Origin: Pseudomonadota bacterium
Lineage (GTDB): Bacteria > Desulfobacterota > Desulfobulbia > Desulfobulbales > Desulfocapsaceae
NCBI GenBank assembly: GCA_018821985.1
Contig: JAHJKP010000048.1
Span: 1-64,000 of the forward strand
Direction of reading: 5' to 3'
DNA length: 64,000 bases
Made by a program: the position numbers and the translations under genes. The notes under the pieces are model-generated. The model was given only the letters and a program-made list of their open reading frames with translations. It was not told where the DNA came from and did not search any database. Shown piece by piece: positions 1-64,000 of this stretch. Position 1 is the stretch's first letter. The number at the start of each line of letters is the position of its first letter.

Positions 1-1
1 C

Positions 2-73
2 GAGCGTTTGTTGGGCCCATTCTCAGAATTGGCCCTTGACGGAGCTACCATCGGAGGAAAAACTATTAAATGA
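2..73 (+). CDS. C-terminal end of an unidentified protein (partial)
   Basis: An open frame enters from the left edge and ends at TGA 71-73, leaving 23 residues that finish with GGKTIK. It is too short to assign to a family. The frame is uninterrupted and ends shortly before a long non-coding stretch, which fits the tail of a real gene on the same strand as the next one. It could be chance. Confidence 0.35.
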   Translation, partial: ERLLGPFSELALDGATIGGKTIK

Positions 74-339
74 CCAAAAATAGAGACAGGTAACACTACA
101 ATTTCAAAGAAAAAATAGGATCTATTACGTATATAGACTGTAATGTCAGATAAAGTGTGGCAGCTTTCGCCCTAACTGTCAGATTCGATCTAAGCTTCTA
201 CAACTGATCATCTATTCCACCTTGATTAAAAAAGTGAATAAAGATATCTTTACATATAAGTATCTTGAGATTAGATTTATGATGCTCAAGGCTGAGGTCT
301 TACTCTCTCCTCGCCCTATCACATGTTCCCAGGAAGGCC

Positions 340-3054
340 ATGACTATAATCGTCCGGATGACCTGTTTATTATTGTTTTTCCTTTTCCAGCCGCAGCAGC
401 TGTCAGCAGATTTCCAAACCATATCCATAGGCGTCCTTGCCAAAAGCGGGGAAGATATTGCGGTGGAAAAATGGTCGGCAACGGCTGACTATCTCTCCAC
501 CACGCTCCCCGAGTACCATTTCATCATCGTCCCCCTGGGATTTAAAGAAATTCATGAGACAGTAAAACAGGGCAAGGTCGATTTCGTGCTGACCAACCCG
601 GCCTTTTATGTGGAACTGGAAAAGCTCTACGGAGTCAGCCGCATTGCCACCCTGATCAACCAAAATCTCCCCAAGCAACAGACCACCACCTTTGGTGGTG
701 TAATTTTCACAAAAGCTGACCGCCAGGATATCAACACTCTTAACGATCTCAAAGGAAAGTCCTTCATGGCTGTGGACTCGCTTTCCTTCGGTGGCTGGAT
801 TGTGGCCTGGCGGGAATTTTTTCTGCAGAAGATCGACCCATTCACCGACTTTTCTTCTCTGCACTACGCCGGCACCCATGAAAGGGTTGTCCTTGCTGTT
901 CTGGCCGGCACGATTGATGCCGGGACTGTGCGCACCGACACCCTTGAACGCATGGCTGAACACAGAACCATTCATCTGGAACAGATAAAGATTTTAAACA
1001 AACAGCAAGTAAGCGATTTCCCTTTTCTTCTCAGCACTGCGCTCTACCCGGAATGGCCGATGGCGGCAATCAAATCGACACCCGACAGGCTTTCCCGTCT
1101 CGTTGCCGGTGCCCTGATGACCATGGAGAGTGCCCACCCTGCGGCTCTAGCCAGTCAATCGGCGGGATGGACCATCCCCCTTAATTATCAACCCGTGCAT
1201 GACTGTCTTTTTGACCTGAAGCTCGGCCCCTACAAAGACTATGGCAAGTTCTCCCTTGCTGATGTTCTCTCCCGCTACTGGCGGCAATTCACTCTTCTGG
1301 GCCTGGCTGTCCTTCTGATTCTGGCCACCGCCTGGTACGTCCTGTTCCTGAATCGAATCCTGCAAAAGAAAAAACTGGAAGTGGACAGACTGAACATCAC
1401 CCTTGAGTCCAAGGTGGCGCAACGGACAGAAAAGATTAATAGTCTTCTCGATCAACAGATCTATCTCAAAGGCATCCTGCAGACCGTAGCCGATATCAAC
1501 AAATTGCTGATCACCTCTCCAGACTTGGGGGTCCTGCTCAAGAAGTCGTGTGAACTCTTTGTCCAGCATGGACATTACGGGTTTTCCTGGATTGGCCTGC
1601 TGGAGCAGGGAGAAATTTATAAGATATACAGCCCTGATGATTTCGAAAAATACCTGGCCCCTCCCCCGTATGCCGTCAATGATCAGGAGCTTCCTTTTTA
1701 TCAAAGCCCGACGGCCAGATGTATCCGGGAAGACACCACCGTGATCAGTGATCGCAACCATGACCAGGATCTTACCCCCTGGCGGGACCACGCTGAAATA
1801 AAGGGCTTTCAGTCAGCCATCGCCCTCCCCTTACGGGCCAGACAATCTGCCCCCCCTTTGGGTACACTCACAATCTATACCTGGTTGCGAGAGGGATTTG
1901 AACAGGAAGAAATAGCCATGCTGGAAGAACTTGCCGGGGATCTCGGTTTCGCCATCAGCTCCTTTCGGCACCGAGAGGAAATAACCAGACTGATAACTGA
2001 GCGAACGATCAATTATCAGGAGACAATCTTCACCTTTGTCAACATGATTGAGCAGCGTGATACCTACACCGCCGGCCATACTGAGCGCGTGGCCGGCTAT
2101 TGTCAAAAAATAGCCCAGGCAATGGGCATTGCCGAGGAAGAGATAGAAAAACTCCACAAAGCGGCTATCCTACATGATATCGGTAAGATAGCCACACCAG
2201 ACTCCGTCCTTCTCAAACCTGGAAAACTCAACAGCCTGGACTATGAACTGATCAAGCTCCACGCCACCGCCGGCTATGAAATGCTCTCCAATATCGATAT
2301 GTACAAAGATCTGGCCGAGATCATCCACCACCACCATGAACGCCATGATGGACAGGGTTACCCTGACGGACTACACGGTGACGAAATTCCCTTTCTCTCC
2401 CGCATTCTCACCGTGGCCGATGCCTTCGACGCCATGACCACTAATCGTATCTATAAACCAAGAAAAGAGATCAAGGAGGCCCTGGACGAGCTGGCATCTC
2501 TCAGCGGCAGTCAATTCAACCCTGAAATTGTCCCCATGGCCATTCAGGCTCTCAAAGAAACAACAGCTCCGGTAGCCGTTACCCAGAACCCAAGCACGGA
2601 TATTGAAAAAAAACGATTTTCCTATTTCTTTAATGACAAACTGACCGGCCTGTTCAACGAAGACTACCTGAAAGTTTTTCTGCAGAACAACCAGAATCTC
2701 CACGAATACACCTGTCTGCATATTCTTCATCTGACAAACGTTTTCGAATACAATAAACGTGAGGGATGGGAACAGGGAAATCGCATTTTCCAGGATTTTG
2801 CTATCGAACTGCAGACACAATACCCCAAAGCCCTGATTTTCAGGGCCTACGGCAATGACTTTGCCATTCTCACCCGCAAGCATTTTGATCTGGAAGGCGA
2901 CGCCTTTGACTGTTTCACCAGCATAGCCGGCTCGGAGATAACCGTTGAGCCCCAACATATCGATTTAAAGAAAGATCAGGCATACACCCTTGATAAACTT
3001 GAAAAAATGGTCATATCCGGTTCCATTGCAGATACCATAAAATTTCCGGAATAG
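340..3054 (+). CDS. PhnD-like periplasmic sensor with GAF, HD-GYP and degenerate GGDEF domains
   Basis: This 904-residue sensor probably acts in cyclic-di-GMP signalling. It starts with a signal peptide (residues 1-24) and a PhnD-like phosphate/phosphonate-type solute-binding domain (about 25-310). A membrane helix (about 316-338), a short coiled coil and a GAF domain (about 385-545) follow. The HD-GYP domain (about 555-740) keeps HDIGK near residue 611 and the GYP signature near 672, so c-di-GMP phosphodiesterase activity is expected. The last 140 residues look like a GGDEF domain, but the signature has become YGNDF (near 836), so cyclase activity is unlikely. The ligand is unknown; PhnD-type domains bind phosphonates and other small anions. 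The gene stands alone, and no ABC transporter is adjacent. Confidence 0.85.
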   Translation: MTIIVRMTCLLLFFLFQPQQLSADFQTISIGVLAKSGEDIAVEKWSATADYLSTTLPEYHFIIVPLGFKEIHETVKQGKVDFVLTNPAFYVELEKLYGVSRIATLINQNLPKQQTTTFGGVIFTKADRQDINTLNDLKGKSFMAVDSLSFGGWIVAWREFFLQKIDPFTDFSSLHYAGTHERVVLAVLAGTIDAGTVRTDTLERMAEHRTIHLEQIKILNKQQVSDFPFLLSTALYPEWPMAAIKSTPDRLSRLVAGALMTMESAHPAALASQSAGWTIPLNYQPVHDCLFDLKLGPYKDYGKFSLADVLSRYWRQFTLLGLAVLLILATAWYVLFLNRILQKKKLEVDRLNITLESKVAQRTEKINSLLDQQIYLKGILQTVADINKLLITSPDLGVLLKKSCELFVQHGHYGFSWIGLLEQGEIYKIYSPDDFEKYLAPPPYAVNDQELPFYQSPTARCIREDTTVISDRNHDQDLTPWRDHAEIKGFQSAIALPLRARQSAPPLGTLTIYTWLREGFEQEEIAMLEELAGDLGFAISSFRHREEITRLITERTINYQETIFTFVNMIEQRDTYTAGHTERVAGYCQKIAQAMGIAEEEIEKLHKAAILHDIGKIATPDSVLLKPGKLNSLDYELIKLHATAGYEMLSNIDMYKDLAEIIHHHHERHDGQGYPDGLHGDEIPFLSRILTVADAFDAMTTNRIYKPRKEIKEALDELASLSGSQFNPEIVPMAIQALKETTAPVAVTQNPSTDIEKKRFSYFFNDKLTGLFNEDYLKVFLQNNQNLHEYTCLHILHLTNVFEYNKREGWEQGNRIFQDFAIELQTQYPKALIFRAYGNDFAILTRKHFDLEGDAFDCFTSIAGSEITVEPQHIDLKKDQAYTLDKLEKMVISGSIADTIKFPE

Positions 3055-3070
3055 TCGGCTGAAAAATCTT

Positions 3071-3604
3071 CTATCCTTTCTGCCCGTATTTCTCAAAACT
3101 CACCTTTTCATCCTGCAAAGACGAGCGGGGATGGCCTGGCAATTGTTCCGCCGGATAGCCTATAGCAATGATCGATTCCACCACCATCCCCTCTTGCAGG
3201 TTAAGGAGTTCAGCCACGTATTCCTGAGACGCCTGTCGGGCGTCATGTTCCCGCAAACGTATCTGGACCCAGCAACTGCCAAGACCAAGATCAGTGGCCG
3301 CCAGATGGAGCAGGAGAGAGGCAATGGAGCAATCTTCCACCCACACATCACACTTTGCCGGATCGGCACAAATGACAATGGCCAGCGGCGCGTTTTTCAG
3401 AAACGATGCTCCGTGCGGCTTGGCCTGAGAAAGTTGAACGAGGGTCTCTTTCTCCGTGACCACCACAAACTCCCAAGGGTTCAAACCCCGTGAGGAAGGC
3501 GCACGCAACATGGCTTCTACCAAAAGATCTCTCTTCTCTTTTTCAACTGGCTGATCCTGAAACCGGCGAATACTTCTTCTGGTTCGTAAAAGATCGATAA
3601 ACAT
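3071..3604 (-). CDS. Nitroreductase-family FMN protein
   Basis: A protein of 177 residues of the nitroreductase (NfnB/FRase-like) fold, which uses FMN to reduce nitro compounds, quinones or flavins with NAD(P)H. The N-terminal RRSIRRF (about 9-15) and the PSSRGLNPWEF segment are the usual FMN-contacting regions. I chose the ATG at 3604 because GGGAGGGGG lies just ahead of it; a longer frame starting at 3784 would run through the hcp promoter. It is divergent from hcp, and the CRP/FNR-like palindrome at 3644-3657 lies between them, so the two may be co-regulated. The substrate cannot be told from sequence. Confidence 0.85.
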   Translation of the reverse strand: MFIDLLRTRRSIRRFQDQPVEKEKRDLLVEAMLRAPSSRGLNPWEFVVVTEKETLVQLSQAKPHGASFLKNAPLAIVICADPAKCDVWVEDCSIASLLLHLAATDLGLGSCWVQIRLREHDARQASQEYVAELLNLQEGMVVESIIAIGYPAEQLPGHPRSSLQDEKVSFEKYGQKG

Positions 3605-3643
3605 TTCCCCCTCCCGTTTTAAAAAAATTAAATAATGCTTTCC

Positions 3644-3685
3644 TTGACCTAGATCAAAGAAGCATTTCCCAATAAAGGCTAGAGT
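3644..3685 (+). promoter_or_regulatory. CRP/FNR-type operator and promoter upstream of hcp
   Basis: TTGACCTAGATCAA at 3644-3657 is an imperfect palindrome of the CRP/FNR superfamily. A -10-like TAGAGT at 3680-3685 lies 22 bp downstream, the spacing expected for a class II activator site centred near -41. The site resembles the one at 7557-7570. HcpR, the CRP/FNR-family regulator of hcp in sulfate reducers, is the natural candidate, but its gene is not in this window. Confidence 0.6.
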
Positions 3686-3786
3686 GTCTCTTATAAAGCG
3701 TATCAATAAAGATCTCCACAATGCTGAAGATATATCGTATAAGATAACTAGAATTAGTTTACTCACCCCAACCAAGGAGAACAACC

Positions 3787-5415
3787 ATGTACTGTAATCA
3801 ATGTGAACAGACTGCTAAAGGAACCGCCTGTACTACCATCGGTGTCTGTGGCAAGAACGAAGAAGTAGCAGGGCTCGAAGATCTTCTCACCCATGCCGTC
3901 CAGGGCCTTTGTCTGGTCGCTGATGCCGGCCGCAAGGTCGGTGTTGTGGACAACGCTGTTGATCGTTTCACTTGTGAGGCTATTTTCTCCTGTCTCACCA
4001 ATGTGGATTTTGACCCGGCCCGTTTTGGCGTCCTGATCCACAAGGCCGTAACCCTGCGGGAGACCCTCAAGGCAGAGGTCAAGGCAGCCGGCGGCAAGAC
4101 TGATTTCACCGTTGCCGCAGCCACATTTTCCCCGGCCGATTCCCTGACCGGCCTTGAAGAGCAAGGTGCCGCCCTGAACTTCATCAACACCCTGGATGCC
4201 AACCCTGACCTGCAATCCCTGAAGCAGATCACCATGTACGGTCTGCGCGGCCTTGCTGCTTATGCTGATCATGCCGCCATCCTCGGTAAGGAAGATGACT
4301 CTGTCTATGCCTACATCCATGAGGCCATGGCCGCACTCACCAGCGACATGGATCTCAACCAACTGGTGGCACTCGCCCTCAAATGTGGCGAGGTCAACAT
4401 GAAGGCTATGGAGTTGCTTGACGCCGGCAACACCGGCACCTATGGCCACCCCGTCCCCACTCCGGTGCCACTTGGTCATATCCCCGGCAAGTGTATCCTG
4501 GTCACCGGTCATGACCTCAAAGATCTGGCCATGCTCCTGGAGCAGACCAAAGACAAGGGAATCAACATCTACACCCATGGCGAGATGCTGCCCTGCCACG
4601 GCTATCCAGAGCTGAAGAAATACAGCCATTTCTATGGCCATTTTGGCACCGCCTGGCAGAATCAGCAGAAGGAGATGCCCGAGTTTCCAGGGGCCATCCT
4701 CTTTACCACCAACTGCATCCAGAAGCCAAAAGACTCCTATAAGGCCAATGTCTTCACCACCGGTCTGGTCGGCTGGCCGGATGTCGCCCACATCGACAAT
4801 AACAAAGACTTTACTCCTGTAATTAACCGCGCCCTGGGCCTGCCAGGATTCACCGACAGCGTGGACAAGGATTCCGTGCTGGTGGGGTTTGCCCGCAACA
4901 CCGTATTGGGAGTGGCCGACAAGGTGATTGAGGCCGTTAAATCCAAGGCCATCCGTCACTTCTTCCTGGTAGGCGGTTGCGATGGTGCCAAACCCGGACG
5001 TAACTACTACACCGAGATCGTGGAGCAGATCCCTGCCGATTGCATGATCCTGACGCTCGCCTGCGGCAAGTTCCGCTTCTTTGACAAGAAATTGGGCGAT
5101 ATCGGCGGCATCCCCCGTCTCCTTGATGTTGGTCAGTGCAATGATGCCTACTCCGCCATCCAGATTGCGGTGGCCCTGGCCGGTGCCTTTGAGTGTGGGG
5201 TCAATGACCTGCCCCTGTCCATGATCCTTTCCTGGTACGAGCAGAAGGCGGTGGTTATCCTCCTGACCCTGTTCAGTCTAGGGATCAAGAACATCCATCT
5301 TGGACCCTCGCTGCCGGCCTTTATCACCCCCAATGTCCTCAATGTATTGGTGGAAAATTTCAGCATCAAACCGGTTTCCACTCCCGAGGCTGACCTGAAA
5401 GCAATCCTGGGATAA
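3787..5415 (+). CDS. hcp: Hybrid cluster protein (hydroxylamine reductase / NO-stress protein)
   Basis: This cytoplasmic Fe-S protein of 542 residues carries a [4Fe-4S] cluster and a hybrid Fe-S-O cluster. The family reduces hydroxylamine in vitro and is linked to NO reduction and S-nitrosylation in nitrosative stress. The N-terminal cysteines C3, C6, C15 and C21 follow the C-x2-C-x8-C-x5-C pattern of class 1 Hcp from strict anaerobes, and the length is typical. Hybrid-cluster ligand regions are visible as HGEMLPCHGYPE, VGGCDGAKPGR and LACGKFRF. AAGGAG lies 7 bp before the ATG. A strong terminator follows, so hcp is probably transcribed alone, under the CRP/FNR-like site at 3644. Confidence 0.97.
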   Translation: MYCNQCEQTAKGTACTTIGVCGKNEEVAGLEDLLTHAVQGLCLVADAGRKVGVVDNAVDRFTCEAIFSCLTNVDFDPARFGVLIHKAVTLRETLKAEVKAAGGKTDFTVAAATFSPADSLTGLEEQGAALNFINTLDANPDLQSLKQITMYGLRGLAAYADHAAILGKEDDSVYAYIHEAMAALTSDMDLNQLVALALKCGEVNMKAMELLDAGNTGTYGHPVPTPVPLGHIPGKCILVTGHDLKDLAMLLEQTKDKGINIYTHGEMLPCHGYPELKKYSHFYGHFGTAWQNQQKEMPEFPGAILFTTNCIQKPKDSYKANVFTTGLVGWPDVAHIDNNKDFTPVINRALGLPGFTDSVDKDSVLVGFARNTVLGVADKVIEAVKSKAIRHFFLVGGCDGAKPGRNYYTEIVEQIPADCMILTLACGKFRFFDKKLGDIGGIPRLLDVGQCNDAYSAIQIAVALAGAFECGVNDLPLSMILSWYEQKAVVILLTLFSLGIKNIHLGPSLPAFITPNVLNVLVENFSIKPVSTPEADLKAILG

Positions 5416-5438
5416 TTTACAGGCAGTTGTTTTCCCTA

Positions 5439-5479
5439 GGCAGGGCACGATTCAGGTTTCCGTGCCCTGCCTTTTTTTT
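5439..5479 (+). terminator. Rho-independent terminator after hcp
   Basis: An 11-bp stem GGCAGGGCACG / CGTGCCCTGCC with an 11-base loop is followed by eight T residues, 24 bp past the hcp stop codon. Confidence 0.9.
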
Positions 5480-5523
5480 AAATACTCTTTTCATGAGATA
5501 ACGCTTAAAAAAAGAGCTCCGCT

Positions 5524-6090
5524 ATGACCCCTGACAAACAGACGACTGAGAGCTATTTCAGCAAGATGAAGGGGCTCACCAAAAGCCCGCCGCTGGTGAA
5601 TTTCTCAGAGATATTCTGGTCATGGATTGGCGCTTTTCTCGGTATTTCCGCCGTCTCCTATCTGCACTTCAACATATTCCTGACCACCACCGATCTTGAA
5701 ATGCTGGTGGGCTCTTTCGGCGCCTCCGCAGTCCTGATCTATGGCGCACCCAAGAGCCCCCTGGCCCAACCACGGAATCTAATCGGAGGCCATATTATCT
5801 CGGCCATCATTGGTGTCGCCTGCTTCAAATTACTGGGACCATCCTGTATCTGGATCGCCTCGTCTGTTGCTGTGGCCACGGCCATTGCCGCCATGCATGC
5901 TACAAAAACATTGCATCCACCGGGCGGGGCAACCGCGCTCATTGCCGTAATTGCCAGCGACAAGATTCACAACCTGGGATTCCTTTATGCTATTATTCCT
6001 GTGGGCGCAGGGGCATTGATCATGTTGATCGTGGCGCTCCTGGTCAACAATATCCCTAAAAGCCGAAGATATCCTGAGTTTTGGCTTTAA
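5524..6090 (+). CDS. HPP-family integral membrane protein, possible nitrite transporter
   Basis: A 188-residue membrane protein with about four hydrophobic helices after a cytosolic N-terminal tail. The family signature HPPGGATALIA starts near residue 131. HPP-family proteins of cyanobacteria and plant chloroplasts have been described as nitrite transporters; bacterial members are mostly uncharacterised. Placement between hcp and a siroheme reductase-like gene makes nitrite or a related oxyanion a reasonable substrate guess here, but that is inference. The next gene follows after 47 bp on the same strand. Confidence 0.8.
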   Translation: MTPDKQTTESYFSKMKGLTKSPPLVNFSEIFWSWIGAFLGISAVSYLHFNIFLTTTDLEMLVGSFGASAVLIYGAPKSPLAQPRNLIGGHIISAIIGVACFKLLGPSCIWIASSVAVATAIAAMHATKTLHPPGGATALIAVIASDKIHNLGFLYAIIPVGAGALIMLIVALLVNNIPKSRRYPEFWL

Positions 6091-6137
6091 GAAATACTAA
6101 AAAATCAAGATAAACCTTCACCAACCTATTCGAGAAA

Positions 6138-6767
6138 ATGACCAGTAACCAAAAAACATTTACTATCATTCCCGGTCTCAACATGGGCCTCTTTTCTCCC
6201 CCAGAATTGGAAGAGATTGTTGCCATCATCAATAAATACGACGTCCCCATGACCAAGATCACTTCAGCCCAACGTCTGGCCCTCCTTGGTATGGACGAGG
6301 AAGATCAGGAAAAGCTCAAGGCGGAGCTTAAGCCCCTGGTCCGGCCGGTGGCAGTCAATGGCGTCCATTATGTTCAGGCCTGCCCCGGCTCCCAGTGGTG
6401 CAAATTCGGCACCAGCGACTCCCTGGCACTCGGGGCAAGGATTGAGCAGCTCTCCTTTCCCGAGCCCCTGCCCGGTAAGGTCAAGATCGGGATCTCCGGC
6501 TGCCGGATGTCCTGCACCGAGCCCTATGTCCGGGATGTGGGCATCTTTGCCACCAAGAAAGGCTGGACCCTGGTATTTGGCGGCAACGGCGGCGGCAATC
6601 CGCGCCTTGGCGACATCGTGGCCGAAGCTCTAACTGACGATCAGGTGGTTGATCTGGTGCAAAAATGCCTGACCGTCTATCAGCAGAAGGCCAAGTATAA
6701 ATCTCGGACGGCCCGCTTCATGGAGCGTTTTGGTATTGACGCGTTCAAAAAGGCAGTCCTGACCTAA
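6138..6767 (+). CDS. Small siroheme sulfite/nitrite reductase-like protein
   Basis: A protein of 209 residues with one ferredoxin-like half-domain and one siroheme/[4Fe-4S] half-domain, about the size of the low-spin assimilatory-type sulfite reductase (alSiR) of Desulfovibrio. The four cluster ligands are present as C82-x5-C88 and C122-x3-C126 (CPGSQWC and CRMSC). Reduction of sulfite or nitrite is expected by family, and I cannot choose between them from sequence. No convincing ribosome-binding site is seen before the ATG, only GAG four bases upstream. It is 24 bp ahead of the zinc-ribbon gene and downstream of the HPP gene, so an operon is likely. Confidence 0.85.
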   Translation: MTSNQKTFTIIPGLNMGLFSPPELEEIVAIINKYDVPMTKITSAQRLALLGMDEEDQEKLKAELKPLVRPVAVNGVHYVQACPGSQWCKFGTSDSLALGARIEQLSFPEPLPGKVKIGISGCRMSCTEPYVRDVGIFATKKGWTLVFGGNGGGNPRLGDIVAEALTDDQVVDLVQKCLTVYQQKAKYKSRTARFMERFGIDAFKKAVLT

Positions 6768-6791
6768 TAAATCAGCCGGGAGGTACAGATC

Positions 6792-7442
6792 ATGCAATGC
6801 CCTGGACAGGATAACCGATACTGGAGCGGGGAGGCCGTTTTTGAACTCCCCTGCCCCCACTGCGGCAATGTACTGGAATTTTTCAAGGATGACAGCCAGC
6901 GAACCTGCAAACAGTGTGGACACAAGACGCTGAATCCCAAGATCGATTTTGGCTGCGCCTCCTACTGTCCCTATGCCGAACAATGCATGGGCGCCCTTCC
7001 TTCGGATCTGCGGGCCGGACTTGCCGACCTCTTCAAGGATCGGCTGGCAATTGCTGTGCGGAAACGTTTACTAGATAATGAGCAAAAATATCTTCTGGTC
7101 ACCAGAAGGGCGGAGTTTGGCGAAAAGCTCTGTCTGGAAGAGGAAGGAAACATGGCCGCCATTGTCGCCGCCACCCTGCTCAGCGAAATCGACCAGCCTC
7201 TGGCCCTGTTGACTGAACTGAAGGCGGAAGAAAATCTTATCGAGGAAGTGAGTCGTCTCCTGTCAGGGCAGCCCGCCACCAATGATGACGAGGCAAAGTC
7301 AGCCGCCATCTTCCATGATGCCTCTCTTCTTGGCAACATGAGCCTAGGCAACGCCTCGGATCCGGCAAACTCCTTTCTGACCCGTACGGGAGCAAGGGAA
7401 AGAGAAGCGATCATGACCCGGCTCAAGGCCCAAACAGAATAA
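6792..7442 (+). CDS. Zinc-ribbon protein with a degenerate HD-like domain
   Basis: A 216-residue protein preceded by a good GGGAGGT site. The N-terminal third holds CPHCG and CKQCG, a four-cysteine zinc ribbon. Further cysteines follow in GCASYCPYAEQC (about residues 55-67), which could bind zinc or an Fe-S centre. The rest is helical and resembles an HD phosphohydrolase core in spacing (TRRAEF, about 105; FHDASLLGN, about 180), but the first conserved histidine is absent, so catalysis is doubtful. It probably shares an operon with the reductase-like gene 24 bp upstream. Function is not known; a scaffold or regulator of the reductase is one guess. Confidence 0.65.
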   Translation: MQCPGQDNRYWSGEAVFELPCPHCGNVLEFFKDDSQRTCKQCGHKTLNPKIDFGCASYCPYAEQCMGALPSDLRAGLADLFKDRLAIAVRKRLLDNEQKYLLVTRRAEFGEKLCLEEEGNMAAIVAATLLSEIDQPLALLTELKAEENLIEEVSRLLSGQPATNDDEAKSAAIFHDASLLGNMSLGNASDPANSFLTRTGAREREAIMTRLKAQTE

Positions 7443-7520
7443 TCACCAATAGCTGCCAACATTCAGGATGAAGGAGAGGAACTTTTCTGGTGCCGATAAT
7501 TCCCACTCATGATTTCTTAC

Positions 7521-7547
7521 GCCCCCAGGATACCGGGGGCTTTTTTT
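7521..7547 (+). terminator. Rho-independent terminator after the HPP/reductase operon
   Basis: A GCCCCC / GGGGGC stem with an eight-base loop is followed directly by seven T residues. It separates the upstream operon from the next promoter. Confidence 0.85.
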
Positions 7548-7556
7548 ATTGCCGGT

Positions 7557-7597
7557 TTGACCCAAGTCAAGGTGACAGGGATAATTTCTGTTACAAT
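7557..7597 (+). promoter_or_regulatory. CRP/FNR-type operator and promoter of the ferredoxin-like gene
   Basis: TTGACCCAAGTCAA at 7557-7570 is a palindrome with perfect TTGAC/GTCAA half-sites. A -10-like TACAAT at 7592-7597 lies 21 bp downstream, the class II activator geometry, nearly the same as at hcp (22 bp). Two matching sites in the same arrangement within 4 kb argue for one shared regulator. Confidence 0.65.
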
Positions 7598-7664
7598 GGG
7601 ATCATAAGATGGAATCATATGAAGCGAATCAAACCATACCCTTTTTCCTGCGGAGAATATAAAA

Positions 7665-8417
7665 ATGAAAATAATGCGCAAGATTATCAAGATCGACGAA
7701 GAACTTTGTAACGGCTGCGGCCTCTGTGTACCGGACTGCGCGGAAGGATCGCTGCAGATCATTGACGGTAAGGCCAGACTGGTAGCTGACAAGCTCTGCG
7801 ACGGCCTGGGTGCCTGCCTTGGTTCCTGTCCCACCGGCGCCCTGCAGATCATCGAGCGTGAGGCCGAGGATTTCAGCGAAGAGGCCGTGGAAGAATTCCT
7901 GGCCGACAAGAAGAAACAGGAGACTATGAAGACCAGCTCCAAGACCTCCGGCTGTCCATCGGCCAGGATCCAGACCTTTGCCCCGCAGACACCGTGCCAA
8001 ATGGCCAATAAACCGTCACTGGCCGTTACCGGCGGCAGCTCTGCCCTCAGCCATTGGCCGGTGCAGATTCGTCTGGTTCCCCCCTCTGCCCCTTTCCTCC
8101 AGAATGCCGATCTGTTGGTGGCTGCCGATTGTTCTGCCGTTTCCGCCCCCAATTTCCAGACAGAATTCCTGGTCGGTAAGGTAGTGATGATGGGCTGCCC
8201 CAAGTTTGACGATGCCCAGAGCTATGTTCAGCGTTTTGCCGAGATCATTGCCACATGCAATCTGCACAGCCTGACCATCCTGATCATGGAGGTCCCCTGC
8301 TGTTCCTCCATGGTCGGTATCATCAAACAGGCCATGGAACAGGCCGGGAAGACTGTTCCGGTGGAACAGATCACCCTCTCCACTCGTGGTGAGGTGATCG
8401 CCCGCAGCCAGTGGTAA
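7665..8417 (+). CDS. Ferredoxin-like Fe-S protein of the hcp-associated type
   Basis: A protein of 250 residues with an N-terminal bacterial-type ferredoxin domain. The first cluster motif is complete (C15, C18, C21, C25). In the second, the middle cysteine is leucine 48 (C45, L48, C51, C55), so a [3Fe-4S] or no second cluster is likely. The remaining 190 residues are unlike simple ferredoxins; they contain a CPKFDD stretch and an EVPCCSSM stretch near the C terminus, possible extra metal ligands. GGAG precedes the ATG. Sulfate reducers often pair hcp with a ferredoxin-like protein (FrdX), and electron delivery to Hcp is a reasonable inference. The upstream CRP/FNR-like site supports co-regulation. 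Confidence 0.8.
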   Translation: MKIMRKIIKIDEELCNGCGLCVPDCAEGSLQIIDGKARLVADKLCDGLGACLGSCPTGALQIIEREAEDFSEEAVEEFLADKKKQETMKTSSKTSGCPSARIQTFAPQTPCQMANKPSLAVTGGSSALSHWPVQIRLVPPSAPFLQNADLLVAADCSAVSAPNFQTEFLVGKVVMMGCPKFDDAQSYVQRFAEIIATCNLHSLTILIMEVPCCSSMVGIIKQAMEQAGKTVPVEQITLSTRGEVIARSQW

Positions 8418-8441
8418 AAAAAAACGGAGAAGCCAAACGTT

Positions 8442-8574
8442 GATGGTCTCGTAAAAAGTCAGCAACTGCAATCTCACGTCATTCCAGTTGACACAGAAGT
8501 CCGGTTTCTGCGGACAGTTACTGAAAGGCGGGAACATGACCTGCGTCGACATGACGACTTTTATCGAGGCCAGC
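8442..8574. repeat. 133-bp inverted-repeat element
   Basis: Two 19-bp ends (8442-8460 and 8556-8574) are inverted copies matching at 15 of 19 positions, GATGGTCTCGTAAAAAGTC against the complement of GACTTTTATCGAGGCCAGC. Between them lies a smaller hairpin, GTCCG...CGGAC. No open frame fits. It fills the convergent gap between the ferredoxin-like gene and the histidine kinase and looks like a small non-coding mobile or REP-like element. Confidence 0.6.
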
Positions 8575-8600
8575 AAAGTTGACTTTCCTGCACTACACCC

Positions 8601-10685
8601 TCAAGCAGTCTTTCCTTTTTTATCCAGTGCCTTGCGTATTGCCAGGGCCAGATCCCGGACTGCAACGGGTTTCTTCAAGTAACCCTTGATACCCAGCGCC
8701 CGGATCTGTTCCTTGTTGACCAGTTGACTGAAGCCGCTGCAGAGGATAATCGGCAGGTCCGGCCGAATAGCCAACACCTTTTTACTCAGTTCAAGGCCAG
8801 TCATGTGAGGCATGGTCATATCGGTCAACAGCAGATCAAAGGCAGTAGGCACTTTAGTAAAGAAGGCCAGGGCCTCCAGACTGTTGTTGAAGCCAACTAC
8901 CTGATAACCAAGGCCGGTAAGGATCGCCTGGAACATACCAGTGTTGTCCTCTTCATCATCCACCACCAGTATGCTTTCTGTGCCCGTGGGCTTGGGAACC
9001 AACACCGCTCGTTTCTGGGATGATTCTTCGCCAGCTATCGGAATATATACCTGAAAGCTTGTGCCTTTTCCCAACTCGCTTTGCACGGTAATCTGCCCCT
9101 GATAGCCTTTAACAATTCCCTGAACCACGGTAAGGCCAAGACCGGTACCTACCCCTTTTCCAGCCCTGGTGCTGAAATAAGGATCAAAAATCCGTTCCAG
9201 CACCTTGCGCTCCATACCTATTCCAGTGTCACTCACCTCAAGGACAATATAATCACCAGGAACAAGTTCTAAACCGAGGGCCTTGCTCTTTTCTTCATCA
9301 ATACTCACCTCTGCCAGGCTCACCCTCAGCATGCCACCGTTTTCCAGCATGGCATGATAGGCATTGGTACAGAGATTCATGACAATCTGGTAGAACTGGG
9401 TTGGATCGGCCAGGATAGTGCCGCAGTTGGCGTCAATCTCCGTCTTTACCTCAATGGTTGCTGGCAGAGAGGCCTGCAGGAGTTTGAGGGCCTCCAGCAC
9501 CACCAGGTGCGGTTGGAATGGATATTTTGCCTGCGGGCTCTGACGACTGAAGGAGAGTATCCGTGAGATCATATCCTTGGCCCGCAGAGCCGCTTTGACA
9601 ATCTGTCGCAGATCTGTAGCCAGAGGATCATCCGGGGTAATTCTCTCCGCAGCCAGCTCTGCATAGCCAAGAATCGGAACGAGAATATTGTTGAAGTCAT
9701 GGGCAATGCCCCCAGCCAGGGTGCCAATGGTCTCCATCTTCCGTGATTGCTTGAGTTGCTCCTCCAGTTGCAGATGTTCAGTGATATCCCGGGCAACAGA
9801 GACAAAACCGACCAGCCCTGTTTCATCAACAAGGGGATACGCTGCGACATCAAATGTTTTCCCCAGATTTTCATGGTGAATATTTGCCCGTTGATGCGCC
9901 TCAATCACGCCAATACGATTTTCCGGACAACCCGAACAGGGTTTACTTGCCCCCCGGAAGAGCTCATAACAATACCTGCCGACAAGCTCAGCCGGGGCCA
10001 GCTGGAACAGAACGCCTGCCGCCTTATTGGCCCGGATGATCCGCATATTCAGGTCATGAAGAGTCACTACATCATCAATGGCATCAAAGGTTTTTTCCCA
10101 TTGTTCCTTAATGGTGCGCACCTCGATCTCGGCCTGTTTCTGTCTGGTACAGTCACTCATCACCATGCGACAACCAGACGTGCCATCAATGTCCTCTGCG
10201 GAAATCGCCTGCAGAGTCACCCAGATCAGAGAACCGTCCGCACGGATCATTCGCAACTCACAGACATGAGGCCCTTCCGCCTGAGCGACCTCCTTACGAT
10301 GGAGATAATAGATATCCTGATCTTCGGGGAAAATAAAGTGGGAAAGCGGCCGCTTGACAATCTCGCCTCTGGTCATGCCAAGCAGATTGGCACAAGTGAG
10401 ATTGGCCTGAATAATGAGCCCCTTGTTGTCGAGGGTCAGATAGCCTACCGGAGCAAGATTATAGAGATCGAAGTAAGACGCCCGCAAGGTTTCCAGTTTT
10501 TGCTGGGCTTGACGCAACTCCTCATTCTGCATCTCCAGCTCGATCTGATGCACCTGCAATTCATGAAGCAGCAGCTTAGCCTCTTCGGGTGAGACTCTTT
10601 CCTCGATTGCACTCCCGCTGGCCCGAAGCTTTGCTTCAGCTTTTTGACGAAGTTCCTGGTCTGAGTCACTGGCTGTATGTGCCAT
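8601..10685 (-). CDS. Hybrid histidine kinase, PAS-PAS-HisKA-HATPase-receiver
   Basis: A soluble 694-residue sensor kinase with no membrane segment. It has an N-terminal coiled coil (about 10-68), a first PAS domain (about 70-185) and a second PAS domain (about 195-308) with a cysteine group C239, C250, C253. The HisKA domain carries H329 in GGIAHDFNN. The ATPase domain (about 420-550) has the DTGIGM and GTGLGL boxes. The C-terminal receiver has D576/D577, phospho-acceptor D622 and K672. AAGGA precedes the ATG. The cysteine group in PAS2 could bind a metal or Fe-S centre and sense redox, but that is inferred. It is a close paralogue of the next gene on the same strand. No output domain is present, so the phosphate presumably goes to a separate protein. 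Confidence 0.92.
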   Translation of the reverse strand: MAHTASDSDQELRQKAEAKLRASGSAIEERVSPEEAKLLLHELQVHQIELEMQNEELRQAQQKLETLRASYFDLYNLAPVGYLTLDNKGLIIQANLTCANLLGMTRGEIVKRPLSHFIFPEDQDIYYLHRKEVAQAEGPHVCELRMIRADGSLIWVTLQAISAEDIDGTSGCRMVMSDCTRQKQAEIEVRTIKEQWEKTFDAIDDVVTLHDLNMRIIRANKAAGVLFQLAPAELVGRYCYELFRGASKPCSGCPENRIGVIEAHQRANIHHENLGKTFDVAAYPLVDETGLVGFVSVARDITEHLQLEEQLKQSRKMETIGTLAGGIAHDFNNILVPILGYAELAAERITPDDPLATDLRQIVKAALRAKDMISRILSFSRQSPQAKYPFQPHLVVLEALKLLQASLPATIEVKTEIDANCGTILADPTQFYQIVMNLCTNAYHAMLENGGMLRVSLAEVSIDEEKSKALGLELVPGDYIVLEVSDTGIGMERKVLERIFDPYFSTRAGKGVGTGLGLTVVQGIVKGYQGQITVQSELGKGTSFQVYIPIAGEESSQKRAVLVPKPTGTESILVVDDEEDNTGMFQAILTGLGYQVVGFNNSLEALAFFTKVPTAFDLLLTDMTMPHMTGLELSKKVLAIRPDLPIILCSGFSQLVNKEQIRALGIKGYLKKPVAVRDLALAIRKALDKKGKTA

Positions 10686-10784
10686 AATCCGTCCTTCAGC
10701 TATTGTATTACAATGGTAACCCTTCCTTGGCCTGTTTTAGAGGAAGGACTCTGCAACGCATTGAAACAAGCAACTCCCCCTTAT

Positions 10785-10836
10785 ATCTCACTTTGAAAAA
10801 TGGGGGGGGAAAAATGATTTAGAGATCTCACTTTGA
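10785..10836. repeat. 12-bp direct repeat between the paralogous kinases
   Basis: ATCTCACTTTGA occurs at 10785-10796 and 10825-10836, the second copy overlapping the stop codon of the upstream kinase. A run of eight G lies between them. It may be a trace of the duplication that made the kinase pair. Confidence 0.5.
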
Positions 10837-12900
10837 GTCCAGCACCTCTCTTACAATTTTGGCAAGGGTCCTTATATTTACAGGTTTCATGGTATATTTT
10901 TTAATGCCTAAGGCCAAAACCTCTTCTTCTGTAACAAGCGAACTGTAACCCGAACAGAGGATAATCGGCATATCCGGCCTTATATCCAGAATTTCCCGGG
11001 CCAGCTCAGCTCCGGACAGATTGGGCATGGTCTGATCAGTTATAACCAGATCAAAATCATCTCCCTGGGTACGAATTTTTTCAAGGGCCTCTCTACTGCT
11101 TGTTGTCGCTGTCACCCTATAACCGAATCGTTCTAACATCTTCGTATTCAGGCTGACAAGAATAGGTTCGTCATCAATAACCAGAATCCGCTCTGTGCCC
11201 CCGGGAAGATCTTTAAGCTCGGTTTCTGGGGAAATGGCAGTAACCTCATCCAGGGCCGGGATATAGACAGAGACAGTGGTACCTTTGCCAGGTTCGCTCT
11301 CCACCTCGATAAAGCCATGCAGAGTTTTAACGATTCCATGCACAACCGCCAGCCCGAGCCCACTCCCCTTGCCTGTCTCTTTGGTGGTGAAATAGGGTTC
11401 AAAAATTCGTGCCATTGTTTTCTTGTCCATGCCGCAGCCTGTGTCCTGGATGGACAACTTAACAAAGGGGCCCGGAGCAACATCACTTTCAACACTGTCT
11501 ACTTTTTGTATTTCTTTTCGAGATAAGCTTACCCTCAAGGTGCCCTTTTCATTTTCAATGGCATGGGAGGCATTGGTGCAGAGGTTCACCATAATCTGGT
11601 GAATACTTGTCGGATCAGCAAGAATTGAACCACTTTCCGGATCAATATGTTCTTCAATGGCAATTGTGGTAGGCAGTATTGACCGCAACATCTTCAAGGC
11701 CTCTTTGATAATCAAATGAGGTTCAAAAGGATATCGTTGCTGATCTGCCTTGCGGCTGAAGGTGAGAATCTGCTTCACAAGTTCTGCTGCCCGCTGGCTT
11801 GAGCTGATCACTTGCTCAATATCCTGTCTGGCCTTACTCTCCTCGGGCAGCTCATGTTTCACAAACTCTGAAAAACCAAGAATTGCCGCCAGGATATTAT
11901 TGAAATCATGGGCAATACCGCCGGCCAGGGTACCCATGGCCTCCATTTTATGGGCCTGAGCAAGTTCCTCCTCTATTTTCTTCTGTTCAGTGATGTCCTG
12001 AACAACGTGGACAACATAATTAACGTTCCCATTCTCAGCAGGGATTACGGCAGAAGATATATTGAAAATTTTACCCAGATTTTCATGGGTAATGACCGCT
12101 GAATGTTCTGTTCTGTCCTGAAGTGTCTCCAGCACAGGACAACGTAAGCAAGGGGTTGATGTGCCGGCAAAAACCTCATAACAGTATTTACCATTGAGCT
12201 CTCCCGGCTCTACTTGAAAAAACTGACAAGCCGCCTTATTGGCCCGGACAATGCACATATTTTTGTCCTGGATGGTGATAATCTCCGGCATGGCATCAAA
12301 AGTTTTTTCCCAGAGCTCCTTGCTGGCACGCACCTCGATCTCGGCCAGTTTCTGCCTGGTGCAGTCACTTATCACGATGCGGCACTCAGACACCCCATCA
12401 ATTTCAGGCACTGAGATCGCCTGCAGATATGCCCAGAACAAGGAGCCGTCCGTACGCACCATGCGCAACTCGCAGATATCTGTTCTCCCTCCCGTCTCAG
12501 TGAGTTGCTTGCGATAGAGGTAGTAGCGATCCTGATCTTCGGAAAAGATAAAATGGGAGAGCGGCCGTTTAACAAGCTCGCCCCTTGCCACGCCAAGGAG
12601 ATTGGCGCTGGTGAGATTGGCCTCTATAATAAGACCCTGTTCACTAAGGGTTAAGTAACCCACCGGGGCAAGATTGTAGAGATCGAAATAACGTGCCCGC
12701 AAGACCTCCACATCATGCTGGCTGCGGCGCAACTCCTCATTCTGCATCTCCAGCTCGACCTGATGCACCCGCAGTTCATGGAGCAGTTGCTGCGCCGCCT
12801 CGGAGGATTGTGTTTCCAGGCTTGTATCCTCAGATTCCCGAAGCTTTTCTTCTGCCCGTTGACGCAGTTCCTGAGCTGGCTCACTGGGTCTTTGCACCAT
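10828..12900 (-). CDS. Hybrid histidine kinase, tandem paralogue of the preceding kinase
   Basis: This 690-residue protein has the same order of coiled coil, PAS, PAS, HisKA, HATPase and receiver as its neighbour, and the two align nearly end to end. H331 lies in GGIAHDFNN; PAS2 keeps a cysteine group (C240, C251, C254) in the pattern CYEVFxGxxxPCxxCP. The ATPase has DTGCGM and GSGLGL, and the receiver keeps LVITDQTMP and a KP pair near the end. Sequence identity is highest in the first PAS domain and lower in the receiver. The ATG at 12900 is preceded by CAGAGC and a 13-G tract where a ribosome-binding site would sit, so expression may vary with tract length. Confidence 0.92.
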   Translation of the reverse strand: MVQRPSEPAQELRQRAEEKLRESEDTSLETQSSEAAQQLLHELRVHQVELEMQNEELRRSQHDVEVLRARYFDLYNLAPVGYLTLSEQGLIIEANLTSANLLGVARGELVKRPLSHFIFSEDQDRYYLYRKQLTETGGRTDICELRMVRTDGSLFWAYLQAISVPEIDGVSECRIVISDCTRQKLAEIEVRASKELWEKTFDAMPEIITIQDKNMCIVRANKAACQFFQVEPGELNGKYCYEVFAGTSTPCLRCPVLETLQDRTEHSAVITHENLGKIFNISSAVIPAENGNVNYVVHVVQDITEQKKIEEELAQAHKMEAMGTLAGGIAHDFNNILAAILGFSEFVKHELPEESKARQDIEQVISSSQRAAELVKQILTFSRKADQQRYPFEPHLIIKEALKMLRSILPTTIAIEEHIDPESGSILADPTSIHQIMVNLCTNASHAIENEKGTLRVSLSRKEIQKVDSVESDVAPGPFVKLSIQDTGCGMDKKTMARIFEPYFTTKETGKGSGLGLAVVHGIVKTLHGFIEVESEPGKGTTVSVYIPALDEVTAISPETELKDLPGGTERILVIDDEPILVSLNTKMLERFGYRVTATTSSREALEKIRTQGDDFDLVITDQTMPNLSGAELAREILDIRPDMPIILCSGYSSLVTEEEVLALGIKKYTMKPVNIRTLAKIVREVLDSK

Positions 12901-12906
12901 GCTCTG

Positions 12907-12919
12907 CCCCCCCCCCCCC
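12907..12919 (-). repeat. Poly-G tract of 13 at the kinase translation start
   Basis: Thirteen consecutive C on the plus strand read as G on the coding strand, ending 6 bp before the ATG at 12900. Long homopolymer tracts are prone to slipped-strand changes, and this one occupies the Shine-Dalgarno position. Confidence 0.85.
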
Positions 12920-13031
12920 TCTTAATAGGTTATTAATTTTCAGGCTGTTTAGCCCTGCCATACTGATTCTATCACAAAATCAACCCTGCCAGATACTGCT
13001 TATTTATAGCCTATCACACCACAGTTCTCTG

Positions 13032-16000
13032 TCAAGAAATGGTGACCTCTCCGACATTTTCTTCCAGAGACATCTTCCGCTCCGTCGTCGTAATGGCATA
13101 TACCTGTCCAGTTCCATCCAGCAAGGCCGTAGCAGTCAGCCATACCTTGACGACCGTGCCATCTTTGGCAATCCGCTCCGTACAATACGGTTCCAGGATC
13201 TCAGAGCGCATCAACTGCTGCACTCTGGCCAGTTCCTTTTCTCGTAAGCCCTCGGGAACCAGCTCTCTGATATTCATGGTCAATACTTCGGGCTCGCTCC
13301 AACCATATATCCTCTGTGCCGAGGGATTCCAGGCGAGGATACGTCCCTCCAGATCCTGCAACAAAATGGCATCACGGGAGTCCTGGATAATGGTGGCCAG
13401 ACGCTGGGTAAGCTCACGCGCCCGCTTTATCTCCATGATATTCACAAAGGTGATCACCGCACCCTCGATCACATTCTCCAGGGTGCGATAGGGGCGGATA
13501 CGCAGCAGAAACCAGTCGCCGCTGGTAGTCTTCACTTCAATCTCTTTGGGAACCAAGGTGCCAAGCACCGCCTGCACATCCGCAACCAGGCGGTCATAGC
13601 CGGAAAGGTTGGTGACGATATGTCCCAGAGGTCGCCCGACATCAGAGAGAATCAGATTAATCACCTGGGTCACAGCCGGGGTGAAACGCTGAATCCGCAG
13701 TTGATGATCGACAAAGATCATACCGATATCGGTGCCGGCCAGAAGATTATTCATATCATTATTGGCGCGTGACAGATCAATCACCTTGGTCTGCAGCTCA
13801 CTGTTGACCGTGGCCAACTCCTCGTTGACCGATTGCAGCTCCTCCTGGGAAGTCTCCAGTTCCTCGTTGGTCGATTGCAGTTCCTCATTCACCGACTGCA
13901 TCTCTTCGTTGGAACTATCTAATTCCTCAATATTACGCTGAAGATATTCCTCTTTGATCCGAAGTTCCTGCCGCAAGGCATCGATTCGCCCTTCAAAATC
14001 AGCAAGTTCCTGACCACGGCCTTCGTCCGGAGCAGCAAGGCCTTTTTTTTCAGACAGTTCCTCCTTCATATCCAGCACATCTTCGAGGGCAACCAGATAG
14101 AGGGTCTGTTCACTGGCCATCGCCCCCCTTGTATTGTCATCAACGGACGCCAACGACACCGGCACGACTGTCAGGCTAACGGTCGTAAACTCACCGTTGG
14201 TTTTCACCCGCAGGCCAGGATGGCAGACTTCCTGTTGGTGAGTTACGGCCTTATAAAGGGCGGTGGCCAGATCATGGTGTAATCCTTCGCGGGCCATCTT
14301 CAGGATATTCAAACTGGCCTCGCCTGGAGGCGGTTCCAGAAAACGACCGGTACGACCATGCAGATAGAGGATCTCTCCACGTTCGCTGACCAATGCTCCC
14401 ACAGGCGCATAGCGCTGAAGCAAAAGCCTTTCAGTCAGCTCGCGTAGCGGATATTTGCCCTGTTCCACTGTCTGGACAGAGTGCCTCATGGCGCCCCCAG
14501 CCTCAGGAAGCGACTGAAAGAGACGTCTCAGGATTGGACGGTAGACACTATGCGCATCATCTTTGCGTTGATACAGTTTCCACTGACGGTCCAGCGGTGT
14601 AAAGACCTCTTCGAGCTCGCCCACGGTCTCGGAAGTGCCCAGGAAGAGCATGCCCCCTGAACTCAAGGCATAGTGGAACAAGGGAAGCAGTTTTTTCTGC
14701 AGTTCTCCACTCATATAGATCAACAAATTGCGGCAGGTGATCAGGTCAAGTTTGGAAAATGGCGGGTCTTTAATCAGATCATGTTCAGAAAAAATCACCA
14801 TATCCCTGATGGTTTTACTGATACGATAGGTGATGCCGTCTGGTTGCAAGATGAAAAAGCGAGCCAGCCGTTTGGCAGAGACATCAATGGCGATACTGGC
14901 AGGATAGATCCCGGCGCGGGCAACATCAATAGCCCGGCTGTCAATATCAGTGGCAAACAACTGCACCTTGAGATGGTAATTCAGCGCCTCCATCTGTTCA
15001 TAAAAAAGGATGGCCAGGGAATAAGCCTCCTCACCGGTGGAACAACCGCAGACCCAGACACGCAGAGTTGAGCCAGACTGTTTAGCAGCAAGGAGGAGAG
15101 GGATAGCCTTAGCTTGCAGAGCAGCAAAGGCATCGGGATCACGGAAAAAATTGGTGACCCCGATCAAGAGCTCATGAAAAAGAGCATTCAGCTCGCTCGG
15201 GGTCTGCTGGAGAAAACGGACATAATCAGCCAAAGCAGGGATCTGCTGGACGGCCATACGCCGTTCAATACGGCGGTTAATGGTGTTATGTTTGTACTGG
15301 GAGAAGTCGTGCCCGGTCTGGCTGCGTAACAAAACAAATATCTTCTTTAATGACTCTTCAGAGCTGGAAACCTGGGGAGAGATCTGGCTGACTCTTTTCC
15401 CATAGGCGTGGGTGGCATAGGCAAGCAGTTTGGCCGGCATCTCAGCCACCGGCAAGATATAGTCCACCAAGCCGGTGGCAATAACACTGCATGGCATTCC
15501 GTTAAACTCAGCAGATTCAGGTTTCTGGGCCATGACCATCCCGCCCTCACCCTTTACGGCCCTGGCCCCCAGAGTGCCATCCCTGCCGGTGCCGGAAAGG
15601 ATGATGCAGATGGCTCGTTCATGCTGGTCCTGGGCCAGGGAACGAAAGAAAAAATCAATAGGAAGATGTTGACCTCGCGGCAGGACCGGCTCCAACAACT
15701 GCAATGTCCCATTCAGGAAGGCCAGATCGCGATTGGGCGGGATAATATAGACGCAGTTGGGTTGAACCACGACCCCATCCTTGACCTCAAAGACCTGCAT
15801 CCGGGTATAGCGCCTGATCAGATCGACAAGAATACTCTTATACTCCGGGGCCAGATGCTGCACCAGGACAAAGGCCATCCCTGGCTCTAGGTCGTCAGGC
15901 ATGGCAGAGAAGAAGGCCTCGAAGGCCTCCAACCCCCCGGCCGAGGCGCCGATACCGACCACGGGAAAGCTGGCAGCAGAGGCAGGAACGGGTGAGGATT

Positions 16001-16091
16001 CCCCTGACAGGATCTTTGTTGAAGCGGTCGTCTGTTCTGTTTCAGATGCAGGAAGTTCTGCCTTAATGCTCTGTTTCTTTCGTTTCGTCAT
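13032..16091 (-). CDS. CheB-CheR-PAS fusion protein without a kinase domain
   Basis: A 1019-residue fusion. The CheB methylesterase domain (about 41-225) has S50, H79 and D171 of the catalytic triad and no receiver. The CheR methyltransferase domain (about 240-505) has FFRDPD and the SAM-binding CGCSTGEEAYS (about 348-358). A long coiled coil (about 690-775) is made of repeats of the type NEELQSxNEELE. Two PAS domains follow (about 785-890 and 905-1010), and the protein then stops; many relatives continue into a histidine kinase. No chemoreceptor or other che gene is in the window. It is followed downstream by the two hybrid kinases on the same strand, 131 bp away, so it may work with them. 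Its physiological substrate is unknown. Confidence 0.9.
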   Translation of the reverse strand: MTKRKKQSIKAELPASETEQTTASTKILSGESSPVPASAASFPVVGIGASAGGLEAFEAFFSAMPDDLEPGMAFVLVQHLAPEYKSILVDLIRRYTRMQVFEVKDGVVVQPNCVYIIPPNRDLAFLNGTLQLLEPVLPRGQHLPIDFFFRSLAQDQHERAICIILSGTGRDGTLGARAVKGEGGMVMAQKPESAEFNGMPCSVIATGLVDYILPVAEMPAKLLAYATHAYGKRVSQISPQVSSSEESLKKIFVLLRSQTGHDFSQYKHNTINRRIERRMAVQQIPALADYVRFLQQTPSELNALFHELLIGVTNFFRDPDAFAALQAKAIPLLLAAKQSGSTLRVWVCGCSTGEEAYSLAILFYEQMEALNYHLKVQLFATDIDSRAIDVARAGIYPASIAIDVSAKRLARFFILQPDGITYRISKTIRDMVIFSEHDLIKDPPFSKLDLITCRNLLIYMSGELQKKLLPLFHYALSSGGMLFLGTSETVGELEEVFTPLDRQWKLYQRKDDAHSVYRPILRRLFQSLPEAGGAMRHSVQTVEQGKYPLRELTERLLLQRYAPVGALVSERGEILYLHGRTGRFLEPPPGEASLNILKMAREGLHHDLATALYKAVTHQQEVCHPGLRVKTNGEFTTVSLTVVPVSLASVDDNTRGAMASEQTLYLVALEDVLDMKEELSEKKGLAAPDEGRGQELADFEGRIDALRQELRIKEEYLQRNIEELDSSNEEMQSVNEELQSTNEELETSQEELQSVNEELATVNSELQTKVIDLSRANNDMNNLLAGTDIGMIFVDHQLRIQRFTPAVTQVINLILSDVGRPLGHIVTNLSGYDRLVADVQAVLGTLVPKEIEVKTTSGDWFLLRIRPYRTLENVIEGAVITFVNIMEIKRARELTQRLATIIQDSRDAILLQDLEGRILAWNPSAQRIYGWSEPEVLTMNIRELVPEGLREKELARVQQLMRSEILEPYCTERIAKDGTVVKVWLTATALLDGTGQVYAITTTERKMSLEENVGEVTIS

Positions 16092-16186
16092 ATTTTTGTA
16101 TTAATCCGGTAATGTTATTTCTCAAGCAACTCTACTCTTTGACCTCGCATGGAGACGCTGAAAAAGACAAAAAGTCATTGTTTCTC

Positions 16187-16200
16187 GCGGCTGAAGCCGC
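16187..16200. repeat. Short perfect palindrome, REP-like
   Basis: GCGGCTGAAGCCGC is a six-base stem around GA in the gap between the CheB/CheR gene and the next gene. Such hairpins are common intergenic units; no T-run follows. Confidence 0.4.
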
Positions 16201-16233
16201 TCTTCCACAAAAATATCTGCGCGAACTATGATT

Positions 16234-16905
16234 TTATTTCAGAGAGTTAATTCTCATTGTCAGTTTCAAGCCTTGGGAAGATTCAGAGACATGCACCCCG
16301 AAGGCCTGCAACAGTTGAAAGAGCGGACGGCCAAAGAGAAAAAGCTCGAGATCCAGGGGCAGGTTAAATTCTTTCACCACCCAGTCCCGAAAGGCAATAT
16401 CGGAATTAACCTGACTCTCCAGTGAGTGCAAGATAGTGCTTGCTTTCTCGGCCAGACTTTTCTCAACATCCCGCATATCCGGGCAGGGGCACAATTGTTC
16501 ATGCTCATGCACCAAAGGCCGGAGAGGGTCATCATCCTCCAGAATATCAAGACGGCTGAGCAGATCCTGACCAACGAGGGCAAGGGTCTCCTCTGGCTGC
16601 CAGCACTTCAATACCCCGCAGGCCAGAGGCCGATTTCCGTAAATGGAACAGCCCTTGCTCGCAGGCTCATAATAACAGCAGCACCACTCCTGGCCGGTTC
16701 CCCGGATTTTTACCAGCTCTGAAAGCACCGGTTCAATTGTGCCTGAAAGAGGATTATGGGCCAACTCCCCTCGCCGGATGGTAATCAGGTTTTCCATGGG
16801 CAAGTATCCGCCGCGCACCAGGGCCAGATCCTGGCCATGCAGGGCCGGGCCGCCTTTTTGACAGCAGATGCCGCAGCGTAAACACTCTGTTTGTTTAAAT
16901 TTCAT
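16234..16905 (-). CDS. YkgJ-family cysteine-cluster protein
   Basis: A protein of about 223 residues of the YkgJ/CxxCxxCC zinc- or iron-chelating family. The N-terminal ECLRCGICCQKGGP is the family signature, and further cysteines follow in EWCCCYYEPASKGCSIYGNRP and LKCWQP. Function is unknown for the family, though some members are thought to bind Zn or Fe. The start is uncertain; MKFKQ at 16905 fits the usual family N terminus, but no clear ribosome site is present and a start at 16911 is possible. It lies 72 bp downstream of the CoA-transferase gene and may be co-transcribed with it. Confidence 0.8.
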   Translation of the reverse strand: MKFKQTECLRCGICCQKGGPALHGQDLALVRGGYLPMENLITIRRGELAHNPLSGTIEPVLSELVKIRGTGQEWCCCYYEPASKGCSIYGNRPLACGVLKCWQPEETLALVGQDLLSRLDILEDDDPLRPLVHEHEQLCPCPDMRDVEKSLAEKASTILHSLESQVNSDIAFRDWVVKEFNLPLDLELFLFGRPLFQLLQAFGVHVSESSQGLKLTMRINSLK

Positions 16906-16977
16906 ACTCATATATAACCATTGATAGCTAAGCAAAAAGGCCCAAAGACGAGGTGCCTCAATCCCTGCGTCACCCTA

Positions 16978-18855
16978 TCAGAATTCAATCCTAAAACTGC
17001 ACACTCCTTCTTCCACCCGGCTCTGTACCTTGTACCCGGAATGGTTAAAGATCGCCTGCATCCGCTTGTTATCACGCAGGACCTCGGCCGTGAATCCACT
17101 GATACCACTGGCCTTGGCAATGGTTATAAGATGGCGAAAAAGAAAACTGCCCAAGCCCTTATTCTGCCACTCATCCCGGATCACAAAAGCAACCTCGGCC
17201 CTGTTGGTGTGTTCATCCAGATAATAACGACCGACAGCAATGATATCATCACCATAAGCCTCAGGCAGGGTTCCGACAATGGCCACATCCTTGCGGTGAT
17301 CGACGTAAACAAAATTCTGGATCTGTTTCTGGCCGAATCGTTGATTATGACTCATAAACCGATAATAAAGGGTTTCCTTGGATAGGTCATAGAGCAGATC
17401 CCGCATCAACGGTTCATCGGTAGGATGAATAGGCCGGAAATTGACCTGGGTACCATTATCGAGCAGGAAGCTGGTCTTCATCACATCCTGGGAAGCGATC
17501 ACAAACCGCCCCTCCACATCGGCAAATTCCCGGCGGATATACCTGGCCTCAATGGCCTGTTTCAGGAGCTGTTCCCGATGATCAGGATGAGCAATGGAAA
17601 CGAGTGCCAGGGTCCGATCCTGGACGGATTTGCCATGCAGATAGGCCACCCCGTATTCAGTGACCACATAGTGAACAGTGCCCCGACTGACCACCACCCC
17701 GGAGCCGCTGCTCAAAGCGGCCACGATGCGTGATTTGCCGTCTCTGGTGGTGGCCGGCATGACGATCACAGCCCTGCCGCCCGGCGATCTGGCAGCTCCG
17801 CGGTTGAAGTCCACCTGGCCGCCGATCCCGGAATAGAAACTCCCCTCTTCGGAATCTGAACAGATCTGGCCGGTGAGATCAATCTCAAGTGCCATGTTGA
17901 TGGAGACCATCCGGTTCTGCCTGCCGATCACCGTGGAGTCATTGACATACTCCGTGGGCCGGAAGGAAAACAAGGGGTTATCATTGACATAATCGTAAAG
18001 TCTTTTGGTTCCCATGCAGAAGCTGGTGACAATCTTGCCCCGATCCGTGGATTTACGAGCCCCGCTCACCGCCCCCGACTCAATCAGCTCAATGATATCA
18101 TCGGTGATCAGTTCCGTGTGGATGCCTAGATCATGCTTGTCGTGCAGGGCATGCATCACCGCCTGGGGAACCCGGCCTACCCCGGGAACACGGCCCAGTC
18201 CGAACTCCACCGTGGCACCGCTCGGGACCAGGGCGGCCACCAGTTCGGCGATCCTGGCGCTCACCGCATGCACCGGTTGCGATACTCGCTCCAGCAGGGG
18301 CACGTCTGCCGGTACCAGGATATCAAGGTCAGCCACGTCAATCAGGCTGTCGCCGCGGGTCCATGGCATCTGCGGATTGACCTGGGCAATGACCAGCGAG
18401 GCGTTCTCGGCAGCAGCCCTGACAATATCAACGGAGACCCCGAGACTCATCTTGCCTCGGGCATCAGGCGGGGTCACCTGGATCAGGGCCACATCAAGGG
18501 GCAGCTGTCCGGAATTAAAGAGCCCCGGGATGTCCGACATGAGAATGGGGGTATAGTCGCCCCTGCCCTCCTGAAACAGCTCGCGGACATTATGACCGAT
18601 GAAAAAGGAATTGACCTTGAAGCAGTCGGCGTATTTCCGGTCGGCATAGGGGGCATCACCCTTGGTCAGAAGCTCGATGATCTCCACATCGGCAAGCGTT
18701 CCCGCCATGTCGGTCATGGCCTGCACCAGCACGGTGGGTTCACCACAACCAGTACCAAGGAAGACCCGGTGTCCGGAGCGGACAGAGGCCATGGCCTTCT
18801 TCGGGGTCATGATCATATCCTTGTAGGTCTCTTTCCAGTTCACATCATATTCCAT
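16978..18855 (-). CDS. Acetyl-CoA hydrolase/transferase fused to a GNAT acetyltransferase
   Basis: This 625-residue protein has two parts. Residues 1 to about 460 form an acetyl-CoA hydrolase/CoA-transferase (class I, 4-hydroxybutyrate/butyryl-CoA:acetate transferase-like), with an acidic SDSEEGSFYSGIGGQVDF stretch where the catalytic glutamate would be expected. Residues about 470-625 form a GNAT domain with the acetyl-CoA binding loop QNKGLG in VIRDEWQNKGLGSFLF. The ATG at 18855 has AAGGAG 7 bp upstream; a longer frame to 18882 lacks one. The first domain should move CoA between acyl groups; the GNAT domain may acetylate lysines on a partner enzyme or on itself (inference). It lies 99 bp downstream of the ADP-forming acetyl-CoA synthetase. 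Confidence 0.88.
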   Translation of the reverse strand: MEYDVNWKETYKDMIMTPKKAMASVRSGHRVFLGTGCGEPTVLVQAMTDMAGTLADVEIIELLTKGDAPYADRKYADCFKVNSFFIGHNVRELFQEGRGDYTPILMSDIPGLFNSGQLPLDVALIQVTPPDARGKMSLGVSVDIVRAAAENASLVIAQVNPQMPWTRGDSLIDVADLDILVPADVPLLERVSQPVHAVSARIAELVAALVPSGATVEFGLGRVPGVGRVPQAVMHALHDKHDLGIHTELITDDIIELIESGAVSGARKSTDRGKIVTSFCMGTKRLYDYVNDNPLFSFRPTEYVNDSTVIGRQNRMVSINMALEIDLTGQICSDSEEGSFYSGIGGQVDFNRGAARSPGGRAVIVMPATTRDGKSRIVAALSSGSGVVVSRGTVHYVVTEYGVAYLHGKSVQDRTLALVSIAHPDHREQLLKQAIEARYIRREFADVEGRFVIASQDVMKTSFLLDNGTQVNFRPIHPTDEPLMRDLLYDLSKETLYYRFMSHNQRFGQKQIQNFVYVDHRKDVAIVGTLPEAYGDDIIAVGRYYLDEHTNRAEVAFVIRDEWQNKGLGSFLFRHLITIAKASGISGFTAEVLRDNKRMQAIFNHSGYKVQSRVEEGVCSFRIEF

Positions 18856-18954
18856 GGTTTTCTCCTTAGGTGCCGTTACCAAAAGAGCAAGGGCTTTTTC
18901 CAGATCTTTTGGTTTACGCCACCTTATGCCGCTGACGACATTGTATCGTTATAC

Positions 18955-21075
18955 TTATGCTTTGACGACGGCCTCCGCGGGCAAGGCAGCCAGGGTCATG
19001 CGCGCATCCGCCACCACCGGCTCGGAACCAACTTCTCCGACAATAAACGGATTGATGTCAAGTTCCAGGATCTGCGGGAAATCGGTGGTCAACTGGCTGA
19101 TCCGCTGCAGACCGGAAGCAATGGCCGTGATATCAACCCCCTTCTGCCCGCGCTTGCCTTCAAGCATGGCATAGGAACGGGTAGATTTCAGCATCTGGAT
19201 GGCCTCCTCTTCAGTGATCGGGGCCAGATGGAAGGTCACATCCTTCATCACCTCAACAAAGATGCCACCCAGACCAAACATGAGCATGGGCCCGAACTGG
19301 GGATCACGAGTCATGCCGATGATAATCTCCAATCCTTTCTTAGCCATCTGTTCCACATAGATGCCTTCAATCAAGGCATCCGGCATCCGCTTGCGGATCT
19401 TCAGCATCATCAGGTCATAGGCATCGCTGACTTCCTCACCATTCGCCCTGTTGAGTTGCACCCCCCCGATATCGCTTTTATGGATAATATGGGGAGAAAC
19501 GATCTTCATGGCCACGGGATAGCCGACACGCTCGGCTATCTCCACGGCTTCCTCAGCACTGCCGGCCAGAGCCCCTTCCTGCACCCGGAAGCCGTAGGCC
19601 CCGAGGATATCTTTTCCTTTCTCCTCGCCCAGCTGAAGCATACCGGTGCGCTGACGGCGACTGATGATGCGTTCCACACGCCTCCTGTTCACCCGGAACC
19701 TGGTCACCAGACGCGGCGGCCGCTGTTTCCAGGCCGCATATTCCACCATCCCTTTCAGGGCCGAAACGGCCCGTTCCGGCGATTCATAATCAGGAAGTCC
19801 AGCAGCTGCAAGTTCCTTACGCCCCGGCATCACGTCCCGCCCCCCCATGAACGAGGCCACCACCGGTTTGGAACCGTCAAGGGCCCGGGCAATGGCAATG
19901 GCCGTCTCTGCCGGTCTTGTCATGGCCTGGGGGGTGAGGATTACCAGGATGGCATCAACAGACGGATCGGTCTGAGCCGCCTCAATGGCCGCCACATAGC
20001 GCTCGGGATCGGCATCACCCAGCACGTCAATCGGGTTGCCGACGCTTGCCGCCTGCGGCAGTTGTGCCCGAAGCGCGGTGGCCGTATTGCGGTCAAGTTC
20101 CGCCACCTGCATCCCTGCCTTTTCCACCGCGTCGGCAGCCATGGTTCCAGGGCCGCCGGCATTAGTAACAATGAGAATCCGGTTTCCCTTGGGCAGCGGC
20201 TGCATGGACAGGGCGGTGGCATAATCAAAGAGGGCATCAAAGGTGTCGGCCCGTACCACACCTGAGCGTTTGAAGGCCGCACCATAGGCGGTATCCACCC
20301 CGGCCAGCACTCCGGTATGCGACGCAGCCGCCTTCAGACCGGCGGCCGTAGTTCCTGATTTAAGGATAATCACCGGTTTGCGGGTAGCGGCCTCTTCCGC
20401 CGCCTTGACAAAATTATTGCCGGTGGCAATATCCTCGAGATAGCCGACAATAACCTTGGTCTGCTCATCCTGGGCAAGATATGAGAGCAGGTCAACCTCG
20501 GAGATATCCGCTTTGTTGCCGATGCTGATCAGCTTGGCCAGTCCCAGATGTCTGCCCACAGCCAGATCCAGCATGGCGGTACACAGAGCCCCTGATTGGG
20601 AAAAAATAGAGATCCCGCCGGGGTCCGGCATCCGGCCTGCAAAAGAGGCATTGAGCCTGGCCTCCGTATTGATCAGGCCCAGACAGTTTGGCCCCAAGAC
20701 CCGGACATTGTGACGTTGACAGAGTGCAGCCATCTTCTTTTCCCGGGCCAGCCCTTCCGGTCCGGTCTCCCGAAAGCCGGCAGTAATGACAATAATCGCC
20801 TTGGTTTTAGCCTGGATACTGTCTTCCACCGCCGCTATAACCTTGGCCTGCGGCACCACTATCACGGTCAGGTCAATCTCTTTACCCCAGGCCGCAAGGG
20901 AGGGGTAACAAGGCAGATCAAAGAGAGTATCAACTGCCGGATTCACCGGGACAATAACCCCGGGAAATCCATCCTGCACCAGATTAGCCAGGATATCATG
21001 ACCAACCTTGCCCGGACTTCTAGAGGCACCGATCACCGCCACCGACTTAGGGCGAAAAAGGACATCAAGACTCAT
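18955..21075 (-). CDS. ADP-forming acetyl-CoA synthetase, fused alpha-beta subunits
   Basis: A 706-residue acetate-CoA ligase (ADP-forming) that makes acetate and ATP from acetyl-CoA, or the reverse. The CoA-binding domain begins PKSVAVIGASRSPGKVG; the ligase domain contains SHTG (about residue 255), the expected phospho-histidine site. The C-terminal half is an ATP-grasp domain (VGYPVAMKIVSPHIIHKSDIGGV region). Alpha and beta parts are joined, as in many bacteria. AGGAG precedes the ATG. This gene, the CoA-transferase/GNAT fusion and the AcuB-like gene upstream share a strand with gaps of about 100 bp. The Pat/PatZ protein acetyltransferases use a related but inactive synthetase domain; here no GNAT domain is attached. 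Confidence 0.92.
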   Translation of the reverse strand: MSLDVLFRPKSVAVIGASRSPGKVGHDILANLVQDGFPGVIVPVNPAVDTLFDLPCYPSLAAWGKEIDLTVIVVPQAKVIAAVEDSIQAKTKAIIVITAGFRETGPEGLAREKKMAALCQRHNVRVLGPNCLGLINTEARLNASFAGRMPDPGGISIFSQSGALCTAMLDLAVGRHLGLAKLISIGNKADISEVDLLSYLAQDEQTKVIVGYLEDIATGNNFVKAAEEAATRKPVIILKSGTTAAGLKAAASHTGVLAGVDTAYGAAFKRSGVVRADTFDALFDYATALSMQPLPKGNRILIVTNAGGPGTMAADAVEKAGMQVAELDRNTATALRAQLPQAASVGNPIDVLGDADPERYVAAIEAAQTDPSVDAILVILTPQAMTRPAETAIAIARALDGSKPVVASFMGGRDVMPGRKELAAAGLPDYESPERAVSALKGMVEYAAWKQRPPRLVTRFRVNRRRVERIISRRQRTGMLQLGEEKGKDILGAYGFRVQEGALAGSAEEAVEIAERVGYPVAMKIVSPHIIHKSDIGGVQLNRANGEEVSDAYDLMMLKIRKRMPDALIEGIYVEQMAKKGLEIIIGMTRDPQFGPMLMFGLGGIFVEVMKDVTFHLAPITEEEAIQMLKSTRSYAMLEGKRGQKGVDITAIASGLQRISQLTTDFPQILELDINPFIVGEVGSEPVVADARMTLAALPAEAVVKA

Positions 21076-21172
21076 GTCAGCTCCTAAAATAAATTAACAT
21101 TGAAAATATTACGTAAAAAAAGTTCTATCAGAGAAAAATCCCCAATAGCACGTCTGTAAGATATCCATCTCA

Positions 21173-21808
21173 TCACAGGGCCGGATGGATTCCGGCCTCA
21201 CGCAACAGGGTCACGACTGAGGCGATCTTGTAGGTGTTTAGACGGAGATAGATCCGATTGCCATTCTCGATATCGTGAATGCGCAACAGACGGGTAAAAG
21301 GAATTTCATGATGTTCAAGCAGGGTGACGATTCTGGTCATCAGGCCGATCTGGCCGTCGTCTTCAATACCGAGGAGTACCGACCCCTTTTCCCCCACACC
21401 GAAAAGCTCCTTATAGGCGGTAAGCAGATCCCTGCTGGAAAAAATGCCAACCAGCTGGCCATCTTCAAGGACTGGCAGCGCCCCCACACCCTCGCGATCA
21501 AAAAGGAGCAGGGCATCATCAAGGGTCGATTCGGGGGTCAGGCCAATACACTCGGTACTCATGACATCCACCACCGTCGTTTTCTCCACCCGTGCATAGG
21601 CCTGCAGGCGTTCACTTTCAGAAAGCACCGAAGAAGGATAGGCCGAACGCAGATCGCGGTCAGTAATCATCCCCACCAATTGTCCTTGTCTATCCACCAC
21701 CGGCAGATGGCGAAAATGATTTTCATTCAATAAACGCCTGGCCTCAGGAAGCGTCATCTCAGGCGTTGCCGTCAACGGTTCTCGGATCATATATCTGGAA
21801 ATATACAT
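21173..21808 (-). CDS. acuB: AcuB-like CBS-CBS-ACT domain protein
   Basis: A protein of 211 residues with two CBS domains (about 8-60 and 75-130) and a C-terminal ACT domain (about 140-211), the AcuB arrangement. CBS pairs usually bind adenine nucleotides and ACT domains bind small ligands such as amino acids, so it is likely an allosteric sensor. The gene lies 97 bp upstream of the acetyl-CoA synthetase and 66 bp downstream of the AcuC-like deacetylase. In Bacillus, acuB sits between acuA and acuC, which control acetyl-CoA synthetase by acetylation. The symbol rests on architecture and neighbours. The ribosome site is weak. Confidence 0.75.
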   Translation of the reverse strand: MYISRYMIREPLTATPEMTLPEARRLLNENHFRHLPVVDRQGQLVGMITDRDLRSAYPSSVLSESERLQAYARVEKTTVVDVMSTECIGLTPESTLDDALLLFDREGVGALPVLEDGQLVGIFSSRDLLTAYKELFGVGEKGSVLLGIEDDGQIGLMTRIVTLLEHHEIPFTRLLRIHDIENGNRIYLRLNTYKIASVVTLLREAGIHPAL

Positions 21809-21874
21809 GGCATCTATTCAGAAAAAGTTAGAGTTCAATAATTTCATCGGAATGAAATCTTATTCAGTGAAAAA

Positions 21875-22831
21875 TCACCGGGCCAATAATCCCTGCACAT
21901 ACGCCTCAACCGACTCTCCCAGCACTGTCAGTTCGTAGCCTCCCTCGAGGATGGAAAGCAATCTGCCACAGCAGTAAAGATTACTCCAGTTGCGGACACT
22001 CTCTCCTATCTTTTCAAATATCTCTGTCGAATAGTGCAGCCCCGACATTTCATCAGCTCGATGGCCGTCAAATCCGGCCGCCACAATCATGGCATCCGGC
22101 TGCCACTGAGCAATCTTTTCTTCCACCGCAGGGAGCAGCGCCAGAATCTGGGCATCGCCTGCACCGGGAGAGAGCGGCAGGTTGAGAATGGAACCGCGAC
22201 CAGCGCCAAAACCTTTTTCATCCGCATAGCCGGTTCCAGGATAGCTGAAGCTGGGGTGCTCATGGATGCTGACATACAAGGAATCCACATCCTGCTCAAA
22301 GGCCGACTGAATCCCGTTGCCATGATGGGCATCAAAATCAAAGACCACTATGCGTTTGCGGCCATAGTGCTGCTGCCAGTAGCGAGCCGCCACCACACAG
22401 TTGTTGAAAAAACAGAAACCAAAGGGTCTGATCCGTTCGGCATGATGCCCTGGCGGACGTACCAGACAAAAACCTTGTTGCGTCTGACCTTCCTCCAGCA
22501 GATCGATGGCGATAAGCCCGGCACCAGCAGCCAGAGATGCCACCTCATAGGAATCATAGCCGATCTGGTTATCAGGATGATCAATAAAGGTCTTACCCGA
22601 AAGAACCGCCTCTTCAAAACGAAAGAGCCACGCCTCTTCATGAACCGCCATCAGCCATTGCCTCTCTGCCGGACGGCTCGCATGCAGCTCCAGAAGAGAA
22701 AAGCAGTCGCTCTGTTCCAGGGTGGAAAGAATGGCCTGAAGTCGGGCCGGAATTTCGGGATGATCACCACCCGTATCGTGCTCCAGAAAACGGGAATCGG
22801 TGATGAGTGTGAGCAATGAGGGGAGATGCAT
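21875..22831 (-). CDS. acuC: AcuC-like histone deacetylase-family protein
   Basis: A 318-residue zinc-dependent deacetylase fold (arginase/deacetylase superfamily). Active-site features are present: RPPGHHAE with H129/H130, zinc ligands D167 and H169 in FDFDAHHGNG, and D255 in AAGFDGH. Family members remove acetyl groups from lysine or polyamines; AcuC of Bacillus deacetylates acetyl-CoA synthetase. The ATG at 22831 is preceded by AGG 6 bp upstream; the longer frame from 22861 has no ribosome site. It leads the run AcuC, AcuB, acetyl-CoA synthetase, CoA-transferase/GNAT, so an acetylation-control role is a fair inference. Confidence 0.85.
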   Translation of the reverse strand: MHLPSLLTLITDSRFLEHDTGGDHPEIPARLQAILSTLEQSDCFSLLELHASRPAERQWLMAVHEEAWLFRFEEAVLSGKTFIDHPDNQIGYDSYEVASLAAGAGLIAIDLLEEGQTQQGFCLVRPPGHHAERIRPFGFCFFNNCVVAARYWQQHYGRKRIVVFDFDAHHGNGIQSAFEQDVDSLYVSIHEHPSFSYPGTGYADEKGFGAGRGSILNLPLSPGAGDAQILALLPAVEEKIAQWQPDAMIVAAGFDGHRADEMSGLHYSTEIFEKIGESVRNWSNLYCCGRLLSILEGGYELTVLGESVEAYVQGLLAR

Positions 22832-22973
22832 AATTACCTGAGAGGAAAGATCATGAAACAAACGGATGTTGAATAATTCCTTTCTTTTGGTGTATCCTGC
22901 TGTTTAAACGATGTCAAATGGTATTCATTCTCTTCCCGGACACCTTCAAAATGCAGACAGGAGCACATTCCTC

Positions 22974-23231
22974 ATGATCCATATTACCCTCTATCGTTCA
23001 GCCCTTTGACCACGGTGCCATATGGCCCGTAAAACTCTGTATGAGTTAATTGACAACAAGCCTGAAATAGACGTTGAAGAAGTAGATATTATCACCAACC
23101 CCGTGCGGGTGTGGAAGGATGGTATTCGCTTTATTCCTACCCTGAAGAGTGGTGACAAGACCCTGAGCGGCGTCTTTCTCAGCCGCATGGAGATTCAGAA
23201 CTTTTTAAAAGAGGCAGGTCTGCAGCTATAG
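22974..23231 (+). CDS. Thioredoxin/glutaredoxin-fold selenoprotein with a U-x-x-C active site (in-frame TGA)
   Basis: Read from the ATG at 22974, which has AGGAG 10 bp upstream, the frame is open for 85 codons except for one TGA at 23007-23009. Decoded as selenocysteine, residues 9-15 become S-A-L-U-P-R-C, with Sec12 and Cys15 in the place of the CxxC pair of a thioredoxin fold. A first beta strand (IHITLYRS) precedes the motif, a helix follows, and IPTL near residue 55 supplies the usual cis-proline. Starting at 23022 instead would remove the first strand and the active site. A hairpin at 23033-23047 could act as the SECIS. The gene is divergent from the deacetylase. Function is presumably thiol-disulfide or peroxide chemistry; the substrate is unknown. 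Confidence 0.8.
23033..23047 (+). promoter_or_regulatory. Candidate bacterial SECIS hairpin
   Basis: AACTC (23033-23037) pairs perfectly with GAGTT (23043-23047) around the loop TGTAT. The loop contains a G-U pair of bases about 30 nt after the TGA, inside the range usual for bacterial SECIS elements. A second candidate, nearer the TGA, is the stem at 23012-23030 around ATAT with a bulged T. Confidence 0.5.
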
Positions 23232-23277
23232 GGGAATCTTATTCCGATGAACGAGCCCTTTGGATCACCTTTTCCGG

Positions 23278-23595
23278 TCAAAAAGGAGGGGCAATGGTGA
23301 CCAGGATTCGCATATCGGTATCGGCCTTAACCCCATGCGGCTCGTTAATATCACTGACCAGGATATCTCCGGCCGCGGCAGGGAGAGCTGTCTCATTTTC
23401 TCCCAGAAACTGACCGCTGCCCTCAATGACCTGAATACTCACCTGACCGTCCGCGGGATGACGGTGCACCGGGAAGATCTGCCCCGCCTGCAGATTGAAA
23501 TTCAAGATCCTGAAATAGGGTGAATCGTGGAGCAGAAACCGTTTTAATCCTTTCTCTTCAAAGACCCTGGACTCGGCCAGATGGATCATCTTCAT
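23278..23595 (-). CDS. Small cupin-domain protein
   Basis: A protein of 105 residues forming a single cupin barrel. Motif 1 appears as PVHRHPADGQVSIQVIEG and motif 2 as EPHGVKA; the metal-binding histidines HxH and the later H are present. The start at 23595 has AAGGAG 6 bp upstream. Small cupins of this type include sugar isomerases, dioxygenases and sensors, and the substrate cannot be assigned. The gene converges with the selenoprotein gene and lies 66 bp upstream of the leuA start-to-end unit's 3' end on the same strand. Confidence 0.75.
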   Translation of the reverse strand: MKMIHLAESRVFEEKGLKRFLLHDSPYFRILNFNLQAGQIFPVHRHPADGQVSIQVIEGSGQFLGENETALPAAAGDILVSDINEPHGVKADTDMRILVTIAPPF

Positions 23596-23660
23596 ATATT
23601 TCTCCTTACAAACATCTTGATTTTTTTTGGACAATAAGAGACCACTTTATAAGCTGCTCA

Positions 23661-25349
23661 TCATGAAACATGGGCAGCCCGATTCAGGCTGCAGAGCGTC
23701 GCCTTGATCGAGGCAATAATAATATCCGTATCCACCCCAGCTCCCCAGAATTTCCTACCGTCCGGATATTCCGTCTCGATATAGGCCACGGCCTTGGAGC
23801 TGGAGCCCTTGGTCAGGGCATGTTCATGATAACCGCAAAGGCTAAATTCACAACCAAGCCCCTGTTTGAGAGCCTCGCAGAAAGCGTCCAGCGGACCGTT
23901 ACCGATAGCCGATACGGTTCGAGATTCACCATTGACACTGATAACGGCCTCAACATCGGCTGTGGAGCGCTCTTCATCGGCATCCACGTGCCGTTTCAGG
24001 ACATTAAAACTCGTCAGAGCATAGGGCCGGACGACAGTCAGATATTCCTTTTTAAAGGCGTCCCAGACCTCAGCCAGTTGCAATTCCCGACCCTCACGGT
24101 CAGTGAGTTTCTGGATGACCCCCCCAAATTCAGGGTGCATCTCTTTAGGCATCTTGAAACCAAACTCCCGGTCCATGATCCAGGCAACCCCACCCTTGCC
24201 CGACTGACTGTTGATCCTGATAATGGATTCATAGCTCCGCCCCACATCCCTGGGATCAATGGGCAAATAAGGAACAGCCCATATACCGTCAGCTGAGGCG
24301 TCACAGGCGTTCATCCCCTTGTTGATGGCATCCTGATGGGAACCGGAAAAGGCGGTATAGACCAGCTCACCGGCATAGGGATGACGGACATGCACCGGGA
24401 TCCTGGTCACCCGTTCGGAGACATCGATCACCCTGTTGATATCATGGAGATCGAGCCCCGGGTTGATGCCCTGGGTAAACATATTCAGTGCCAGGGTAAT
24501 AAGATCGACGTTGCCGGTACGCTCCCCGTTGCCAAACAGGGTTCCCTCTACCCGATCACCGCCGGCCATCAACGCCAGCTCAGTGGCCGCAACTGCGCAT
24601 CCACGATCATTGTGGGCATGGAGACTGATAATGACGCAATCCCGGTGCTTCATATGCCCACAGAACCATTCGATCTGATCGGCATAGACATTGGGCGTTG
24701 CCATCTCTACCGTGGCCGGCAGGTTAATGATCACCGGCCTCTCAGGGGTCGGCTCCCATACTCCCATGACCGCCTCGCAGATCTCGAGGGCAAAGTCAAG
24801 CTCAGTTCCGGTGAAGCTTTCAGGAGAATATTCATAACGAAAAGAGGTCTCAGGATAGAGTGCCGCCTCCTGCCGAATTATCCGTGCCCCCTCAATGGCA
24901 AGGGCGACAATCTCCGCCCTGTTCTTCTGAAAAACGATACGCCGCTGGAGGGTGGAGGTGGAATTGTAGAGATGAACCACCGCCTGTTTTGCCCCTTTCA
25001 GGGCCTCAAAGCTCCTCTTGATGAGATGTTCACGGGCCGGGGTCAGGATCTGAATGGTCACATCTTCGGGTATCAGCTCCCGTTCAATAAGAATCCTGGA
25101 AAAATCAAACTCCACCTGTGAAGCCGAGGGAAAGCCAATCTCAATCTCCTTGAATCCGATATCCACCAACAGTTGAAAAAGCTCCAGTTTCTCCTCAAGA
25201 TTCATAGGCTGAACCAGGGCCTGATTGCCGTCACGTAGATCAACACTGCACCAGTCAGGGGCCTTGGTGATTGTTTTTCCAGGCCAGGTACGGGTTGGCA
25301 GATCAAACCGGGGATAGGGGCGATACTTTTTCACTGAATCAGGATTCAT
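23661..25349 (-). CDS. leuA: 2-isopropylmalate synthase, long (type 2) form
   Basis: A 562-residue enzyme that condenses acetyl-CoA with 2-oxoisovalerate in the first step of leucine synthesis. The N terminus with PDWCSVDLRDGNQALVQP and the length mark the long form known from actinobacteria and fungi. The TIM-barrel metal site is seen in SLHAHND, and the C-terminal leucine-sensing domain begins near residue 440. The ATG at 25349 has GGAG 10 bp upstream; the in-frame TTG at 25358 is too close to it. A leader with six Leu codons and a terminator lie upstream, so leucine-dependent attenuation is likely. It is divergent from ilvBN. Confidence 0.95.
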   Translation of the reverse strand: MNPDSVKKYRPYPRFDLPTRTWPGKTITKAPDWCSVDLRDGNQALVQPMNLEEKLELFQLLVDIGFKEIEIGFPSASQVEFDFSRILIERELIPEDVTIQILTPAREHLIKRSFEALKGAKQAVVHLYNSTSTLQRRIVFQKNRAEIVALAIEGARIIRQEAALYPETSFRYEYSPESFTGTELDFALEICEAVMGVWEPTPERPVIINLPATVEMATPNVYADQIEWFCGHMKHRDCVIISLHAHNDRGCAVAATELALMAGGDRVEGTLFGNGERTGNVDLITLALNMFTQGINPGLDLHDINRVIDVSERVTRIPVHVRHPYAGELVYTAFSGSHQDAINKGMNACDASADGIWAVPYLPIDPRDVGRSYESIIRINSQSGKGGVAWIMDREFGFKMPKEMHPEFGGVIQKLTDREGRELQLAEVWDAFKKEYLTVVRPYALTSFNVLKRHVDADEERSTADVEAVISVNGESRTVSAIGNGPLDAFCEALKQGLGCEFSLCGYHEHALTKGSSSKAVAYIETEYPDGRKFWGAGVDTDIIIASIKATLCSLNRAAHVS

Positions 25350-25380
25350 GACCTTCAAACTCCTTTTTTGAGATAATTAT

Positions 25381-25441
25381 TAGGAGTCGTTACGAAATAA
25401 CCATTACATTTCTAAGCATTTCGCTACGGCTCCTTATGCCG
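25381..25441 (-). repeat. Dispersed 62-bp inverted-repeat element, copy A
   Basis: Read on the minus strand, it runs from CGGCATAAGGAGCCGTAGCG to GTAACGACTCCTA, and the arms GGAGCCGTAGCGAAAT and ATTTCGTAACGACTCC are imperfect inverted copies. It shares AAATGTAATGGTTATTTC exactly with copy B. It sits in the leuA leader, between the attenuator terminator and the leuA start. Confidence 0.7.
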
Positions 25442-25520
25442 TCTTGTCCACCCGGAAGATGACATTAAAACCAATACTATTATGTTCAAACGGCGTGGCC
25501 TGCAAAACCCACGGACAAAT

Positions 25521-25551
25521 AAAAAAGGCCGGGGTTTTGAACCGCGGCCTT
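25521..25551 (-). terminator. Attenuator terminator in the leuA leader
   Basis: On the minus strand, AAGGCCG pairs with CGGCCTT around a short loop, with further pairing of GGTT and AACC inside, followed by TTTTT. It lies 26 bp past the stop of the Leu-rich leader peptide and about 170 bp before leuA. Confidence 0.8.
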
Positions 25552-25576
25552 AGGATTTACTATTATTTGCGAACAA

Positions 25577-25657
25577 TCAGAATTTCGCCATCCCCGCCAC
25601 AGCCCAAATCGGATGCACACCTAGTAGTAACAGCAAGAGAGAGAAATACGTTTTCAT
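25577..25657 (-). CDS. leuL: Leucine leader peptide (attenuator)
   Basis: A 26-codon reading frame starts at the ATG at 25657 and ends with TGA. Residues 7-12 are six consecutive leucines, encoded CTC TTG CTG TTA CTA CTA, a mix of codons that would report charging of several leucine tRNAs. A terminator follows 26 bp downstream and leuA further on, the layout of an attenuation leader. The peptide also looks like a small signal peptide (ending AVAG), so a short secreted product cannot be excluded. No clear ribosome-binding site is visible. Confidence 0.65.
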   Translation of the reverse strand: MKTYFSLLLLLLGVHPIWAVAGMAKF

Positions 25658-25704
25658 AATTTTATGTAGTCAGTATAGGAAATATATTTTATAGATAATA
25701 AAAT

Positions 25705-25734
25705 AGAGTAAACTCGATTACCGATCCTTGTCAA
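25705..25734 (-). promoter_or_regulatory. Probable promoter of the leuA leader transcript
   Basis: On the minus strand TTGACA (25729-25734) and TACTCT (25705-25710) are separated by 18 bp. The -35 is a perfect match and the -10 a weak one. It lies about 48 bp upstream of the leader peptide start. Confidence 0.45.
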
Positions 25735-25855
25735 GCAGCTTTTTCATATCTTTCCCTGCCTTTCACCTAACCCACCAGTCAAGCAGTCACATGATTCATG
25801 CCACTCAAAAGACAAAAAACATCTCAGGAATTCTTCCCATAAACAACCTTCATTC

Positions 25856-25885
25856 TTGACATTAGTCCTCCCTTGGAGATATATT
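25856..25885 (+). promoter_or_regulatory. Promoter of ilvBN
   Basis: TTGACA (25856-25861) and TATATT (25880-25885) are separated by 18 bp, near the consensus for a housekeeping sigma factor. Transcription would begin near 25892 and run through a leader of about 180 bases to ilvB. Confidence 0.6.
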
Positions 25886-25938
25886 CTCTTTTTCAGTATA
25901 TTTTTCAGTATAAAGATACCTTGAGGAAGGTATAAACA

Positions 25939-25992
25939 ATGTTTATCCATTTAGTTGAAAGCAGACGTGGTGTAACTTTGTTGTATTTTTAA
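25939..25992 (+). CDS. Possible ilv leader peptide
   Basis: A 17-codon frame with a strong GAGGAAGG site 8 bp before its ATG. The product contains Ile, two Val and three Leu residues among 17. It lies between the ilvB promoter and ilvB, so it could sense branched-chain aminoacyl-tRNA supply. No clear terminator hairpin follows; a run of eight T occurs near 26012 without a strong stem. It is a candidate only. Confidence 0.35.
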   Translation: MFIHLVESRRGVTLLYF

Positions 25993-26074
25993 TCAGAACA
26001 GACAAGCTCATAGACTTTTTTTTAAGATTGTCAACTTTTCTAAAAAACCTCAATAAATGAAAGGAAGAGGCTTC

Positions 26075-27775
26075 ATGGAAAAAATTAGCGGTTCACAGGC
26101 CATCATACGATGCCTTCAGGAAGAAGGAATAAAAACTATTTTCGGTTTTCCCGGCGGCGCAGTCATTGATCTCTTTGATGCACTGATGGATTCCGATATT
26201 ACGAATGTTCTTGTCCGGCATGAACAAGGTGCCGTTCATGCAGCTGACGGCCTGGCCAGGGTTACCGGTGAAGTCGGTGTCGCCCTGCTCACTTCAGGCC
26301 CCGGTGCTACCAATGGCGTAACCGCCATTGCTACAGCCTATATGGATTCCATCCCCCTTGTCATCCTCACCGGACAGGTACCCACCCCCCTGATCGGCAA
26401 TGATGCCTTCCAGGAGGTTGATATCGTCGGGATCACCCGTCCCTGCACCAAACATAACTATCTGGTAAAAGACGCCAAAGACTTAGTGGCTACCCTGCGC
26501 GAGGCCTTCCACATCGCCCGTACCGGTCGTCCAGGCCCGGTCCTGGTCGATCTGCCCAAGGATGTTGTTGCCAAGATGGTTGACTTTCCCGAGAAAAAAC
26601 CTATCAGGATGCAGAACTATCAGCCTACCTATGAACCACACCCAGGCCAGATAGAGAAGGCATGTAAAAACATCCTGAAGGCCAAAAACCCAGTGCTCTA
26701 TGTCGGCGGCGGTGTCATTCTTTCCAATGCCAACGAAGAACTGACCGAACTGGCCAGAAAACTCAATATTCCAGTCACCATGACCCTGATGGGCCTTGGT
26801 GGTTTTCCCGGAAGCGACCCGCTCTCCATGGGCATGCTCGGCATGCATGGCAGCTATACCGCCAACATGGCCGTTGCCAACAGTGATCTTCTGATCGCGG
26901 TCGGCGCCCGTTTTGATGACCGGGTAACCGGTCGCCTTGACGCCTTTGCCCCCCATGCAACCATTATCCATATTGACATCGACCCCACTTCTATCAGCAA
27001 AAATGTCAAGGTTGATATCCCCATTGTCGCCGACTGTAAACATGCCCTCACGGCCATGAACAACTGGTTCAATACCTCCAGTGACTTCAACCGTGATAAA
27101 GTGGCAGCCAGCCATGAACCGTGGTTGGCGACCATCGGCGAGTGGACCAAAAAGCATCCAATGTGTTATCTTGATGAAGGGGATATCATCAAGCCCCAGT
27201 TTGTCATTGAGAAGTTGGACGAACTCACCCATGGTGATGCCATCATCACCACTGAAGTCGGTCAGAATCAGATGTGGGCCGCCCAGTTTTACAAGTTCAA
27301 CAAACCACGACAGTGGGCTACTTCAGGTGGGCTTGGCACCATGGGTTATGGGCTTCCTGCTGCCATCGGCGCCAAAATGGCTTTCCCGGAAAAGACAGTT
27401 ATCGATGTGGCCGGCGATGGTTCCATCCAGATGAACATCCAGGAGCTGGCGACGGCCAAACAGTATAAATGCCCCGTCAAGGTTGCCATTCTCAACAATA
27501 ACTATCTGGGAATGGTGCGTCAATGGCAGGAACTTTTCTACAATAAACGCTACGCCGGAACCGTCATGGAGGTTACCCCTGATTTTGTAATGCTAGCTCA
27601 GGCATACGGTGCAGTCGGGCTACGGGCCACCAAGAAAAGTGAAGTAGAAGCAGTGATTAAAGAGGCCCTGGCCACTGACAATACCGTCATCATGGACTTT
27701 GTTATTGCCAGAGAGGAATGCGTATTCCCAATGGTGCCGGCAGGAAAGGCCACCACCGAAATGCTTCTGGTCTAG
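26075..27775 (+). CDS. ilvB: Acetolactate synthase, large subunit
   Basis: A 566-residue thiamine-diphosphate enzyme that makes acetolactate or acetohydroxybutyrate in the valine, leucine and isoleucine pathways. The cofactor motif GDGSIQMNIQELATA...NNNYLGMVRQWQ is clear. The ATG at 26075 has AAAGGAAGAGG just upstream and is preferred to the in-frame ATG at 26057, which overlaps that site. It heads the operon ilvB-ilvN-psd-pssA-asd; ilvN follows after 101 bp. Confidence 0.97.
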   Translation: MEKISGSQAIIRCLQEEGIKTIFGFPGGAVIDLFDALMDSDITNVLVRHEQGAVHAADGLARVTGEVGVALLTSGPGATNGVTAIATAYMDSIPLVILTGQVPTPLIGNDAFQEVDIVGITRPCTKHNYLVKDAKDLVATLREAFHIARTGRPGPVLVDLPKDVVAKMVDFPEKKPIRMQNYQPTYEPHPGQIEKACKNILKAKNPVLYVGGGVILSNANEELTELARKLNIPVTMTLMGLGGFPGSDPLSMGMLGMHGSYTANMAVANSDLLIAVGARFDDRVTGRLDAFAPHATIIHIDIDPTSISKNVKVDIPIVADCKHALTAMNNWFNTSSDFNRDKVAASHEPWLATIGEWTKKHPMCYLDEGDIIKPQFVIEKLDELTHGDAIITTEVGQNQMWAAQFYKFNKPRQWATSGGLGTMGYGLPAAIGAKMAFPEKTVIDVAGDGSIQMNIQELATAKQYKCPVKVAILNNNYLGMVRQWQELFYNKRYAGTVMEVTPDFVMLAQAYGAVGLRATKKSEVEAVIKEALATDNTVIMDFVIAREECVFPMVPAGKATTEMLLV

Positions 27776-27876
27776 CTTCCGGCCTGGTGCCTCATGAAAG
27801 GTGCCTTGAAAGAATCAGGGAAGGGTCAGTTTTTTTATCCGCTCCCTCCTAACTATATTTTGCACAGGACAAACAG

Positions 27877-28359
27877 ATGAAACATACAATTTCCGTACTT
27901 CTTCAAAATAAGCCGGGAGTTCTTTCACGGGTTACAGGCCTCTTCAGCGGCCGCGGCTTTAATATCGAAAGCCTCAGTGTTGCCGAGACCCTTGAACCCA
28001 GTATCTCCTGCCTCACCTTGGTCACCCGTGGCGACGAGGCCATTATTGAGCAGATCACCAAACAACTGCACAAGCTCATTGATGTCATCAAGGTTACCGA
28101 CATCAGTGACAGTGAATATGTTGAGCGGGAGATGGTCCTGATCCGGGTCAAGGCTGAGGCCCAAACCAGGGCTGAAGTGTTGCGGGTCATTGACATCTTC
28201 CGGGGTAAGGTGGTGGATGTCAGTCCTAAATCCTATGCGGTTGAAGTTACAGGATCCGCGTCAAAGGTTCAGGCCATCATTGATATTCTGAGGCCAATCG
28301 GCATTCAGGAAATCGTACGCACCGGCACCATTGCCATGGCCAGGGCCAGCAAGAAATGA
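27877..28359 (+). CDS. ilvN: Acetolactate synthase, small regulatory subunit
   Basis: A protein of 160 residues with an N-terminal ACT domain (HTISVLLQNKPGVLSRVTGLF) that binds valine and gives feedback control, and a C-terminal ACT-like domain. It activates and regulates IlvB. Its stop codon overlaps the start of psd by 4 bp (ATGA), so the two are translationally coupled. Confidence 0.96.
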   Translation: MKHTISVLLQNKPGVLSRVTGLFSGRGFNIESLSVAETLEPSISCLTLVTRGDEAIIEQITKQLHKLIDVIKVTDISDSEYVEREMVLIRVKAEAQTRAEVLRVIDIFRGKVVDVSPKSYAVEVTGSASKVQAIIDILRPIGIQEIVRTGTIAMARASKK

Positions 28360-29000
28360 AATCTCCGCAGATCCCCATAGCCAAGGAAGGATATCCTTTC
28401 ATTGCCCTCAGCGCCTTTGTCACCCTGATCATTGCTGTTTTAGGTTACGACATTTTCGCTCTCGCGGCGCTGGCAATTACCACTTTTGTGCTCTGTTTTT
28501 TCCGGGATCCGGAGCGAATCGGCCCAATCAGCGAAGATGCGTTGATCTCTCCTGCCGATGGGAAGGTCATCCTGATTGAAAAAATCATTGATGACCAATA
28601 TCTTCTCGGCCAGGTTTACAAGGTTTCTATCTTCATGAACGTCTTTAACGTCCATGTCAATCGTGCCCCCGTAAGCGGCACCGTTGAAAAGATTATCTAT
28701 ACTCCCGGAGAATTCTATTCGGCAGACTCCAACCGTGGCGCCATGCACAATGAGCATTGCGCCACGGTTGTGCAAAGCTCAAGTGGGCACCGCCTTGCCT
28801 TTGTCCAAGTAGCCGGGCTTATTGCCAGAAGAATTGTCTGCTGGTTGGAAGCTGATGATCAGATTCGACGCGGCCAACGCTTCGGCCTGATCCGTTTTGG
28901 TTCCCGTGTTGATCTCTATATCCCCACCCAGACCCAGCTCGAAATTACTGTCGGTCAGAAAGTAAGGGCAGGCGAGTCAGTAATTGGTTACCTTTCCTGA
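28356..29000 (+). CDS. psd: Phosphatidylserine decarboxylase, short form
   Basis: A 214-residue decarboxylase that makes phosphatidylethanolamine, membrane-associated through N-terminal hydrophobic segments (about 10-45). Family motifs are present: FFRDPER, SPADGKV and FMNVFNVHVNRAP. The likely self-cleavage site is the Gly-Ser in RFGSRVD near residue 185, which forms the pyruvoyl prosthetic group. The length is that of the archaeal-type short form. It is followed by pssA, which makes its substrate. Confidence 0.95.
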   Translation: MKSPQIPIAKEGYPFIALSAFVTLIIAVLGYDIFALAALAITTFVLCFFRDPERIGPISEDALISPADGKVILIEKIIDDQYLLGQVYKVSIFMNVFNVHVNRAPVSGTVEKIIYTPGEFYSADSNRGAMHNEHCATVVQSSSGHRLAFVQVAGLIARRIVCWLEADDQIRRGQRFGLIRFGSRVDLYIPTQTQLEITVGQKVRAGESVIGYLS

Positions 29001-29091
29001 AAAGAGGGAAAATAGCGAATCTGCATATCCACCCCCGAGACACCATTTTCCGGCATATCCTTGAAGCCATCTTCACAGGAGGAAATTTATC

Positions 29092-29850
29092 ATGTCAGAC
29101 ACTCAACAAGAAATGAGTTCAAAGTTTTATCCACTCCCATGCATGTTTACCCTTGCCAGTCTCTTTTGTGGATTTTACTCCATTATCGCCTCGGTCAATA
29201 AAGATTTCAAAACCGCGGCGATCGCCATTCTGGTGGCGGCAATTTTTGATGGCCTTGATGGCCGGGTCGCGCGGATGACCCGAACCACCAGTCAATTCGG
29301 TGTAGAACTTGATTCGCTCTGTGACATGGTCTCCTTCGGTGTCGCCCCCGGCCTTCTGGCCTATCTCTGGGCCCTGAACCCCTATGGCCGCTATGGCTGG
29401 CTGGCCGCATTTCTCTATGTGGCCATGACCTCCTTACGCCTGGCCCGTTTCAACTCCCAGGACACAAAATCCGACAGCAAGGATTTCGTCGGCCTGCCTT
29501 GTCCTGCCGCCGCTGCCATGATCGTAACCAGTGTCCTTTTTTGCCATTATATTGGCATCACCGGGGAGGTAAAACACATTTCCCTTCTGCTGCTTGTCTA
29601 TCTGCTCTCCTACCTGATGGTCTCCACCCATCGGTACCTCAGTTTTAAGAAACCAAGTGCTGGAAGATTCAAGACCTTTCAGATCCTGGTCGGAATGCTT
29701 CTCCTTTTTGTCCTCATTGCAGCTGAACCCGAGGTCATGCTTTTTCTGATCTGTCTGATCTATATCGCTTCCGGCCCTGGAATGGCCGTCTACACCAGGA
29801 TTCGAGGGCTGAAAAAAGAACCGGTCTCTTCTCACCATCACTCGTCTTAA
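29092..29850 (+). CDS. pssA: CDP-diacylglycerol-serine O-phosphatidyltransferase
   Basis: A 252-residue membrane protein of the CDP-alcohol phosphatidyltransferase family. The signature DGLDGRVAR...FGVELDSLCD supplies the metal-binding aspartates. About seven hydrophobic segments are seen, with a charged C-terminal tail rich in histidine and serine. It produces phosphatidylserine for Psd, encoded just upstream. AGGAGG precedes the start. Confidence 0.95.
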   Translation: MSDTQQEMSSKFYPLPCMFTLASLFCGFYSIIASVNKDFKTAAIAILVAAIFDGLDGRVARMTRTTSQFGVELDSLCDMVSFGVAPGLLAYLWALNPYGRYGWLAAFLYVAMTSLRLARFNSQDTKSDSKDFVGLPCPAAAAMIVTSVLFCHYIGITGEVKHISLLLLVYLLSYLMVSTHRYLSFKKPSAGRFKTFQILVGMLLLFVLIAAEPEVMLFLICLIYIASGPGMAVYTRIRGLKKEPVSSHHHSS

Positions 29851-29917
29851 CCACACAACAGTACCTTGAAAACAAGGAACACCAAAAATACCAGTATATT
29901 CAGAAGGAAGATCAGAC

Positions 29918-30946
29918 ATGAGCAGTGAACAAAAAAAATATAATGTTGCCATCGCCGGTGCCACCGGGGCCGTTGGTGGTGCAATGCTTGACGTATTACG
30001 CCGCAAGAATTTTCCCGTGGGCGAGTTGCGACTCCTTGCCTCTGAACGCTCCGTTGGCAAAATGATTCCGTTTGGTGGCAAGGAACTGTCCGTTCAGCTC
30101 CTCTCCAAAGATTCCTTTACAGGAATTGATATTGCCCTTTTTTCCGCCGGTGCGGCGCGTTCCCTCGAATTTGCACCAGCTGCCGCTGCTGCAGGCGCGG
30201 TGGTCATCGATAATTCCAGTGCCTTCCGCATGGATCCCGAAATCCCCTTGGTGGTTCCTGAGGTAAACCCTCATGCCATAGCGCAATACACTAAGCGGGG
30301 CATAATTGCCAACCCCAACTGCTCCACTATCCAGATGCTGGTTGCCTTGAAACCAATCTATGACAAAGTCGGCATCAAACGTCTGGTAATCTCAACCTAT
30401 CAGGCTGTCTCCGGAACCGGCACCAAGGCCATTGACGAACTCAAGGCTCAGGTCAGTGCCTATGCCGCAGGCAAGCCCATGGAACACAAGATCTATCCCC
30501 ACCAGATCGCCTTCAACTGCCTGCCCCAAATTGACAGCTTTCTTGACAACGGTTACACCAAGGAAGAGATGAAGATGGTCAACGAAACCAGGAAGATATT
30601 TGAAGACGACACTATCGGCGTCACTGCCACAGCAGTGCGGGTGCCCGTCATTTACGGACACTCCGAGGCGGTAAACATTGAAACCAAGCAGAAGATCAGC
30701 GCCGCCGAGGTCAAAGAGCTTCTATCCCATGCCCCCGGCGTCCAGCTTGTAGATGAGCCGACCTTGGCCCGCTACCCTCTGGCCATTGACTGTGAAGGAA
30801 AATTCGAGACCCTGGTGGGAAGAATACGCGAGGATGAATCTATTGCCAATGGCATCAATATGTGGGTTGTCTCTGACAATATCCTCAAGGGAGCAGCCCT
30901 CAACGCCGTCCAGATCGCTGAATATTTTATCGCCAACTACAAATAA
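29918..30946 (+). CDS. asd: Aspartate-semialdehyde dehydrogenase
   Basis: A 342-residue NADPH-dependent enzyme of the lysine, threonine and methionine pathway. The N-terminal GATGAVGG dinucleotide-binding loop and the active-site cysteine in NPNCSTIQ (about residue 131) are present, with a conserved histidine region at RVPVIYGHSEAVN. It is the last gene of the ilvB operon, 67 bp after pssA. Confidence 0.96.
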   Translation: MSSEQKKYNVAIAGATGAVGGAMLDVLRRKNFPVGELRLLASERSVGKMIPFGGKELSVQLLSKDSFTGIDIALFSAGAARSLEFAPAAAAAGAVVIDNSSAFRMDPEIPLVVPEVNPHAIAQYTKRGIIANPNCSTIQMLVALKPIYDKVGIKRLVISTYQAVSGTGTKAIDELKAQVSAYAAGKPMEHKIYPHQIAFNCLPQIDSFLDNGYTKEEMKMVNETRKIFEDDTIGVTATAVRVPVIYGHSEAVNIETKQKISAAEVKELLSHAPGVQLVDEPTLARYPLAIDCEGKFETLVGRIREDESIANGINMWVVSDNILKGAALNAVQIAEYFIANYK

Positions 30947-31105
30947 TTATTAGTTTCATAAAATTCATTAAGGGGATGGCTACGCCAAAAGACCTAAAGA
31001 CAATACGCGCAACGCTGAGAACCAATCGTACTTTTCTGTACGCCACAGTGACAAGGAATGCAGTGCAACGAAGTATTTGATTTGGGGGAGCAACGCCATA
31101 AATAA
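30947..31105. other. Non-coding gap between asd and rsmD
   Basis: The 159 bases hold no frame of interest. A small hairpin GTAC-TTTTCT-GTAC is present, and part of it (GGAATGC...ACGCCAT) loosely resembles 42350-42440. No terminator or promoter was recognised with confidence. Confidence 0.3.
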
Positions 31106-31750
31106 GTGAGAATTATAAGCGGGTATGCCAAGGGCAGAAAACTTATTCCACCACCGGCCCGTGAGAATATCATTCGTCCGACCTCTGACCGGGCACGTGA
31201 AGCGCTTTTCAATATTATAGTTGATCGGATCCAGGGGGCCTCTGTTCTTGATCTCTTCGCCGGGACAGGGGCTTTGGGCATTGAAGCACTGAGCCGTGGG
31301 GCCAACAATGTTTGTTTTGTTGATTATCACCCCCAGGCCCTTGATCTTATAAGCAGGAATATTCAGATCTGCATGGACGCCCTTGACAAGCAACAGCAGG
31401 TTTATAATAAGAATACAATCGACATCAAACCAGAGGAGCCCAGACCTGTCTCGGTGATCAAACATGACCTGCGCAAAGGCTTGCCTTATTTCTCAAAAAA
31501 TCTGCAGGTTAGTCCGGGTTTTGATCTGATTTTCCTCGACCCTCCTTATTCCCAAGGCCTCTCCATTCAGTTACTGCGCGCCCTTGATTCCAGCACCCTT
31601 CTCCGTGAGCACACCCTGCTCATCGTTGAAGATCGCGCGAAAGAATCTCTGCCGGAACATCTGACGAGACTGACCTTGGTGGATCAGCGTAAATATGGTG
31701 AGACAGGTTTCTGGTTTTATCAACCGATGCAGAAAGGGACAAGCTTATGA
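31106..31750 (+). CDS. rsmD: 16S rRNA (guanine-966-N2) methyltransferase
   Basis: A protein of 214 residues that methylates G966 of 16S rRNA with SAM. The N-terminal RIISGYAKGRKL, the SAM loop LDLFAGTGALGIEALSRG and the catalytic DPPY (FLDPPYSQG) are typical. The start is GTG at 31106. It overlaps coaD by 4 bp. Confidence 0.93.
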   Translation: MRIISGYAKGRKLIPPPARENIIRPTSDRAREALFNIIVDRIQGASVLDLFAGTGALGIEALSRGANNVCFVDYHPQALDLISRNIQICMDALDKQQQVYNKNTIDIKPEEPRPVSVIKHDLRKGLPYFSKNLQVSPGFDLIFLDPPYSQGLSIQLLRALDSSTLLREHTLLIVEDRAKESLPEHLTRLTLVDQRKYGETGFWFYQPMQKGTSL

Positions 31751-32250
31751 CCATGCAAGGACCAACCCTCGCGATTTACCCCGGCACCTTTGATCCTATC
31801 ACCATGGGCCACATGGACATCATCAACCGGGCCTTGAATCTCTTTGACCGCATTATTATCGCCATTGCCATCAATCCCGGAAAGACCCCACTGTTCACCT
31901 TGGATCAGCGGATCGAGATGATCCAAAAATGTTTTCCCGAAGAACATCCTCGTATCGAAATCGCCACGGTCTCCGGCCTTCTTGTCAACTACGCTGTACA
32001 GCGTGGTGCCAAGGCAATTATTCGCGGGCTGAGAGCAGTATCAGACTTTGATTACGAATTGCAACTGGCACTGATGAATCGTAAACTGGAACGAGAGGTG
32101 GATACCATCTTCCTGATGCCTGCTTTCCGCTGGATCTATATCAGTTCTTCAATCATCAAAGATGCGGCAAGACACGGCGGCGACGTAAGCGAGCTTGTTC
32201 CAGCGCACGTAAATCAGCTCCTGATAGATGTATTTTCTTCTTCAGCCTGA
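31747..32250 (+). CDS. coaD: Phosphopantetheine adenylyltransferase
   Basis: A 167-residue enzyme of the penultimate step of coenzyme A synthesis. The nucleotidyl-transferase motif YPGTFDPITMGHMD with the T/HxGH-like signature is present, as is the second motif ISSSIIKDAARHGGD. The rsmD-coaD pair is a common bacterial arrangement. Confidence 0.96.
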   Translation: MTMQGPTLAIYPGTFDPITMGHMDIINRALNLFDRIIIAIAINPGKTPLFTLDQRIEMIQKCFPEEHPRIEIATVSGLLVNYAVQRGAKAIIRGLRAVSDFDYELQLALMNRKLEREVDTIFLMPAFRWIYISSSIIKDAARHGGDVSELVPAHVNQLLIDVFSSSA

Positions 32251-32269
32251 AACCCGCAAGCACCCTCTC

Positions 32270-32680
32270 ATGCCGCCCGTAAAAAAAATTCACCCGCTGC
32301 CCCGCACCCCACGCCGCTTTTTTCTTTGGCTGGGTCTGCTTGCCCTCTGCTATCCAATCCTGCGTTTTCTGGGATACAAAGTTCCAAAGCAACCACGCCT
32401 GATTGAAGTCAAGACCACCCTCAGCCCAGGTACGTTCTTTCTTGGACCTGACTTCATTCTTTTTGAGAACGCACAAGGCCCCTGGGCCGTATCAAGGAGA
32501 TGTACCCATCTCGGCTGCAAGATCAATTATCGAGAGAAAGAAGGGTTCATGGAATGCCCCTGCCACCAATCACGTTTTACTCCACAGGGCGAAGTCATCC
32601 ACGGTCCGGCCAAAAATCCACTGCCTCATTTCAAGGTTGAGAAGATCGACAATACAGGTGGCTACATCGTCACAATCTGA
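32270..32680 (+). CDS. Rieske iron-sulfur protein of a bc-type complex
   Basis: A protein of 136 residues with a membrane-anchoring N terminus carrying a twin-arginine-like PRRFFLW and a hydrophobic stretch, then a Rieske [2Fe-2S] domain with CTHLGC and CPCHQSRF. It passes electrons from quinol to an acceptor in a bc-type complex. The start at 32270 gives a sensible Tat signal; a start at 32228 would overlap coaD by 23 bp. No ribosome site is convincing for either. It is 22 bp upstream of the cytochrome b gene. Confidence 0.85.
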   Translation: MPPVKKIHPLPRTPRRFFLWLGLLALCYPILRFLGYKVPKQPRLIEVKTTLSPGTFFLGPDFILFENAQGPWAVSRRCTHLGCKINYREKEGFMECPCHQSRFTPQGEVIHGPAKNPLPHFKVEKIDNTGGYIVTI

Positions 32681-32702
32681 CGATCACAGTGGAACTCCCC
32701 AT

Positions 32703-33551
32703 ATGAATGACATATTTAAAGAGAACGCCTTGATGCGCACCGTGAAATGGGGAGAATGGAGCCTGATTGCCCTTTTTATCTCCGTGCTCTCCGGGATTCT
32801 GGTGGCATTCCAGTACGATCCGGCAACGCCGCTCTATTCTGCCGGCTCTCTCGACCTGCTTGTTCCTTTTGGCGACTATTTCCGCTCATTGCATTTCTAT
32901 TCCAGTCAACTGTTCTTTTTGCTCACCCTTGTCCACCTTTGGGCCATCTTTGAACGCGCTGAAACCTATAGCCGATCCCAATGGATCAGACTGACTGCCA
33001 CCCTGCCCGTGGCCCTGCTCATTCTTTTCACCGGCTATATCCTGCGGGCAGACAGCACCGGCGCCTCTGCCGGTCTAATCGCCGAAAATATCATTACCGC
33101 CATTCCCGGAGTAGGTAAGACATTCAACGATCTCCTTTTTTCCATCACCGATGATGGTATGAAGCGGGTCTATGTCAACCATGTCATCGGGTTCGGGATT
33201 GTATGGGGAATTCTTATCTGGGAACATCTGCGAAAATACCGGACCTCTTTCTGGAATCATCCTTTGCTGACCGCCATCATTCTCCTTTGCTGCCTGCTGA
33301 CCAGCGCCCCCTTTGAACCAGAAAAACTCGGGGTTTTTCACATCAGTGGCCCCTGGTTTTTTCTCGGTCTCCAGGAACTGCTCAGATTTCTGCCCCCCCT
33401 ACTCGCCGGAGTTATCTTCCCCAGCACCCTGCTTTTGGCCCTGTTCTTCCTGCAACGACACAACAGATATTATTATCCGCGCCTCCTCAGCTTTATCCTT
33501 GGCTGGCTTGGCACCTACACCCTTCTCACCGTTATTGCCTTGTGCCGCTAA
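32703..33551 (+). CDS. Cytochrome b, compact form, of a bc-type complex
   Basis: A 282-residue membrane protein with about seven or eight helices. Four heme-ligand histidines are seen: RSLH...LVHLW and VNHVIG...WEHL, on two helices. The C-terminal part is shortened, and where typical cytochrome b has PEWY it reads GPWFF. Mitochondrial-type cytochrome b is about 400 residues. It pairs with the Rieske gene just upstream; no cytochrome c1 or c is next to it. The acceptor is unknown, perhaps a periplasmic multiheme cytochrome encoded elsewhere. Confidence 0.85.
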   Translation: MNDIFKENALMRTVKWGEWSLIALFISVLSGILVAFQYDPATPLYSAGSLDLLVPFGDYFRSLHFYSSQLFFLLTLVHLWAIFERAETYSRSQWIRLTATLPVALLILFTGYILRADSTGASAGLIAENIITAIPGVGKTFNDLLFSITDDGMKRVYVNHVIGFGIVWGILIWEHLRKYRTSFWNHPLLTAIILLCCLLTSAPFEPEKLGVFHISGPWFFLGLQELLRFLPPLLAGVIFPSTLLLALFFLQRHNRYYYPRLLSFILGWLGTYTLLTVIALCR

Positions 33552-33591
33552 GAAATGCTTACTTGTTAATTTCGTAACTTCCTGAACAAGT
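33552..33591. repeat. Possible shortened copy of the dispersed repeat
   Basis: GAAATGCTTA and ATTTCGTAAC (33552-33584) match parts of copy A in the same order. The 7-bp stem ACTTGTT (33561-33567) / AACAAGT (33585-33591) could form a hairpin between the convergent cytochrome b and glmM genes. Confidence 0.4.
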
Positions 33592-33603
33592 AACCAACAC
33601 CGC

Positions 33604-34956
33604 TCATCCCTGGTCCGCATTGCTTACCATGGCGCACAGCTCATCGGCCATGGCCTGAATCACCTTCTCATCCTGTCCTTCAATCATCACCCTGATCAAT
33701 GATTCGGTGCCTGATGGACGTACCAGAATGCGGCCGCTATCCCCTAATTTTTTCTCCATTTTCTGGACCGTGGCCGTAAAATCAGGGATATGATTCACAT
33801 CTATCTGTGAAGAAGTGCGGACATTCTTCAATACCTGCGGGTAGTTCTCCATGATAGTGGCCAGTTCAGACAAGGGTTTACGCTGTTTTTTCATAATGGC
33901 AAGCAATTGCAGAGCTGCAAGATTACCATCTCCGGTGGTGATCTGATCAAGGAACACCAGATGACCGGACTGCTCTCCGCCAAAGGAATAGCCATTTTTC
34001 CGCATCTCCTCGACCACATAACGATCACCGACCTTAGTGCGCACCATCCGTCCGCCCATCTCTTGCATGGCCACTTCCAGACCCATGTTTGACATTACGG
34101 TCGCCACCAGGGTCTTCTTCTTCAGCTTCCGCTGCCTCATCAGTTCGGCGGCACAGATGGCCATGACATGATCGCCATCAATGATCCGTCCATTTTCATC
34201 GGCAACAATGAGCCTATCACCATCGCCGTCGAGGGCAATGCCGATATCGGCACCGGTTTGCCGAACCACCTCCGCCATATGTTGCGGGTGTAATGCCCCG
34301 CAATCCTTGTTGATATTCTTTCCATCCGGAGTCACCCCAAAGGTGGTGACTTTTGCCCCCAGTTCCTCAAAAACATGAGGGGCCACACCGTAAGTTGCAC
34401 CGTGGGCACAATCGAGGACAATATGGAAATCATCGAGGGTAAATTTTTGGGGAAAGGTATTTTTTAGAAAAACGATATATCGCCCTCTGGCATCGTCGAT
34501 ACGGCGCGCCCGGCCCACTTCATCGGCCACTGGTCTGAGAGCCGCCATCTTCTGCGAGAAGATCAACTCTTCGATATCCGCCTCATACTCATCCGACAGC
34601 TTGAATCCATTACTGGAAAAGATCTTGATCCCGTTGTCCTGGAAAGGATTATGAGAGGCCGAAATGACCACTCCGGCGTCGGCCCGCATGGAGGTGGTGA
34701 TAAAGGCGATCCCCGGTGTGGGTAAAGGGCCGACCAGAAGCACATCCACACCCATTGAACAGATTCCGGCGGCCAGAGCATTTTCAAGCATATATCCTGA
34801 GAGACGGGTATCCTTGCCAATAACGATCCGATGCCCCTTAGCCCGGTCTTTGACCTGAAAGGCAATGGCCCTGCCAACTTGCATGGCTATCTCGGTGGTC
34901 ATAGGGTAGATGTTCGCCACCCCCCGTATTCCATCTGTTCCAAATAATTTTTTCAT
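33604..34956 (-). CDS. glmM: Phosphoglucosamine mutase
   Basis: A 450-residue enzyme converting glucosamine 6-phosphate to glucosamine 1-phosphate for peptidoglycan and LPS precursors. The phosphoserine loop has S101 in ISASHNP, the metal loop DGDGDRL lies near residue 240, and the C-terminal RPSGTE phosphate-binding loop is present. The start [12 protein letters not shown] at 34956 fits the family. It lies downstream of cdaA-cdaR on the same strand; the three-gene cluster cdaA-cdaR-glmM is widely conserved, and GlmM is known to bind and limit CdaA. Confidence 0.96.
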
Positions 34957-35096
34957 TCTTGTCTTCTCTTTCACTTTTTATAATCGTGCGATATTACTAT
35001 GATTCTGCAGAGTGCTGATACAATAACACACCGAACCCAATCTACACATCCATCCACCGTGCAGGATCCGGACAATAAACCGTAATAAAAACCAAT

Positions 35097-36110
35097 CTAT
35101 TTTTTAGGGGGAATCTCGTCCAGCTTTGGAAAAGGCGGTAACGGTTCTGGTTTTTCTTCAACAAAAGTCACTACCGGGGGCTCAACCTTAACAATCTCTA
35201 TCGGAGCCGAAGTGGTTTCCCGGGGGACGACCCTGACCGTCATCTGTCCTTCATCACCCCCATCAACAACAGTCGCCTTGAACAGAGTTTGAAGCTCCTT
35301 ATTCTCCCGGGCCAGACTCCTGGGCAAGGTTGCGGTAACCGTAACCGAGGAGGGGGTAATTCGCCGTGCCCCTCCTTGGATATCCACTTCAATGGGCACC
35401 CCGGAGATTCTCTTCTCCACCGTCTCTTCAACAATAACCAGATCGGCGGTCACCGAAGTTTCGCCGATCAAATCGAGAAGAGCCGGACTGAGATCCAGAG
35501 GTACCTGCAACTGGATGGGTTTATCCATTCCACTGATATCAATCACCTGCGTCTGCAGAAAGCTCAGTTGCGCCAATACTGCCTGTGGTCCGGTAATAGA
35601 TATTGTCTCCGGTTTCATCACAATTTCCTGCAGGATATGATGAGACGCCAGATTGCCTTTGGTTTCCGGCTTCACCGCAAGCTGTTTCTGGATAAGTTTA
35701 TCAAGTGAGAAGATAATAGAATCAGGCTGTGTCCGCAGGACTTTCATTCCACGCGGCACAGGAATTAAATGATTCTCATTTTTTATCACCATGGTTCCGG
35801 GAACGGCATGGCCGAGATCCACCTGCCTGGTTATATCTCCTTTCTCAATCTTCAAGACCAGGCTGCGGGGTCCACTGACCGTGACCTCAATCTCCCGCTT
35901 GAACTGATTGGAAATAACCAGATCTCTGGGCAGATTAATAACCTCAAGGGGAACCATCACATTCTTATCCACGGTATCATCACCACCGACAAAATACCAG
36001 AGGACCACGGCCAGAGCCAGGGAGATAAAACGAAGGGTCCAATCCTTCGGCCACATCTCCTGCCACCGCCTGAAATCTTCGACATTTAATGGTTTAGTAA
36101 ACAGTTTCAT
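35097..36110 (-). CDS. cdaR: CdaR (YbbR-domain) regulator of diadenylate cyclase
   Basis: A protein of 337 residues with one N-terminal membrane helix (about 25-43) and about three YbbR repeats of beta-rich, periplasmic type. The C-terminal 30 residues are rich in proline, glutamate and lysine. CdaR proteins modulate CdaA at the membrane. The ATG at 36110 has GGTGGG upstream and overlaps the end of cdaA by 4 bp, so translation is probably coupled. Confidence 0.9.
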   Translation of the reverse strand: MKLFTKPLNVEDFRRWQEMWPKDWTLRFISLALAVVLWYFVGGDDTVDKNVMVPLEVINLPRDLVISNQFKREIEVTVSGPRSLVLKIEKGDITRQVDLGHAVPGTMVIKNENHLIPVPRGMKVLRTQPDSIIFSLDKLIQKQLAVKPETKGNLASHHILQEIVMKPETISITGPQAVLAQLSFLQTQVIDISGMDKPIQLQVPLDLSPALLDLIGETSVTADLVIVEETVEKRISGVPIEVDIQGGARRITPSSVTVTATLPRSLARENKELQTLFKATVVDGGDEGQMTVRVVPRETTSAPIEIVKVEPPVVTFVEEKPEPLPPFPKLDEIPPKK

Positions 36111-36898
36111 GATCTGCCCACCCAATTCTTCCAGGCCTGTGCCTGCGTTTCTTTCGCCACAAAAATGGCATGGAGGCCTTTGGTCAGAGTCATTTCGTCA
36201 CCCATGAGCGTCAGCGCTCCATGTTGCACCAGCGAAACCTCCTGAGTTTCCTCAGACACCACGATTACCACAGCGTCAGTTTCTTCCGACAGACCGATTG
36301 CCGCCCGATGCCTGGTACCAAATCGTTTATTGATATAAGGATTTTTAGTCAAGGGAAGGATACATCCTGCCGTCTGAATCCGTCCTTTATGAATAATTAC
36401 TCCGCCATCATGCAAAGGAGAGACAGGCATAAAGATGGAGATCAACAGTTCCTTGCTCAAACTGGCATCAAGATCAGAGCCGGATTCAACAAAGTCACGC
36501 AAGCCAATTTCCCGTTCCAGAACAATCAGGGCACCGATACGCCGTTTGGACAGATAAAAGACCGCCCGGACGATTTCATCCAGTTCCTTCTCGGCCATAT
36601 CCATATTTTTTTGGAAAGGAGACTTCCCCACCTGGGTCAGGGCCATACGGATATCATGCTGAAAGACGATGACCACAATCAACAACAAGGAACTGAGAAA
36701 GGTCTTCAACAACCATTGCAGGGCAGCCATATCGAGAGCTATGGACATGAAATAGACAGCACTGAGCACCACCAGTCCAAGGATCATCTGCACAGAACGC
36801 GTACCTTTGATAATCAGGATAAGCTGATGAATGATAAACGACACCACCAGGATATCCAGGATATCCTGCCAGCGGAGAAATTTGAGTATCTCAAGCAT
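36107..36898 (-). CDS. cdaA: Membrane diadenylate cyclase CdaA
   Basis: A 263-residue c-di-AMP synthase. Three N-terminal membrane helices are followed by a DisA_N-type catalytic domain with the DGA-like PLHDGGV (about residue 165) and the RHR motif in FGTRHRAAIG (about 195). c-di-AMP controls potassium uptake and wall homeostasis in many bacteria. It heads the cdaA-cdaR-glmM unit; a Kef-type potassium antiporter is encoded at 60852. Confidence 0.95.
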   Translation of the reverse strand: MLEILKFLRWQDILDILVVSFIIHQLILIIKGTRSVQMILGLVVLSAVYFMSIALDMAALQWLLKTFLSSLLLIVVIVFQHDIRMALTQVGKSPFQKNMDMAEKELDEIVRAVFYLSKRRIGALIVLEREIGLRDFVESGSDLDASLSKELLISIFMPVSPLHDGGVIIHKGRIQTAGCILPLTKNPYINKRFGTRHRAAIGLSEETDAVVIVVSEETQEVSLVQHGALTLMGDEMTLTKGLHAIFVAKETQAQAWKNWVGRS

Positions 36899-37181
36899 AA
36901 TAAAGGGGAAACAGGAAACAGGGGACAGAAAAGAGGAAACAAGAAAGATCCGTCATCCATAAATCAGATGGTTGACAATCCCTACACCTCCGGCATCACA
37001 AGCCGTTATGGAAACGGCGCATTCATTTTTTTAGTGTACAGCATTTTCTCTGCTTCTTTCAATACATACTTAACAAGAAAGTAAAAAGTTGAAAGTTGAA
37101 AGTTAAAGATGTTAGATTGCGGCATATTGATTTTTTTATGAACAATCTTTTTTTACCCTCTCCTCAGAACACTGATTCATC
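36899..37181. other. Non-coding divergent gap between cdaA and the DUF748 gene
   Basis: The 283 bases are AT-rich with small direct repeats (AGTTGAAAGTTGAAAGTTAAAG near 37086; GGAAACAGGAAACAGGGGACAG near 36906). No promoter, RNA or frame could be supported. Confidence 0.35.
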
Positions 37182-40100
37182 ATGTCCAATCATTTTGGCA
37201 CTATCTCCATCAATCCTGAACCTGATGCCCCAACTCAGCACTCCAGGAGACAAAAACCAGGCCGACGGTCAAAACCAAAAAAATCAGCACCGAGCCAGAC
37301 AAAAACAAAACGCTGGCTATTCCTGTTCATCATCCCGCTTTTTCTGATGAGTGCCTATGGCGCAGCTGGTTTTTTCTTTGGTCCCTCCCTGCTCACGGGC
37401 TATCTTTCAGACTCTCTCCAACAAAGTACCAACCTTGGCCTGACTGCCGGCGAAGCACGCTTTAATCCCTTTACCCTGCAACTTCAATTGCACAATGTTG
37501 CCACAACAGACAGTTCTCAAAGCCCGGCACCTGAAACCACGCTTCTGAAGATTGACCACTTCCTCATCGACCTGAACCTGATGGCTCTGCTGCGCAACGG
37601 ACTTGCCTGCAACCGTCTGGAAATTCAGGGGCTGACCCTGTCCATCATCCGTCACCCGGACAAATCGTACAACCTGCCTAATATTGTTTCTGAGACTAAT
37701 CCGGAGACCGAAAAAGAACACCTTGCTCTGTCCCGTCTGCCACTGCTCTTTTCTCTGAACAATATCACCATCAATGACAGCTCTATTCTCTTTGATGACC
37801 GTCTCACCGGCAAAAAACACAGCGTAGAACAGATCAAACTCGACCTTCCGACCCTCTCCAATTATTCTTTTGCCGCCAAGGAATATATCCGTCCCCACTT
37901 TTCGGCAGTCATCAACGGCAGCCCTCTTGAACTCACCGGAGAGGCCGCATTACCCGGAGAAAACGGTCAGAATGGACTGAAAACCAATCTGGCCTGTAAG
38001 GTCCAGAATCTCGACCTTCCCCTCTATTTTGCCTACCTGCCGAAAGCTTTCCCCCTGATTCTCAGCCAGGGAAAAGGGAATGGCAAGATCCAGATTTCCT
38101 TTATCCCCGAAGGCAAAAAGGGAGGCCACCTCAGCCTTGCTTTTCAGCTCACGACAACGGAAATCGTGCTGGGCAACACGGAACAAACCCTGTCTCTGAC
38201 CGCGCCCACAATGGAGGTTGAGGGAAGCCTGCAGCCACTTTCCGGCGGTCTGCACATCCAGAATCTGCACATTCTGCAACCCCAATTTTCAGCAAATCTG
38301 GCCCGCTTTGAGCAGGATATGTCCCAGCTCTTTCCTGCCTCTGCCAGTAGTCAGGAGGCGACAGGACAAGAAAATCAGCTGGATATTGACTCGCTCATCG
38401 TGGAAGATGGCACCCTGCAACTCGAGAATAAAAAGCAAAAGGACTCCGCCTCGCCACTCTGGAAATCCATTGAGCTTAATGTAAAAAATTTCCAGCTCGT
38501 CCCGGACCAGACCAGAGACAAAGGCACGTTTACCCTCAGCTCCAAACAGGAAAAGACAGACGCCTCCATAACTTGGCAGGGATCTTTTGACAGCAGAGGG
38601 ATACCGCGTGGCACCCTGCAACTGAGCAATATCGAAGTAGCGACCCTCCTCTCCTTCATTGACCAGGAACAGGCGGCAGAGGCATCCGGATCTGCCAATC
38701 TGCATGGCCACTTCAGCTTTGACCCGACAACGCGGAACTCCGCTATGGTGAGCTTGATCGACGCCAGCACCGAAATCCATGACCTGAACCTCCTTGAGCG
38801 GAAAAAAGTCTGGCTCTCGGTCAAAACAGCCCTGATCACAGGCACAAAGTTCAAAGGAGATGATCTTGATCTTGGCACCATAGCGATCAAAGACGGTGCC
38901 CTCACCCTTCAGCAAGATAAACTTCCTCAATTACTGCAGGATCTGGGCGACAAAAATAAATCGATCCTGATTGAAGGTCTTGATTTTTCCGGCAACGCCA
39001 CTCTACATCCACAGGAAGAGAAGACTCCAGCCCTGCAACTGGCTGAGCTGACGATAAAAGCCAGTAAGCTGACGGCAAGGAGCAACAGCCAGAACAACTT
39101 CGAGCTTTCAGCCCGCATCAACCAGACTGGAATGCTCAAGGCTCAGGGGCTGGCCACTCTTTTGCCGCTGCGAACCTCCCTTTCCCTGGTCTTCGCCGCC
39201 ATCAACTTAGAGCAAATCGCCCCCTGGCTTCCTGATGCTCCCCTTTTTCGACAAAGCAGAGCAACAGTAAATGGCCAAGGAACATACCGCTATCCTGATC
39301 CCAGTTTTAACGGCAGAGTACAACTCGACTCCGCCCTGATCCGCGACAGTGCAAAGAATTCCGGTCTGGCTGTAAACAAGGCCGAATTAAATGATGTCAC
39401 GATCAAGATAAGACCACTGCACATCGGGTTGAACGAACTGATTCTCGATGGCCCGAAACTCACCTGGCAGCAAGATCCAGGCAGCGCCGAACCCTATGCC
39501 CAGATCGGCTCCTTTCTCCGAAATCTGGTTTCTCAACCACAAGATAATAGCAGACATCAACAAGATACCAATATTACCGCCCTGCCGGCAATCCAGAAGA
39601 TCATTGTAAAGAACGGAACCATCAATCACGATGACCTGCGCCTCAACCCGCCCTGGTCATCGGAGATCAGTGAGATCAAAGGTCAGATCAACAATCTGCA
39701 TGAGAAGGCTGACTCCGGCGCAAGCTTTGATTTTTCAGGCCTGATCGATTCAATTCCTTTCACCCTGTCCGGTTCCGCCGATTTTCTCACCAGCCAAGGT
39801 CACTTCACAACCAAGCTCGAGCTCAAAGGGTTCCCACTCCTACCGCTGTCAGCTCAGCTCACCCCGCTTCTTGATCTCAACCCCCAATCCGGCAGCTTTG
39901 ATCTCTCTCTCAACCACAACCGACAAAACGGAGAAGAACAGGGAGAGGCCACCCTTCTCTTCTCCACGCTCCGTCCTGGTTCAACACAGTCTGATACAGC
40001 CCTGCCCCTGGCCCTGCTTGCAGATAGCCAAGATCAAATGAAACTGGTGATTCCCTTGGCCAGGAACAGCATCCAACCTCTGTTCAACCAAACCATATCC

Positions 40101-40751
40101 GCGTTCCAGACCCTGATGGTTAAGGCCGAGGTGGCGCCATTGTTGCTAGCAGGTGCAGAGTTTGCAGATCTTCAGGAGAAGCAGCATCTCCTCTTTCCCC
40201 CGGGCCTGAGCGAACTGGATATCAAGGGCACCAGCGAATCCCGAGGATGGCCTAATGGTGTGAGCGTCCAAGATACATTACAGCGTTTTGCCGCCCTGCT
40301 GGCCGCCCACCCTCATCTTGGCCTGACCCTCACGGGCATGGCAGACCCGATCCATGACCGCAATGCGATTCTAAAAAAACTGGAAGAAAAAGAAGAAAAC
40401 CGGGTAGCGCTGAAAAACGAGCAACGGCTACAGGAATGGCGGAACAGGCAGAAACAAAAGCCGCAACCAGTTTCCCCAGTCCCGGTTCCGGGTAAAATAA
40501 TCGAACAGGATATACCCAGACAAGAGCCACCACCGGCTCCTCTTGCACCTGAACCGGTCACAGTTTCAGATACCGTTCTTCAGGACCTTGCTCAGGATCG
40601 AGCCCTGCAGGTCTATGATTTCTGCACCACTGATCTGGGCATCGCTTCAGGACGGATCACCCTCCAGAAAATGGCCTCGATGCCTCCCCCGGAGACGCCA
40701 AGCCATCAGGTGCAGATTGGATTCAAGTATGTTGAACCACAAGGACCATGA
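37182..40751 (+). CDS. Large AsmA/DUF748-family envelope protein
   Basis: A 1189-residue protein with a basic cytoplasmic N terminus (about 1-45), one membrane helix (about 46-65) and a very long periplasmic part with the repeated beta patterns of AsmA-like DUF748 proteins. Such proteins are thought to bridge the inner and outer membranes and move phospholipids. The C-terminal 100 residues are charged and proline-rich. Its stop overlaps the start of the next gene by 4 bp. Confidence 0.8.
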   Translation: MSNHFGTISINPEPDAPTQHSRRQKPGRRSKPKKSAPSQTKTKRWLFLFIIPLFLMSAYGAAGFFFGPSLLTGYLSDSLQQSTNLGLTAGEARFNPFTLQLQLHNVATTDSSQSPAPETTLLKIDHFLIDLNLMALLRNGLACNRLEIQGLTLSIIRHPDKSYNLPNIVSETNPETEKEHLALSRLPLLFSLNNITINDSSILFDDRLTGKKHSVEQIKLDLPTLSNYSFAAKEYIRPHFSAVINGSPLELTGEAALPGENGQNGLKTNLACKVQNLDLPLYFAYLPKAFPLILSQGKGNGKIQISFIPEGKKGGHLSLAFQLTTTEIVLGNTEQTLSLTAPTMEVEGSLQPLSGGLHIQNLHILQPQFSANLARFEQDMSQLFPASASSQEATGQENQLDIDSLIVEDGTLQLENKKQKDSASPLWKSIELNVKNFQLVPDQTRDKGTFTLSSKQEKTDASITWQGSFDSRGIPRGTLQLSNIEVATLLSFIDQEQAAEASGSANLHGHFSFDPTTRNSAMVSLIDASTEIHDLNLLERKKVWLSVKTALITGTKFKGDDLDLGTIAIKDGALTLQQDKLPQLLQDLGDKNKSILIEGLDFSGNATLHPQEEKTPALQLAELTIKASKLTARSNSQNNFELSARINQTGMLKAQGLATLLPLRTSLSLVFAAINLEQIAPWLPDAPLFRQSRATVNGQGTYRYPDPSFNGRVQLDSALIRDSAKNSGLAVNKAELNDVTIKIRPLHIGLNELILDGPKLTWQQDPGSAEPYAQIGSFLRNLVSQPQDNSRHQQDTNITALPAIQKIIVKNGTINHDDLRLNPPWSSEISEIKGQINNLHEKADSGASFDFSGLIDSIPFTLSGSADFLTSQGHFTTKLELKGFPLLPLSAQLTPLLDLNPQSGSFDLSLNHNRQNGEEQGEATLLFSTLRPGSTQSDTALPLALLADSQDQMKLVIPLARNSIQPLFNQTISAFQTLMVKAEVAPLLLAGAEFADLQEKQHLLFPPGLSELDIKGTSESRGWPNGVSVQDTLQRFAALLAAHPHLGLTLTGMADPIHDRNAILKKLEEKEENRVALKNEQRLQEWRNRQKQKPQPVSPVPVPGKIIEQDIPRQEPPPAPLAPEPVTVSDTVLQDLAQDRALQVYDFCTTDLGIASGRITLQKMASMPPPETPSHQVQIGFKYVEPQGP

Positions 40752-41170
40752 AATCTCTACCGTTTCAGATGTCATACACTACCCTCTTTGAAGGGCTGGG
40801 CCTTCTTTCGGCGGCGACCTTTCTGATCAGCCTGCTGCTCATCCCCTTTCTTATCTCCAGGGCCTCCAGCGATTATTTTCTCACCCATGCCACGATTGTC
40901 GAGCAGCGGCATAAACGGCATCCCGCCCTCGCCCTCTTGATCAAGATTATCAGAAACAGTCTGGGATGTTTCCTCTGTCTTGCCGGATTCATGATGCTTT
41001 TTCTCCCGGGCCAGGGCGTGCTTACCATCCTGATCGGGGCTTCTCTCCTTGACGTCCCGGGAAGACAAAAGGTGCTGGACGCCCTCATCCACCGACCGGC
41101 TCTTCAACACGCATTGAACTGGATTCGGCAGAAAACAGGTCACCCGCCCTTTAATTTCCCCTCAAAATAA
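40748..41170 (+). CDS. Small PGPGW-type membrane protein
   Basis: A protein of 140 residues with two hydrophobic segments (about 10-35 and 75-105). The segment FMMLFLPGQGVLTILIG resembles the family of small transmembrane proteins with a PGPGW-like turn. The function is unknown. ATGA overlap with the DUF748 gene suggests translational coupling and a shared envelope role. Confidence 0.7.
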   Translation: MKSLPFQMSYTTLFEGLGLLSAATFLISLLLIPFLISRASSDYFLTHATIVEQRHKRHPALALLIKIIRNSLGCFLCLAGFMMLFLPGQGVLTILIGASLLDVPGRQKVLDALIHRPALQHALNWIRQKTGHPPFNFPSK

Positions 41171-41221
41171 AAGGAAGAAGGCCGGAAAAACATCCATCCT
41201 GCTTTCACAGTCGACGCCACC

Positions 41222-42319
41222 ATGTCTTTTCCTCTCACTCCACTTCAACAGGCTCTGATCACCTGGTTTCACAAAGAACAACGGGAACTGCCCTGGCGCA
41301 ATGAGTACATCCCTTACCAGATATGGATCTCTGAGATCATGCTGCAACAGACCCAGATGGAGCGAGCCACCCTCTTCTTTAACCGCTGGCTGCAGGAGTT
41401 CCCAGACATCCATTCTTTGGCTCTGGCCTCAGAAGATAAAGTACTCAAACAGTGGGAAGGACTTGGCTATTACAGCCGGGCAAGGAACATCCTCAAATGT
41501 GCCCAGACTATTGTCAGTGATCATAACGGGATCATTCCCAGCGACCCGAAGTCGCTGCTGACCCTGCCAGGCATTGGCCCCTATACAGCCGGGGCCATCG
41601 CTTCCATCGCTTACAACCTCCCGAGCCCGCTGGTTGACGCCAATATCGGCCGACTCTTTGCCCGGCTCTTTGATATCAACATCCCCTTGTCACAGGCCCA
41701 GAAATTGCTCTGGCAAAAAGCGGAAGAACTGGTACCCCAAGACCATGCCCGCTCTTTTAACCAGGGATTGATGGAACTGGGAGCGCTGATCTGCACCCCG
41801 AAAAATCCGATCTGCCCGGAATGTCCTTTGATCCCCTTCTGTATCGCTTACAGGGACGATCTGATCCTCTCCCGTCCTATCCCCCAGAAGGGCAAAACAA
41901 TAACCACTATAGAGATGGCAACCGGTATTTTAAGCCATCCACAAGACAAGGGCCGGTTATTCATTCAGCAACGACTGGCCGATGATGTCTGGGGCAGTCT
42001 CTGGGAATTCCCAGGCGGCAGGCTCAAAGAGAAGGAAAGTCCAGAACAGGCAGTAATCCGTGAGTTTTTCGAGGAGACCGGATTCACCGTGCGGGTCGAT
42101 AGAAAAATAACAACCACCATCCATCATTACACTCGTTACAAGGTCATTCTCCACTGCTTTCTCTGCTCCCTTGATCTCCTTGATTCAGATGAATCCCCGG
42201 ATCCAATTCTCTATGCGGCCCAGGAATATCGTTGGGTATTCTTTCCGGAACTGGCCGACTTTGCCTTCCCGGCAGGACACAGGAAACTCATCGCGTTCAT
42301 GCAAGGAGCTCAACTGTAA
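41222..42319 (+). CDS. mutY: A/G-specific adenine DNA glycosylase with a complete Nudix box
   Basis: This 365-residue glycosylase removes adenine opposite 8-oxoguanine. The helix-hairpin-helix LTLPGIGPYTAGAIASIAY and the catalytic aspartate in LVDANIGR are present. The [4Fe-4S] cysteines follow C-x6-C-x2-C-x5-C in CTPKNPICPECPLIPFC. The C-terminal domain resembles MutT and carries a full Nudix motif in GGRLKEKESPEQAVIREFFEETGF (residues from about 268), with REFFEE intact; MutY C-terminal domains usually have a degenerate one. The start at 41222 is an ATG with no strong site upstream. Confidence 0.95.
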   Translation: MSFPLTPLQQALITWFHKEQRELPWRNEYIPYQIWISEIMLQQTQMERATLFFNRWLQEFPDIHSLALASEDKVLKQWEGLGYYSRARNILKCAQTIVSDHNGIIPSDPKSLLTLPGIGPYTAGAIASIAYNLPSPLVDANIGRLFARLFDINIPLSQAQKLLWQKAEELVPQDHARSFNQGLMELGALICTPKNPICPECPLIPFCIAYRDDLILSRPIPQKGKTITTIEMATGILSHPQDKGRLFIQQRLADDVWGSLWEFPGGRLKEKESPEQAVIREFFEETGFTVRVDRKITTTIHHYTRYKVILHCFLCSLDLLDSDESPDPILYAAQEYRWVFFPELADFAFPAGHRKLIAFMQGAQL

Positions 42320-42442
42320 AAGGTAAAGATCAAATTTCATCAAGGCAATAAATATGCAGAAATGCCAAAAGACACAAGGCACCCAAATAAGTGAGCCTGT
42401 AAAACTCCAAATCCTGAGGAATGCGAGGCAGAATTTGAGACT

Positions 42443-44113
42443 TTATACGACGCCATCACCTTTCAGCTGAATGACCCCACGGGCCAACCATACCAGCAGC
42501 AGCACAGGAAGACCCATCAGCGCCGTCATAAAGAAAAATGATTCATAGCCCCACGAAGCCACAACCGTCCCGGAATAGCCGCCAATGAGTTTGGGAAACA
42601 GAGTCATGAGTGAGCTGAACAGGGCATACTGGACGGCGGTAAAAGAGATATTGGTCAGACTGGAGAGAAAGGCAATAAAGGCAGTGCTGGCCAGTCCGGC
42701 ACAAAAACTGTCCGCACCGATGACCACGGTCAGTATGGTCAGGTCAGCGCCACTCTGGGCCAGAAGCATGAACAGGAGATTGGTTCCGGCGGCGAGCAGT
42801 GCCCCGGAAAAAAGAATGGCGTAGACTCCGAAACGTACGGTCAGCACACCACCCATAAAACCGCCGAGCAAGGTCATTCCCAGGCCAAAGGTCTTGGTGA
42901 CCGTGGCAATCACATTCTTGCTGAACCCCATATCAAGATAAAAGACATTGGACACCACCCCGAGGACAATATCAGAGACCCGGTAAAAACCGACCAGAAC
43001 CAGAAGCAGGATCGCTGCTTTGGCCCCATATCTGACAAAAAAATCACGCAGCGGGGCGACATAGGTCTCACGCACCACCTCCTGATCGACAATACCCAGC
43101 AGGACAGCAACTCTGGCAACAAACGCCATAATTCCTAAGGCCAGGAACAGATGGCAGGATTCCACTACAAATCCGACCAGCTTAACATGGACCTCAGCTC
43201 CCTGAGCAAAAGCCTCCTTGATTGAGGAAAACAGGGACTCACTTGCAAAAAAGCTGCCGCCAAAAGAGGCCGCAACCAGTAAAAAAAGGATCAGGAATCG
43301 CAGATAGTGATGCAAAGAGTAGTGGTGCCTGTTGCCACCGTCATTTATCTCTGGTTCATCAATACTCAGGGTGGTCATCACCCCGACAGACATGATACCG
43401 GCCATAATCAGATAGGTCGTCTGCCAGGCCTCAAAACGATACAGTTCCCGGGTGGTTCCAAAGAGAGTTGCCAGATACAGCGACCCGGCCCCGGCAACCA
43501 GCATTCCGACCCTGTAGCCGGCAACATAACTTGATGCCAACAGCGCCTGCATGGAGATATCAATGCATTCGATGCGATAGGCATCAATGACAATATCCTG
43601 AGTGGCAGAAGAAAATCCAAGCAGAACTGCAGCAAAGGCCATCGCAATCATGCTCCGCTCACCCAGCACCGGATTGATACAGGCCATCCACGCAATGGCG
43701 GTCATAACTGACAACTGGGCCATAAGCAGCCAGCCACGCCGTCGGCCCAAGATGCTGGTGAGGAGAGGCAGTGGCATCTTGTCGACAAGCGGTGCCCAGA
43801 CAAATTTGAAGGAATAGCCAAGGGCGGCCCAACTGAAAAAAGTAACCGCTTCCCGGTCAATCCCGGCCTCACGCAACCAGACAGAAAGGGTGGAAAAAAT
43901 TAGCAGAATGGGAATACCTGCGGAAAACCCGAGAAAAAACATGGCCAGAACCTTGGGATGCAGCCAGGCCTTGAGTATTCTGTCATGGCCAGACGGACAG
44001 CCCCCCCCTGGTGTCGCGGGCGAAGTGGACACCCCGCCGGAAGTACCCTTTGTGGATGAAGGATGAGCGACTGGCGAATACGTAGCCGGTGTAAGCTCAT
44101 TTTTCTTGCTCAT
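42443..44113 (-). CDS. AmpG-like major facilitator transporter
   Basis: A 556-residue transporter with about 12-14 helices. The early segment FLGFSAGIPILLIFSTLSVWLREAG and GRRRGWLLMAQL match the AmpG (muropeptide permease) family. It has an unusual 50-residue N-terminal extension rich in serine, threonine, glycine and proline before the first helix. The role is probably uptake of anhydromuropeptides, but other substrates cannot be excluded. No peptidoglycan recycling gene is adjacent. The start at 44113 is preferred to 44128 on weak grounds. Confidence 0.8.
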   Translation of the reverse strand: MSKKNELTPATYSPVAHPSSTKGTSGGVSTSPATPGGGCPSGHDRILKAWLHPKVLAMFFLGFSAGIPILLIFSTLSVWLREAGIDREAVTFFSWAALGYSFKFVWAPLVDKMPLPLLTSILGRRRGWLLMAQLSVMTAIAWMACINPVLGERSMIAMAFAAVLLGFSSATQDIVIDAYRIECIDISMQALLASSYVAGYRVGMLVAGAGSLYLATLFGTTRELYRFEAWQTTYLIMAGIMSVGVMTTLSIDEPEINDGGNRHHYSLHHYLRFLILFLLVAASFGGSFFASESLFSSIKEAFAQGAEVHVKLVGFVVESCHLFLALGIMAFVARVAVLLGIVDQEVVRETYVAPLRDFFVRYGAKAAILLLVLVGFYRVSDIVLGVVSNVFYLDMGFSKNVIATVTKTFGLGMTLLGGFMGGVLTVRFGVYAILFSGALLAAGTNLLFMLLAQSGADLTILTVVIGADSFCAGLASTAFIAFLSSLTNISFTAVQYALFSSLMTLFPKLIGGYSGTVVASWGYESFFFMTALMGLPVLLLVWLARGVIQLKGDGVV

Positions 44114-44253
44114 TCTTGTCTTTTCCATTCAATATGGTTATGCTACATATACTCTTTGAGGATATCCCTTCATGATCTTCTCAAAAACAAATACGTTTCT
44201 TTTTCTACTGAAATCATCGCCGCAGAGCAAGCGATAAACACCTTTTGATCCTC

Positions 44254-45726
44254 ATGCCCATACAAACATACAACACCTTAAGCCGCAGGAAAGAACCTCT
44301 CAAACCGCTGGAGAACGGCCATATCAAACTCTATGTCTGCGGAATCACCTCCTATGATCTCTGCCACATAGGACACGCCAGATCAGCCCTTGCCTTCGAC
44401 ATGATCGTCCGCTATTTGCGCTATCGAGGGTATATCGTCACCTATATCCGTAACTTTACTGACATTGACGACAAAATCATCAACAGGGCAGCAGAACAGG
44501 GTACCAGTGCCAGCGCCCTGGCCCAGCGCTTTATCGATGAGTTTTATGTGGATATGGACAGGCTGGGTGTCGACCGCCCGACCCTTGAACCCCGTGCCAC
44601 TGAGCACATTCAGGAAATGATTGACCTGATTACAGAACTCATAGATAAAGGACTTGCCTATCCCTCAGGAACCGATGTCTATTATTCGGTGAATGGCTTT
44701 CCAGAGTACGGCAAGCTCTCGGGCCGCAACCTGGATGACATGCAGGCAGGCGCCCGCATCGCCATTAATGAGAACAAGACCAATCCCATGGACTTTGTCC
44801 TGTGGAAAGGGTCAAAACCCGGCGAACCGACCTGGGACAGCCCCTGGGGGCCAGGCCGTCCAGGCTGGCACATAGAATGCTCGGCCATGAGCCGGAAATA
44901 TCTGGGCGACACCTTTGACATCCATGGCGGCGGCAAGGATCTCATCTTCCCCCATCACGAAAATGAAGTGGCCCAAAGTGAAGGAGCCAGCGGCAAAAAA
45001 TTTGTCAACACCTGGATCCATCACGGATTTGTCACCATCAGCGATGAAAAGATGTCAAAATCGCTGGGCAATTTCCTCACTATCAGGGATGTGCTGAAAC
45101 ATTACCATCCAGAGGTCTTGCGTTTTTTCATCTTCTCCACCCACTATCGCAACCCTCTCGATTTTTCCGAAACTGCCATGGCGGACGCCACAGCTGGTCT
45201 TGACAGACTCTATGAATGCATGGCCACCATCGACGCTCTTAATGACGCCGGAATAAGCGAAGAAAAAACAGCGCTGGCCTCCCCAAAAGACAGCAAGAAA
45301 CTGCGCACCATTGAAGAACGTTTTCAGAAGGCGATGGACGATGATTTTAACACGGCCATGGCCATGGGCATCCTTTTTGATGCGGTCAAGGTCATCAATA
45401 AAATCTGTCAGCAACTTCCGGTAAATCCAAGCCAGCCAGATATAACCCTGCTGAAAGAAGCAGGGGCGCTCATTAAAAAATTAGCCGCTATCATGGGGCT
45501 ACTACAGGAAGACGCCAGAAGTTATCTCCAGCAGAAGAAGGCAGCCTTACTAAATGGTCTTGACATCAGTGAGCAGGAAATCCTACAATTGATTCAAGAA
45601 CGGAAAGATGCACGAGCGGTAAAAGACTGGGCTCGCGGCGACACTATCCGCGACCAGTTACTGGCCATGGGAATTGAGCTGAAGGATAGTTCAAGTGGCA
45701 CAACTTGGGAGATCAAACGGAGTTGA
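44254..45726 (+). CDS. cysS: Cysteinyl-tRNA synthetase
   Basis: A 490-residue class I synthetase. [19 protein letters not shown] includes the HIGH box and the first zinc cysteine, and KMSKSLGN is the ATP-binding signature. The length is as usual. It lies 7 bp ahead of the MEMO-family gene and divergent from the AmpG-like transporter. Confidence 0.97.
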
Positions 45727-45733
45727 TATCATC

Positions 45734-46543
45734 ATGCATACCATAATCCGAAGACCAGCAGTGGCAGACCGTTTCTATCCTGGCAATCCGGATATTCTCT
45801 CCCGGGAAATCCAGGAGCTGACTCAATCCGCAACACCTGCACAGAAAGCCCATGCCGTTGTTTCACCACATGCAGGCTATATGTACTCAGGAGCTGTGGC
45901 CGGCGAAACCTTTGCCCAAGTGCGTGTCCCGGAAACAGTCATCATCCTGGGCCCCAATCATCACGGGCAGGGCGCACCGATAGCGCTCTCCACCACACCC
46001 TGGCAGATGCCAATGGGCCTGGTCCCCATTGACACTACCATTGCAGACGCCCTTCTCAAAACATGTTCCGTCATCACTGTAGATGAAACAGCCCACCGTT
46101 TTGAACACTCTCTGGAGGTACAGGTGCCTTTCCTGCAGGCAAGACAAAAAAACCTCTCCATCGTCCCTCTGGTCGTTTCACACATCTCCTACCCCCTTTG
46201 CCTGGAGGTGGGAACAGCCATTGCCAAGGTTATCGCCGAATCAGGCAAAGAGATCCTGATTGTGGCCTCCAGCGATATGACCCACTACGAACCGCGGACA
46301 GCAGCTGATAAAAAAGACCATTATGCCCTGAAGAAACTTGCCGACATGGATCCTTCCACCCTGTACCACGCAATTCTTGACTACAATATATCCATGTGTG
46401 GCATTATGCCGGTGACCATCGCCCTCATTGCAGCAAAGGCCCTTGGTGCGACAAAGACCGAGCTCGTGCGCTATACTGATTCCGGGGATGTAAGCGGCGA
46501 CACCAGTCAGGTTGTGGGCTATGCGGGAGTGATAATTTCCTGA
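45734..46543 (+). CDS. MEMO1-family protein (AmmeMemoRadiSam system protein B type)
   Basis: A protein of 269 residues of the MEMO fold, related to class III aromatic-ring dioxygenases. The metal-binding histidines occur in SPHAGYMYSG, GPNHHGQG and the SSDMTHYEP region. In other genomes these proteins accompany a radical-SAM enzyme and an AMMECR1 protein; neither is found near here, so either those genes lie elsewhere or the protein works alone. The ATG at 45734 is preceded by GGAG 12 bp upstream. Co-transcription with cysS is likely. Confidence 0.85.
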   Translation: MHTIIRRPAVADRFYPGNPDILSREIQELTQSATPAQKAHAVVSPHAGYMYSGAVAGETFAQVRVPETVIILGPNHHGQGAPIALSTTPWQMPMGLVPIDTTIADALLKTCSVITVDETAHRFEHSLEVQVPFLQARQKNLSIVPLVVSHISYPLCLEVGTAIAKVIAESGKEILIVASSDMTHYEPRTAADKKDHYALKKLADMDPSTLYHAILDYNISMCGIMPVTIALIAAKALGATKTELVRYTDSGDVSGDTSQVVGYAGVIIS

Positions 46544-46633
46544 TGGTTCCTTATTCCGTCCTCTTTTTCCTTGACAGAAGGGCAGAGATTTTCTAAATAA
46601 ACAAATTCATTGCGTTATCATCGTATCACCTGC

Positions 46634-46707
46634 TGGGGGATGGTCTAATGGTAAGACAGCGGACTCTGACTCCGCTTATCGAGGTTCGAGCCCTCGTCCC
46701 CCAGCCA
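46634..46707 (+). tRNA. tRNA-Gln (anticodon CTG)
   Basis: A complete cloverleaf can be drawn: acceptor TGGGGGA / TCCCCCA, anticodon stem GCGGA / TCCGC with loop CTCTGAC, T arm CGAGG / CCTCG. The CCA end is encoded. Confidence 0.95.
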
Positions 46708-46893
46708 CTTTGATACTTCCATCCCTTGAATATTTGGGGAAGAAAGACGAAAAGTTCTATCACTTCTGGCCTCGCCGCAGTAAAAGATTTCCCCATTACC
46801 AACTTCCACGATTGAGTCTCCACGCTATCTGCAGATACCGGGAACACTCTTTTTTCTGATCGTCTCATCCAGCGGCCGAAGCCCATACAGGAG

Positions 46894-47292
46894 TCATCCA
46901 TAAAGTCTGTCAAAGGTGTTGACATCCACCTTCCCCAGAAAAATCCTGGTGCAGAGCAGGATGTTACGAGAAGTATCACCAGCCTGGATGCGTAACAACC
47001 CTTCCCTGATGATAATCTTTTTCAACAATTCCCTACCATTCGACTCGTTATAATAGATGTCCGAGTCCAAGATGTCTCTGACAATCTCAGCCTCACTCTG
47101 ATCAATAATCAACTGCAGACCGATCCGAAAAAAACGATCCTCAATACTCGATTGTTCTTCTTCCAATGACAGAATGCCTCTTTTTTTAGCCTTGTCACCC
47201 AGATCTTTCAGGGATCTGACAATAGAGACCAATGATTCCTGGTCCTCCTGACTGCAGGCGGATTTGGCCGCCAAAGCAAGATCTCGTAACAT
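46894..47292 (-). CDS. MotA-like cytosolic protein lacking membrane segments
   Basis: A 132-residue protein with an AAGGAG site before its ATG. KKRGILSLEEEQSSIEDRFFRIGLQLIIDQS (about 36-66) resembles the cytosolic loop of the flagellar stator protein MotA. REGLLRIQAGDTSRN (about 96-110) resembles the segment of MotA that follows its fourth membrane helix. In MotA these are separated by two membrane helices; here they are joined with nothing hydrophobic between. It could interfere with or regulate the stator, or have another role. No flagellar gene is near. Confidence 0.65.
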   Translation of the reverse strand: MLRDLALAAKSACSQEDQESLVSIVRSLKDLGDKAKKRGILSLEEEQSSIEDRFFRIGLQLIIDQSEAEIVRDILDSDIYYNESNGRELLKKIIIREGLLRIQAGDTSRNILLCTRIFLGKVDVNTFDRLYG

Positions 47293-47539
47293 GATGCTCC
47301 TTATTCTACATCTTTAGAAATAACATTAATTTCCAACGATACTCCTCCCACAGAGCAGGAGGTATCAGCCCCCCATAAAGCAGGGCCAACACATACAGAG
47401 CCCCCCACAGGAGCCGCTTAACATGAACACAACTGGCCACTTATTTCAACCGAATCGGTGAATCTATCAGCGTCCTGCACTAGAAGTGGAAGGTTTATGG
47501 CTAACTAAACCGGTACACTTGCAAGCTACAATCCGTGTT

Positions 47540-48637
47540 CTATTTTAACGCCAAATAATCAGTATACCCAACCGCATCTCCACCATAAAAAGTGGCGCGG
47601 TTGTATTTATTCAACGGCTCATTGAGCTTCAAGCGTTCCGGCAAGTCGGGATTGGCGATAAAGATACGTCCAAAGGCTACCGCATCCACCAACCCGCTTT
47701 CAACCGCACGGATAGCATCCTCGCGATTGTATCCCCCGGCTGAGATGAAAACCCCTTTAAAGAGTTTACGAAAAAGCTGCGACGTACTCGGAGCATCTTC
47801 ATAAACAGCATCTCCTCCGCCCGCACCAGTCGCACGCGGTTCGATCAAATGTGCATAGCCAATTCCTCGGAGGCTAAGTTGTTCAAGCACATACATAAAA
47901 AGTTTAACCGGATCAGAATCGCTCATATCGTTAAATGTCCCGTAAGGGGATAAACGCACGCCGACCCGGTTCGTCGTCCACACATGTGTAACGGCATCCA
48001 CCACTTCCAGAAGTAGCCGGGCACGGTTCTTAATGGTGCCGCCATAAGCATCTTTGCGTTTATTCGAGCCGTCCTGAAGAAACTGATCAAGCAGATAGCC
48101 GTTGGCACCATGTACCTCCACACCGTCGAAACCGGCAGCCTTGGCATTCTCCGCAGCTTTTTTGTAATCGGCAACAAGTCCGGGAATCTCATTTAATTCC
48201 AGCTCCCGGGGCGTCTCAAAAGGCAGCTGCTGCCAATCAGCAGTCATGGTCATACCCGCCGGTTGAATTGCCGACGGGGCAACTGGCAAGCCTTCAGCGG
48301 GATGGAATGAAGAGTGCGAGATACGCCCGACATGCCACAATTGCAAAAAAATCTTTCCACCCTTTTCATGCACAGCGTCCGTTACAAGCTTCCAACCAGC
48401 GACCTGCTCGGCGGAATAAATGCCAGGAGTTGCCGGATATCCCTGACCATGCGGCGTAATCTGGCTCGCTTCGGAAATAATCAACCCTGCCGAACTGCGC
48501 TGGCCATAATACTCAGCGTTCAAGGCATGGGGAATATTACCCGGCTGCTTACTGCGCATGCGCGTTAACGGTGCCATAACAATACGGTTATTTAAAGTAA
48601 GATCTCCCAGCTGTAACGTATCGAATAACGTACTCAT
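47540..48637 (-). CDS. Old Yellow Enzyme-family alkene reductase
   Basis: A 365-residue FMN enzyme of the NemA/OYE family that reduces activated alkenes, N-ethylmaleimide or nitrate esters with NAD(P)H. The N terminus with DLTLNNRIVMAPLTRMRS, the catalytic pair in VHGANGYLLDQFL and the FMN-binding RIFIANPDLPERL region near the end are typical. AGGAGG lies 7 bp upstream of the ATG at 48637. It stands alone between long gaps. It might be acquired, but no flanking mobile feature is seen. Confidence 0.93.
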   Translation of the reverse strand: MSTLFDTLQLGDLTLNNRIVMAPLTRMRSKQPGNIPHALNAEYYGQRSSAGLIISEASQITPHGQGYPATPGIYSAEQVAGWKLVTDAVHEKGGKIFLQLWHVGRISHSSFHPAEGLPVAPSAIQPAGMTMTADWQQLPFETPRELELNEIPGLVADYKKAAENAKAAGFDGVEVHGANGYLLDQFLQDGSNKRKDAYGGTIKNRARLLLEVVDAVTHVWTTNRVGVRLSPYGTFNDMSDSDPVKLFMYVLEQLSLRGIGYAHLIEPRATGAGGGDAVYEDAPSTSQLFRKLFKGVFISAGGYNREDAIRAVESGLVDAVAFGRIFIANPDLPERLKLNEPLNKYNRATFYGGDAVGYTDYLALK

Positions 48638-49000
48638 TGTAATCCTCCTGAATAAATAGTTAGGCATAGCATGAGGGCACTTAGGATTTCCACTCTTTAT
48701 GATATCTGATGTCCGTGGACTATTCTACTCTTAATGATATAGCTTCCACAAGGTGTATATAGATACCAATCCTGGTCCTGTTTTTTCTCTGAATACCAAT
48801 ATATTATACAAAGTCATTCGGTTAGTATGTCAAGAATGGCAGTACCAAAAAATGCAAGGAAAAGAAATGACAAGCAGTGAGGCGGGAATTAACTTTGCAA
48901 ATTCGTTACAGATATTTCCAATATGGCCACTTTCCGTTTGAAGAAAGCGATCTTATTACTTCCAAGCGATATTGATTTTGCCCACCACAAAATTCAGCAC
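48638..49000. other. Non-coding gap upstream of the Old Yellow Enzyme gene
   Basis: The 363 bases are AT-rich. It must hold the promoter of the reductase gene, but none stands out. A 62-codon frame at 48753-48941 has no similarity or good ribosome site and was not accepted. Confidence 0.35.
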
Positions 49001-49032
49001 AAAAAAAGGGACTACGAGAAAATCGTAGTCCC
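49001..49032 (-). terminator. Rho-independent terminator of tRNA-Pro
   Basis: A 10-bp stem GGGACTACGA / TCGTAGTCCC with a five-base loop is followed on the minus strand by seven T residues, 10 bp after the tRNA. Confidence 0.9.
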
Positions 49033-49042
49033 TTGAATTTAC

Positions 49043-49119
49043 TGGTCGGGGTGAGAGGATTTGAACCTCCGACCACTTGGCCCCCAGCCAAGTGCGCTAC
49101 CAGACTGCGCTACACCCCG
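49043..49119 (-). tRNA. tRNA-Pro (anticodon GGG)
   Basis: On the minus strand, acceptor CGGGGTG / CACCCCG, anticodon stem CTTGG / CCAAG with loop CTGGGGG. The T loop TTCAAAT is normal and the CCA end is encoded. Confidence 0.95.
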
Positions 49120-49194
49120 TAAAACAACATCATGGTATGTACCATGGCTTTTTCCTGCTGTCAACAGAAGCTCAATGACAGAGGATCTTTCAGC

Positions 49195-49557
49195 TTATCC
49201 CTTATCCTTTCCCTTGTCATTCAACAAGGCACTCATCTCAAGAAGCTCTGTTTTTATCTGTTCCAGACATCCAGATGTTTTCTGCGGCACAACAGATTGG
49301 TCAATCACCGCCTGGCCACTTTCAAGAAATTTTCTTGCCCCGGCAATGGTATATCCCTGTTCGTGCAAAAGTGCCTTGACCGTAAGAACAGTATCGACAT
49401 CAACACGTCGATAAAGACGCTGCTGAGAGTTCGCCCGCTTGGGTCGAATTGAGGGAAATTCAGTCTCCCAATAGCGCAGAACATGGGTTGCAACCCCAGC
49501 CAGTTGGCTCACCTCACCGATCTTAAAATAAAGCTTGTCCGGTATTTCAGGTCTCAT
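49195..49557 (-). CDS. MerR-family transcriptional regulator
   Basis: A protein of 120 residues with an N-terminal winged-helix MerR domain (KIGEVSQLAGVATHVLRYWETEFP) and a short helical dimerisation tail. No ligand-binding domain is present. It lies 30 bp after ihfA in the thrS operon; a small MerR protein next to ihfA is common in deltaproteobacteria. The target is unknown. Confidence 0.88.
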   Translation of the reverse strand: MRPEIPDKLYFKIGEVSQLAGVATHVLRYWETEFPSIRPKRANSQQRLYRRVDVDTVLTVKALLHEQGYTIAGARKFLESGQAVIDQSVVPQKTSGCLEQIKTELLEMSALLNDKGKDKG

Positions 49558-49587
49558 CTCAAGGCTGCCCCTATCAAAATTTAAAAA

Positions 49588-49878
49588 TTATTCGTTAATC
49601 TGCTCCCTTAATCTTTTACTGGGACGAAATGTTACCATCTGCCGTGACTTAATGGTAATAGTCTCTCCTGTACGGGGGTTCCGTCCCCGCCTGGGATGTT
49701 TGTCCCGAACCGTAAAGGTCCCGAAATGGACAAGTTTGATGGAATTTGCATCAAGGAGAGAGAGCTTCATTCGCTCAAGAAAAGCATCCACCAAGGCAGC
49801 ACAGCTATTCTGTGAATAGCCAAGCTGCCCATTAATGACCTCTGCCAATTCCTTACGGGTAAGATTATCCATATTCAT
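49588..49878 (-). CDS. ihfA: Integration host factor, alpha subunit
   Basis: A 96-residue HU/IHF-type DNA-bending protein, with the RKELAEVINGQLGYS N terminus and the DNA-binding arm GRNPRTGETITIKSRQMVTFRPSK. It is assigned to the alpha subunit from its place behind pheT, as in many proteobacteria. The start MNMDNL at 49878 has AAGG nearby upstream and directly follows the pheT stop. Confidence 0.9.
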   Translation of the reverse strand: MNMDNLTRKELAEVINGQLGYSQNSCAALVDAFLERMKLSLLDANSIKLVHFGTFTVRDKHPRRGRNPRTGETITIKSRQMVTFRPSKRLREQINE

Positions 49879-49879
49879 A

Positions 49880-52324
49880 TCATCCTTCTCTGAGGGTTCC
49901 TTCAAATTTTGAACCCAGCATGTTGACTATTTTTACGTGAACCTTTTCCACATTTTTTTCGGTAAGCGTTTTCTGGGCAGAACGGTAGGTCACCGATAAG
50001 GCGACGCTCTTATAACCCTGCTGTATCTTACTCCCCTGATATACGTCAAAAATTTCACACTGTTCAATAAGCGGTTCTCTCGTCTGCAGCACAGCATCAA
50101 CCAGCGCCCCTGCGGCCACATGCTCCGGCACCAGCATCGCGATATCACGATTGACAGCAGGGAAGACAGGAAGCGAGGTAAAGTTTTTGGCCACAGAACG
50201 CAATTGGCAGAGGGCGTCAAGATCAAGATCAAAAAAGAACACATCCTGTTTGATCCCAAATTTTCTAAGAACACCAGGAATGATCCTGGCAAGGTAGCCC
50301 ACTTCATGCTCTCCATCCTTGATGACAAGAAATTGCAGGGGATCAGTGAATGATTCCATTCTGCCCTGCTCAGGAAGAGCAAAACTGAGCGGAGCAAGCA
50401 CCCCGACTCCTAAAAAACGCAGTTCATGGAGAAGACATTCCACGGCACCCTTGGCATCAAGGATATCAACATCCTGCTCTTTGAAATGGTAGTGAGAAGA
50501 TTCACCGAATCGATTACCACTTAACACCCCGGCACATCGTGTCTTTTCCAAGGGCTGTTCATTATCACCCGTGGGGGTAAAAACTTTGCCGATCTCAAAG
50601 AGTTTAATTGCACCCTTCTGAAAATTAATATTGCGCTGGACATTTTCAAGGAGACCCGGCAGGAGCATGGTACGCATTACGGACTGTTCTTCGTTCAAGG
50701 GATTGATCAGTCGAACGAAACGACAGCGGGGATCATCCTCTGCAAGTCCAAGCCACTGCAGATGTTTTTCAGCGCTAAAACTATAATTAATAGCCTCGAA
50801 ATAACCGATTCCAGTAAGCAGTGTACCGATTTCTGCCCTGATGGTTCTACTTGTATCCCGCTCTGGATACCTCAACTGAACGGTAGGCAGTGTTGTGGGG
50901 ATAGTATTATAACCAATCAGCCTGGCAACTTCTTCCACCAAATCGACTTCGCGCTCTATATCAACGCGGAACGAGGGAGCCCCCACCCACAGGCTGTCGG
51001 CATCTTTCTGTTTGCAGCGGAAACCAATGGAGGTCAAGGCCTTTTCGATTATTTCGTAGTCCAGAGGGATACCAAGGAGGTCCGATGTTCTTTTAATACG
51101 CAGGGTGAGCGTATTAAAAGGCTTCTGGCCATAATATTTGTCGACGCCACCGAGTTCCGCAGTCCCGCCGGCTATATCGCAGAGCAGCATGACGGCCCGT
51201 TCCATGGCCAACAGACAACCGCCAGGATCAACACCTCGCTCAAACCGGTAGGAGGCCTCCGATGACAGGTTCAGCTTGCGCGCAGTCTTTCTGATGGAAA
51301 TAGAATTAAAGCAGGCGCTCTCAAGAAGAATAGTCGTGGTCGAATCACTTACCTCTGAGTTCATTCCACCCATGATTCCAGCCACGGCGACAGGTTGCTC
51401 GCCATCACAGATCATCAGCATGTCTGGATCAAGCTTCCGGACGACACCATCGAGGGTGGTAAAATCCGTCTCATTCTTGCGGGGATGGCGAACAACAATC
51501 TTTTTATCGGCCAGTTTATGAAAATCAAAGGCATGCAGGGGTTGCCCATATTCCATCATCACCAGATTGGTGATATCAACCACATTATTGATCGGGCGCA
51601 GCCCTATAGACAGAAGACGTTTACGCAGCCACCAGGGTGACGGACCAATGGTAACCCCGGTAACAAGCCTGGCACCATAACGAGGACAGAGTTCAGAAGA
51701 TTCAATCTCCACGGAAAATGCAGCCGTCGAGGGTTGCGCCTCAACACTTTCAACCGGCAGGATCAAGGGCCTGCCGATAACTCCGGCAACCTCTCTGGCG
51801 ATACCGATGACAGAGGCACAGTCAGGCCGGTTGGGGGTCAAATCAACCTCAACCAGGGTATCGTTTAATCCGAGGGCCTCGATAAATGACTGTCCCTGAG
51901 GGATATCCGCGGGCAGTTCCATGATCCCGCTATGTCTGGTGCTGAGTCCAAGTTCCCGTTCGGAACAGAGCATGCCAAAGGATTCTATCCCCCGCACCTT
52001 TGATTTTTTAATTTTTATACCGCCGGGCAGAGTCGTGCCGGGCAGGGCAATGGCGGTCACCAGACCTGCTCGGACATTGGGGGCACCGCAGACAATCTGC
52101 AAGGTCTCAGCACCGACGGCAACCTGGCACAGACTTAAGGAATCGGCATCAGGATGACGCTCTACCGAGACAACCAGCGCGGTTTTAATGGGTGCCAAGT
52201 CCTGAAAGATCTCGGTTACCGCATCAACCTCAAGACCAAGCATCGTCAAGTGATCAGCCAGCTCCGCAGAGGTGACCCCTTCGGTATCTACATACTCATT
52301 TAACCAGTCAATGGTGAACTTCAT
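49880..52324 (-). CDS. pheT: Phenylalanyl-tRNA synthetase, beta subunit
   Basis: An 814-residue subunit with the N-terminal FTIDWLNEYV, the tRNA-binding EMAP-like domain, the B3/B4 editing region and the C-terminal anticodon-binding fold. It works with PheS. The ATG at 52324 is chosen over an in-frame TTG three codons upstream. Confidence 0.97.
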   Translation of the reverse strand: MKFTIDWLNEYVDTEGVTSAELADHLTMLGLEVDAVTEIFQDLAPIKTALVVSVERHPDADSLSLCQVAVGAETLQIVCGAPNVRAGLVTAIALPGTTLPGGIKIKKSKVRGIESFGMLCSERELGLSTRHSGIMELPADIPQGQSFIEALGLNDTLVEVDLTPNRPDCASVIGIAREVAGVIGRPLILPVESVEAQPSTAAFSVEIESSELCPRYGARLVTGVTIGPSPWWLRKRLLSIGLRPINNVVDITNLVMMEYGQPLHAFDFHKLADKKIVVRHPRKNETDFTTLDGVVRKLDPDMLMICDGEQPVAVAGIMGGMNSEVSDSTTTILLESACFNSISIRKTARKLNLSSEASYRFERGVDPGGCLLAMERAVMLLCDIAGGTAELGGVDKYYGQKPFNTLTLRIKRTSDLLGIPLDYEIIEKALTSIGFRCKQKDADSLWVGAPSFRVDIEREVDLVEEVARLIGYNTIPTTLPTVQLRYPERDTSRTIRAEIGTLLTGIGYFEAINYSFSAEKHLQWLGLAEDDPRCRFVRLINPLNEEQSVMRTMLLPGLLENVQRNINFQKGAIKLFEIGKVFTPTGDNEQPLEKTRCAGVLSGNRFGESSHYHFKEQDVDILDAKGAVECLLHELRFLGVGVLAPLSFALPEQGRMESFTDPLQFLVIKDGEHEVGYLARIIPGVLRKFGIKQDVFFFDLDLDALCQLRSVAKNFTSLPVFPAVNRDIAMLVPEHVAAGALVDAVLQTREPLIEQCEIFDVYQGSKIQQGYKSVALSVTYRSAQKTLTEKNVEKVHVKIVNMLGSKFEGTLREG

Positions 52325-52476
52325 GACATTCAATCATCTGTATAAAAAGAGAAGACTGCCTTTAAGACAGCCATACGTCCAGCAGATCTGGATTGTGCAT
52401 TGTAAAAAACACAGAACTGTTTTTTCAACTCACTAAGCTTCGTTCAAGAATAGCCGTAACATTAAAATGCCGTGAT

Positions 52477-52539
52477 CGGCATAAAGAGCCGTAACGAAAT
52501 AGTCAAAAAAAGTAACGTATATTTCGTAACGTCTTCTAA
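52477..52539 (+). repeat. Dispersed 62-bp inverted-repeat element, copy C
   Basis: It runs from CGGCATAAAGAGCCGTAACG to TTTCGTAACGTCTTCTAA and has the same arms and order as copies A and B, with more differences. It ends at the pheS stop codon, in the gap between pheS and pheT. Confidence 0.65.
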
Positions 52540-53552
52540 AATTGTGACAGGAAGCGCAAATCGTTTTCGTAATAGAGCCGGATATCATTGATCCCGTATT
52601 TGAGCATGGCAATACGTTCAATACCCAGGCCAAAGGCGAAACCACTGTAGATTTCAGGGTCATAACCAACCATTTTAAAGACTTCAGGATCTATCATTCC
52701 GGCACCAAGAATCTCCAGCCATCCTGTCTGTTTACAAACCCGGCACCCTGAGCCTCCGCAGATAACACAGGCAATGTCCACCTCGGCGCTGGGTTCTGTA
52801 AAGGGAAAGAAACTTGGCCGGAATCGCAGGTCCAGATCCTTATCAAACATCTTTTGGGTAAAGACGGTAAGTATCCCTTTCAGGTCAGCAAAAGAAACTT
52901 TGGTATCAACAAGAAAACCTTCCACCTGATGGAACATCGGGGTATGGGTAATATCAGAATCACAGCGATAGACCTTTCCCGGGGCAATTACCCGGAGGGG
53001 GGGCTGCTGGCTTTCCATAATCCTGGCCTGCATGGGTGAGGTATGAGTGCGCAGGAGAATCGAGTCACTGACATAAAAGGTGTCATGCATATCTCTGGCT
53101 GGATGATGCGCCGGGATATTCAGGGCCTCAAAATTATAATGGTCATGCTCAACATCAGGACCCTCGGCTACGGAAAAGCCCAAGGCCTCAAAAATCGAGC
53201 ACACCTCATTCATGATCTGAGTCACCGGATGCAGGCGGCCTCTCTCCGGATATCGGCCCGGCAAGGAGAGATCAATCAAAGCTGCCCCCTTTGTTCCGGA
53301 CTGAGGACTACTGCCAAGCACCGCCTTTTTCTCAGCAAAGACTTTCTCAATCTCTGCCTTGATAGTGTTAGCCAATTGACCAAGACGGGGTCTTTCTTCG
53401 GGGCTCACAGCGCCAAGCTCACGCATGATGACACTGAACTGTCCCTTACGACCGAGATAACGAATACGAAAATCTTCCAACTGCCCTTGCTCGGCAATCT
53501 GGTCAAGATTTTTTCTGGCTTCGGCCTGTAGACTGAGTAGCTCTTGCTCCAT
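52536..53552 (-). CDS. pheS: Phenylalanyl-tRNA synthetase, alpha subunit
   Basis: A class II synthetase subunit of 338 residues with an N-terminal coiled coil, motif 2 in TSPMQARIM...[16 protein letters not shown] and motif 3 [14 protein letters not shown]. It forms the alpha2-beta2 enzyme with PheT. The pheS-pheT gap is unusually long (about 210 bp) because of repeat copy C. Confidence 0.97.
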
Positions 53553-53733
53553 GACTCTCAAATAATGTAGATGCTTATTAAACCGCTGTGAATAAAAGGT
53601 CCTGTATCCTTCATACCAGGAACGGAATCAGTAATAGCATGGGGGGACACTCTACCCCTAAAACAACATGCCGGTTTCGATGGACATCAAAACCGGCATA
53701 TACTTACACACTTCCCCTCTCAGGCAAGAAGGA

Positions 53734-54090
53734 TCAAGCGTTGGCTGTTACTGCTAACTTTACCACTTCCGAAAAAGCAGCCGCATCAAGGATGGCCATA
53801 TTGGAGAGGACCTTCCGATCCAGTTCAATCCCAGCTTTTTTCAAACCGCTGATAAGCCGGCTGTAGCTGATGTCATTCATATGGGCACCGGCATTGATAC
53901 GGGCAATCCACAAACGGCGGAAATCACGTTTTTTGGTCCGTCTGTCTCTGTAGGCATAAACAAGTGCCCGGTCAACGGCCTCTGTGGCTGTACGATAAAG
54001 ACGACTACGTCCACCTCTGAAACCCTTGGCCAGTTTCAATACTTTATTTCTTCTTCTTCGGGCTTTAAAGCCTCTTGTCGCGCGTGGCAT
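53734..54090 (-). CDS. rplT: 50S ribosomal protein L20
   Basis: A protein of 118 residues with the basic N-terminal tail [21 protein letters not shown], the expected size. AAAGGAG precedes the start. L20 in other bacteria represses the infC-rpmI-rplT unit by binding its own message; no such structure was identified here. Confidence 0.98.
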
Positions 54091-54194
54091 TTTCTACTCC
54101 TTTTGGCTCTATTGTCCTTGATAATAAAGAACAACAGGAAAAACTAAAATGTTTAAACAATCTCTTTAACTAACAGCCATACATAGGAGGAATA

Positions 54195-54392
54195 TTACAG
54201 GTATGGTAAAATCCTGCGAATTCCTTTGACATCAGCGCAATTCACAAGAGCTGATTTTCTCAGATTACGCTTTCTCTTAGTGGTTTTTTTAGTCAGAATG
54301 TGGCTGGTATAAGCCTTACCGCGTTTAATCTGTCCTGATCCGGTCACCTTGAAACGCTTAGCTGCGCCTCTTTTCGTTTTCATCTTTGGCAT
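54195..54392 (-). CDS. rpmI: 50S ribosomal protein L35
   Basis: A 65-residue protein, starting [15 protein letters not shown] and rich in lysine and arginine. AAGGAG precedes the ATG at 54392 at normal distance. Confidence 0.97.
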
Positions 54393-54521
54393 AATAGTGC
54401 TCCTTTCCACTTCCTATAGGTACTGCATAACATACTTTATCCAAAAAATGCCATGCAGCTTATATTCAGTATTGTCTAATTTCTGATAGAATAAATTATT
54501 TCAGCTCTTTTATCAACACTC

Positions 54522-55067
54522 TCACGGCTTGGGACCGACAAACATCACCATCTGGCGACCTTCCATCTTTGGTTCCTGCAGGATGACGGCATCTGCTTCC
54601 AGGGCAGCTGCAATATTCTGCATGGCCTCCAGGCCAATGGTCTGACAGTAGACAATTTCCCGCCCACGGAAACGCATGGTGAGTTTTACCTTGTTTTTCT
54701 GCTGCAGAAATTTAATAACGTTTTTGATCTTGAAATTCAGATCATGTTCATCAGTTTTGGGACGAAATTTAATTTCCTTTGTCTCAACTGTCGTTTGTTT
54801 CTTTTTTGCTTCCTGCTCTTTTTTGGCCTGTTCGTAACGAAACTTATCGTAGTTCATTATGCGACAAACAGGTGGATCAGCATTCGCTGAAACCTCCACT
54901 AAATCCAGCCCTTCATCATCGGCTATCTTCAGTGCTTCGTCCACGGTTACCACACCCAACGGACTTCCATCACTGCCGACAAGTCGGATCTGAGGGTGAC
55001 GAATCATCTCGTTGATATTGGCCTTTACCTCACGTTGAACCGGGGCTCTTTTTCCTCTTTGTTTAAT
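54522..55067 (-). CDS. infC: Translation initiation factor IF-3, AUU start codon
   Basis: The protein has 181 residues when read from the ATT at 55065-55067. The ATT is preceded by GGGAGGTAGAG, a strong ribosome site, and gives the usual basic N terminus (KQRGKRAPVQR) with the ANINEMIRHPQIRLV sequence of IF-3. The first ATG (55007) would remove 20 conserved residues and has no site. An AUU start is the known basis of IF-3 autoregulation. Both IF-3 domains and the linker are complete. It lies between thrS and rpmI. Confidence 0.9.
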   Translation of the reverse strand: MKQRGKRAPVQREVKANINEMIRHPQIRLVGSDGSPLGVVTVDEALKIADDEGLDLVEVSANADPPVCRIMNYDKFRYEQAKKEQEAKKKQTTVETKEIKFRPKTDEHDLNFKIKNVIKFLQQKNKVKLTMRFRGREIVYCQTIGLEAMQNIAAALEADAVILQEPKMEGRQMVMFVGPKP

Positions 55068-55233
55068 ATCTCTACCTCCCTACGCTTACGAACTGAATAA
55101 TTTTAACGACCTGCACAAAGGTGACGGACGTTAAGCCGTTATTCACAATAAATCCTGCCCCGAAATTTACGGGATCGGCACCAGGATTCGTCAATCCCGA
55201 ATGAGAAAGACAATCATCATGTCTTATCAAATC

Positions 55234-57162
55234 CTAAATTCCACGAACTTCTTTACATTCTTCGGCAACCTTTACCGCAAACTCAGCAACCGTCATCTCC
55301 GGCAGATTTTTGCCATCACGCAGACGAACCGTCACTGTACCATTCTCTTTTTCTTTATCTCCAATGATAAGCATGTACGGAGTCTTAGCCATCTGCGCTT
55401 CCCGGATCTTAAAATTCAATTTTTCGTTGCGCAAATCTTTTTCTACCCGTACTCCCAGTTTTCGTAACTGAGCATAAAGGTGCTCACAATAATCTGCCTG
55501 GGCATCAGTGATATTCATCACCCTGGCCTGCACAGGAGCCAGCCACAAGGGGAAGACGCCTGCATAGTGCTCTATCAGCACCCCGATAAAGCGCTCCAGA
55601 GAACCCATCAGGGCCCGATGGATCATGATAGGTTGATGTTCCTGATTATCAGTGCCGGTATAGCTCATATTAAAGCGCTCCGGCAGATTGAAGTCAACCT
55701 GAATCGTGGAGCATTGCCAGGAACGGCCCAGCTGATCCTTGATCTTGATATCAATTTTGGGACCATAGAAGACGCCTTCACCGGGATCAAGGGAATAAGC
55801 CAGTCCTTTCTTGTCAAGGGCCTGCTTCAGGGCCTCGGTTGCCTTCTCCCAGTTCGCATCACTGCCGACATACTTTTCTGGCCGGGTGGAAAGATAAATA
55901 TCGTACTGGTCAAAACCAAAGGTCCTGAGAATCAGTAAGTTCAGCTCAAGAATATTAACGATCTCATCTTCGAGTTGATCCGGCTGACAGAAGATATGGG
56001 CATCATCCTGGGTGAAACCACGGACCCGCAACAGACCATGCAGGGCACCGGCACGTTCATAGCGATAGACCGTACCCAGCTCGCACCAGCGAATGGGAAG
56101 TTCACGATAACTCCTTTTCCGGCTATTGTAGATCCCGATATGAAAAGGACAATTCATCGGTTTGAGCTGATACTCCACCTCATCAATGGCCATGGGGGAG
56201 TACATGTTCTCCCCATAGAAATCAAGATGGCCGGAGGTCTTCCACAGATCCTGGCGGGCTATATGAGGGGTGTACAACAACTCATAGTCATGAATATAAT
56301 GGGCTTCTTTCCAGTAATCTTCGATCAGTTTTCTCAGCAGCGCACCCTTTGGCTGCCAGAGAATGAGGCCCGGGCCTATCTGATCCTGAATGGTAAACAG
56401 ATCAAGTTCCTTGCCCAATTTACGATGATCACGTTTCTTGGCCTCTTCCAGAGTGAAGAGATACTTTTTCAAAGCCTTCGGATCAAAAAAAGCAGTTCCG
56501 TAGATTCGTTGCAGGACATCATTCTTTTCATTGCCGCGCCAATACGCACCGGCAACCCGCAACAGCTTGAAGGCCTTGAGCCAGGAGGTGTCGGGAAGAT
56601 GGGGACCTCGGCACAGGTCAATAAAATCGTCAACTTGATAGGTGGAGACCACATCGGTTTCAAGATCCCGAATGAGCTCCACTTTGTATTTTTCACCCTG
56701 TTTTTCAAAAGATTCAAGGGCGTCAGACGCTTTAACCTCACTGCGGATAAAAGGAAGTGCCTTAGAAGCAATCTCCTCCATACGGGCCTCTATCTTTTCA
56801 AAATCTTCCGGGCTGAAGGTTTTGGCAAAGGAAAAATCGTAATAAAATCCATCCTCAATGGCCGGCCCGATAGCGACCTTGACCTCAGGGCCAAAGACAT
56901 CCCGGACCGCTTGTGCCATCACATGGGCGGTACTGTGTCGCAATATCTCAAGACCCGCATCACTATCCACCTGAATGGGACTGATAATGGCATCTTTCAC
57001 CAAAGGCGTGCTGAGATCGACACTCTTGCCATCAACAATGGCAGCAACCGTAAGCTTGCGCTGTTTATTGGACATGAGCTGGGCAAACGCCTGCTGAACA
57101 GGAGTCGATACCGGCAATTGGACAGTCTCGCCGCCCTGTAGAGTAACTTGGATATCTGTCAT
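55234..57162 (-). CDS. thrS: Threonyl-tRNA synthetase
   Basis: A 642-residue class II synthetase with the N-terminal TGS domain (TDIQVTLQGGETVQLP), the editing domain (HSTAHVMAQAVRDVFG), the catalytic core (MNCPFHIGIYNSRKRSYRELP; zinc cysteine present) and the anticodon-binding domain. It leads the operon thrS-infC-rpmI-rplT-pheST-ihfA. The start at 57162 overlaps the stop of a 25-codon frame by 4 bp. Confidence 0.97.
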   Translation of the reverse strand: MTDIQVTLQGGETVQLPVSTPVQQAFAQLMSNKQRKLTVAAIVDGKSVDLSTPLVKDAIISPIQVDSDAGLEILRHSTAHVMAQAVRDVFGPEVKVAIGPAIEDGFYYDFSFAKTFSPEDFEKIEARMEEIASKALPFIRSEVKASDALESFEKQGEKYKVELIRDLETDVVSTYQVDDFIDLCRGPHLPDTSWLKAFKLLRVAGAYWRGNEKNDVLQRIYGTAFFDPKALKKYLFTLEEAKKRDHRKLGKELDLFTIQDQIGPGLILWQPKGALLRKLIEDYWKEAHYIHDYELLYTPHIARQDLWKTSGHLDFYGENMYSPMAIDEVEYQLKPMNCPFHIGIYNSRKRSYRELPIRWCELGTVYRYERAGALHGLLRVRGFTQDDAHIFCQPDQLEDEIVNILELNLLILRTFGFDQYDIYLSTRPEKYVGSDANWEKATEALKQALDKKGLAYSLDPGEGVFYGPKIDIKIKDQLGRSWQCSTIQVDFNLPERFNMSYTGTDNQEHQPIMIHRALMGSLERFIGVLIEHYAGVFPLWLAPVQARVMNITDAQADYCEHLYAQLRKLGVRVEKDLRNEKLNFKIREAQMAKTPYMLIIGDKEKENGTVTVRLRDGKNLPEMTVAEFAVKVAEECKEVRGI

Positions 57163-57320
57163 CTGGAATACATATAAAGAGCCTGCAGACAAACAACTGT
57201 GCTAAGCACAAGCAACAGGCTGAATTTAAACGACATATCAATAATGCCGTCTGGTATGATCATTTACCACCAGCTACTAAGCCATTGTAAATATATAACC
57301 ATAACATCCTAATATCGCTA

Positions 57321-57385
57321 ACGGCATAAGGGGGGGCCATAAAGAAATAGATAAAATGTAATGGTTATTTCTTAACGGCCCCTAA
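57321..57385 (+). repeat. Dispersed 62-bp inverted-repeat element, copy B
   Basis: It runs from ACGGCATAAGGGGGGGCC to TTAACGGCCCCTAA and shares AAATGTAATGGTTATTTC exactly with copy A. It lies in the gap between tRNA-Val and thrS. Confidence 0.7.
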
Positions 57386-57444
57386 AAATAAAGGCCAAAG
57401 AGGAAACGAAAACCATTGCGTCCGTTTTTCTTTAGCCTTATTTC

Positions 57445-57520
57445 TGGTAGGCGCGGGCGGTTTCGAACCGCCGACTTCTACCATGTCAAGGTAGCGCTCT
57501 CCCCCTGAGCTACGCGCCTA
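57445..57520 (-). tRNA. tRNA-Val (anticodon GAC)
   Basis: On the minus strand, acceptor TAGGCGC / GCGCCTA, anticodon stem CTACC / GGTAG with loop TTGACAT, T loop TTCGAAA. CCA is encoded. Confidence 0.95.
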
Positions 57521-57645
57521 TTAAAAACAATATCACTTAAATCTTCTGTAAAATTACCAGGAACGCTGGAAACTTCCTCAATTACCAGTAAAAGGGACCC
57601 ATGTCAAGAAAAAATAGAGTTTCTGCGCCATGCATTCCTGAAGAA

Positions 57646-58251
57646 TCACTCTGCATTTGTCCTTGTTTCGATGGCCTTGGCCAAGGTATATCGATCAGCA
57701 TATTTTATATCCATGCCCATGGGGATACCGCAGGCCAGACGGGTTAAAGCAACACCTTTATTATGCAGCAGATCAATAAGAAAAGACGCTGTGGCCTCAC
57801 CCGGTACTGTGGAACTGGTGGCAATAAGAACCTCGCGGATGGTCCCGCTATTAATCCGGGCCATCAACGCCTCGACCTTGATTTCACCTGGCCCGATCCC
57901 GTCCATGGGCGAGAGCACACCATGAAGGATATGATAGTGACCGTGAAAACTTCCTGTCTTCTCTATGGCCAGAAGGTCTCCCGGCTGCTCAACCACACAG
58001 ACCAGCTCACCGTTTCTCCGTGGATCTGCACAGATGACACAGGGATCGTCTTCAGAAAAGGTGAAACAGCAGGAGCAGAGTTGGATGGAGTCGTGCAATT
58101 CGGAGAGGGCTGATGCCAACTCTCTCGCCTCTGACCGGGGACGACGCAGGATATTCATGGCCAGTCTGGCAGCGGTTTTATTGCCGATCCCCGGCAAACG
58201 GCTCAGATCCCGGATCAGGCGGTCAAGGGCTGGAGGAACGATCTGCACAAC
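57646..58251 (-). CDS. recR: Recombination protein RecR
   Basis: A protein of 201 residues with a helix-hairpin-helix (LSRLPGIGNKTAARLA), a zinc-finger of four cysteines (CSCCFTFSEDDPCVIC) and a Toprim domain (CVVEQPGDLLAIE). It loads RecA with RecF/RecO. The GTG at 58251 with AAGGA upstream is the likely start; it begins a few bases after the YbaB stop. Confidence 0.93.
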   Translation of the reverse strand, partial: VVQIVPPALDRLIRDLSRLPGIGNKTAARLAMNILRRPRSEARELASALSELHDSIQLCSCCFTFSEDDPCVICADPRRNGELVCVVEQPGDLLAIEKTGSFHGHYHILHGVLSPMDGIGPGEIKVEALMARINSGTIREVLIATSSTVPGEATASFLIDLLHNKGVALTRLACGIPMGMDIKYADRYTLAKAIETRTNAE

Positions 58252-58261
58252 AACGTTCCTT

Positions 58262-58582
58262 TCAACCAAACATATTGGAAAGACCAGGGAGGTTAAAGCC
58301 GCCGGTCAGTTTGCCCATCTCGGCCTTCCCCATCTCTCTTGCCTTGCGCAGGGCATCGTTGGTGGCCGCAACAATCAGATCCTGAAGCATCTCGGCCTCA
58401 CTTGCCACGATAATGGCCCGCTCAATGACAACGGAGAGGATCTCACTCTTCCCATTGACCGTGACCGTGACCATACCACCGCCGGCAGTGCCGGTGACCT
58501 TTTTCTGACCCAGTTCTTCCTGGATTCTGGCCATATTCTGCTGGAACTGCTGGGCCTGCTGCATAATGCTGTTCATATCCAT
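58262..58582 (-). CDS. ybaB: YbaB/EbfC-family nucleoid-associated protein
   Basis: A 106-residue DNA-binding protein, helical with an N-terminal glutamine-rich coiled coil (MQQAQQFQQNMARIQEEL). AGGAAG precedes the start. It sits between dnaX and recR, the standard arrangement. Confidence 0.93.
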   Translation of the reverse strand: MDMNSIMQQAQQFQQNMARIQEELGQKKVTGTAGGGMVTVTVNGKSEILSVVIERAIIVASEAEMLQDLIVAATNDALRKAREMGKAEMGKLTGGFNLPGLSNMFG

Positions 58583-58616
58583 ACTCTGTCTTCCTTAGTG
58601 AAAATTTTGTTCGTGT

Positions 58617-60440
58617 CTATCGAAACCGGGGACCCACTCGAATATCGCCGATCTGGCCATTGAATATCTCTGCCGTCATCAGCACCAGCGGGTCATTGGC
58701 CAAGAGATGGCGCTCCTTCAAAGGACTTTCCTGCCCATCCTGCGTCGCCTCACTGTTCTGATCAGGAATGACAAAACGGACAGTGAGCTCCTTCTGAAAG
58801 AAATCAAGGGTGAACTCAGTAATCAACTTCTTGTTCTCATCCTTGCGCAACATACTGCAATTGGCAGGGTCTACATAGTGGAGCAAAAGCTCACCCCCCT
58901 GCTCTTTCGCAGAGTCAGCTCGCTGCAGGTCCTGGGAAATCCAGACAGATCGTTCACGCACATAGGCAATGAATTCCATCCAGTCGCGGCGCACACTCCG
59001 CTGATGGGGTTCAAGCCGCAGAGCAGGTGTTGCATCTGGGCTGTTCTTCAGATCCGGAAGCAACGCAGAGGTGTCATCGAGAGAATCTTCCTCCTCAACA
59101 ACGTTCTCTTCCACTTCGGCCTGGCCCGGTGGTTCAACAGGTGCAGCCGATACCGCAGGTTTCTCATCTTGCGGAGCCTGCACCTCAACCACCTGTTTAT
59201 AAATGACTTTCTGTTCAGCTACAGGGGGAGATGGCTGTTTTTTTTTTGGCATGGAGGAAACGATCTCACCTGCCTGACCGCTCTGCTGCCCCGCTTCCCC
59301 TGCACCTGCGAGCAAGCTATCCAACCGGGAGAGCAAGGTCGTCACCGGGGTCACCTCACTGCTCTCGATAATTTTGAGAAAAGTCGTCTCCATGGCCAAT
59401 CGCGGCTGACTCGAATAGCGCATCTCCTCAACCCCCTGCAGCAACAGGGTGAGCTTCATGTGCAGAGTCTGGGAGGAATGATTGCCTGCCAGCTCTCGGA
59501 AAAGCACGAGTTCCTGTTGCGCAAGGTCCAGCAACTCGTCACAACCCTTGATCTTGCACAGGATCAAGGCCCTGAAACAGCCCAGTAAATCGGTCGTAAA
59601 TCGTTTCAGATCCATGCCGAAGGAAAAGATTTCCTCCAGGGCCTGAAAGGCCGTTACCGGATCCTGTTCCAACAAGGCCTTCGTCAACTTGAGGACAACC
59701 TCCCTGCTCACCAGACCAAGCACCTGAATCACATCGTCCGTACTGATATTTTTCTCACCAAAAGAAAAAACCTGATCCAGGAGACTGAGCCCATCCCGGA
59801 CTGAGCCATCTGCCTCCCGGACAATAAGGTCAAGAGCCCCCTGCTCGATCTGCACCCCCTCGGACTCCGCAAGCTTCTGCAGATGTTTGCCCATATCTAT
59901 GGGAGCAACGCGTTTCAGTTCATAACGCTGACAACGCGAGAGGATGGTGATCGGGATCTTGTGCAGCTCGGTGGTGGCAAACATGAAATAGACATGGGCA
60001 GGCGGCTCTTCCAGGGTCTTGAGCAGTGCATTGAACGCCTCAGTGGTGAGCATGTGCACTTCATCAATGATAATGATCTTGTACCTGGACGAGGTGGGCA
60101 GAAAGCGAATTTTCTCTTTGAGTTCGCGAATCTCCTGGATACCGCGATTGGAGGCGCCATCGATCTCGTAGAGATCAATGGAGGAACCGGCAGTAATCGT
60201 CCGGCAGGACTCACAGACATTGCAGGGATTCTCGGCCGGACCCTGTTGACAGTTGATGGCCTTGGCCATGATCCGGGCCAGAGTGGTCTTGCCGACGCCA
60301 CGAACCCCTGAAAACAGGATGGCATGGGCCACCCTGTCGCGCAGAAGGCTGTTTTGCAGGGTCTTGACCACAGGACGCTGACCGACGACCTCGTCAAAGG
60401 TCTGGGGACGTGCTTTTCTGGCAAGGACCAAATACGACAT
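58617..60440 (-). CDS. dnaX: DNA polymerase III subunits gamma and tau
   Basis: A 607-residue clamp-loader ATPase. The P-loop GVRGVGKTTLA, the zinc-binding cysteines CQQGPAENPCNVCESC, the DEVHML Walker B and the sensor LSRCQRYELK are present. The C-terminal 200 residues include an acidic and proline-rich linker and a tau-type end. No frameshift sequence was recognised. It lies downstream of the SRP RNA gene, as in many bacteria. Confidence 0.96.
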   Translation of the reverse strand: MSYLVLARKARPQTFDEVVGQRPVVKTLQNSLLRDRVAHAILFSGVRGVGKTTLARIMAKAINCQQGPAENPCNVCESCRTITAGSSIDLYEIDGASNRGIQEIRELKEKIRFLPTSSRYKIIIIDEVHMLTTEAFNALLKTLEEPPAHVYFMFATTELHKIPITILSRCQRYELKRVAPIDMGKHLQKLAESEGVQIEQGALDLIVREADGSVRDGLSLLDQVFSFGEKNISTDDVIQVLGLVSREVVLKLTKALLEQDPVTAFQALEEIFSFGMDLKRFTTDLLGCFRALILCKIKGCDELLDLAQQELVLFRELAGNHSSQTLHMKLTLLLQGVEEMRYSSQPRLAMETTFLKIIESSEVTPVTTLLSRLDSLLAGAGEAGQQSGQAGEIVSSMPKKKQPSPPVAEQKVIYKQVVEVQAPQDEKPAVSAAPVEPPGQAEVEENVVEEEDSLDDTSALLPDLKNSPDATPALRLEPHQRSVRRDWMEFIAYVRERSVWISQDLQRADSAKEQGGELLLHYVDPANCSMLRKDENKKLITEFTLDFFQKELTVRFVIPDQNSEATQDGQESPLKERHLLANDPLVLMTAEIFNGQIGDIRVGPRFR

Positions 60441-60521
60441 GGGATTCTTCAGGAGGAGAGCAGGATTATTCTAGCACAGTTGCAGTGAGTCCGGACAAAC
60501 TGAAAAAAAAAGCGACTTCAC

Positions 60522-60631
60522 AAAAAAATGATAGCCGGGCACCCTGTGGCACACAAAGAGGGTCACTACCGTTGCTCCCTTCCGGACCTGGCGGAGTTCG
60601 TGAATCTTTGTTGCACAGGACCCGGCTATCA
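60522..60631 (-). ncRNA. ffs: Signal recognition particle RNA (4.5S type)
   Basis: On the minus strand a 103-nt RNA runs from 60631 to 60529. TGATAGCCGGG at its start pairs with CCCGGCTATCA at its end, and the conserved apical region CCAGGTCCGGAAGGGAGCA, which binds Ffh, lies in the middle. A run of seven T follows (60528-60522) as terminator. Confidence 0.95.
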
Positions 60632-60851
60632 AAAACCGAAATCTGGAATTGGACAGAAAAAAGGCAGGATCTGCGACACGCACAATCCCTTCCCTATTTC
60701 TGAAAGAAATTCTATACCCGTTTCAGGACGTACCGTCAAGAAAATTAGACAGAAAAAAATGAGCGCACGACCAGCAACAGATCATTGACAAGCTGTCCAT
60801 AATGCTATTAATACTGTTTTTTATCGTACTCTTCACATCAAAAAGGATGCC

Positions 60852-62525
60852 ATGGAACTTGCTCAAGCCACACCGTATATCAACAGTATCTGGATAGGAA
60901 GCGCCTTTCTTTCCGGTTTCATCTTCAAACGGCTCAGCCTGCCACCCATGCTCGGTTTTCTCCTGGCCGGTTTCCTCATGAACTTTCTCGGACTGACCGC
61001 CGGCTCCCTGGCACTCGACAAGATTGCCGATCTGGGCATCATTTTGCTTCTCTTCTCTATCGGCCTCAAGCTTGACCTCAAAGGGTTGACCAAGCCAGAG
61101 ATCTGGGGGGGAAGCACTATTCATGCACTGCTCACCATTTCCTTTCTGACTCTGCTGATCCTGGGCGCAGGAATATTCGGAGTGGCCCATCTCACCAATT
61201 TGAGCCTTGGCCAGGCCGCCCTTATAGGACTGGCGCTCAGCTTTTCCAGCACCATTTTTGCCATCAAGTTTCTGGAAGAAAAAGGAGAGCTCAACGCCAT
61301 GCATGGCCGGGCCTCCATCGGTATCCTGATCATGCAGGACCTGATGGCCGTTTTCTTTCTTACCCTCTCCAAGGGAGAATTCCCCTCCATCTGGGCCCTG
61401 GCTCTGCCCCTTTTTCTCTTTGCCGTCCGACCGCTTCTCCTTCACCTCATCGACCACCTCGGTCATGGGGAACTTCTTCCCCTGGGCGGGCTTTTCATCG
61501 CTCTGGTCATAGGCACAACCAGCTTTACCATGGTAGGACTGAAACCGGATCTGGGCGCCCTGATCATCGGCATGCTGATCGGCTCCCATCCACGCTCAAC
61601 GGAGCTGGCGGCCTCCCTCTACAGCTTCAAAGATCTCTTCCTGGTCAGCTTCTTCTTTCAAATCGGCCTGAGCGGCACCCCTACCATCGACCACGCGCTC
61701 ATTGCCCTCGAACTGGTAGTTGCGCTGTCAGTAAAATCATCCCTCTACTTTCTCGTCCTTACCCGTTTTCGTCTCCGCGCCAGGACCAGTATCCTGGCGA
61801 CACTGGCCCTCTCCAATTATTCCGAGTTCGGCCTGCTGGTCACTGCCATCGCCGCCAAAAATGGTTGGCTCAGTCCTGACTGGATCATCATCGTCGCCCT
61901 GGCGCTCACCTTCTCTTTCCTGCTTTCCGCACCCCTGAACAGCAAGGCCAATCTCCTCTATAACTACTTTGCCCCGCTGCTCCACCGTTTTGAAACAAAA
62001 ACCCGACACCGGGATGACTCCCGGATTGACCTGCAAGGTGCCGAGATCCTCATCTTTGGCATGGGCCCCTTCGGGACCACGGCTTATGACGTCACCAGGG
62101 AACGCCAGGGAGAAAAGGTGCTTGCCGTAGATCACAATATGAAAATCGTCAAAATGCATCATAAGGAGAGACGCCGGGTCATCTGGGGCGATGCCACGGA
62201 CTATGATTTCTGGCGTAAAATTGATCTGAAAAAGGTCAAGATCATCATGCTGGCCTTTACCAACCATCAGGCAAACATGCTGGCCCTGCAGGAGATTCAA
62301 TCAGCAGGGTTCAAAGGCCCGGTCACCGCCTCGTCCCGTTTCGAGGATCATCGCCTGGAGCTGGAAGAAGCCGGGGCCATTGCCGCCTACAACATCTATT
62401 CCGAGGCCGGGGCCGGCTATGCCGACCATGTGTGCAAGACCACCGGTCTGGTCTGCAAGACCCAATTCGTTGTTCCCAGCGCCGCTATCCCCCAATATCC
62501 AGTGACGGAATCTGATAAATCCTGA
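60852..62525 (+). CDS. Kef-type potassium/proton antiporter with TrkA-N domain
   Basis: A 557-residue protein: about 12 helices of the CPA2 family (residues 1-390, with GFLLAGFLMNFLG and the SFSSTIFAIKFLEE region), then a RCK/TrkA-N domain (about 395-520) with the GMGPFG nucleotide loop. It probably exports K+ in exchange for H+, gated by NAD(H) or glutathione-type ligands. AAGGA precedes the ATG. The window also encodes CdaA, and c-di-AMP often controls such transporters, so a link is possible but unproved. Confidence 0.9.
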   Translation: MELAQATPYINSIWIGSAFLSGFIFKRLSLPPMLGFLLAGFLMNFLGLTAGSLALDKIADLGIILLLFSIGLKLDLKGLTKPEIWGGSTIHALLTISFLTLLILGAGIFGVAHLTNLSLGQAALIGLALSFSSTIFAIKFLEEKGELNAMHGRASIGILIMQDLMAVFFLTLSKGEFPSIWALALPLFLFAVRPLLLHLIDHLGHGELLPLGGLFIALVIGTTSFTMVGLKPDLGALIIGMLIGSHPRSTELAASLYSFKDLFLVSFFFQIGLSGTPTIDHALIALELVVALSVKSSLYFLVLTRFRLRARTSILATLALSNYSEFGLLVTAIAAKNGWLSPDWIIIVALALTFSFLLSAPLNSKANLLYNYFAPLLHRFETKTRHRDDSRIDLQGAEILIFGMGPFGTTAYDVTRERQGEKVLAVDHNMKIVKMHHKERRRVIWGDATDYDFWRKIDLKKVKIIMLAFTNHQANMLALQEIQSAGFKGPVTASSRFEDHRLELEEAGAIAAYNIYSEAGAGYADHVCKTTGLVCKTQFVVPSAAIPQYPVTESDKS

Positions 62526-62654
62526 CACCACCGTTTTGCAAAATCAGCCCGGCTTGCGGGGAATAATCGCAGCCCCTGTCATCCCCGCCAGCCGAACACG
62601 TTCCGCATTCTATCCCTGCATTTTCGTTCCCCTGCCTGCTCCAACCCTGCTGAT

Positions 62655-63815
62655 TTATAAGAGAGAACGATTCTTCCGGCGCAGCTCATCCAGAGAATAA
62701 TGGCTGCCCCGCCAGAGGATACCGTTGTTTTTCAAGGTAAGGAATGTGGCCCGGAGAATGATATAAATCGTGAGATAAGGAGTAATCAGGGCTACCGGTG
62801 CCAGCCAGGGGGATAGCCCGCTATGGCGGGCCGCCTGGCTGAAGAAGGCAAGACGCAGGGCCACGGTAAGTCCAAAGAAAAGCCGGGCCGGGCCATGGGC
62901 AAGCAGGAGGCCCCATTGCGGCAGGATGGTGAGCAGGCCAAGCCCCAAGGCCCCGCCCAGAGCCAGAACCGTATTGAAGTTGGCCAGGGCAAAGATATTC
63001 TTCATCAGACCGTCGATCATGGCCCCGGTGGAATTGTACCAGTTGACCGAGACAAAGTCATAGCCGCTGAGACATTCCTGATGCAGGCCTGCCTCCTTGA
63101 TGATCTTGCCCAGCATAAGGTCGTCGATGGGATGGGTTTTGATGGCACCATGGCCACCCACCTGCTCATAGGCCCGGCGGCGGACCATATTGAAGGCCCC
63201 CACCCCCATGAAGCGCTTACTCCTGGGATTGCCGGCCAGCCACGGCTTGAAAAGCAGAAAGAGCCCGCTACCCGCATCAAGAATGAGACTGTTAAGCAGA
63301 CAGCCTTTCGCCTTATTCTTGAAGATGAGGCAGAGGTGATCCAACCCGGCCTGCCCAAGACGGTTGACAGCCCGGCTTACGGTGCTGGGAGCCATATGAA
63401 TATCGGCATCGGTAAAAAGGAGGATATCGCCTTTCGCCAGAGCGGCCCCGCAGTGCAGGGCATGATGTTTGCCGAGCCAGCCCTCCGGCAGCTCATGGAT
63501 GTCGAGGACGATGAGTCCGGGATGACGCTGCTGCATCTCCCGCAGGACCGCCCCGGTTCCATCCGTGGAGCGGTCATTGACCACGACAATCTCCAGGTTG
63601 GCATAATCCTGGGCCAGGAGGGTGGCCAGAGCCGGGGCAATGGTCTCCGCCTCATTACAGGCCGGGACAATAATGGAAACAAGGGGCCCATCCGTTACCG
63701 CAGTCGGAGCACTATTGCCCAGAGTGCCAAGCTTAAGGCTGCCGAGAGCAATGTCCAGAGTCAGCCAGCCCATGATGATAAAAATAGTAATAGCAATAAG
63801 CAGCATCGGTTCCAT
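62655..63815 (-). CDS. Membrane family-2 glycosyltransferase
   Basis: A 386-residue protein with an N-terminal membrane helix (about 3-25), a GT2 catalytic domain (VSIIVPACNEAETI; VVNDRSTDGT; FTDADIH as the metal-binding DxD-like site; HPIDDLMLGK) and three or four C-terminal helices. Similar proteins act in hopanoid, carotenoid-glycoside or wall-polymer synthesis. Without neighbouring genes I cannot assign a product. It may follow the partial gene at the right edge in an operon (46 bp). Confidence 0.85.
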   Translation of the reverse strand: MEPMLLIAITIFIIMGWLTLDIALGSLKLGTLGNSAPTAVTDGPLVSIIVPACNEAETIAPALATLLAQDYANLEIVVVNDRSTDGTGAVLREMQQRHPGLIVLDIHELPEGWLGKHHALHCGAALAKGDILLFTDADIHMAPSTVSRAVNRLGQAGLDHLCLIFKNKAKGCLLNSLILDAGSGLFLLFKPWLAGNPRSKRFMGVGAFNMVRRRAYEQVGGHGAIKTHPIDDLMLGKIIKEAGLHQECLSGYDFVSVNWYNSTGAMIDGLMKNIFALANFNTVLALGGALGLGLLTILPQWGLLLAHGPARLFFGLTVALRLAFFSQAARHSGLSPWLAPVALITPYLTIYIILRATFLTLKNNGILWRGSHYSLDELRRKNRSLL

Positions 63816-63861
63816 AATATCCTTACCAACCGGTCACATTTAGATCAAAAATATTTCTGTT

Positions 63862-63999
63862 TCATAGAGAGATACCAACGGGTTTCGCCAACATCTTCAC
63901 CGCATCCCCTGTTGAACAGGCACCAAAACGAAAGACAAGCTCCGTCCCATCCATTACATGCAGATGTAACGACAGCAGCAACCACCACTTACGGGAAGA
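63862..63999 (-). CDS. C-terminal part of an unidentified protein (partial)
   Basis: A minus-strand frame is open from the right edge to TGA at 63862-63864, 45 residues ending in KPVGISL. The family is not recognised. It lies 46 bp upstream of the glycosyltransferase on the same strand. A chance frame of this length is possible. Confidence 0.35.
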   Translation of the reverse strand, partial: SSRKWWLLLSLHLHVMDGTELVFRFGACSTGDAVKMLAKPVGISL

Positions 64000-64000
64000 G

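Follow-up and report, generated by a model that had tools for sequence, protein, structure and literature searches.

An in-frame UGA almost certainly encodes selenocysteine in a small thioredoxin-fold protein of the Desulfobulbia

Background

In the window analysed here, a stretch of 64,000 nucleotides, the reading frame of a small redoxin is interrupted by a TGA that falls on the first position of a CxxC-type active-site motif. The locus raises the question of whether this TGA is a stop codon, an error in the assembly, or a translated codon and, in the last case, whether it is read as selenocysteine (Sec) or as Cys. Sec-containing thioredoxins, glutaredoxins, and thioredoxin/glutaredoxin-like proteins have already been listed (PMC13188914, PMC2398784, PMC1794560). 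Comparison of homologues shows that UGA 23007 is translated, the amino acid at its place alternating with Cys, and that a SECIS-type hairpin lies on its 3' side; we regard it as almost certain that the codon encodes Sec and that the locus is a genuine selenoprotein gene.

Results and discussion

Reading frame and codon distribution

The redoxin frame (Table 1) ends with a TAG (23229-23231), encodes 85 amino acids, and contains a single in-frame TGA. When this codon is read as Sec, the product is MIHITLYRSALUPRCHMARKTLYELIDNKPEIDVEEVDIITNPVRVWKDGIRFIPTLKSGDKTLSGVFLSRMEIQNFLKEAGLQL. The original prediction had extended the frame upstream to an ATG with an AGGAG site, interrupted only by TGA 23007, and the sequence is exactly as described; within the genus, most homologues likewise have AGGAG ahead of their ATG. 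It had further held that a conventional start at 23022 would cost the protein its first β-strand and its active site, which is borne out by the mechanical open reading frame call: this starts at that ATG and loses both. The resulting 69-aa fragment has no significant Pfam match.

Table 1 Features of the redoxin locus and its neighbours (positions in the window)
Feature	Position	Strand	Evidence
CBS gene (AcuB-like, two CBS domains), adjoining the deacetylase gene	21173..21808	-	Pfam PF00571, synteny
Histone-deacetylase-family gene (AcuC-like), divergent neighbour	21875..22861	-	Pfam PF00850, synteny
Shine-Dalgarno-like AGGAG	22959..22963	+	Sequence; 10 nt 5' of ATG
Predicted 85-aa thioredoxin-fold selenoprotein gene, UPRC active site	22974..23231	+	130 distinct homologous loci, AlphaFold, Foldseek
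In-frame UGA, almost certainly read as Sec (residue 12, opening the CxxC-type motif)	23007..23009	+	Codon distribution in 130 loci
Conventional (truncated) gene call, 69 aa	23022..23231	+	Mechanical ORF call
SECIS-like hairpin, stem AACUC/GAGUU, loop UGUAU (G at loop position 2)	23033..23047	+	Fixed-offset analysis, covariation; loop start 28 nt past UGA
Pro55 codon, cis-proline position	23136..23138	+	Invariant in 91-member alignment; directly 5' of strand 56-59 in the model

Eleven relatives came from a scan of GTDB contigs, their record titles naming Desulfobulbaceae, Desulfocapsaceae, and similar MAGs; the equivalent codon is TGA in nine of them and TGC in two. The gene is present in 158 of the 258 genomes searched in the class Desulfobulbia. 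The alignment comprised 141 loci, of which 130 are distinct once the 11 loci of the GTDB scan, which repeat the same organisms, are left out. In these 130 loci, the codon at the Sec position is TGA in 62, TGC in 39, and TGT in 29, and no other codon occurs (71, 41, and 29 with the repeats included). Homologues with Cys in place of the TGA codon, which the original prediction had proposed as a check, thus make up 68 of the 130 loci, two of them within the same genus. Two findings had been named in advance as evidence against Sec, namely another stop codon at this place in close relatives and a lack of CxxC or UxxC homologues: TAA and TAG were looked for and occur in none of the distinct loci, and the homologues number 130. 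Every one of 91 aligned members has U/C12, P13, R14, C15, L22, and P55.

With a true stop at TGA 23007, the gene would be decayed or would encode a 69-aa protein that starts at ATG 23022. This would agree with the start of the mechanical call; however, this short form would be without strand 1 and the nucleophile, and residues 1-11 and the frame 5' of the TGA are conserved in homologues. Because of this conservation, and because only TGA, TGC, and TGT are found at the codon, the frame is not a chance one, and the codon distribution largely refutes the true stop, to which we attach a negligible probability. That a TGC was misread as TGA in sequencing or assembly might be suspected from a close relative that has TGC, but TGA occurs in 62 distinct loci from independent assemblies and several families, and it is tied to a hairpin that the Cys forms mostly lack; an error of this kind is barely conceivable. 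A further 379 genomes from the phylum gave no match at 1e-10 outside the class among the candidates scored (at most 13 per genome), and the UPRC subfamily therefore looks restricted to the class of the window within the genomes searched.

A SECIS-like hairpin at two placements

Bacterial SECIS (bSECIS) elements are expected to have a loop of 3-9 nt with a G in its first two positions, a stem of 4-16 bp, a distance of 16-37 nt from the UGA, and a minimum free energy of -7.5 kcal/mol or lower (PMC13188914). The original prediction had proposed a search for such an element 3' of the UGA, and a SECIS-like hairpin with covariation is found there at 28 nt (Table 1). Its 5-nt loop, 5-bp stem, and distance lie within these ranges, and its pair probabilities are 0.85-0.996. 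The hairpin alone is weak (-4.5 kcal/mol), and the energy limit is reached only by the whole stretch 3' of the UGA, second hairpin included (-14.8 kcal/mol). The hairpin nearest the UGA on its 3' side (23012-23030) was considered as a SECIS element and rejected: there is no G in its loop (AUAU), its distance from the UGA is too short, and beyond the genus it is not conserved in this form.

In a fixed-offset analysis, the Sec loci share one hairpin type, with a 5-nt loop and G at loop position 2, at either of two placements. The +28 placement is found in 32 Sec loci from three genera of the window's family, and the +21 placement in the majority of the 30 remaining ones. No clear hairpin exists at +28 or +21 in L127, L161, and L130, and these three Sec loci were left out of the pairing and shuffle count for +21. 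The +28 class is 100% paired, with nine cells showing changes on both sides, and the +21 class is 93.6% paired, with 19 such cells; in either class, none of 500 shuffles scored as high, and slid versions of the hairpin had far lower pairing and covariation than the real placements. The energies of the best hairpins differ between Sec and Cys forms (Mann-Whitney p = 5.6e-14, a value that overstates independence, the sequences being related). In the +28 class, the loop G is a third codon position, and this G (Leu codon CTG) is present in all 30 distinct Sec sequences, as opposed to 33 of 66 distinct Cys sequences. The +28 hairpin is absent from the Cys homologues except for two TGC forms of the same genus, in which it is unchanged. 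These two forms are probably intermediates, and the hairpin that they keep probably reflects a recent change from Sec to Cys.

History of Sec in the subfamily

The protein tree is weakly resolved; it gathers every +28 Sec locus on one side, where just two Cys forms are nested, and places the +21 loci on the opposite side, intermixed with Cys forms. Over this weakly resolved tree, 13 changes are required in total. Judging from these sequences, the two placements could represent two independent gains of Sec; alternatively, there could have been a single gain followed by relocation of the hairpin and many losses. Within a single class, the subfamily comes in many natural Sec and Cys versions and with two SECIS placements, and some pairs are very close (91% identity inside one genus). 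This makes it a good system for testing Sec/Cys replacement and the origin or decay of SECIS elements.

Sec machinery

The original prediction had advised looking for selA, selB, selC, and selD in the genome. Three of these (selA, selB, and selD) are present, and selD itself has a Sec UGA at its UxxK place and a hairpin of its own; as to selC, the canonical gene was not found and only an atypical UCA tRNA was seen. A genome without selB and selC, which had been named as evidence against Sec, is not what was found, selB being there. A single match in the draft exceeds the tRNA-Sec gathering score (58.7 bits), and it is atypical: its fold is a cloverleaf of the 7/5 type, with U73 and an encoded CCA, and it is not called by ARAGORN. 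Canonical tRNA-Sec was not found among the part of the first-look candidates that was scored, and direct reading of about one third of the genome revealed neither this tRNA nor glyQ. Among 16 congeners, the canonical tRNA-Sec gene was detected in 13 (68-71 bits), and it adjoins glyQ in those inspected. The canonical selC may be missing from the draft, or it may be among the candidates left unscored.

Some relatives with the TGA form have no detectable selA. Neither TIGR00474 nor a search with the SelA of the genome studied here detected it in four genomes of one or two contigs each (G115, G119, G128, and G129) and in two drafts (G171 and G180), all six of which have selB and canonical tRNA-Sec. 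SepSecS was considered as an explanation and was not found in the selA-less relatives, and weak SelA-like matches in two of them resemble, as judged by eye, other PLP enzymes; a divergent selA is possible. Desulfosediminicola ganghwensis IMCC35004 has been credited with 40 or more selenoproteins (PMC12013277). In many drafts, and in contig C12 of the genome studied here, the 5' side of selA is often no more than about 300-650 bases from a contig end, which suggests that the sequence upstream of selA breaks assemblies.

A second UCA tRNA and the possibility of Cys

The atypical tRNA of the genome (C6:147365-147463; L013:1502-1602) belongs to a second kind of opal (UCA) tRNA, which is encoded also in L217, L218, L219, and L220. 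It has a Cys-type U73, a 6-bp D-stem, a long variable arm, and a 7/5 acceptor arm, and it sits in the gap between hdrA-like and mvhD/vhuD-like genes. Five genomes of the genus have it, four of them together with canonical tRNA-Sec. Such a tRNA might read the UGA wholly or partly as Cys, as proposed for the selC*-type tRNA-Cys of other Deltaproteobacteria, for which U73 and an opal anticodon have likewise been reported (PMC7609411); the presence of the second UCA tRNA-like gene in a genome where canonical tRNA-Sec was not found would suit this reading. However, seven congeners with the TGA form have canonical tRNA-Sec and, at the threshold used, no second UCA tRNA, and the TGA forms are accompanied by covarying SECIS-like hairpins that plain suppression would not need. 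Moreover, the described selC* tRNAs are 8/4 (PMC7609411) and the present one is 7/5, and no second selB above the cut-off was found in the genome. Decoding as Cys is consequently very unlikely, and Sec is retained as the preferred reading. Dual decoding within the genus, in which SelB and the hairpin would direct Sec and the U73 UCA tRNA of the hdrA-mvhD gap would let the same mRNA yield a Cys form that spares selenium, is conceivable and improbable. The numbers being small, it may be recorded that both congeneric TGC forms (L035 in G167 and L039 in G178) carry the second UCA tRNA, and that, among genomes with the TGA form in this genus, it occurs in only three.

Fold and presumed function

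The AlphaFold model built with the 91-member alignment (pLDDT 94.5, pTM 0.85) has the order E-H-E-H-E-E-H, with residues 12-15 at the start of helix 1. Foldseek matches the model to thioredoxins with probability 1.00 and a TM of about 0.8 by query length. The best match of the sequence profile is the MJ0307 thioredoxin (1fo5, 6.5e-12), followed by 1nho and a glutaredoxin entry (7c10). The features of a thioredoxin fold, i.e., a CxxC-type motif opening helix 1 and a cis-proline before the third strand, are both seen, in agreement with the original prediction, which had placed U-P-R-C where a thioredoxin or glutaredoxin has its CxxC and had proposed the fold and the cis-proline: [U/C]-P-R-C is invariant, as is P55, and the model and the Foldseek matches support the rest.

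Because of the fold and the motif, the product is most likely a small, single-domain thiol-disulfide oxidoreductase with Sec as the nucleophile. No signal peptide is seen and the chain opens directly with strand 1; on this ground, the protein should work in the cytosol. By analogy with established bacterial Sec biology, seryl-tRNA-Sec would be converted to Sec-tRNA by SelA using selenophosphate from SelD, and SelB would bind the hairpin and deliver Sec at the UGA. Sec12 would then attack a disulfide or a similar oxidised substrate, Cys15 would resolve the selenenylsulfide, and a donor of the thioredoxin-reductase type might re-reduce the protein, while Pro55 is probably the cis-proline that shapes the substrate groove.

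Relation to known families

The 85-aa product matches thioredoxin and glutaredoxin families of Pfam, all below their cut-offs (e.g., glutaredoxin PF00462, 19.2 bits against a gathering cut-off of 22.9). None of the NCBIfam models reaches its cut-off either: the MJ0307-family thioredoxin model TIGR00411 scores 29 bits (curated cut-off 92.75), UXX-star family 3 NF047338 17.4 bits (97), and UXX-star NF041212 14.1 bits (66). Definition of the subfamily by an existing model was attempted, and none fits; PADLOC gave no match. The closest known proteins by sequence belong to the MJ0307 family (PDB 1fo5 and 1nho), with which the product shares a minimal thioredoxin fold of 85 aa and an S-x-x-CPxC opening of helix 1, whereas the solved examples of that family have only Cys. 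The UXX-star families are also small, glutaredoxin-like, and often Sec-containing, but here the motif is UxxC with an invariant second Cys.

Known UxxC proteins with Sec, including thioredoxins, glutaredoxins, and thioredoxin/glutaredoxin-like proteins (PMC13188914 Table 1; PMC2398784; PMC1794560), have in common with the present one the thioredoxin fold, the UxxC motif, Cys homologues, and a bacterial SECIS element. The UPRC subfamily differs in passing no NCBIfam or Pfam cut-off and in its seeming confinement to one class, the comparison with the listed families being one of descriptions and not of sequences. No mention of it was found in the literature covered, which includes few subscription papers. 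The UPRC selenoprotein is an apparently new, unnamed representative of the UxxC redoxins, which are themselves already known, and with it comes a well-supported subfamily of Sec and Cys versions that standard annotation cuts short.

Genomic neighbourhood

A homologue of the deacetylase gene lies upstream and divergent in at least 49 of the 130 distinct loci, including Cys forms and other families, within flanks of about 1-1.5 kb. Beyond the deacetylase/CBS pair follow CoA-ligase and then acetyl-CoA hydrolase/GNAT genes. In the window, the minus strand of 16978-22861 encodes an acetyl-CoA hydrolase with a GNAT domain, a CoA ligase with ATP-grasp, the AcuB-like CBS pair, and the AcuC-like deacetylase, a cluster resembling, by its gene content, an acetylation/deacetylation module. 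As a guess, for which the neighbourhood gives only a hint, the redoxin might act near acetyl-CoA metabolism. Downstream of the redoxin are a convergent cupin gene and a leuA-like gene.
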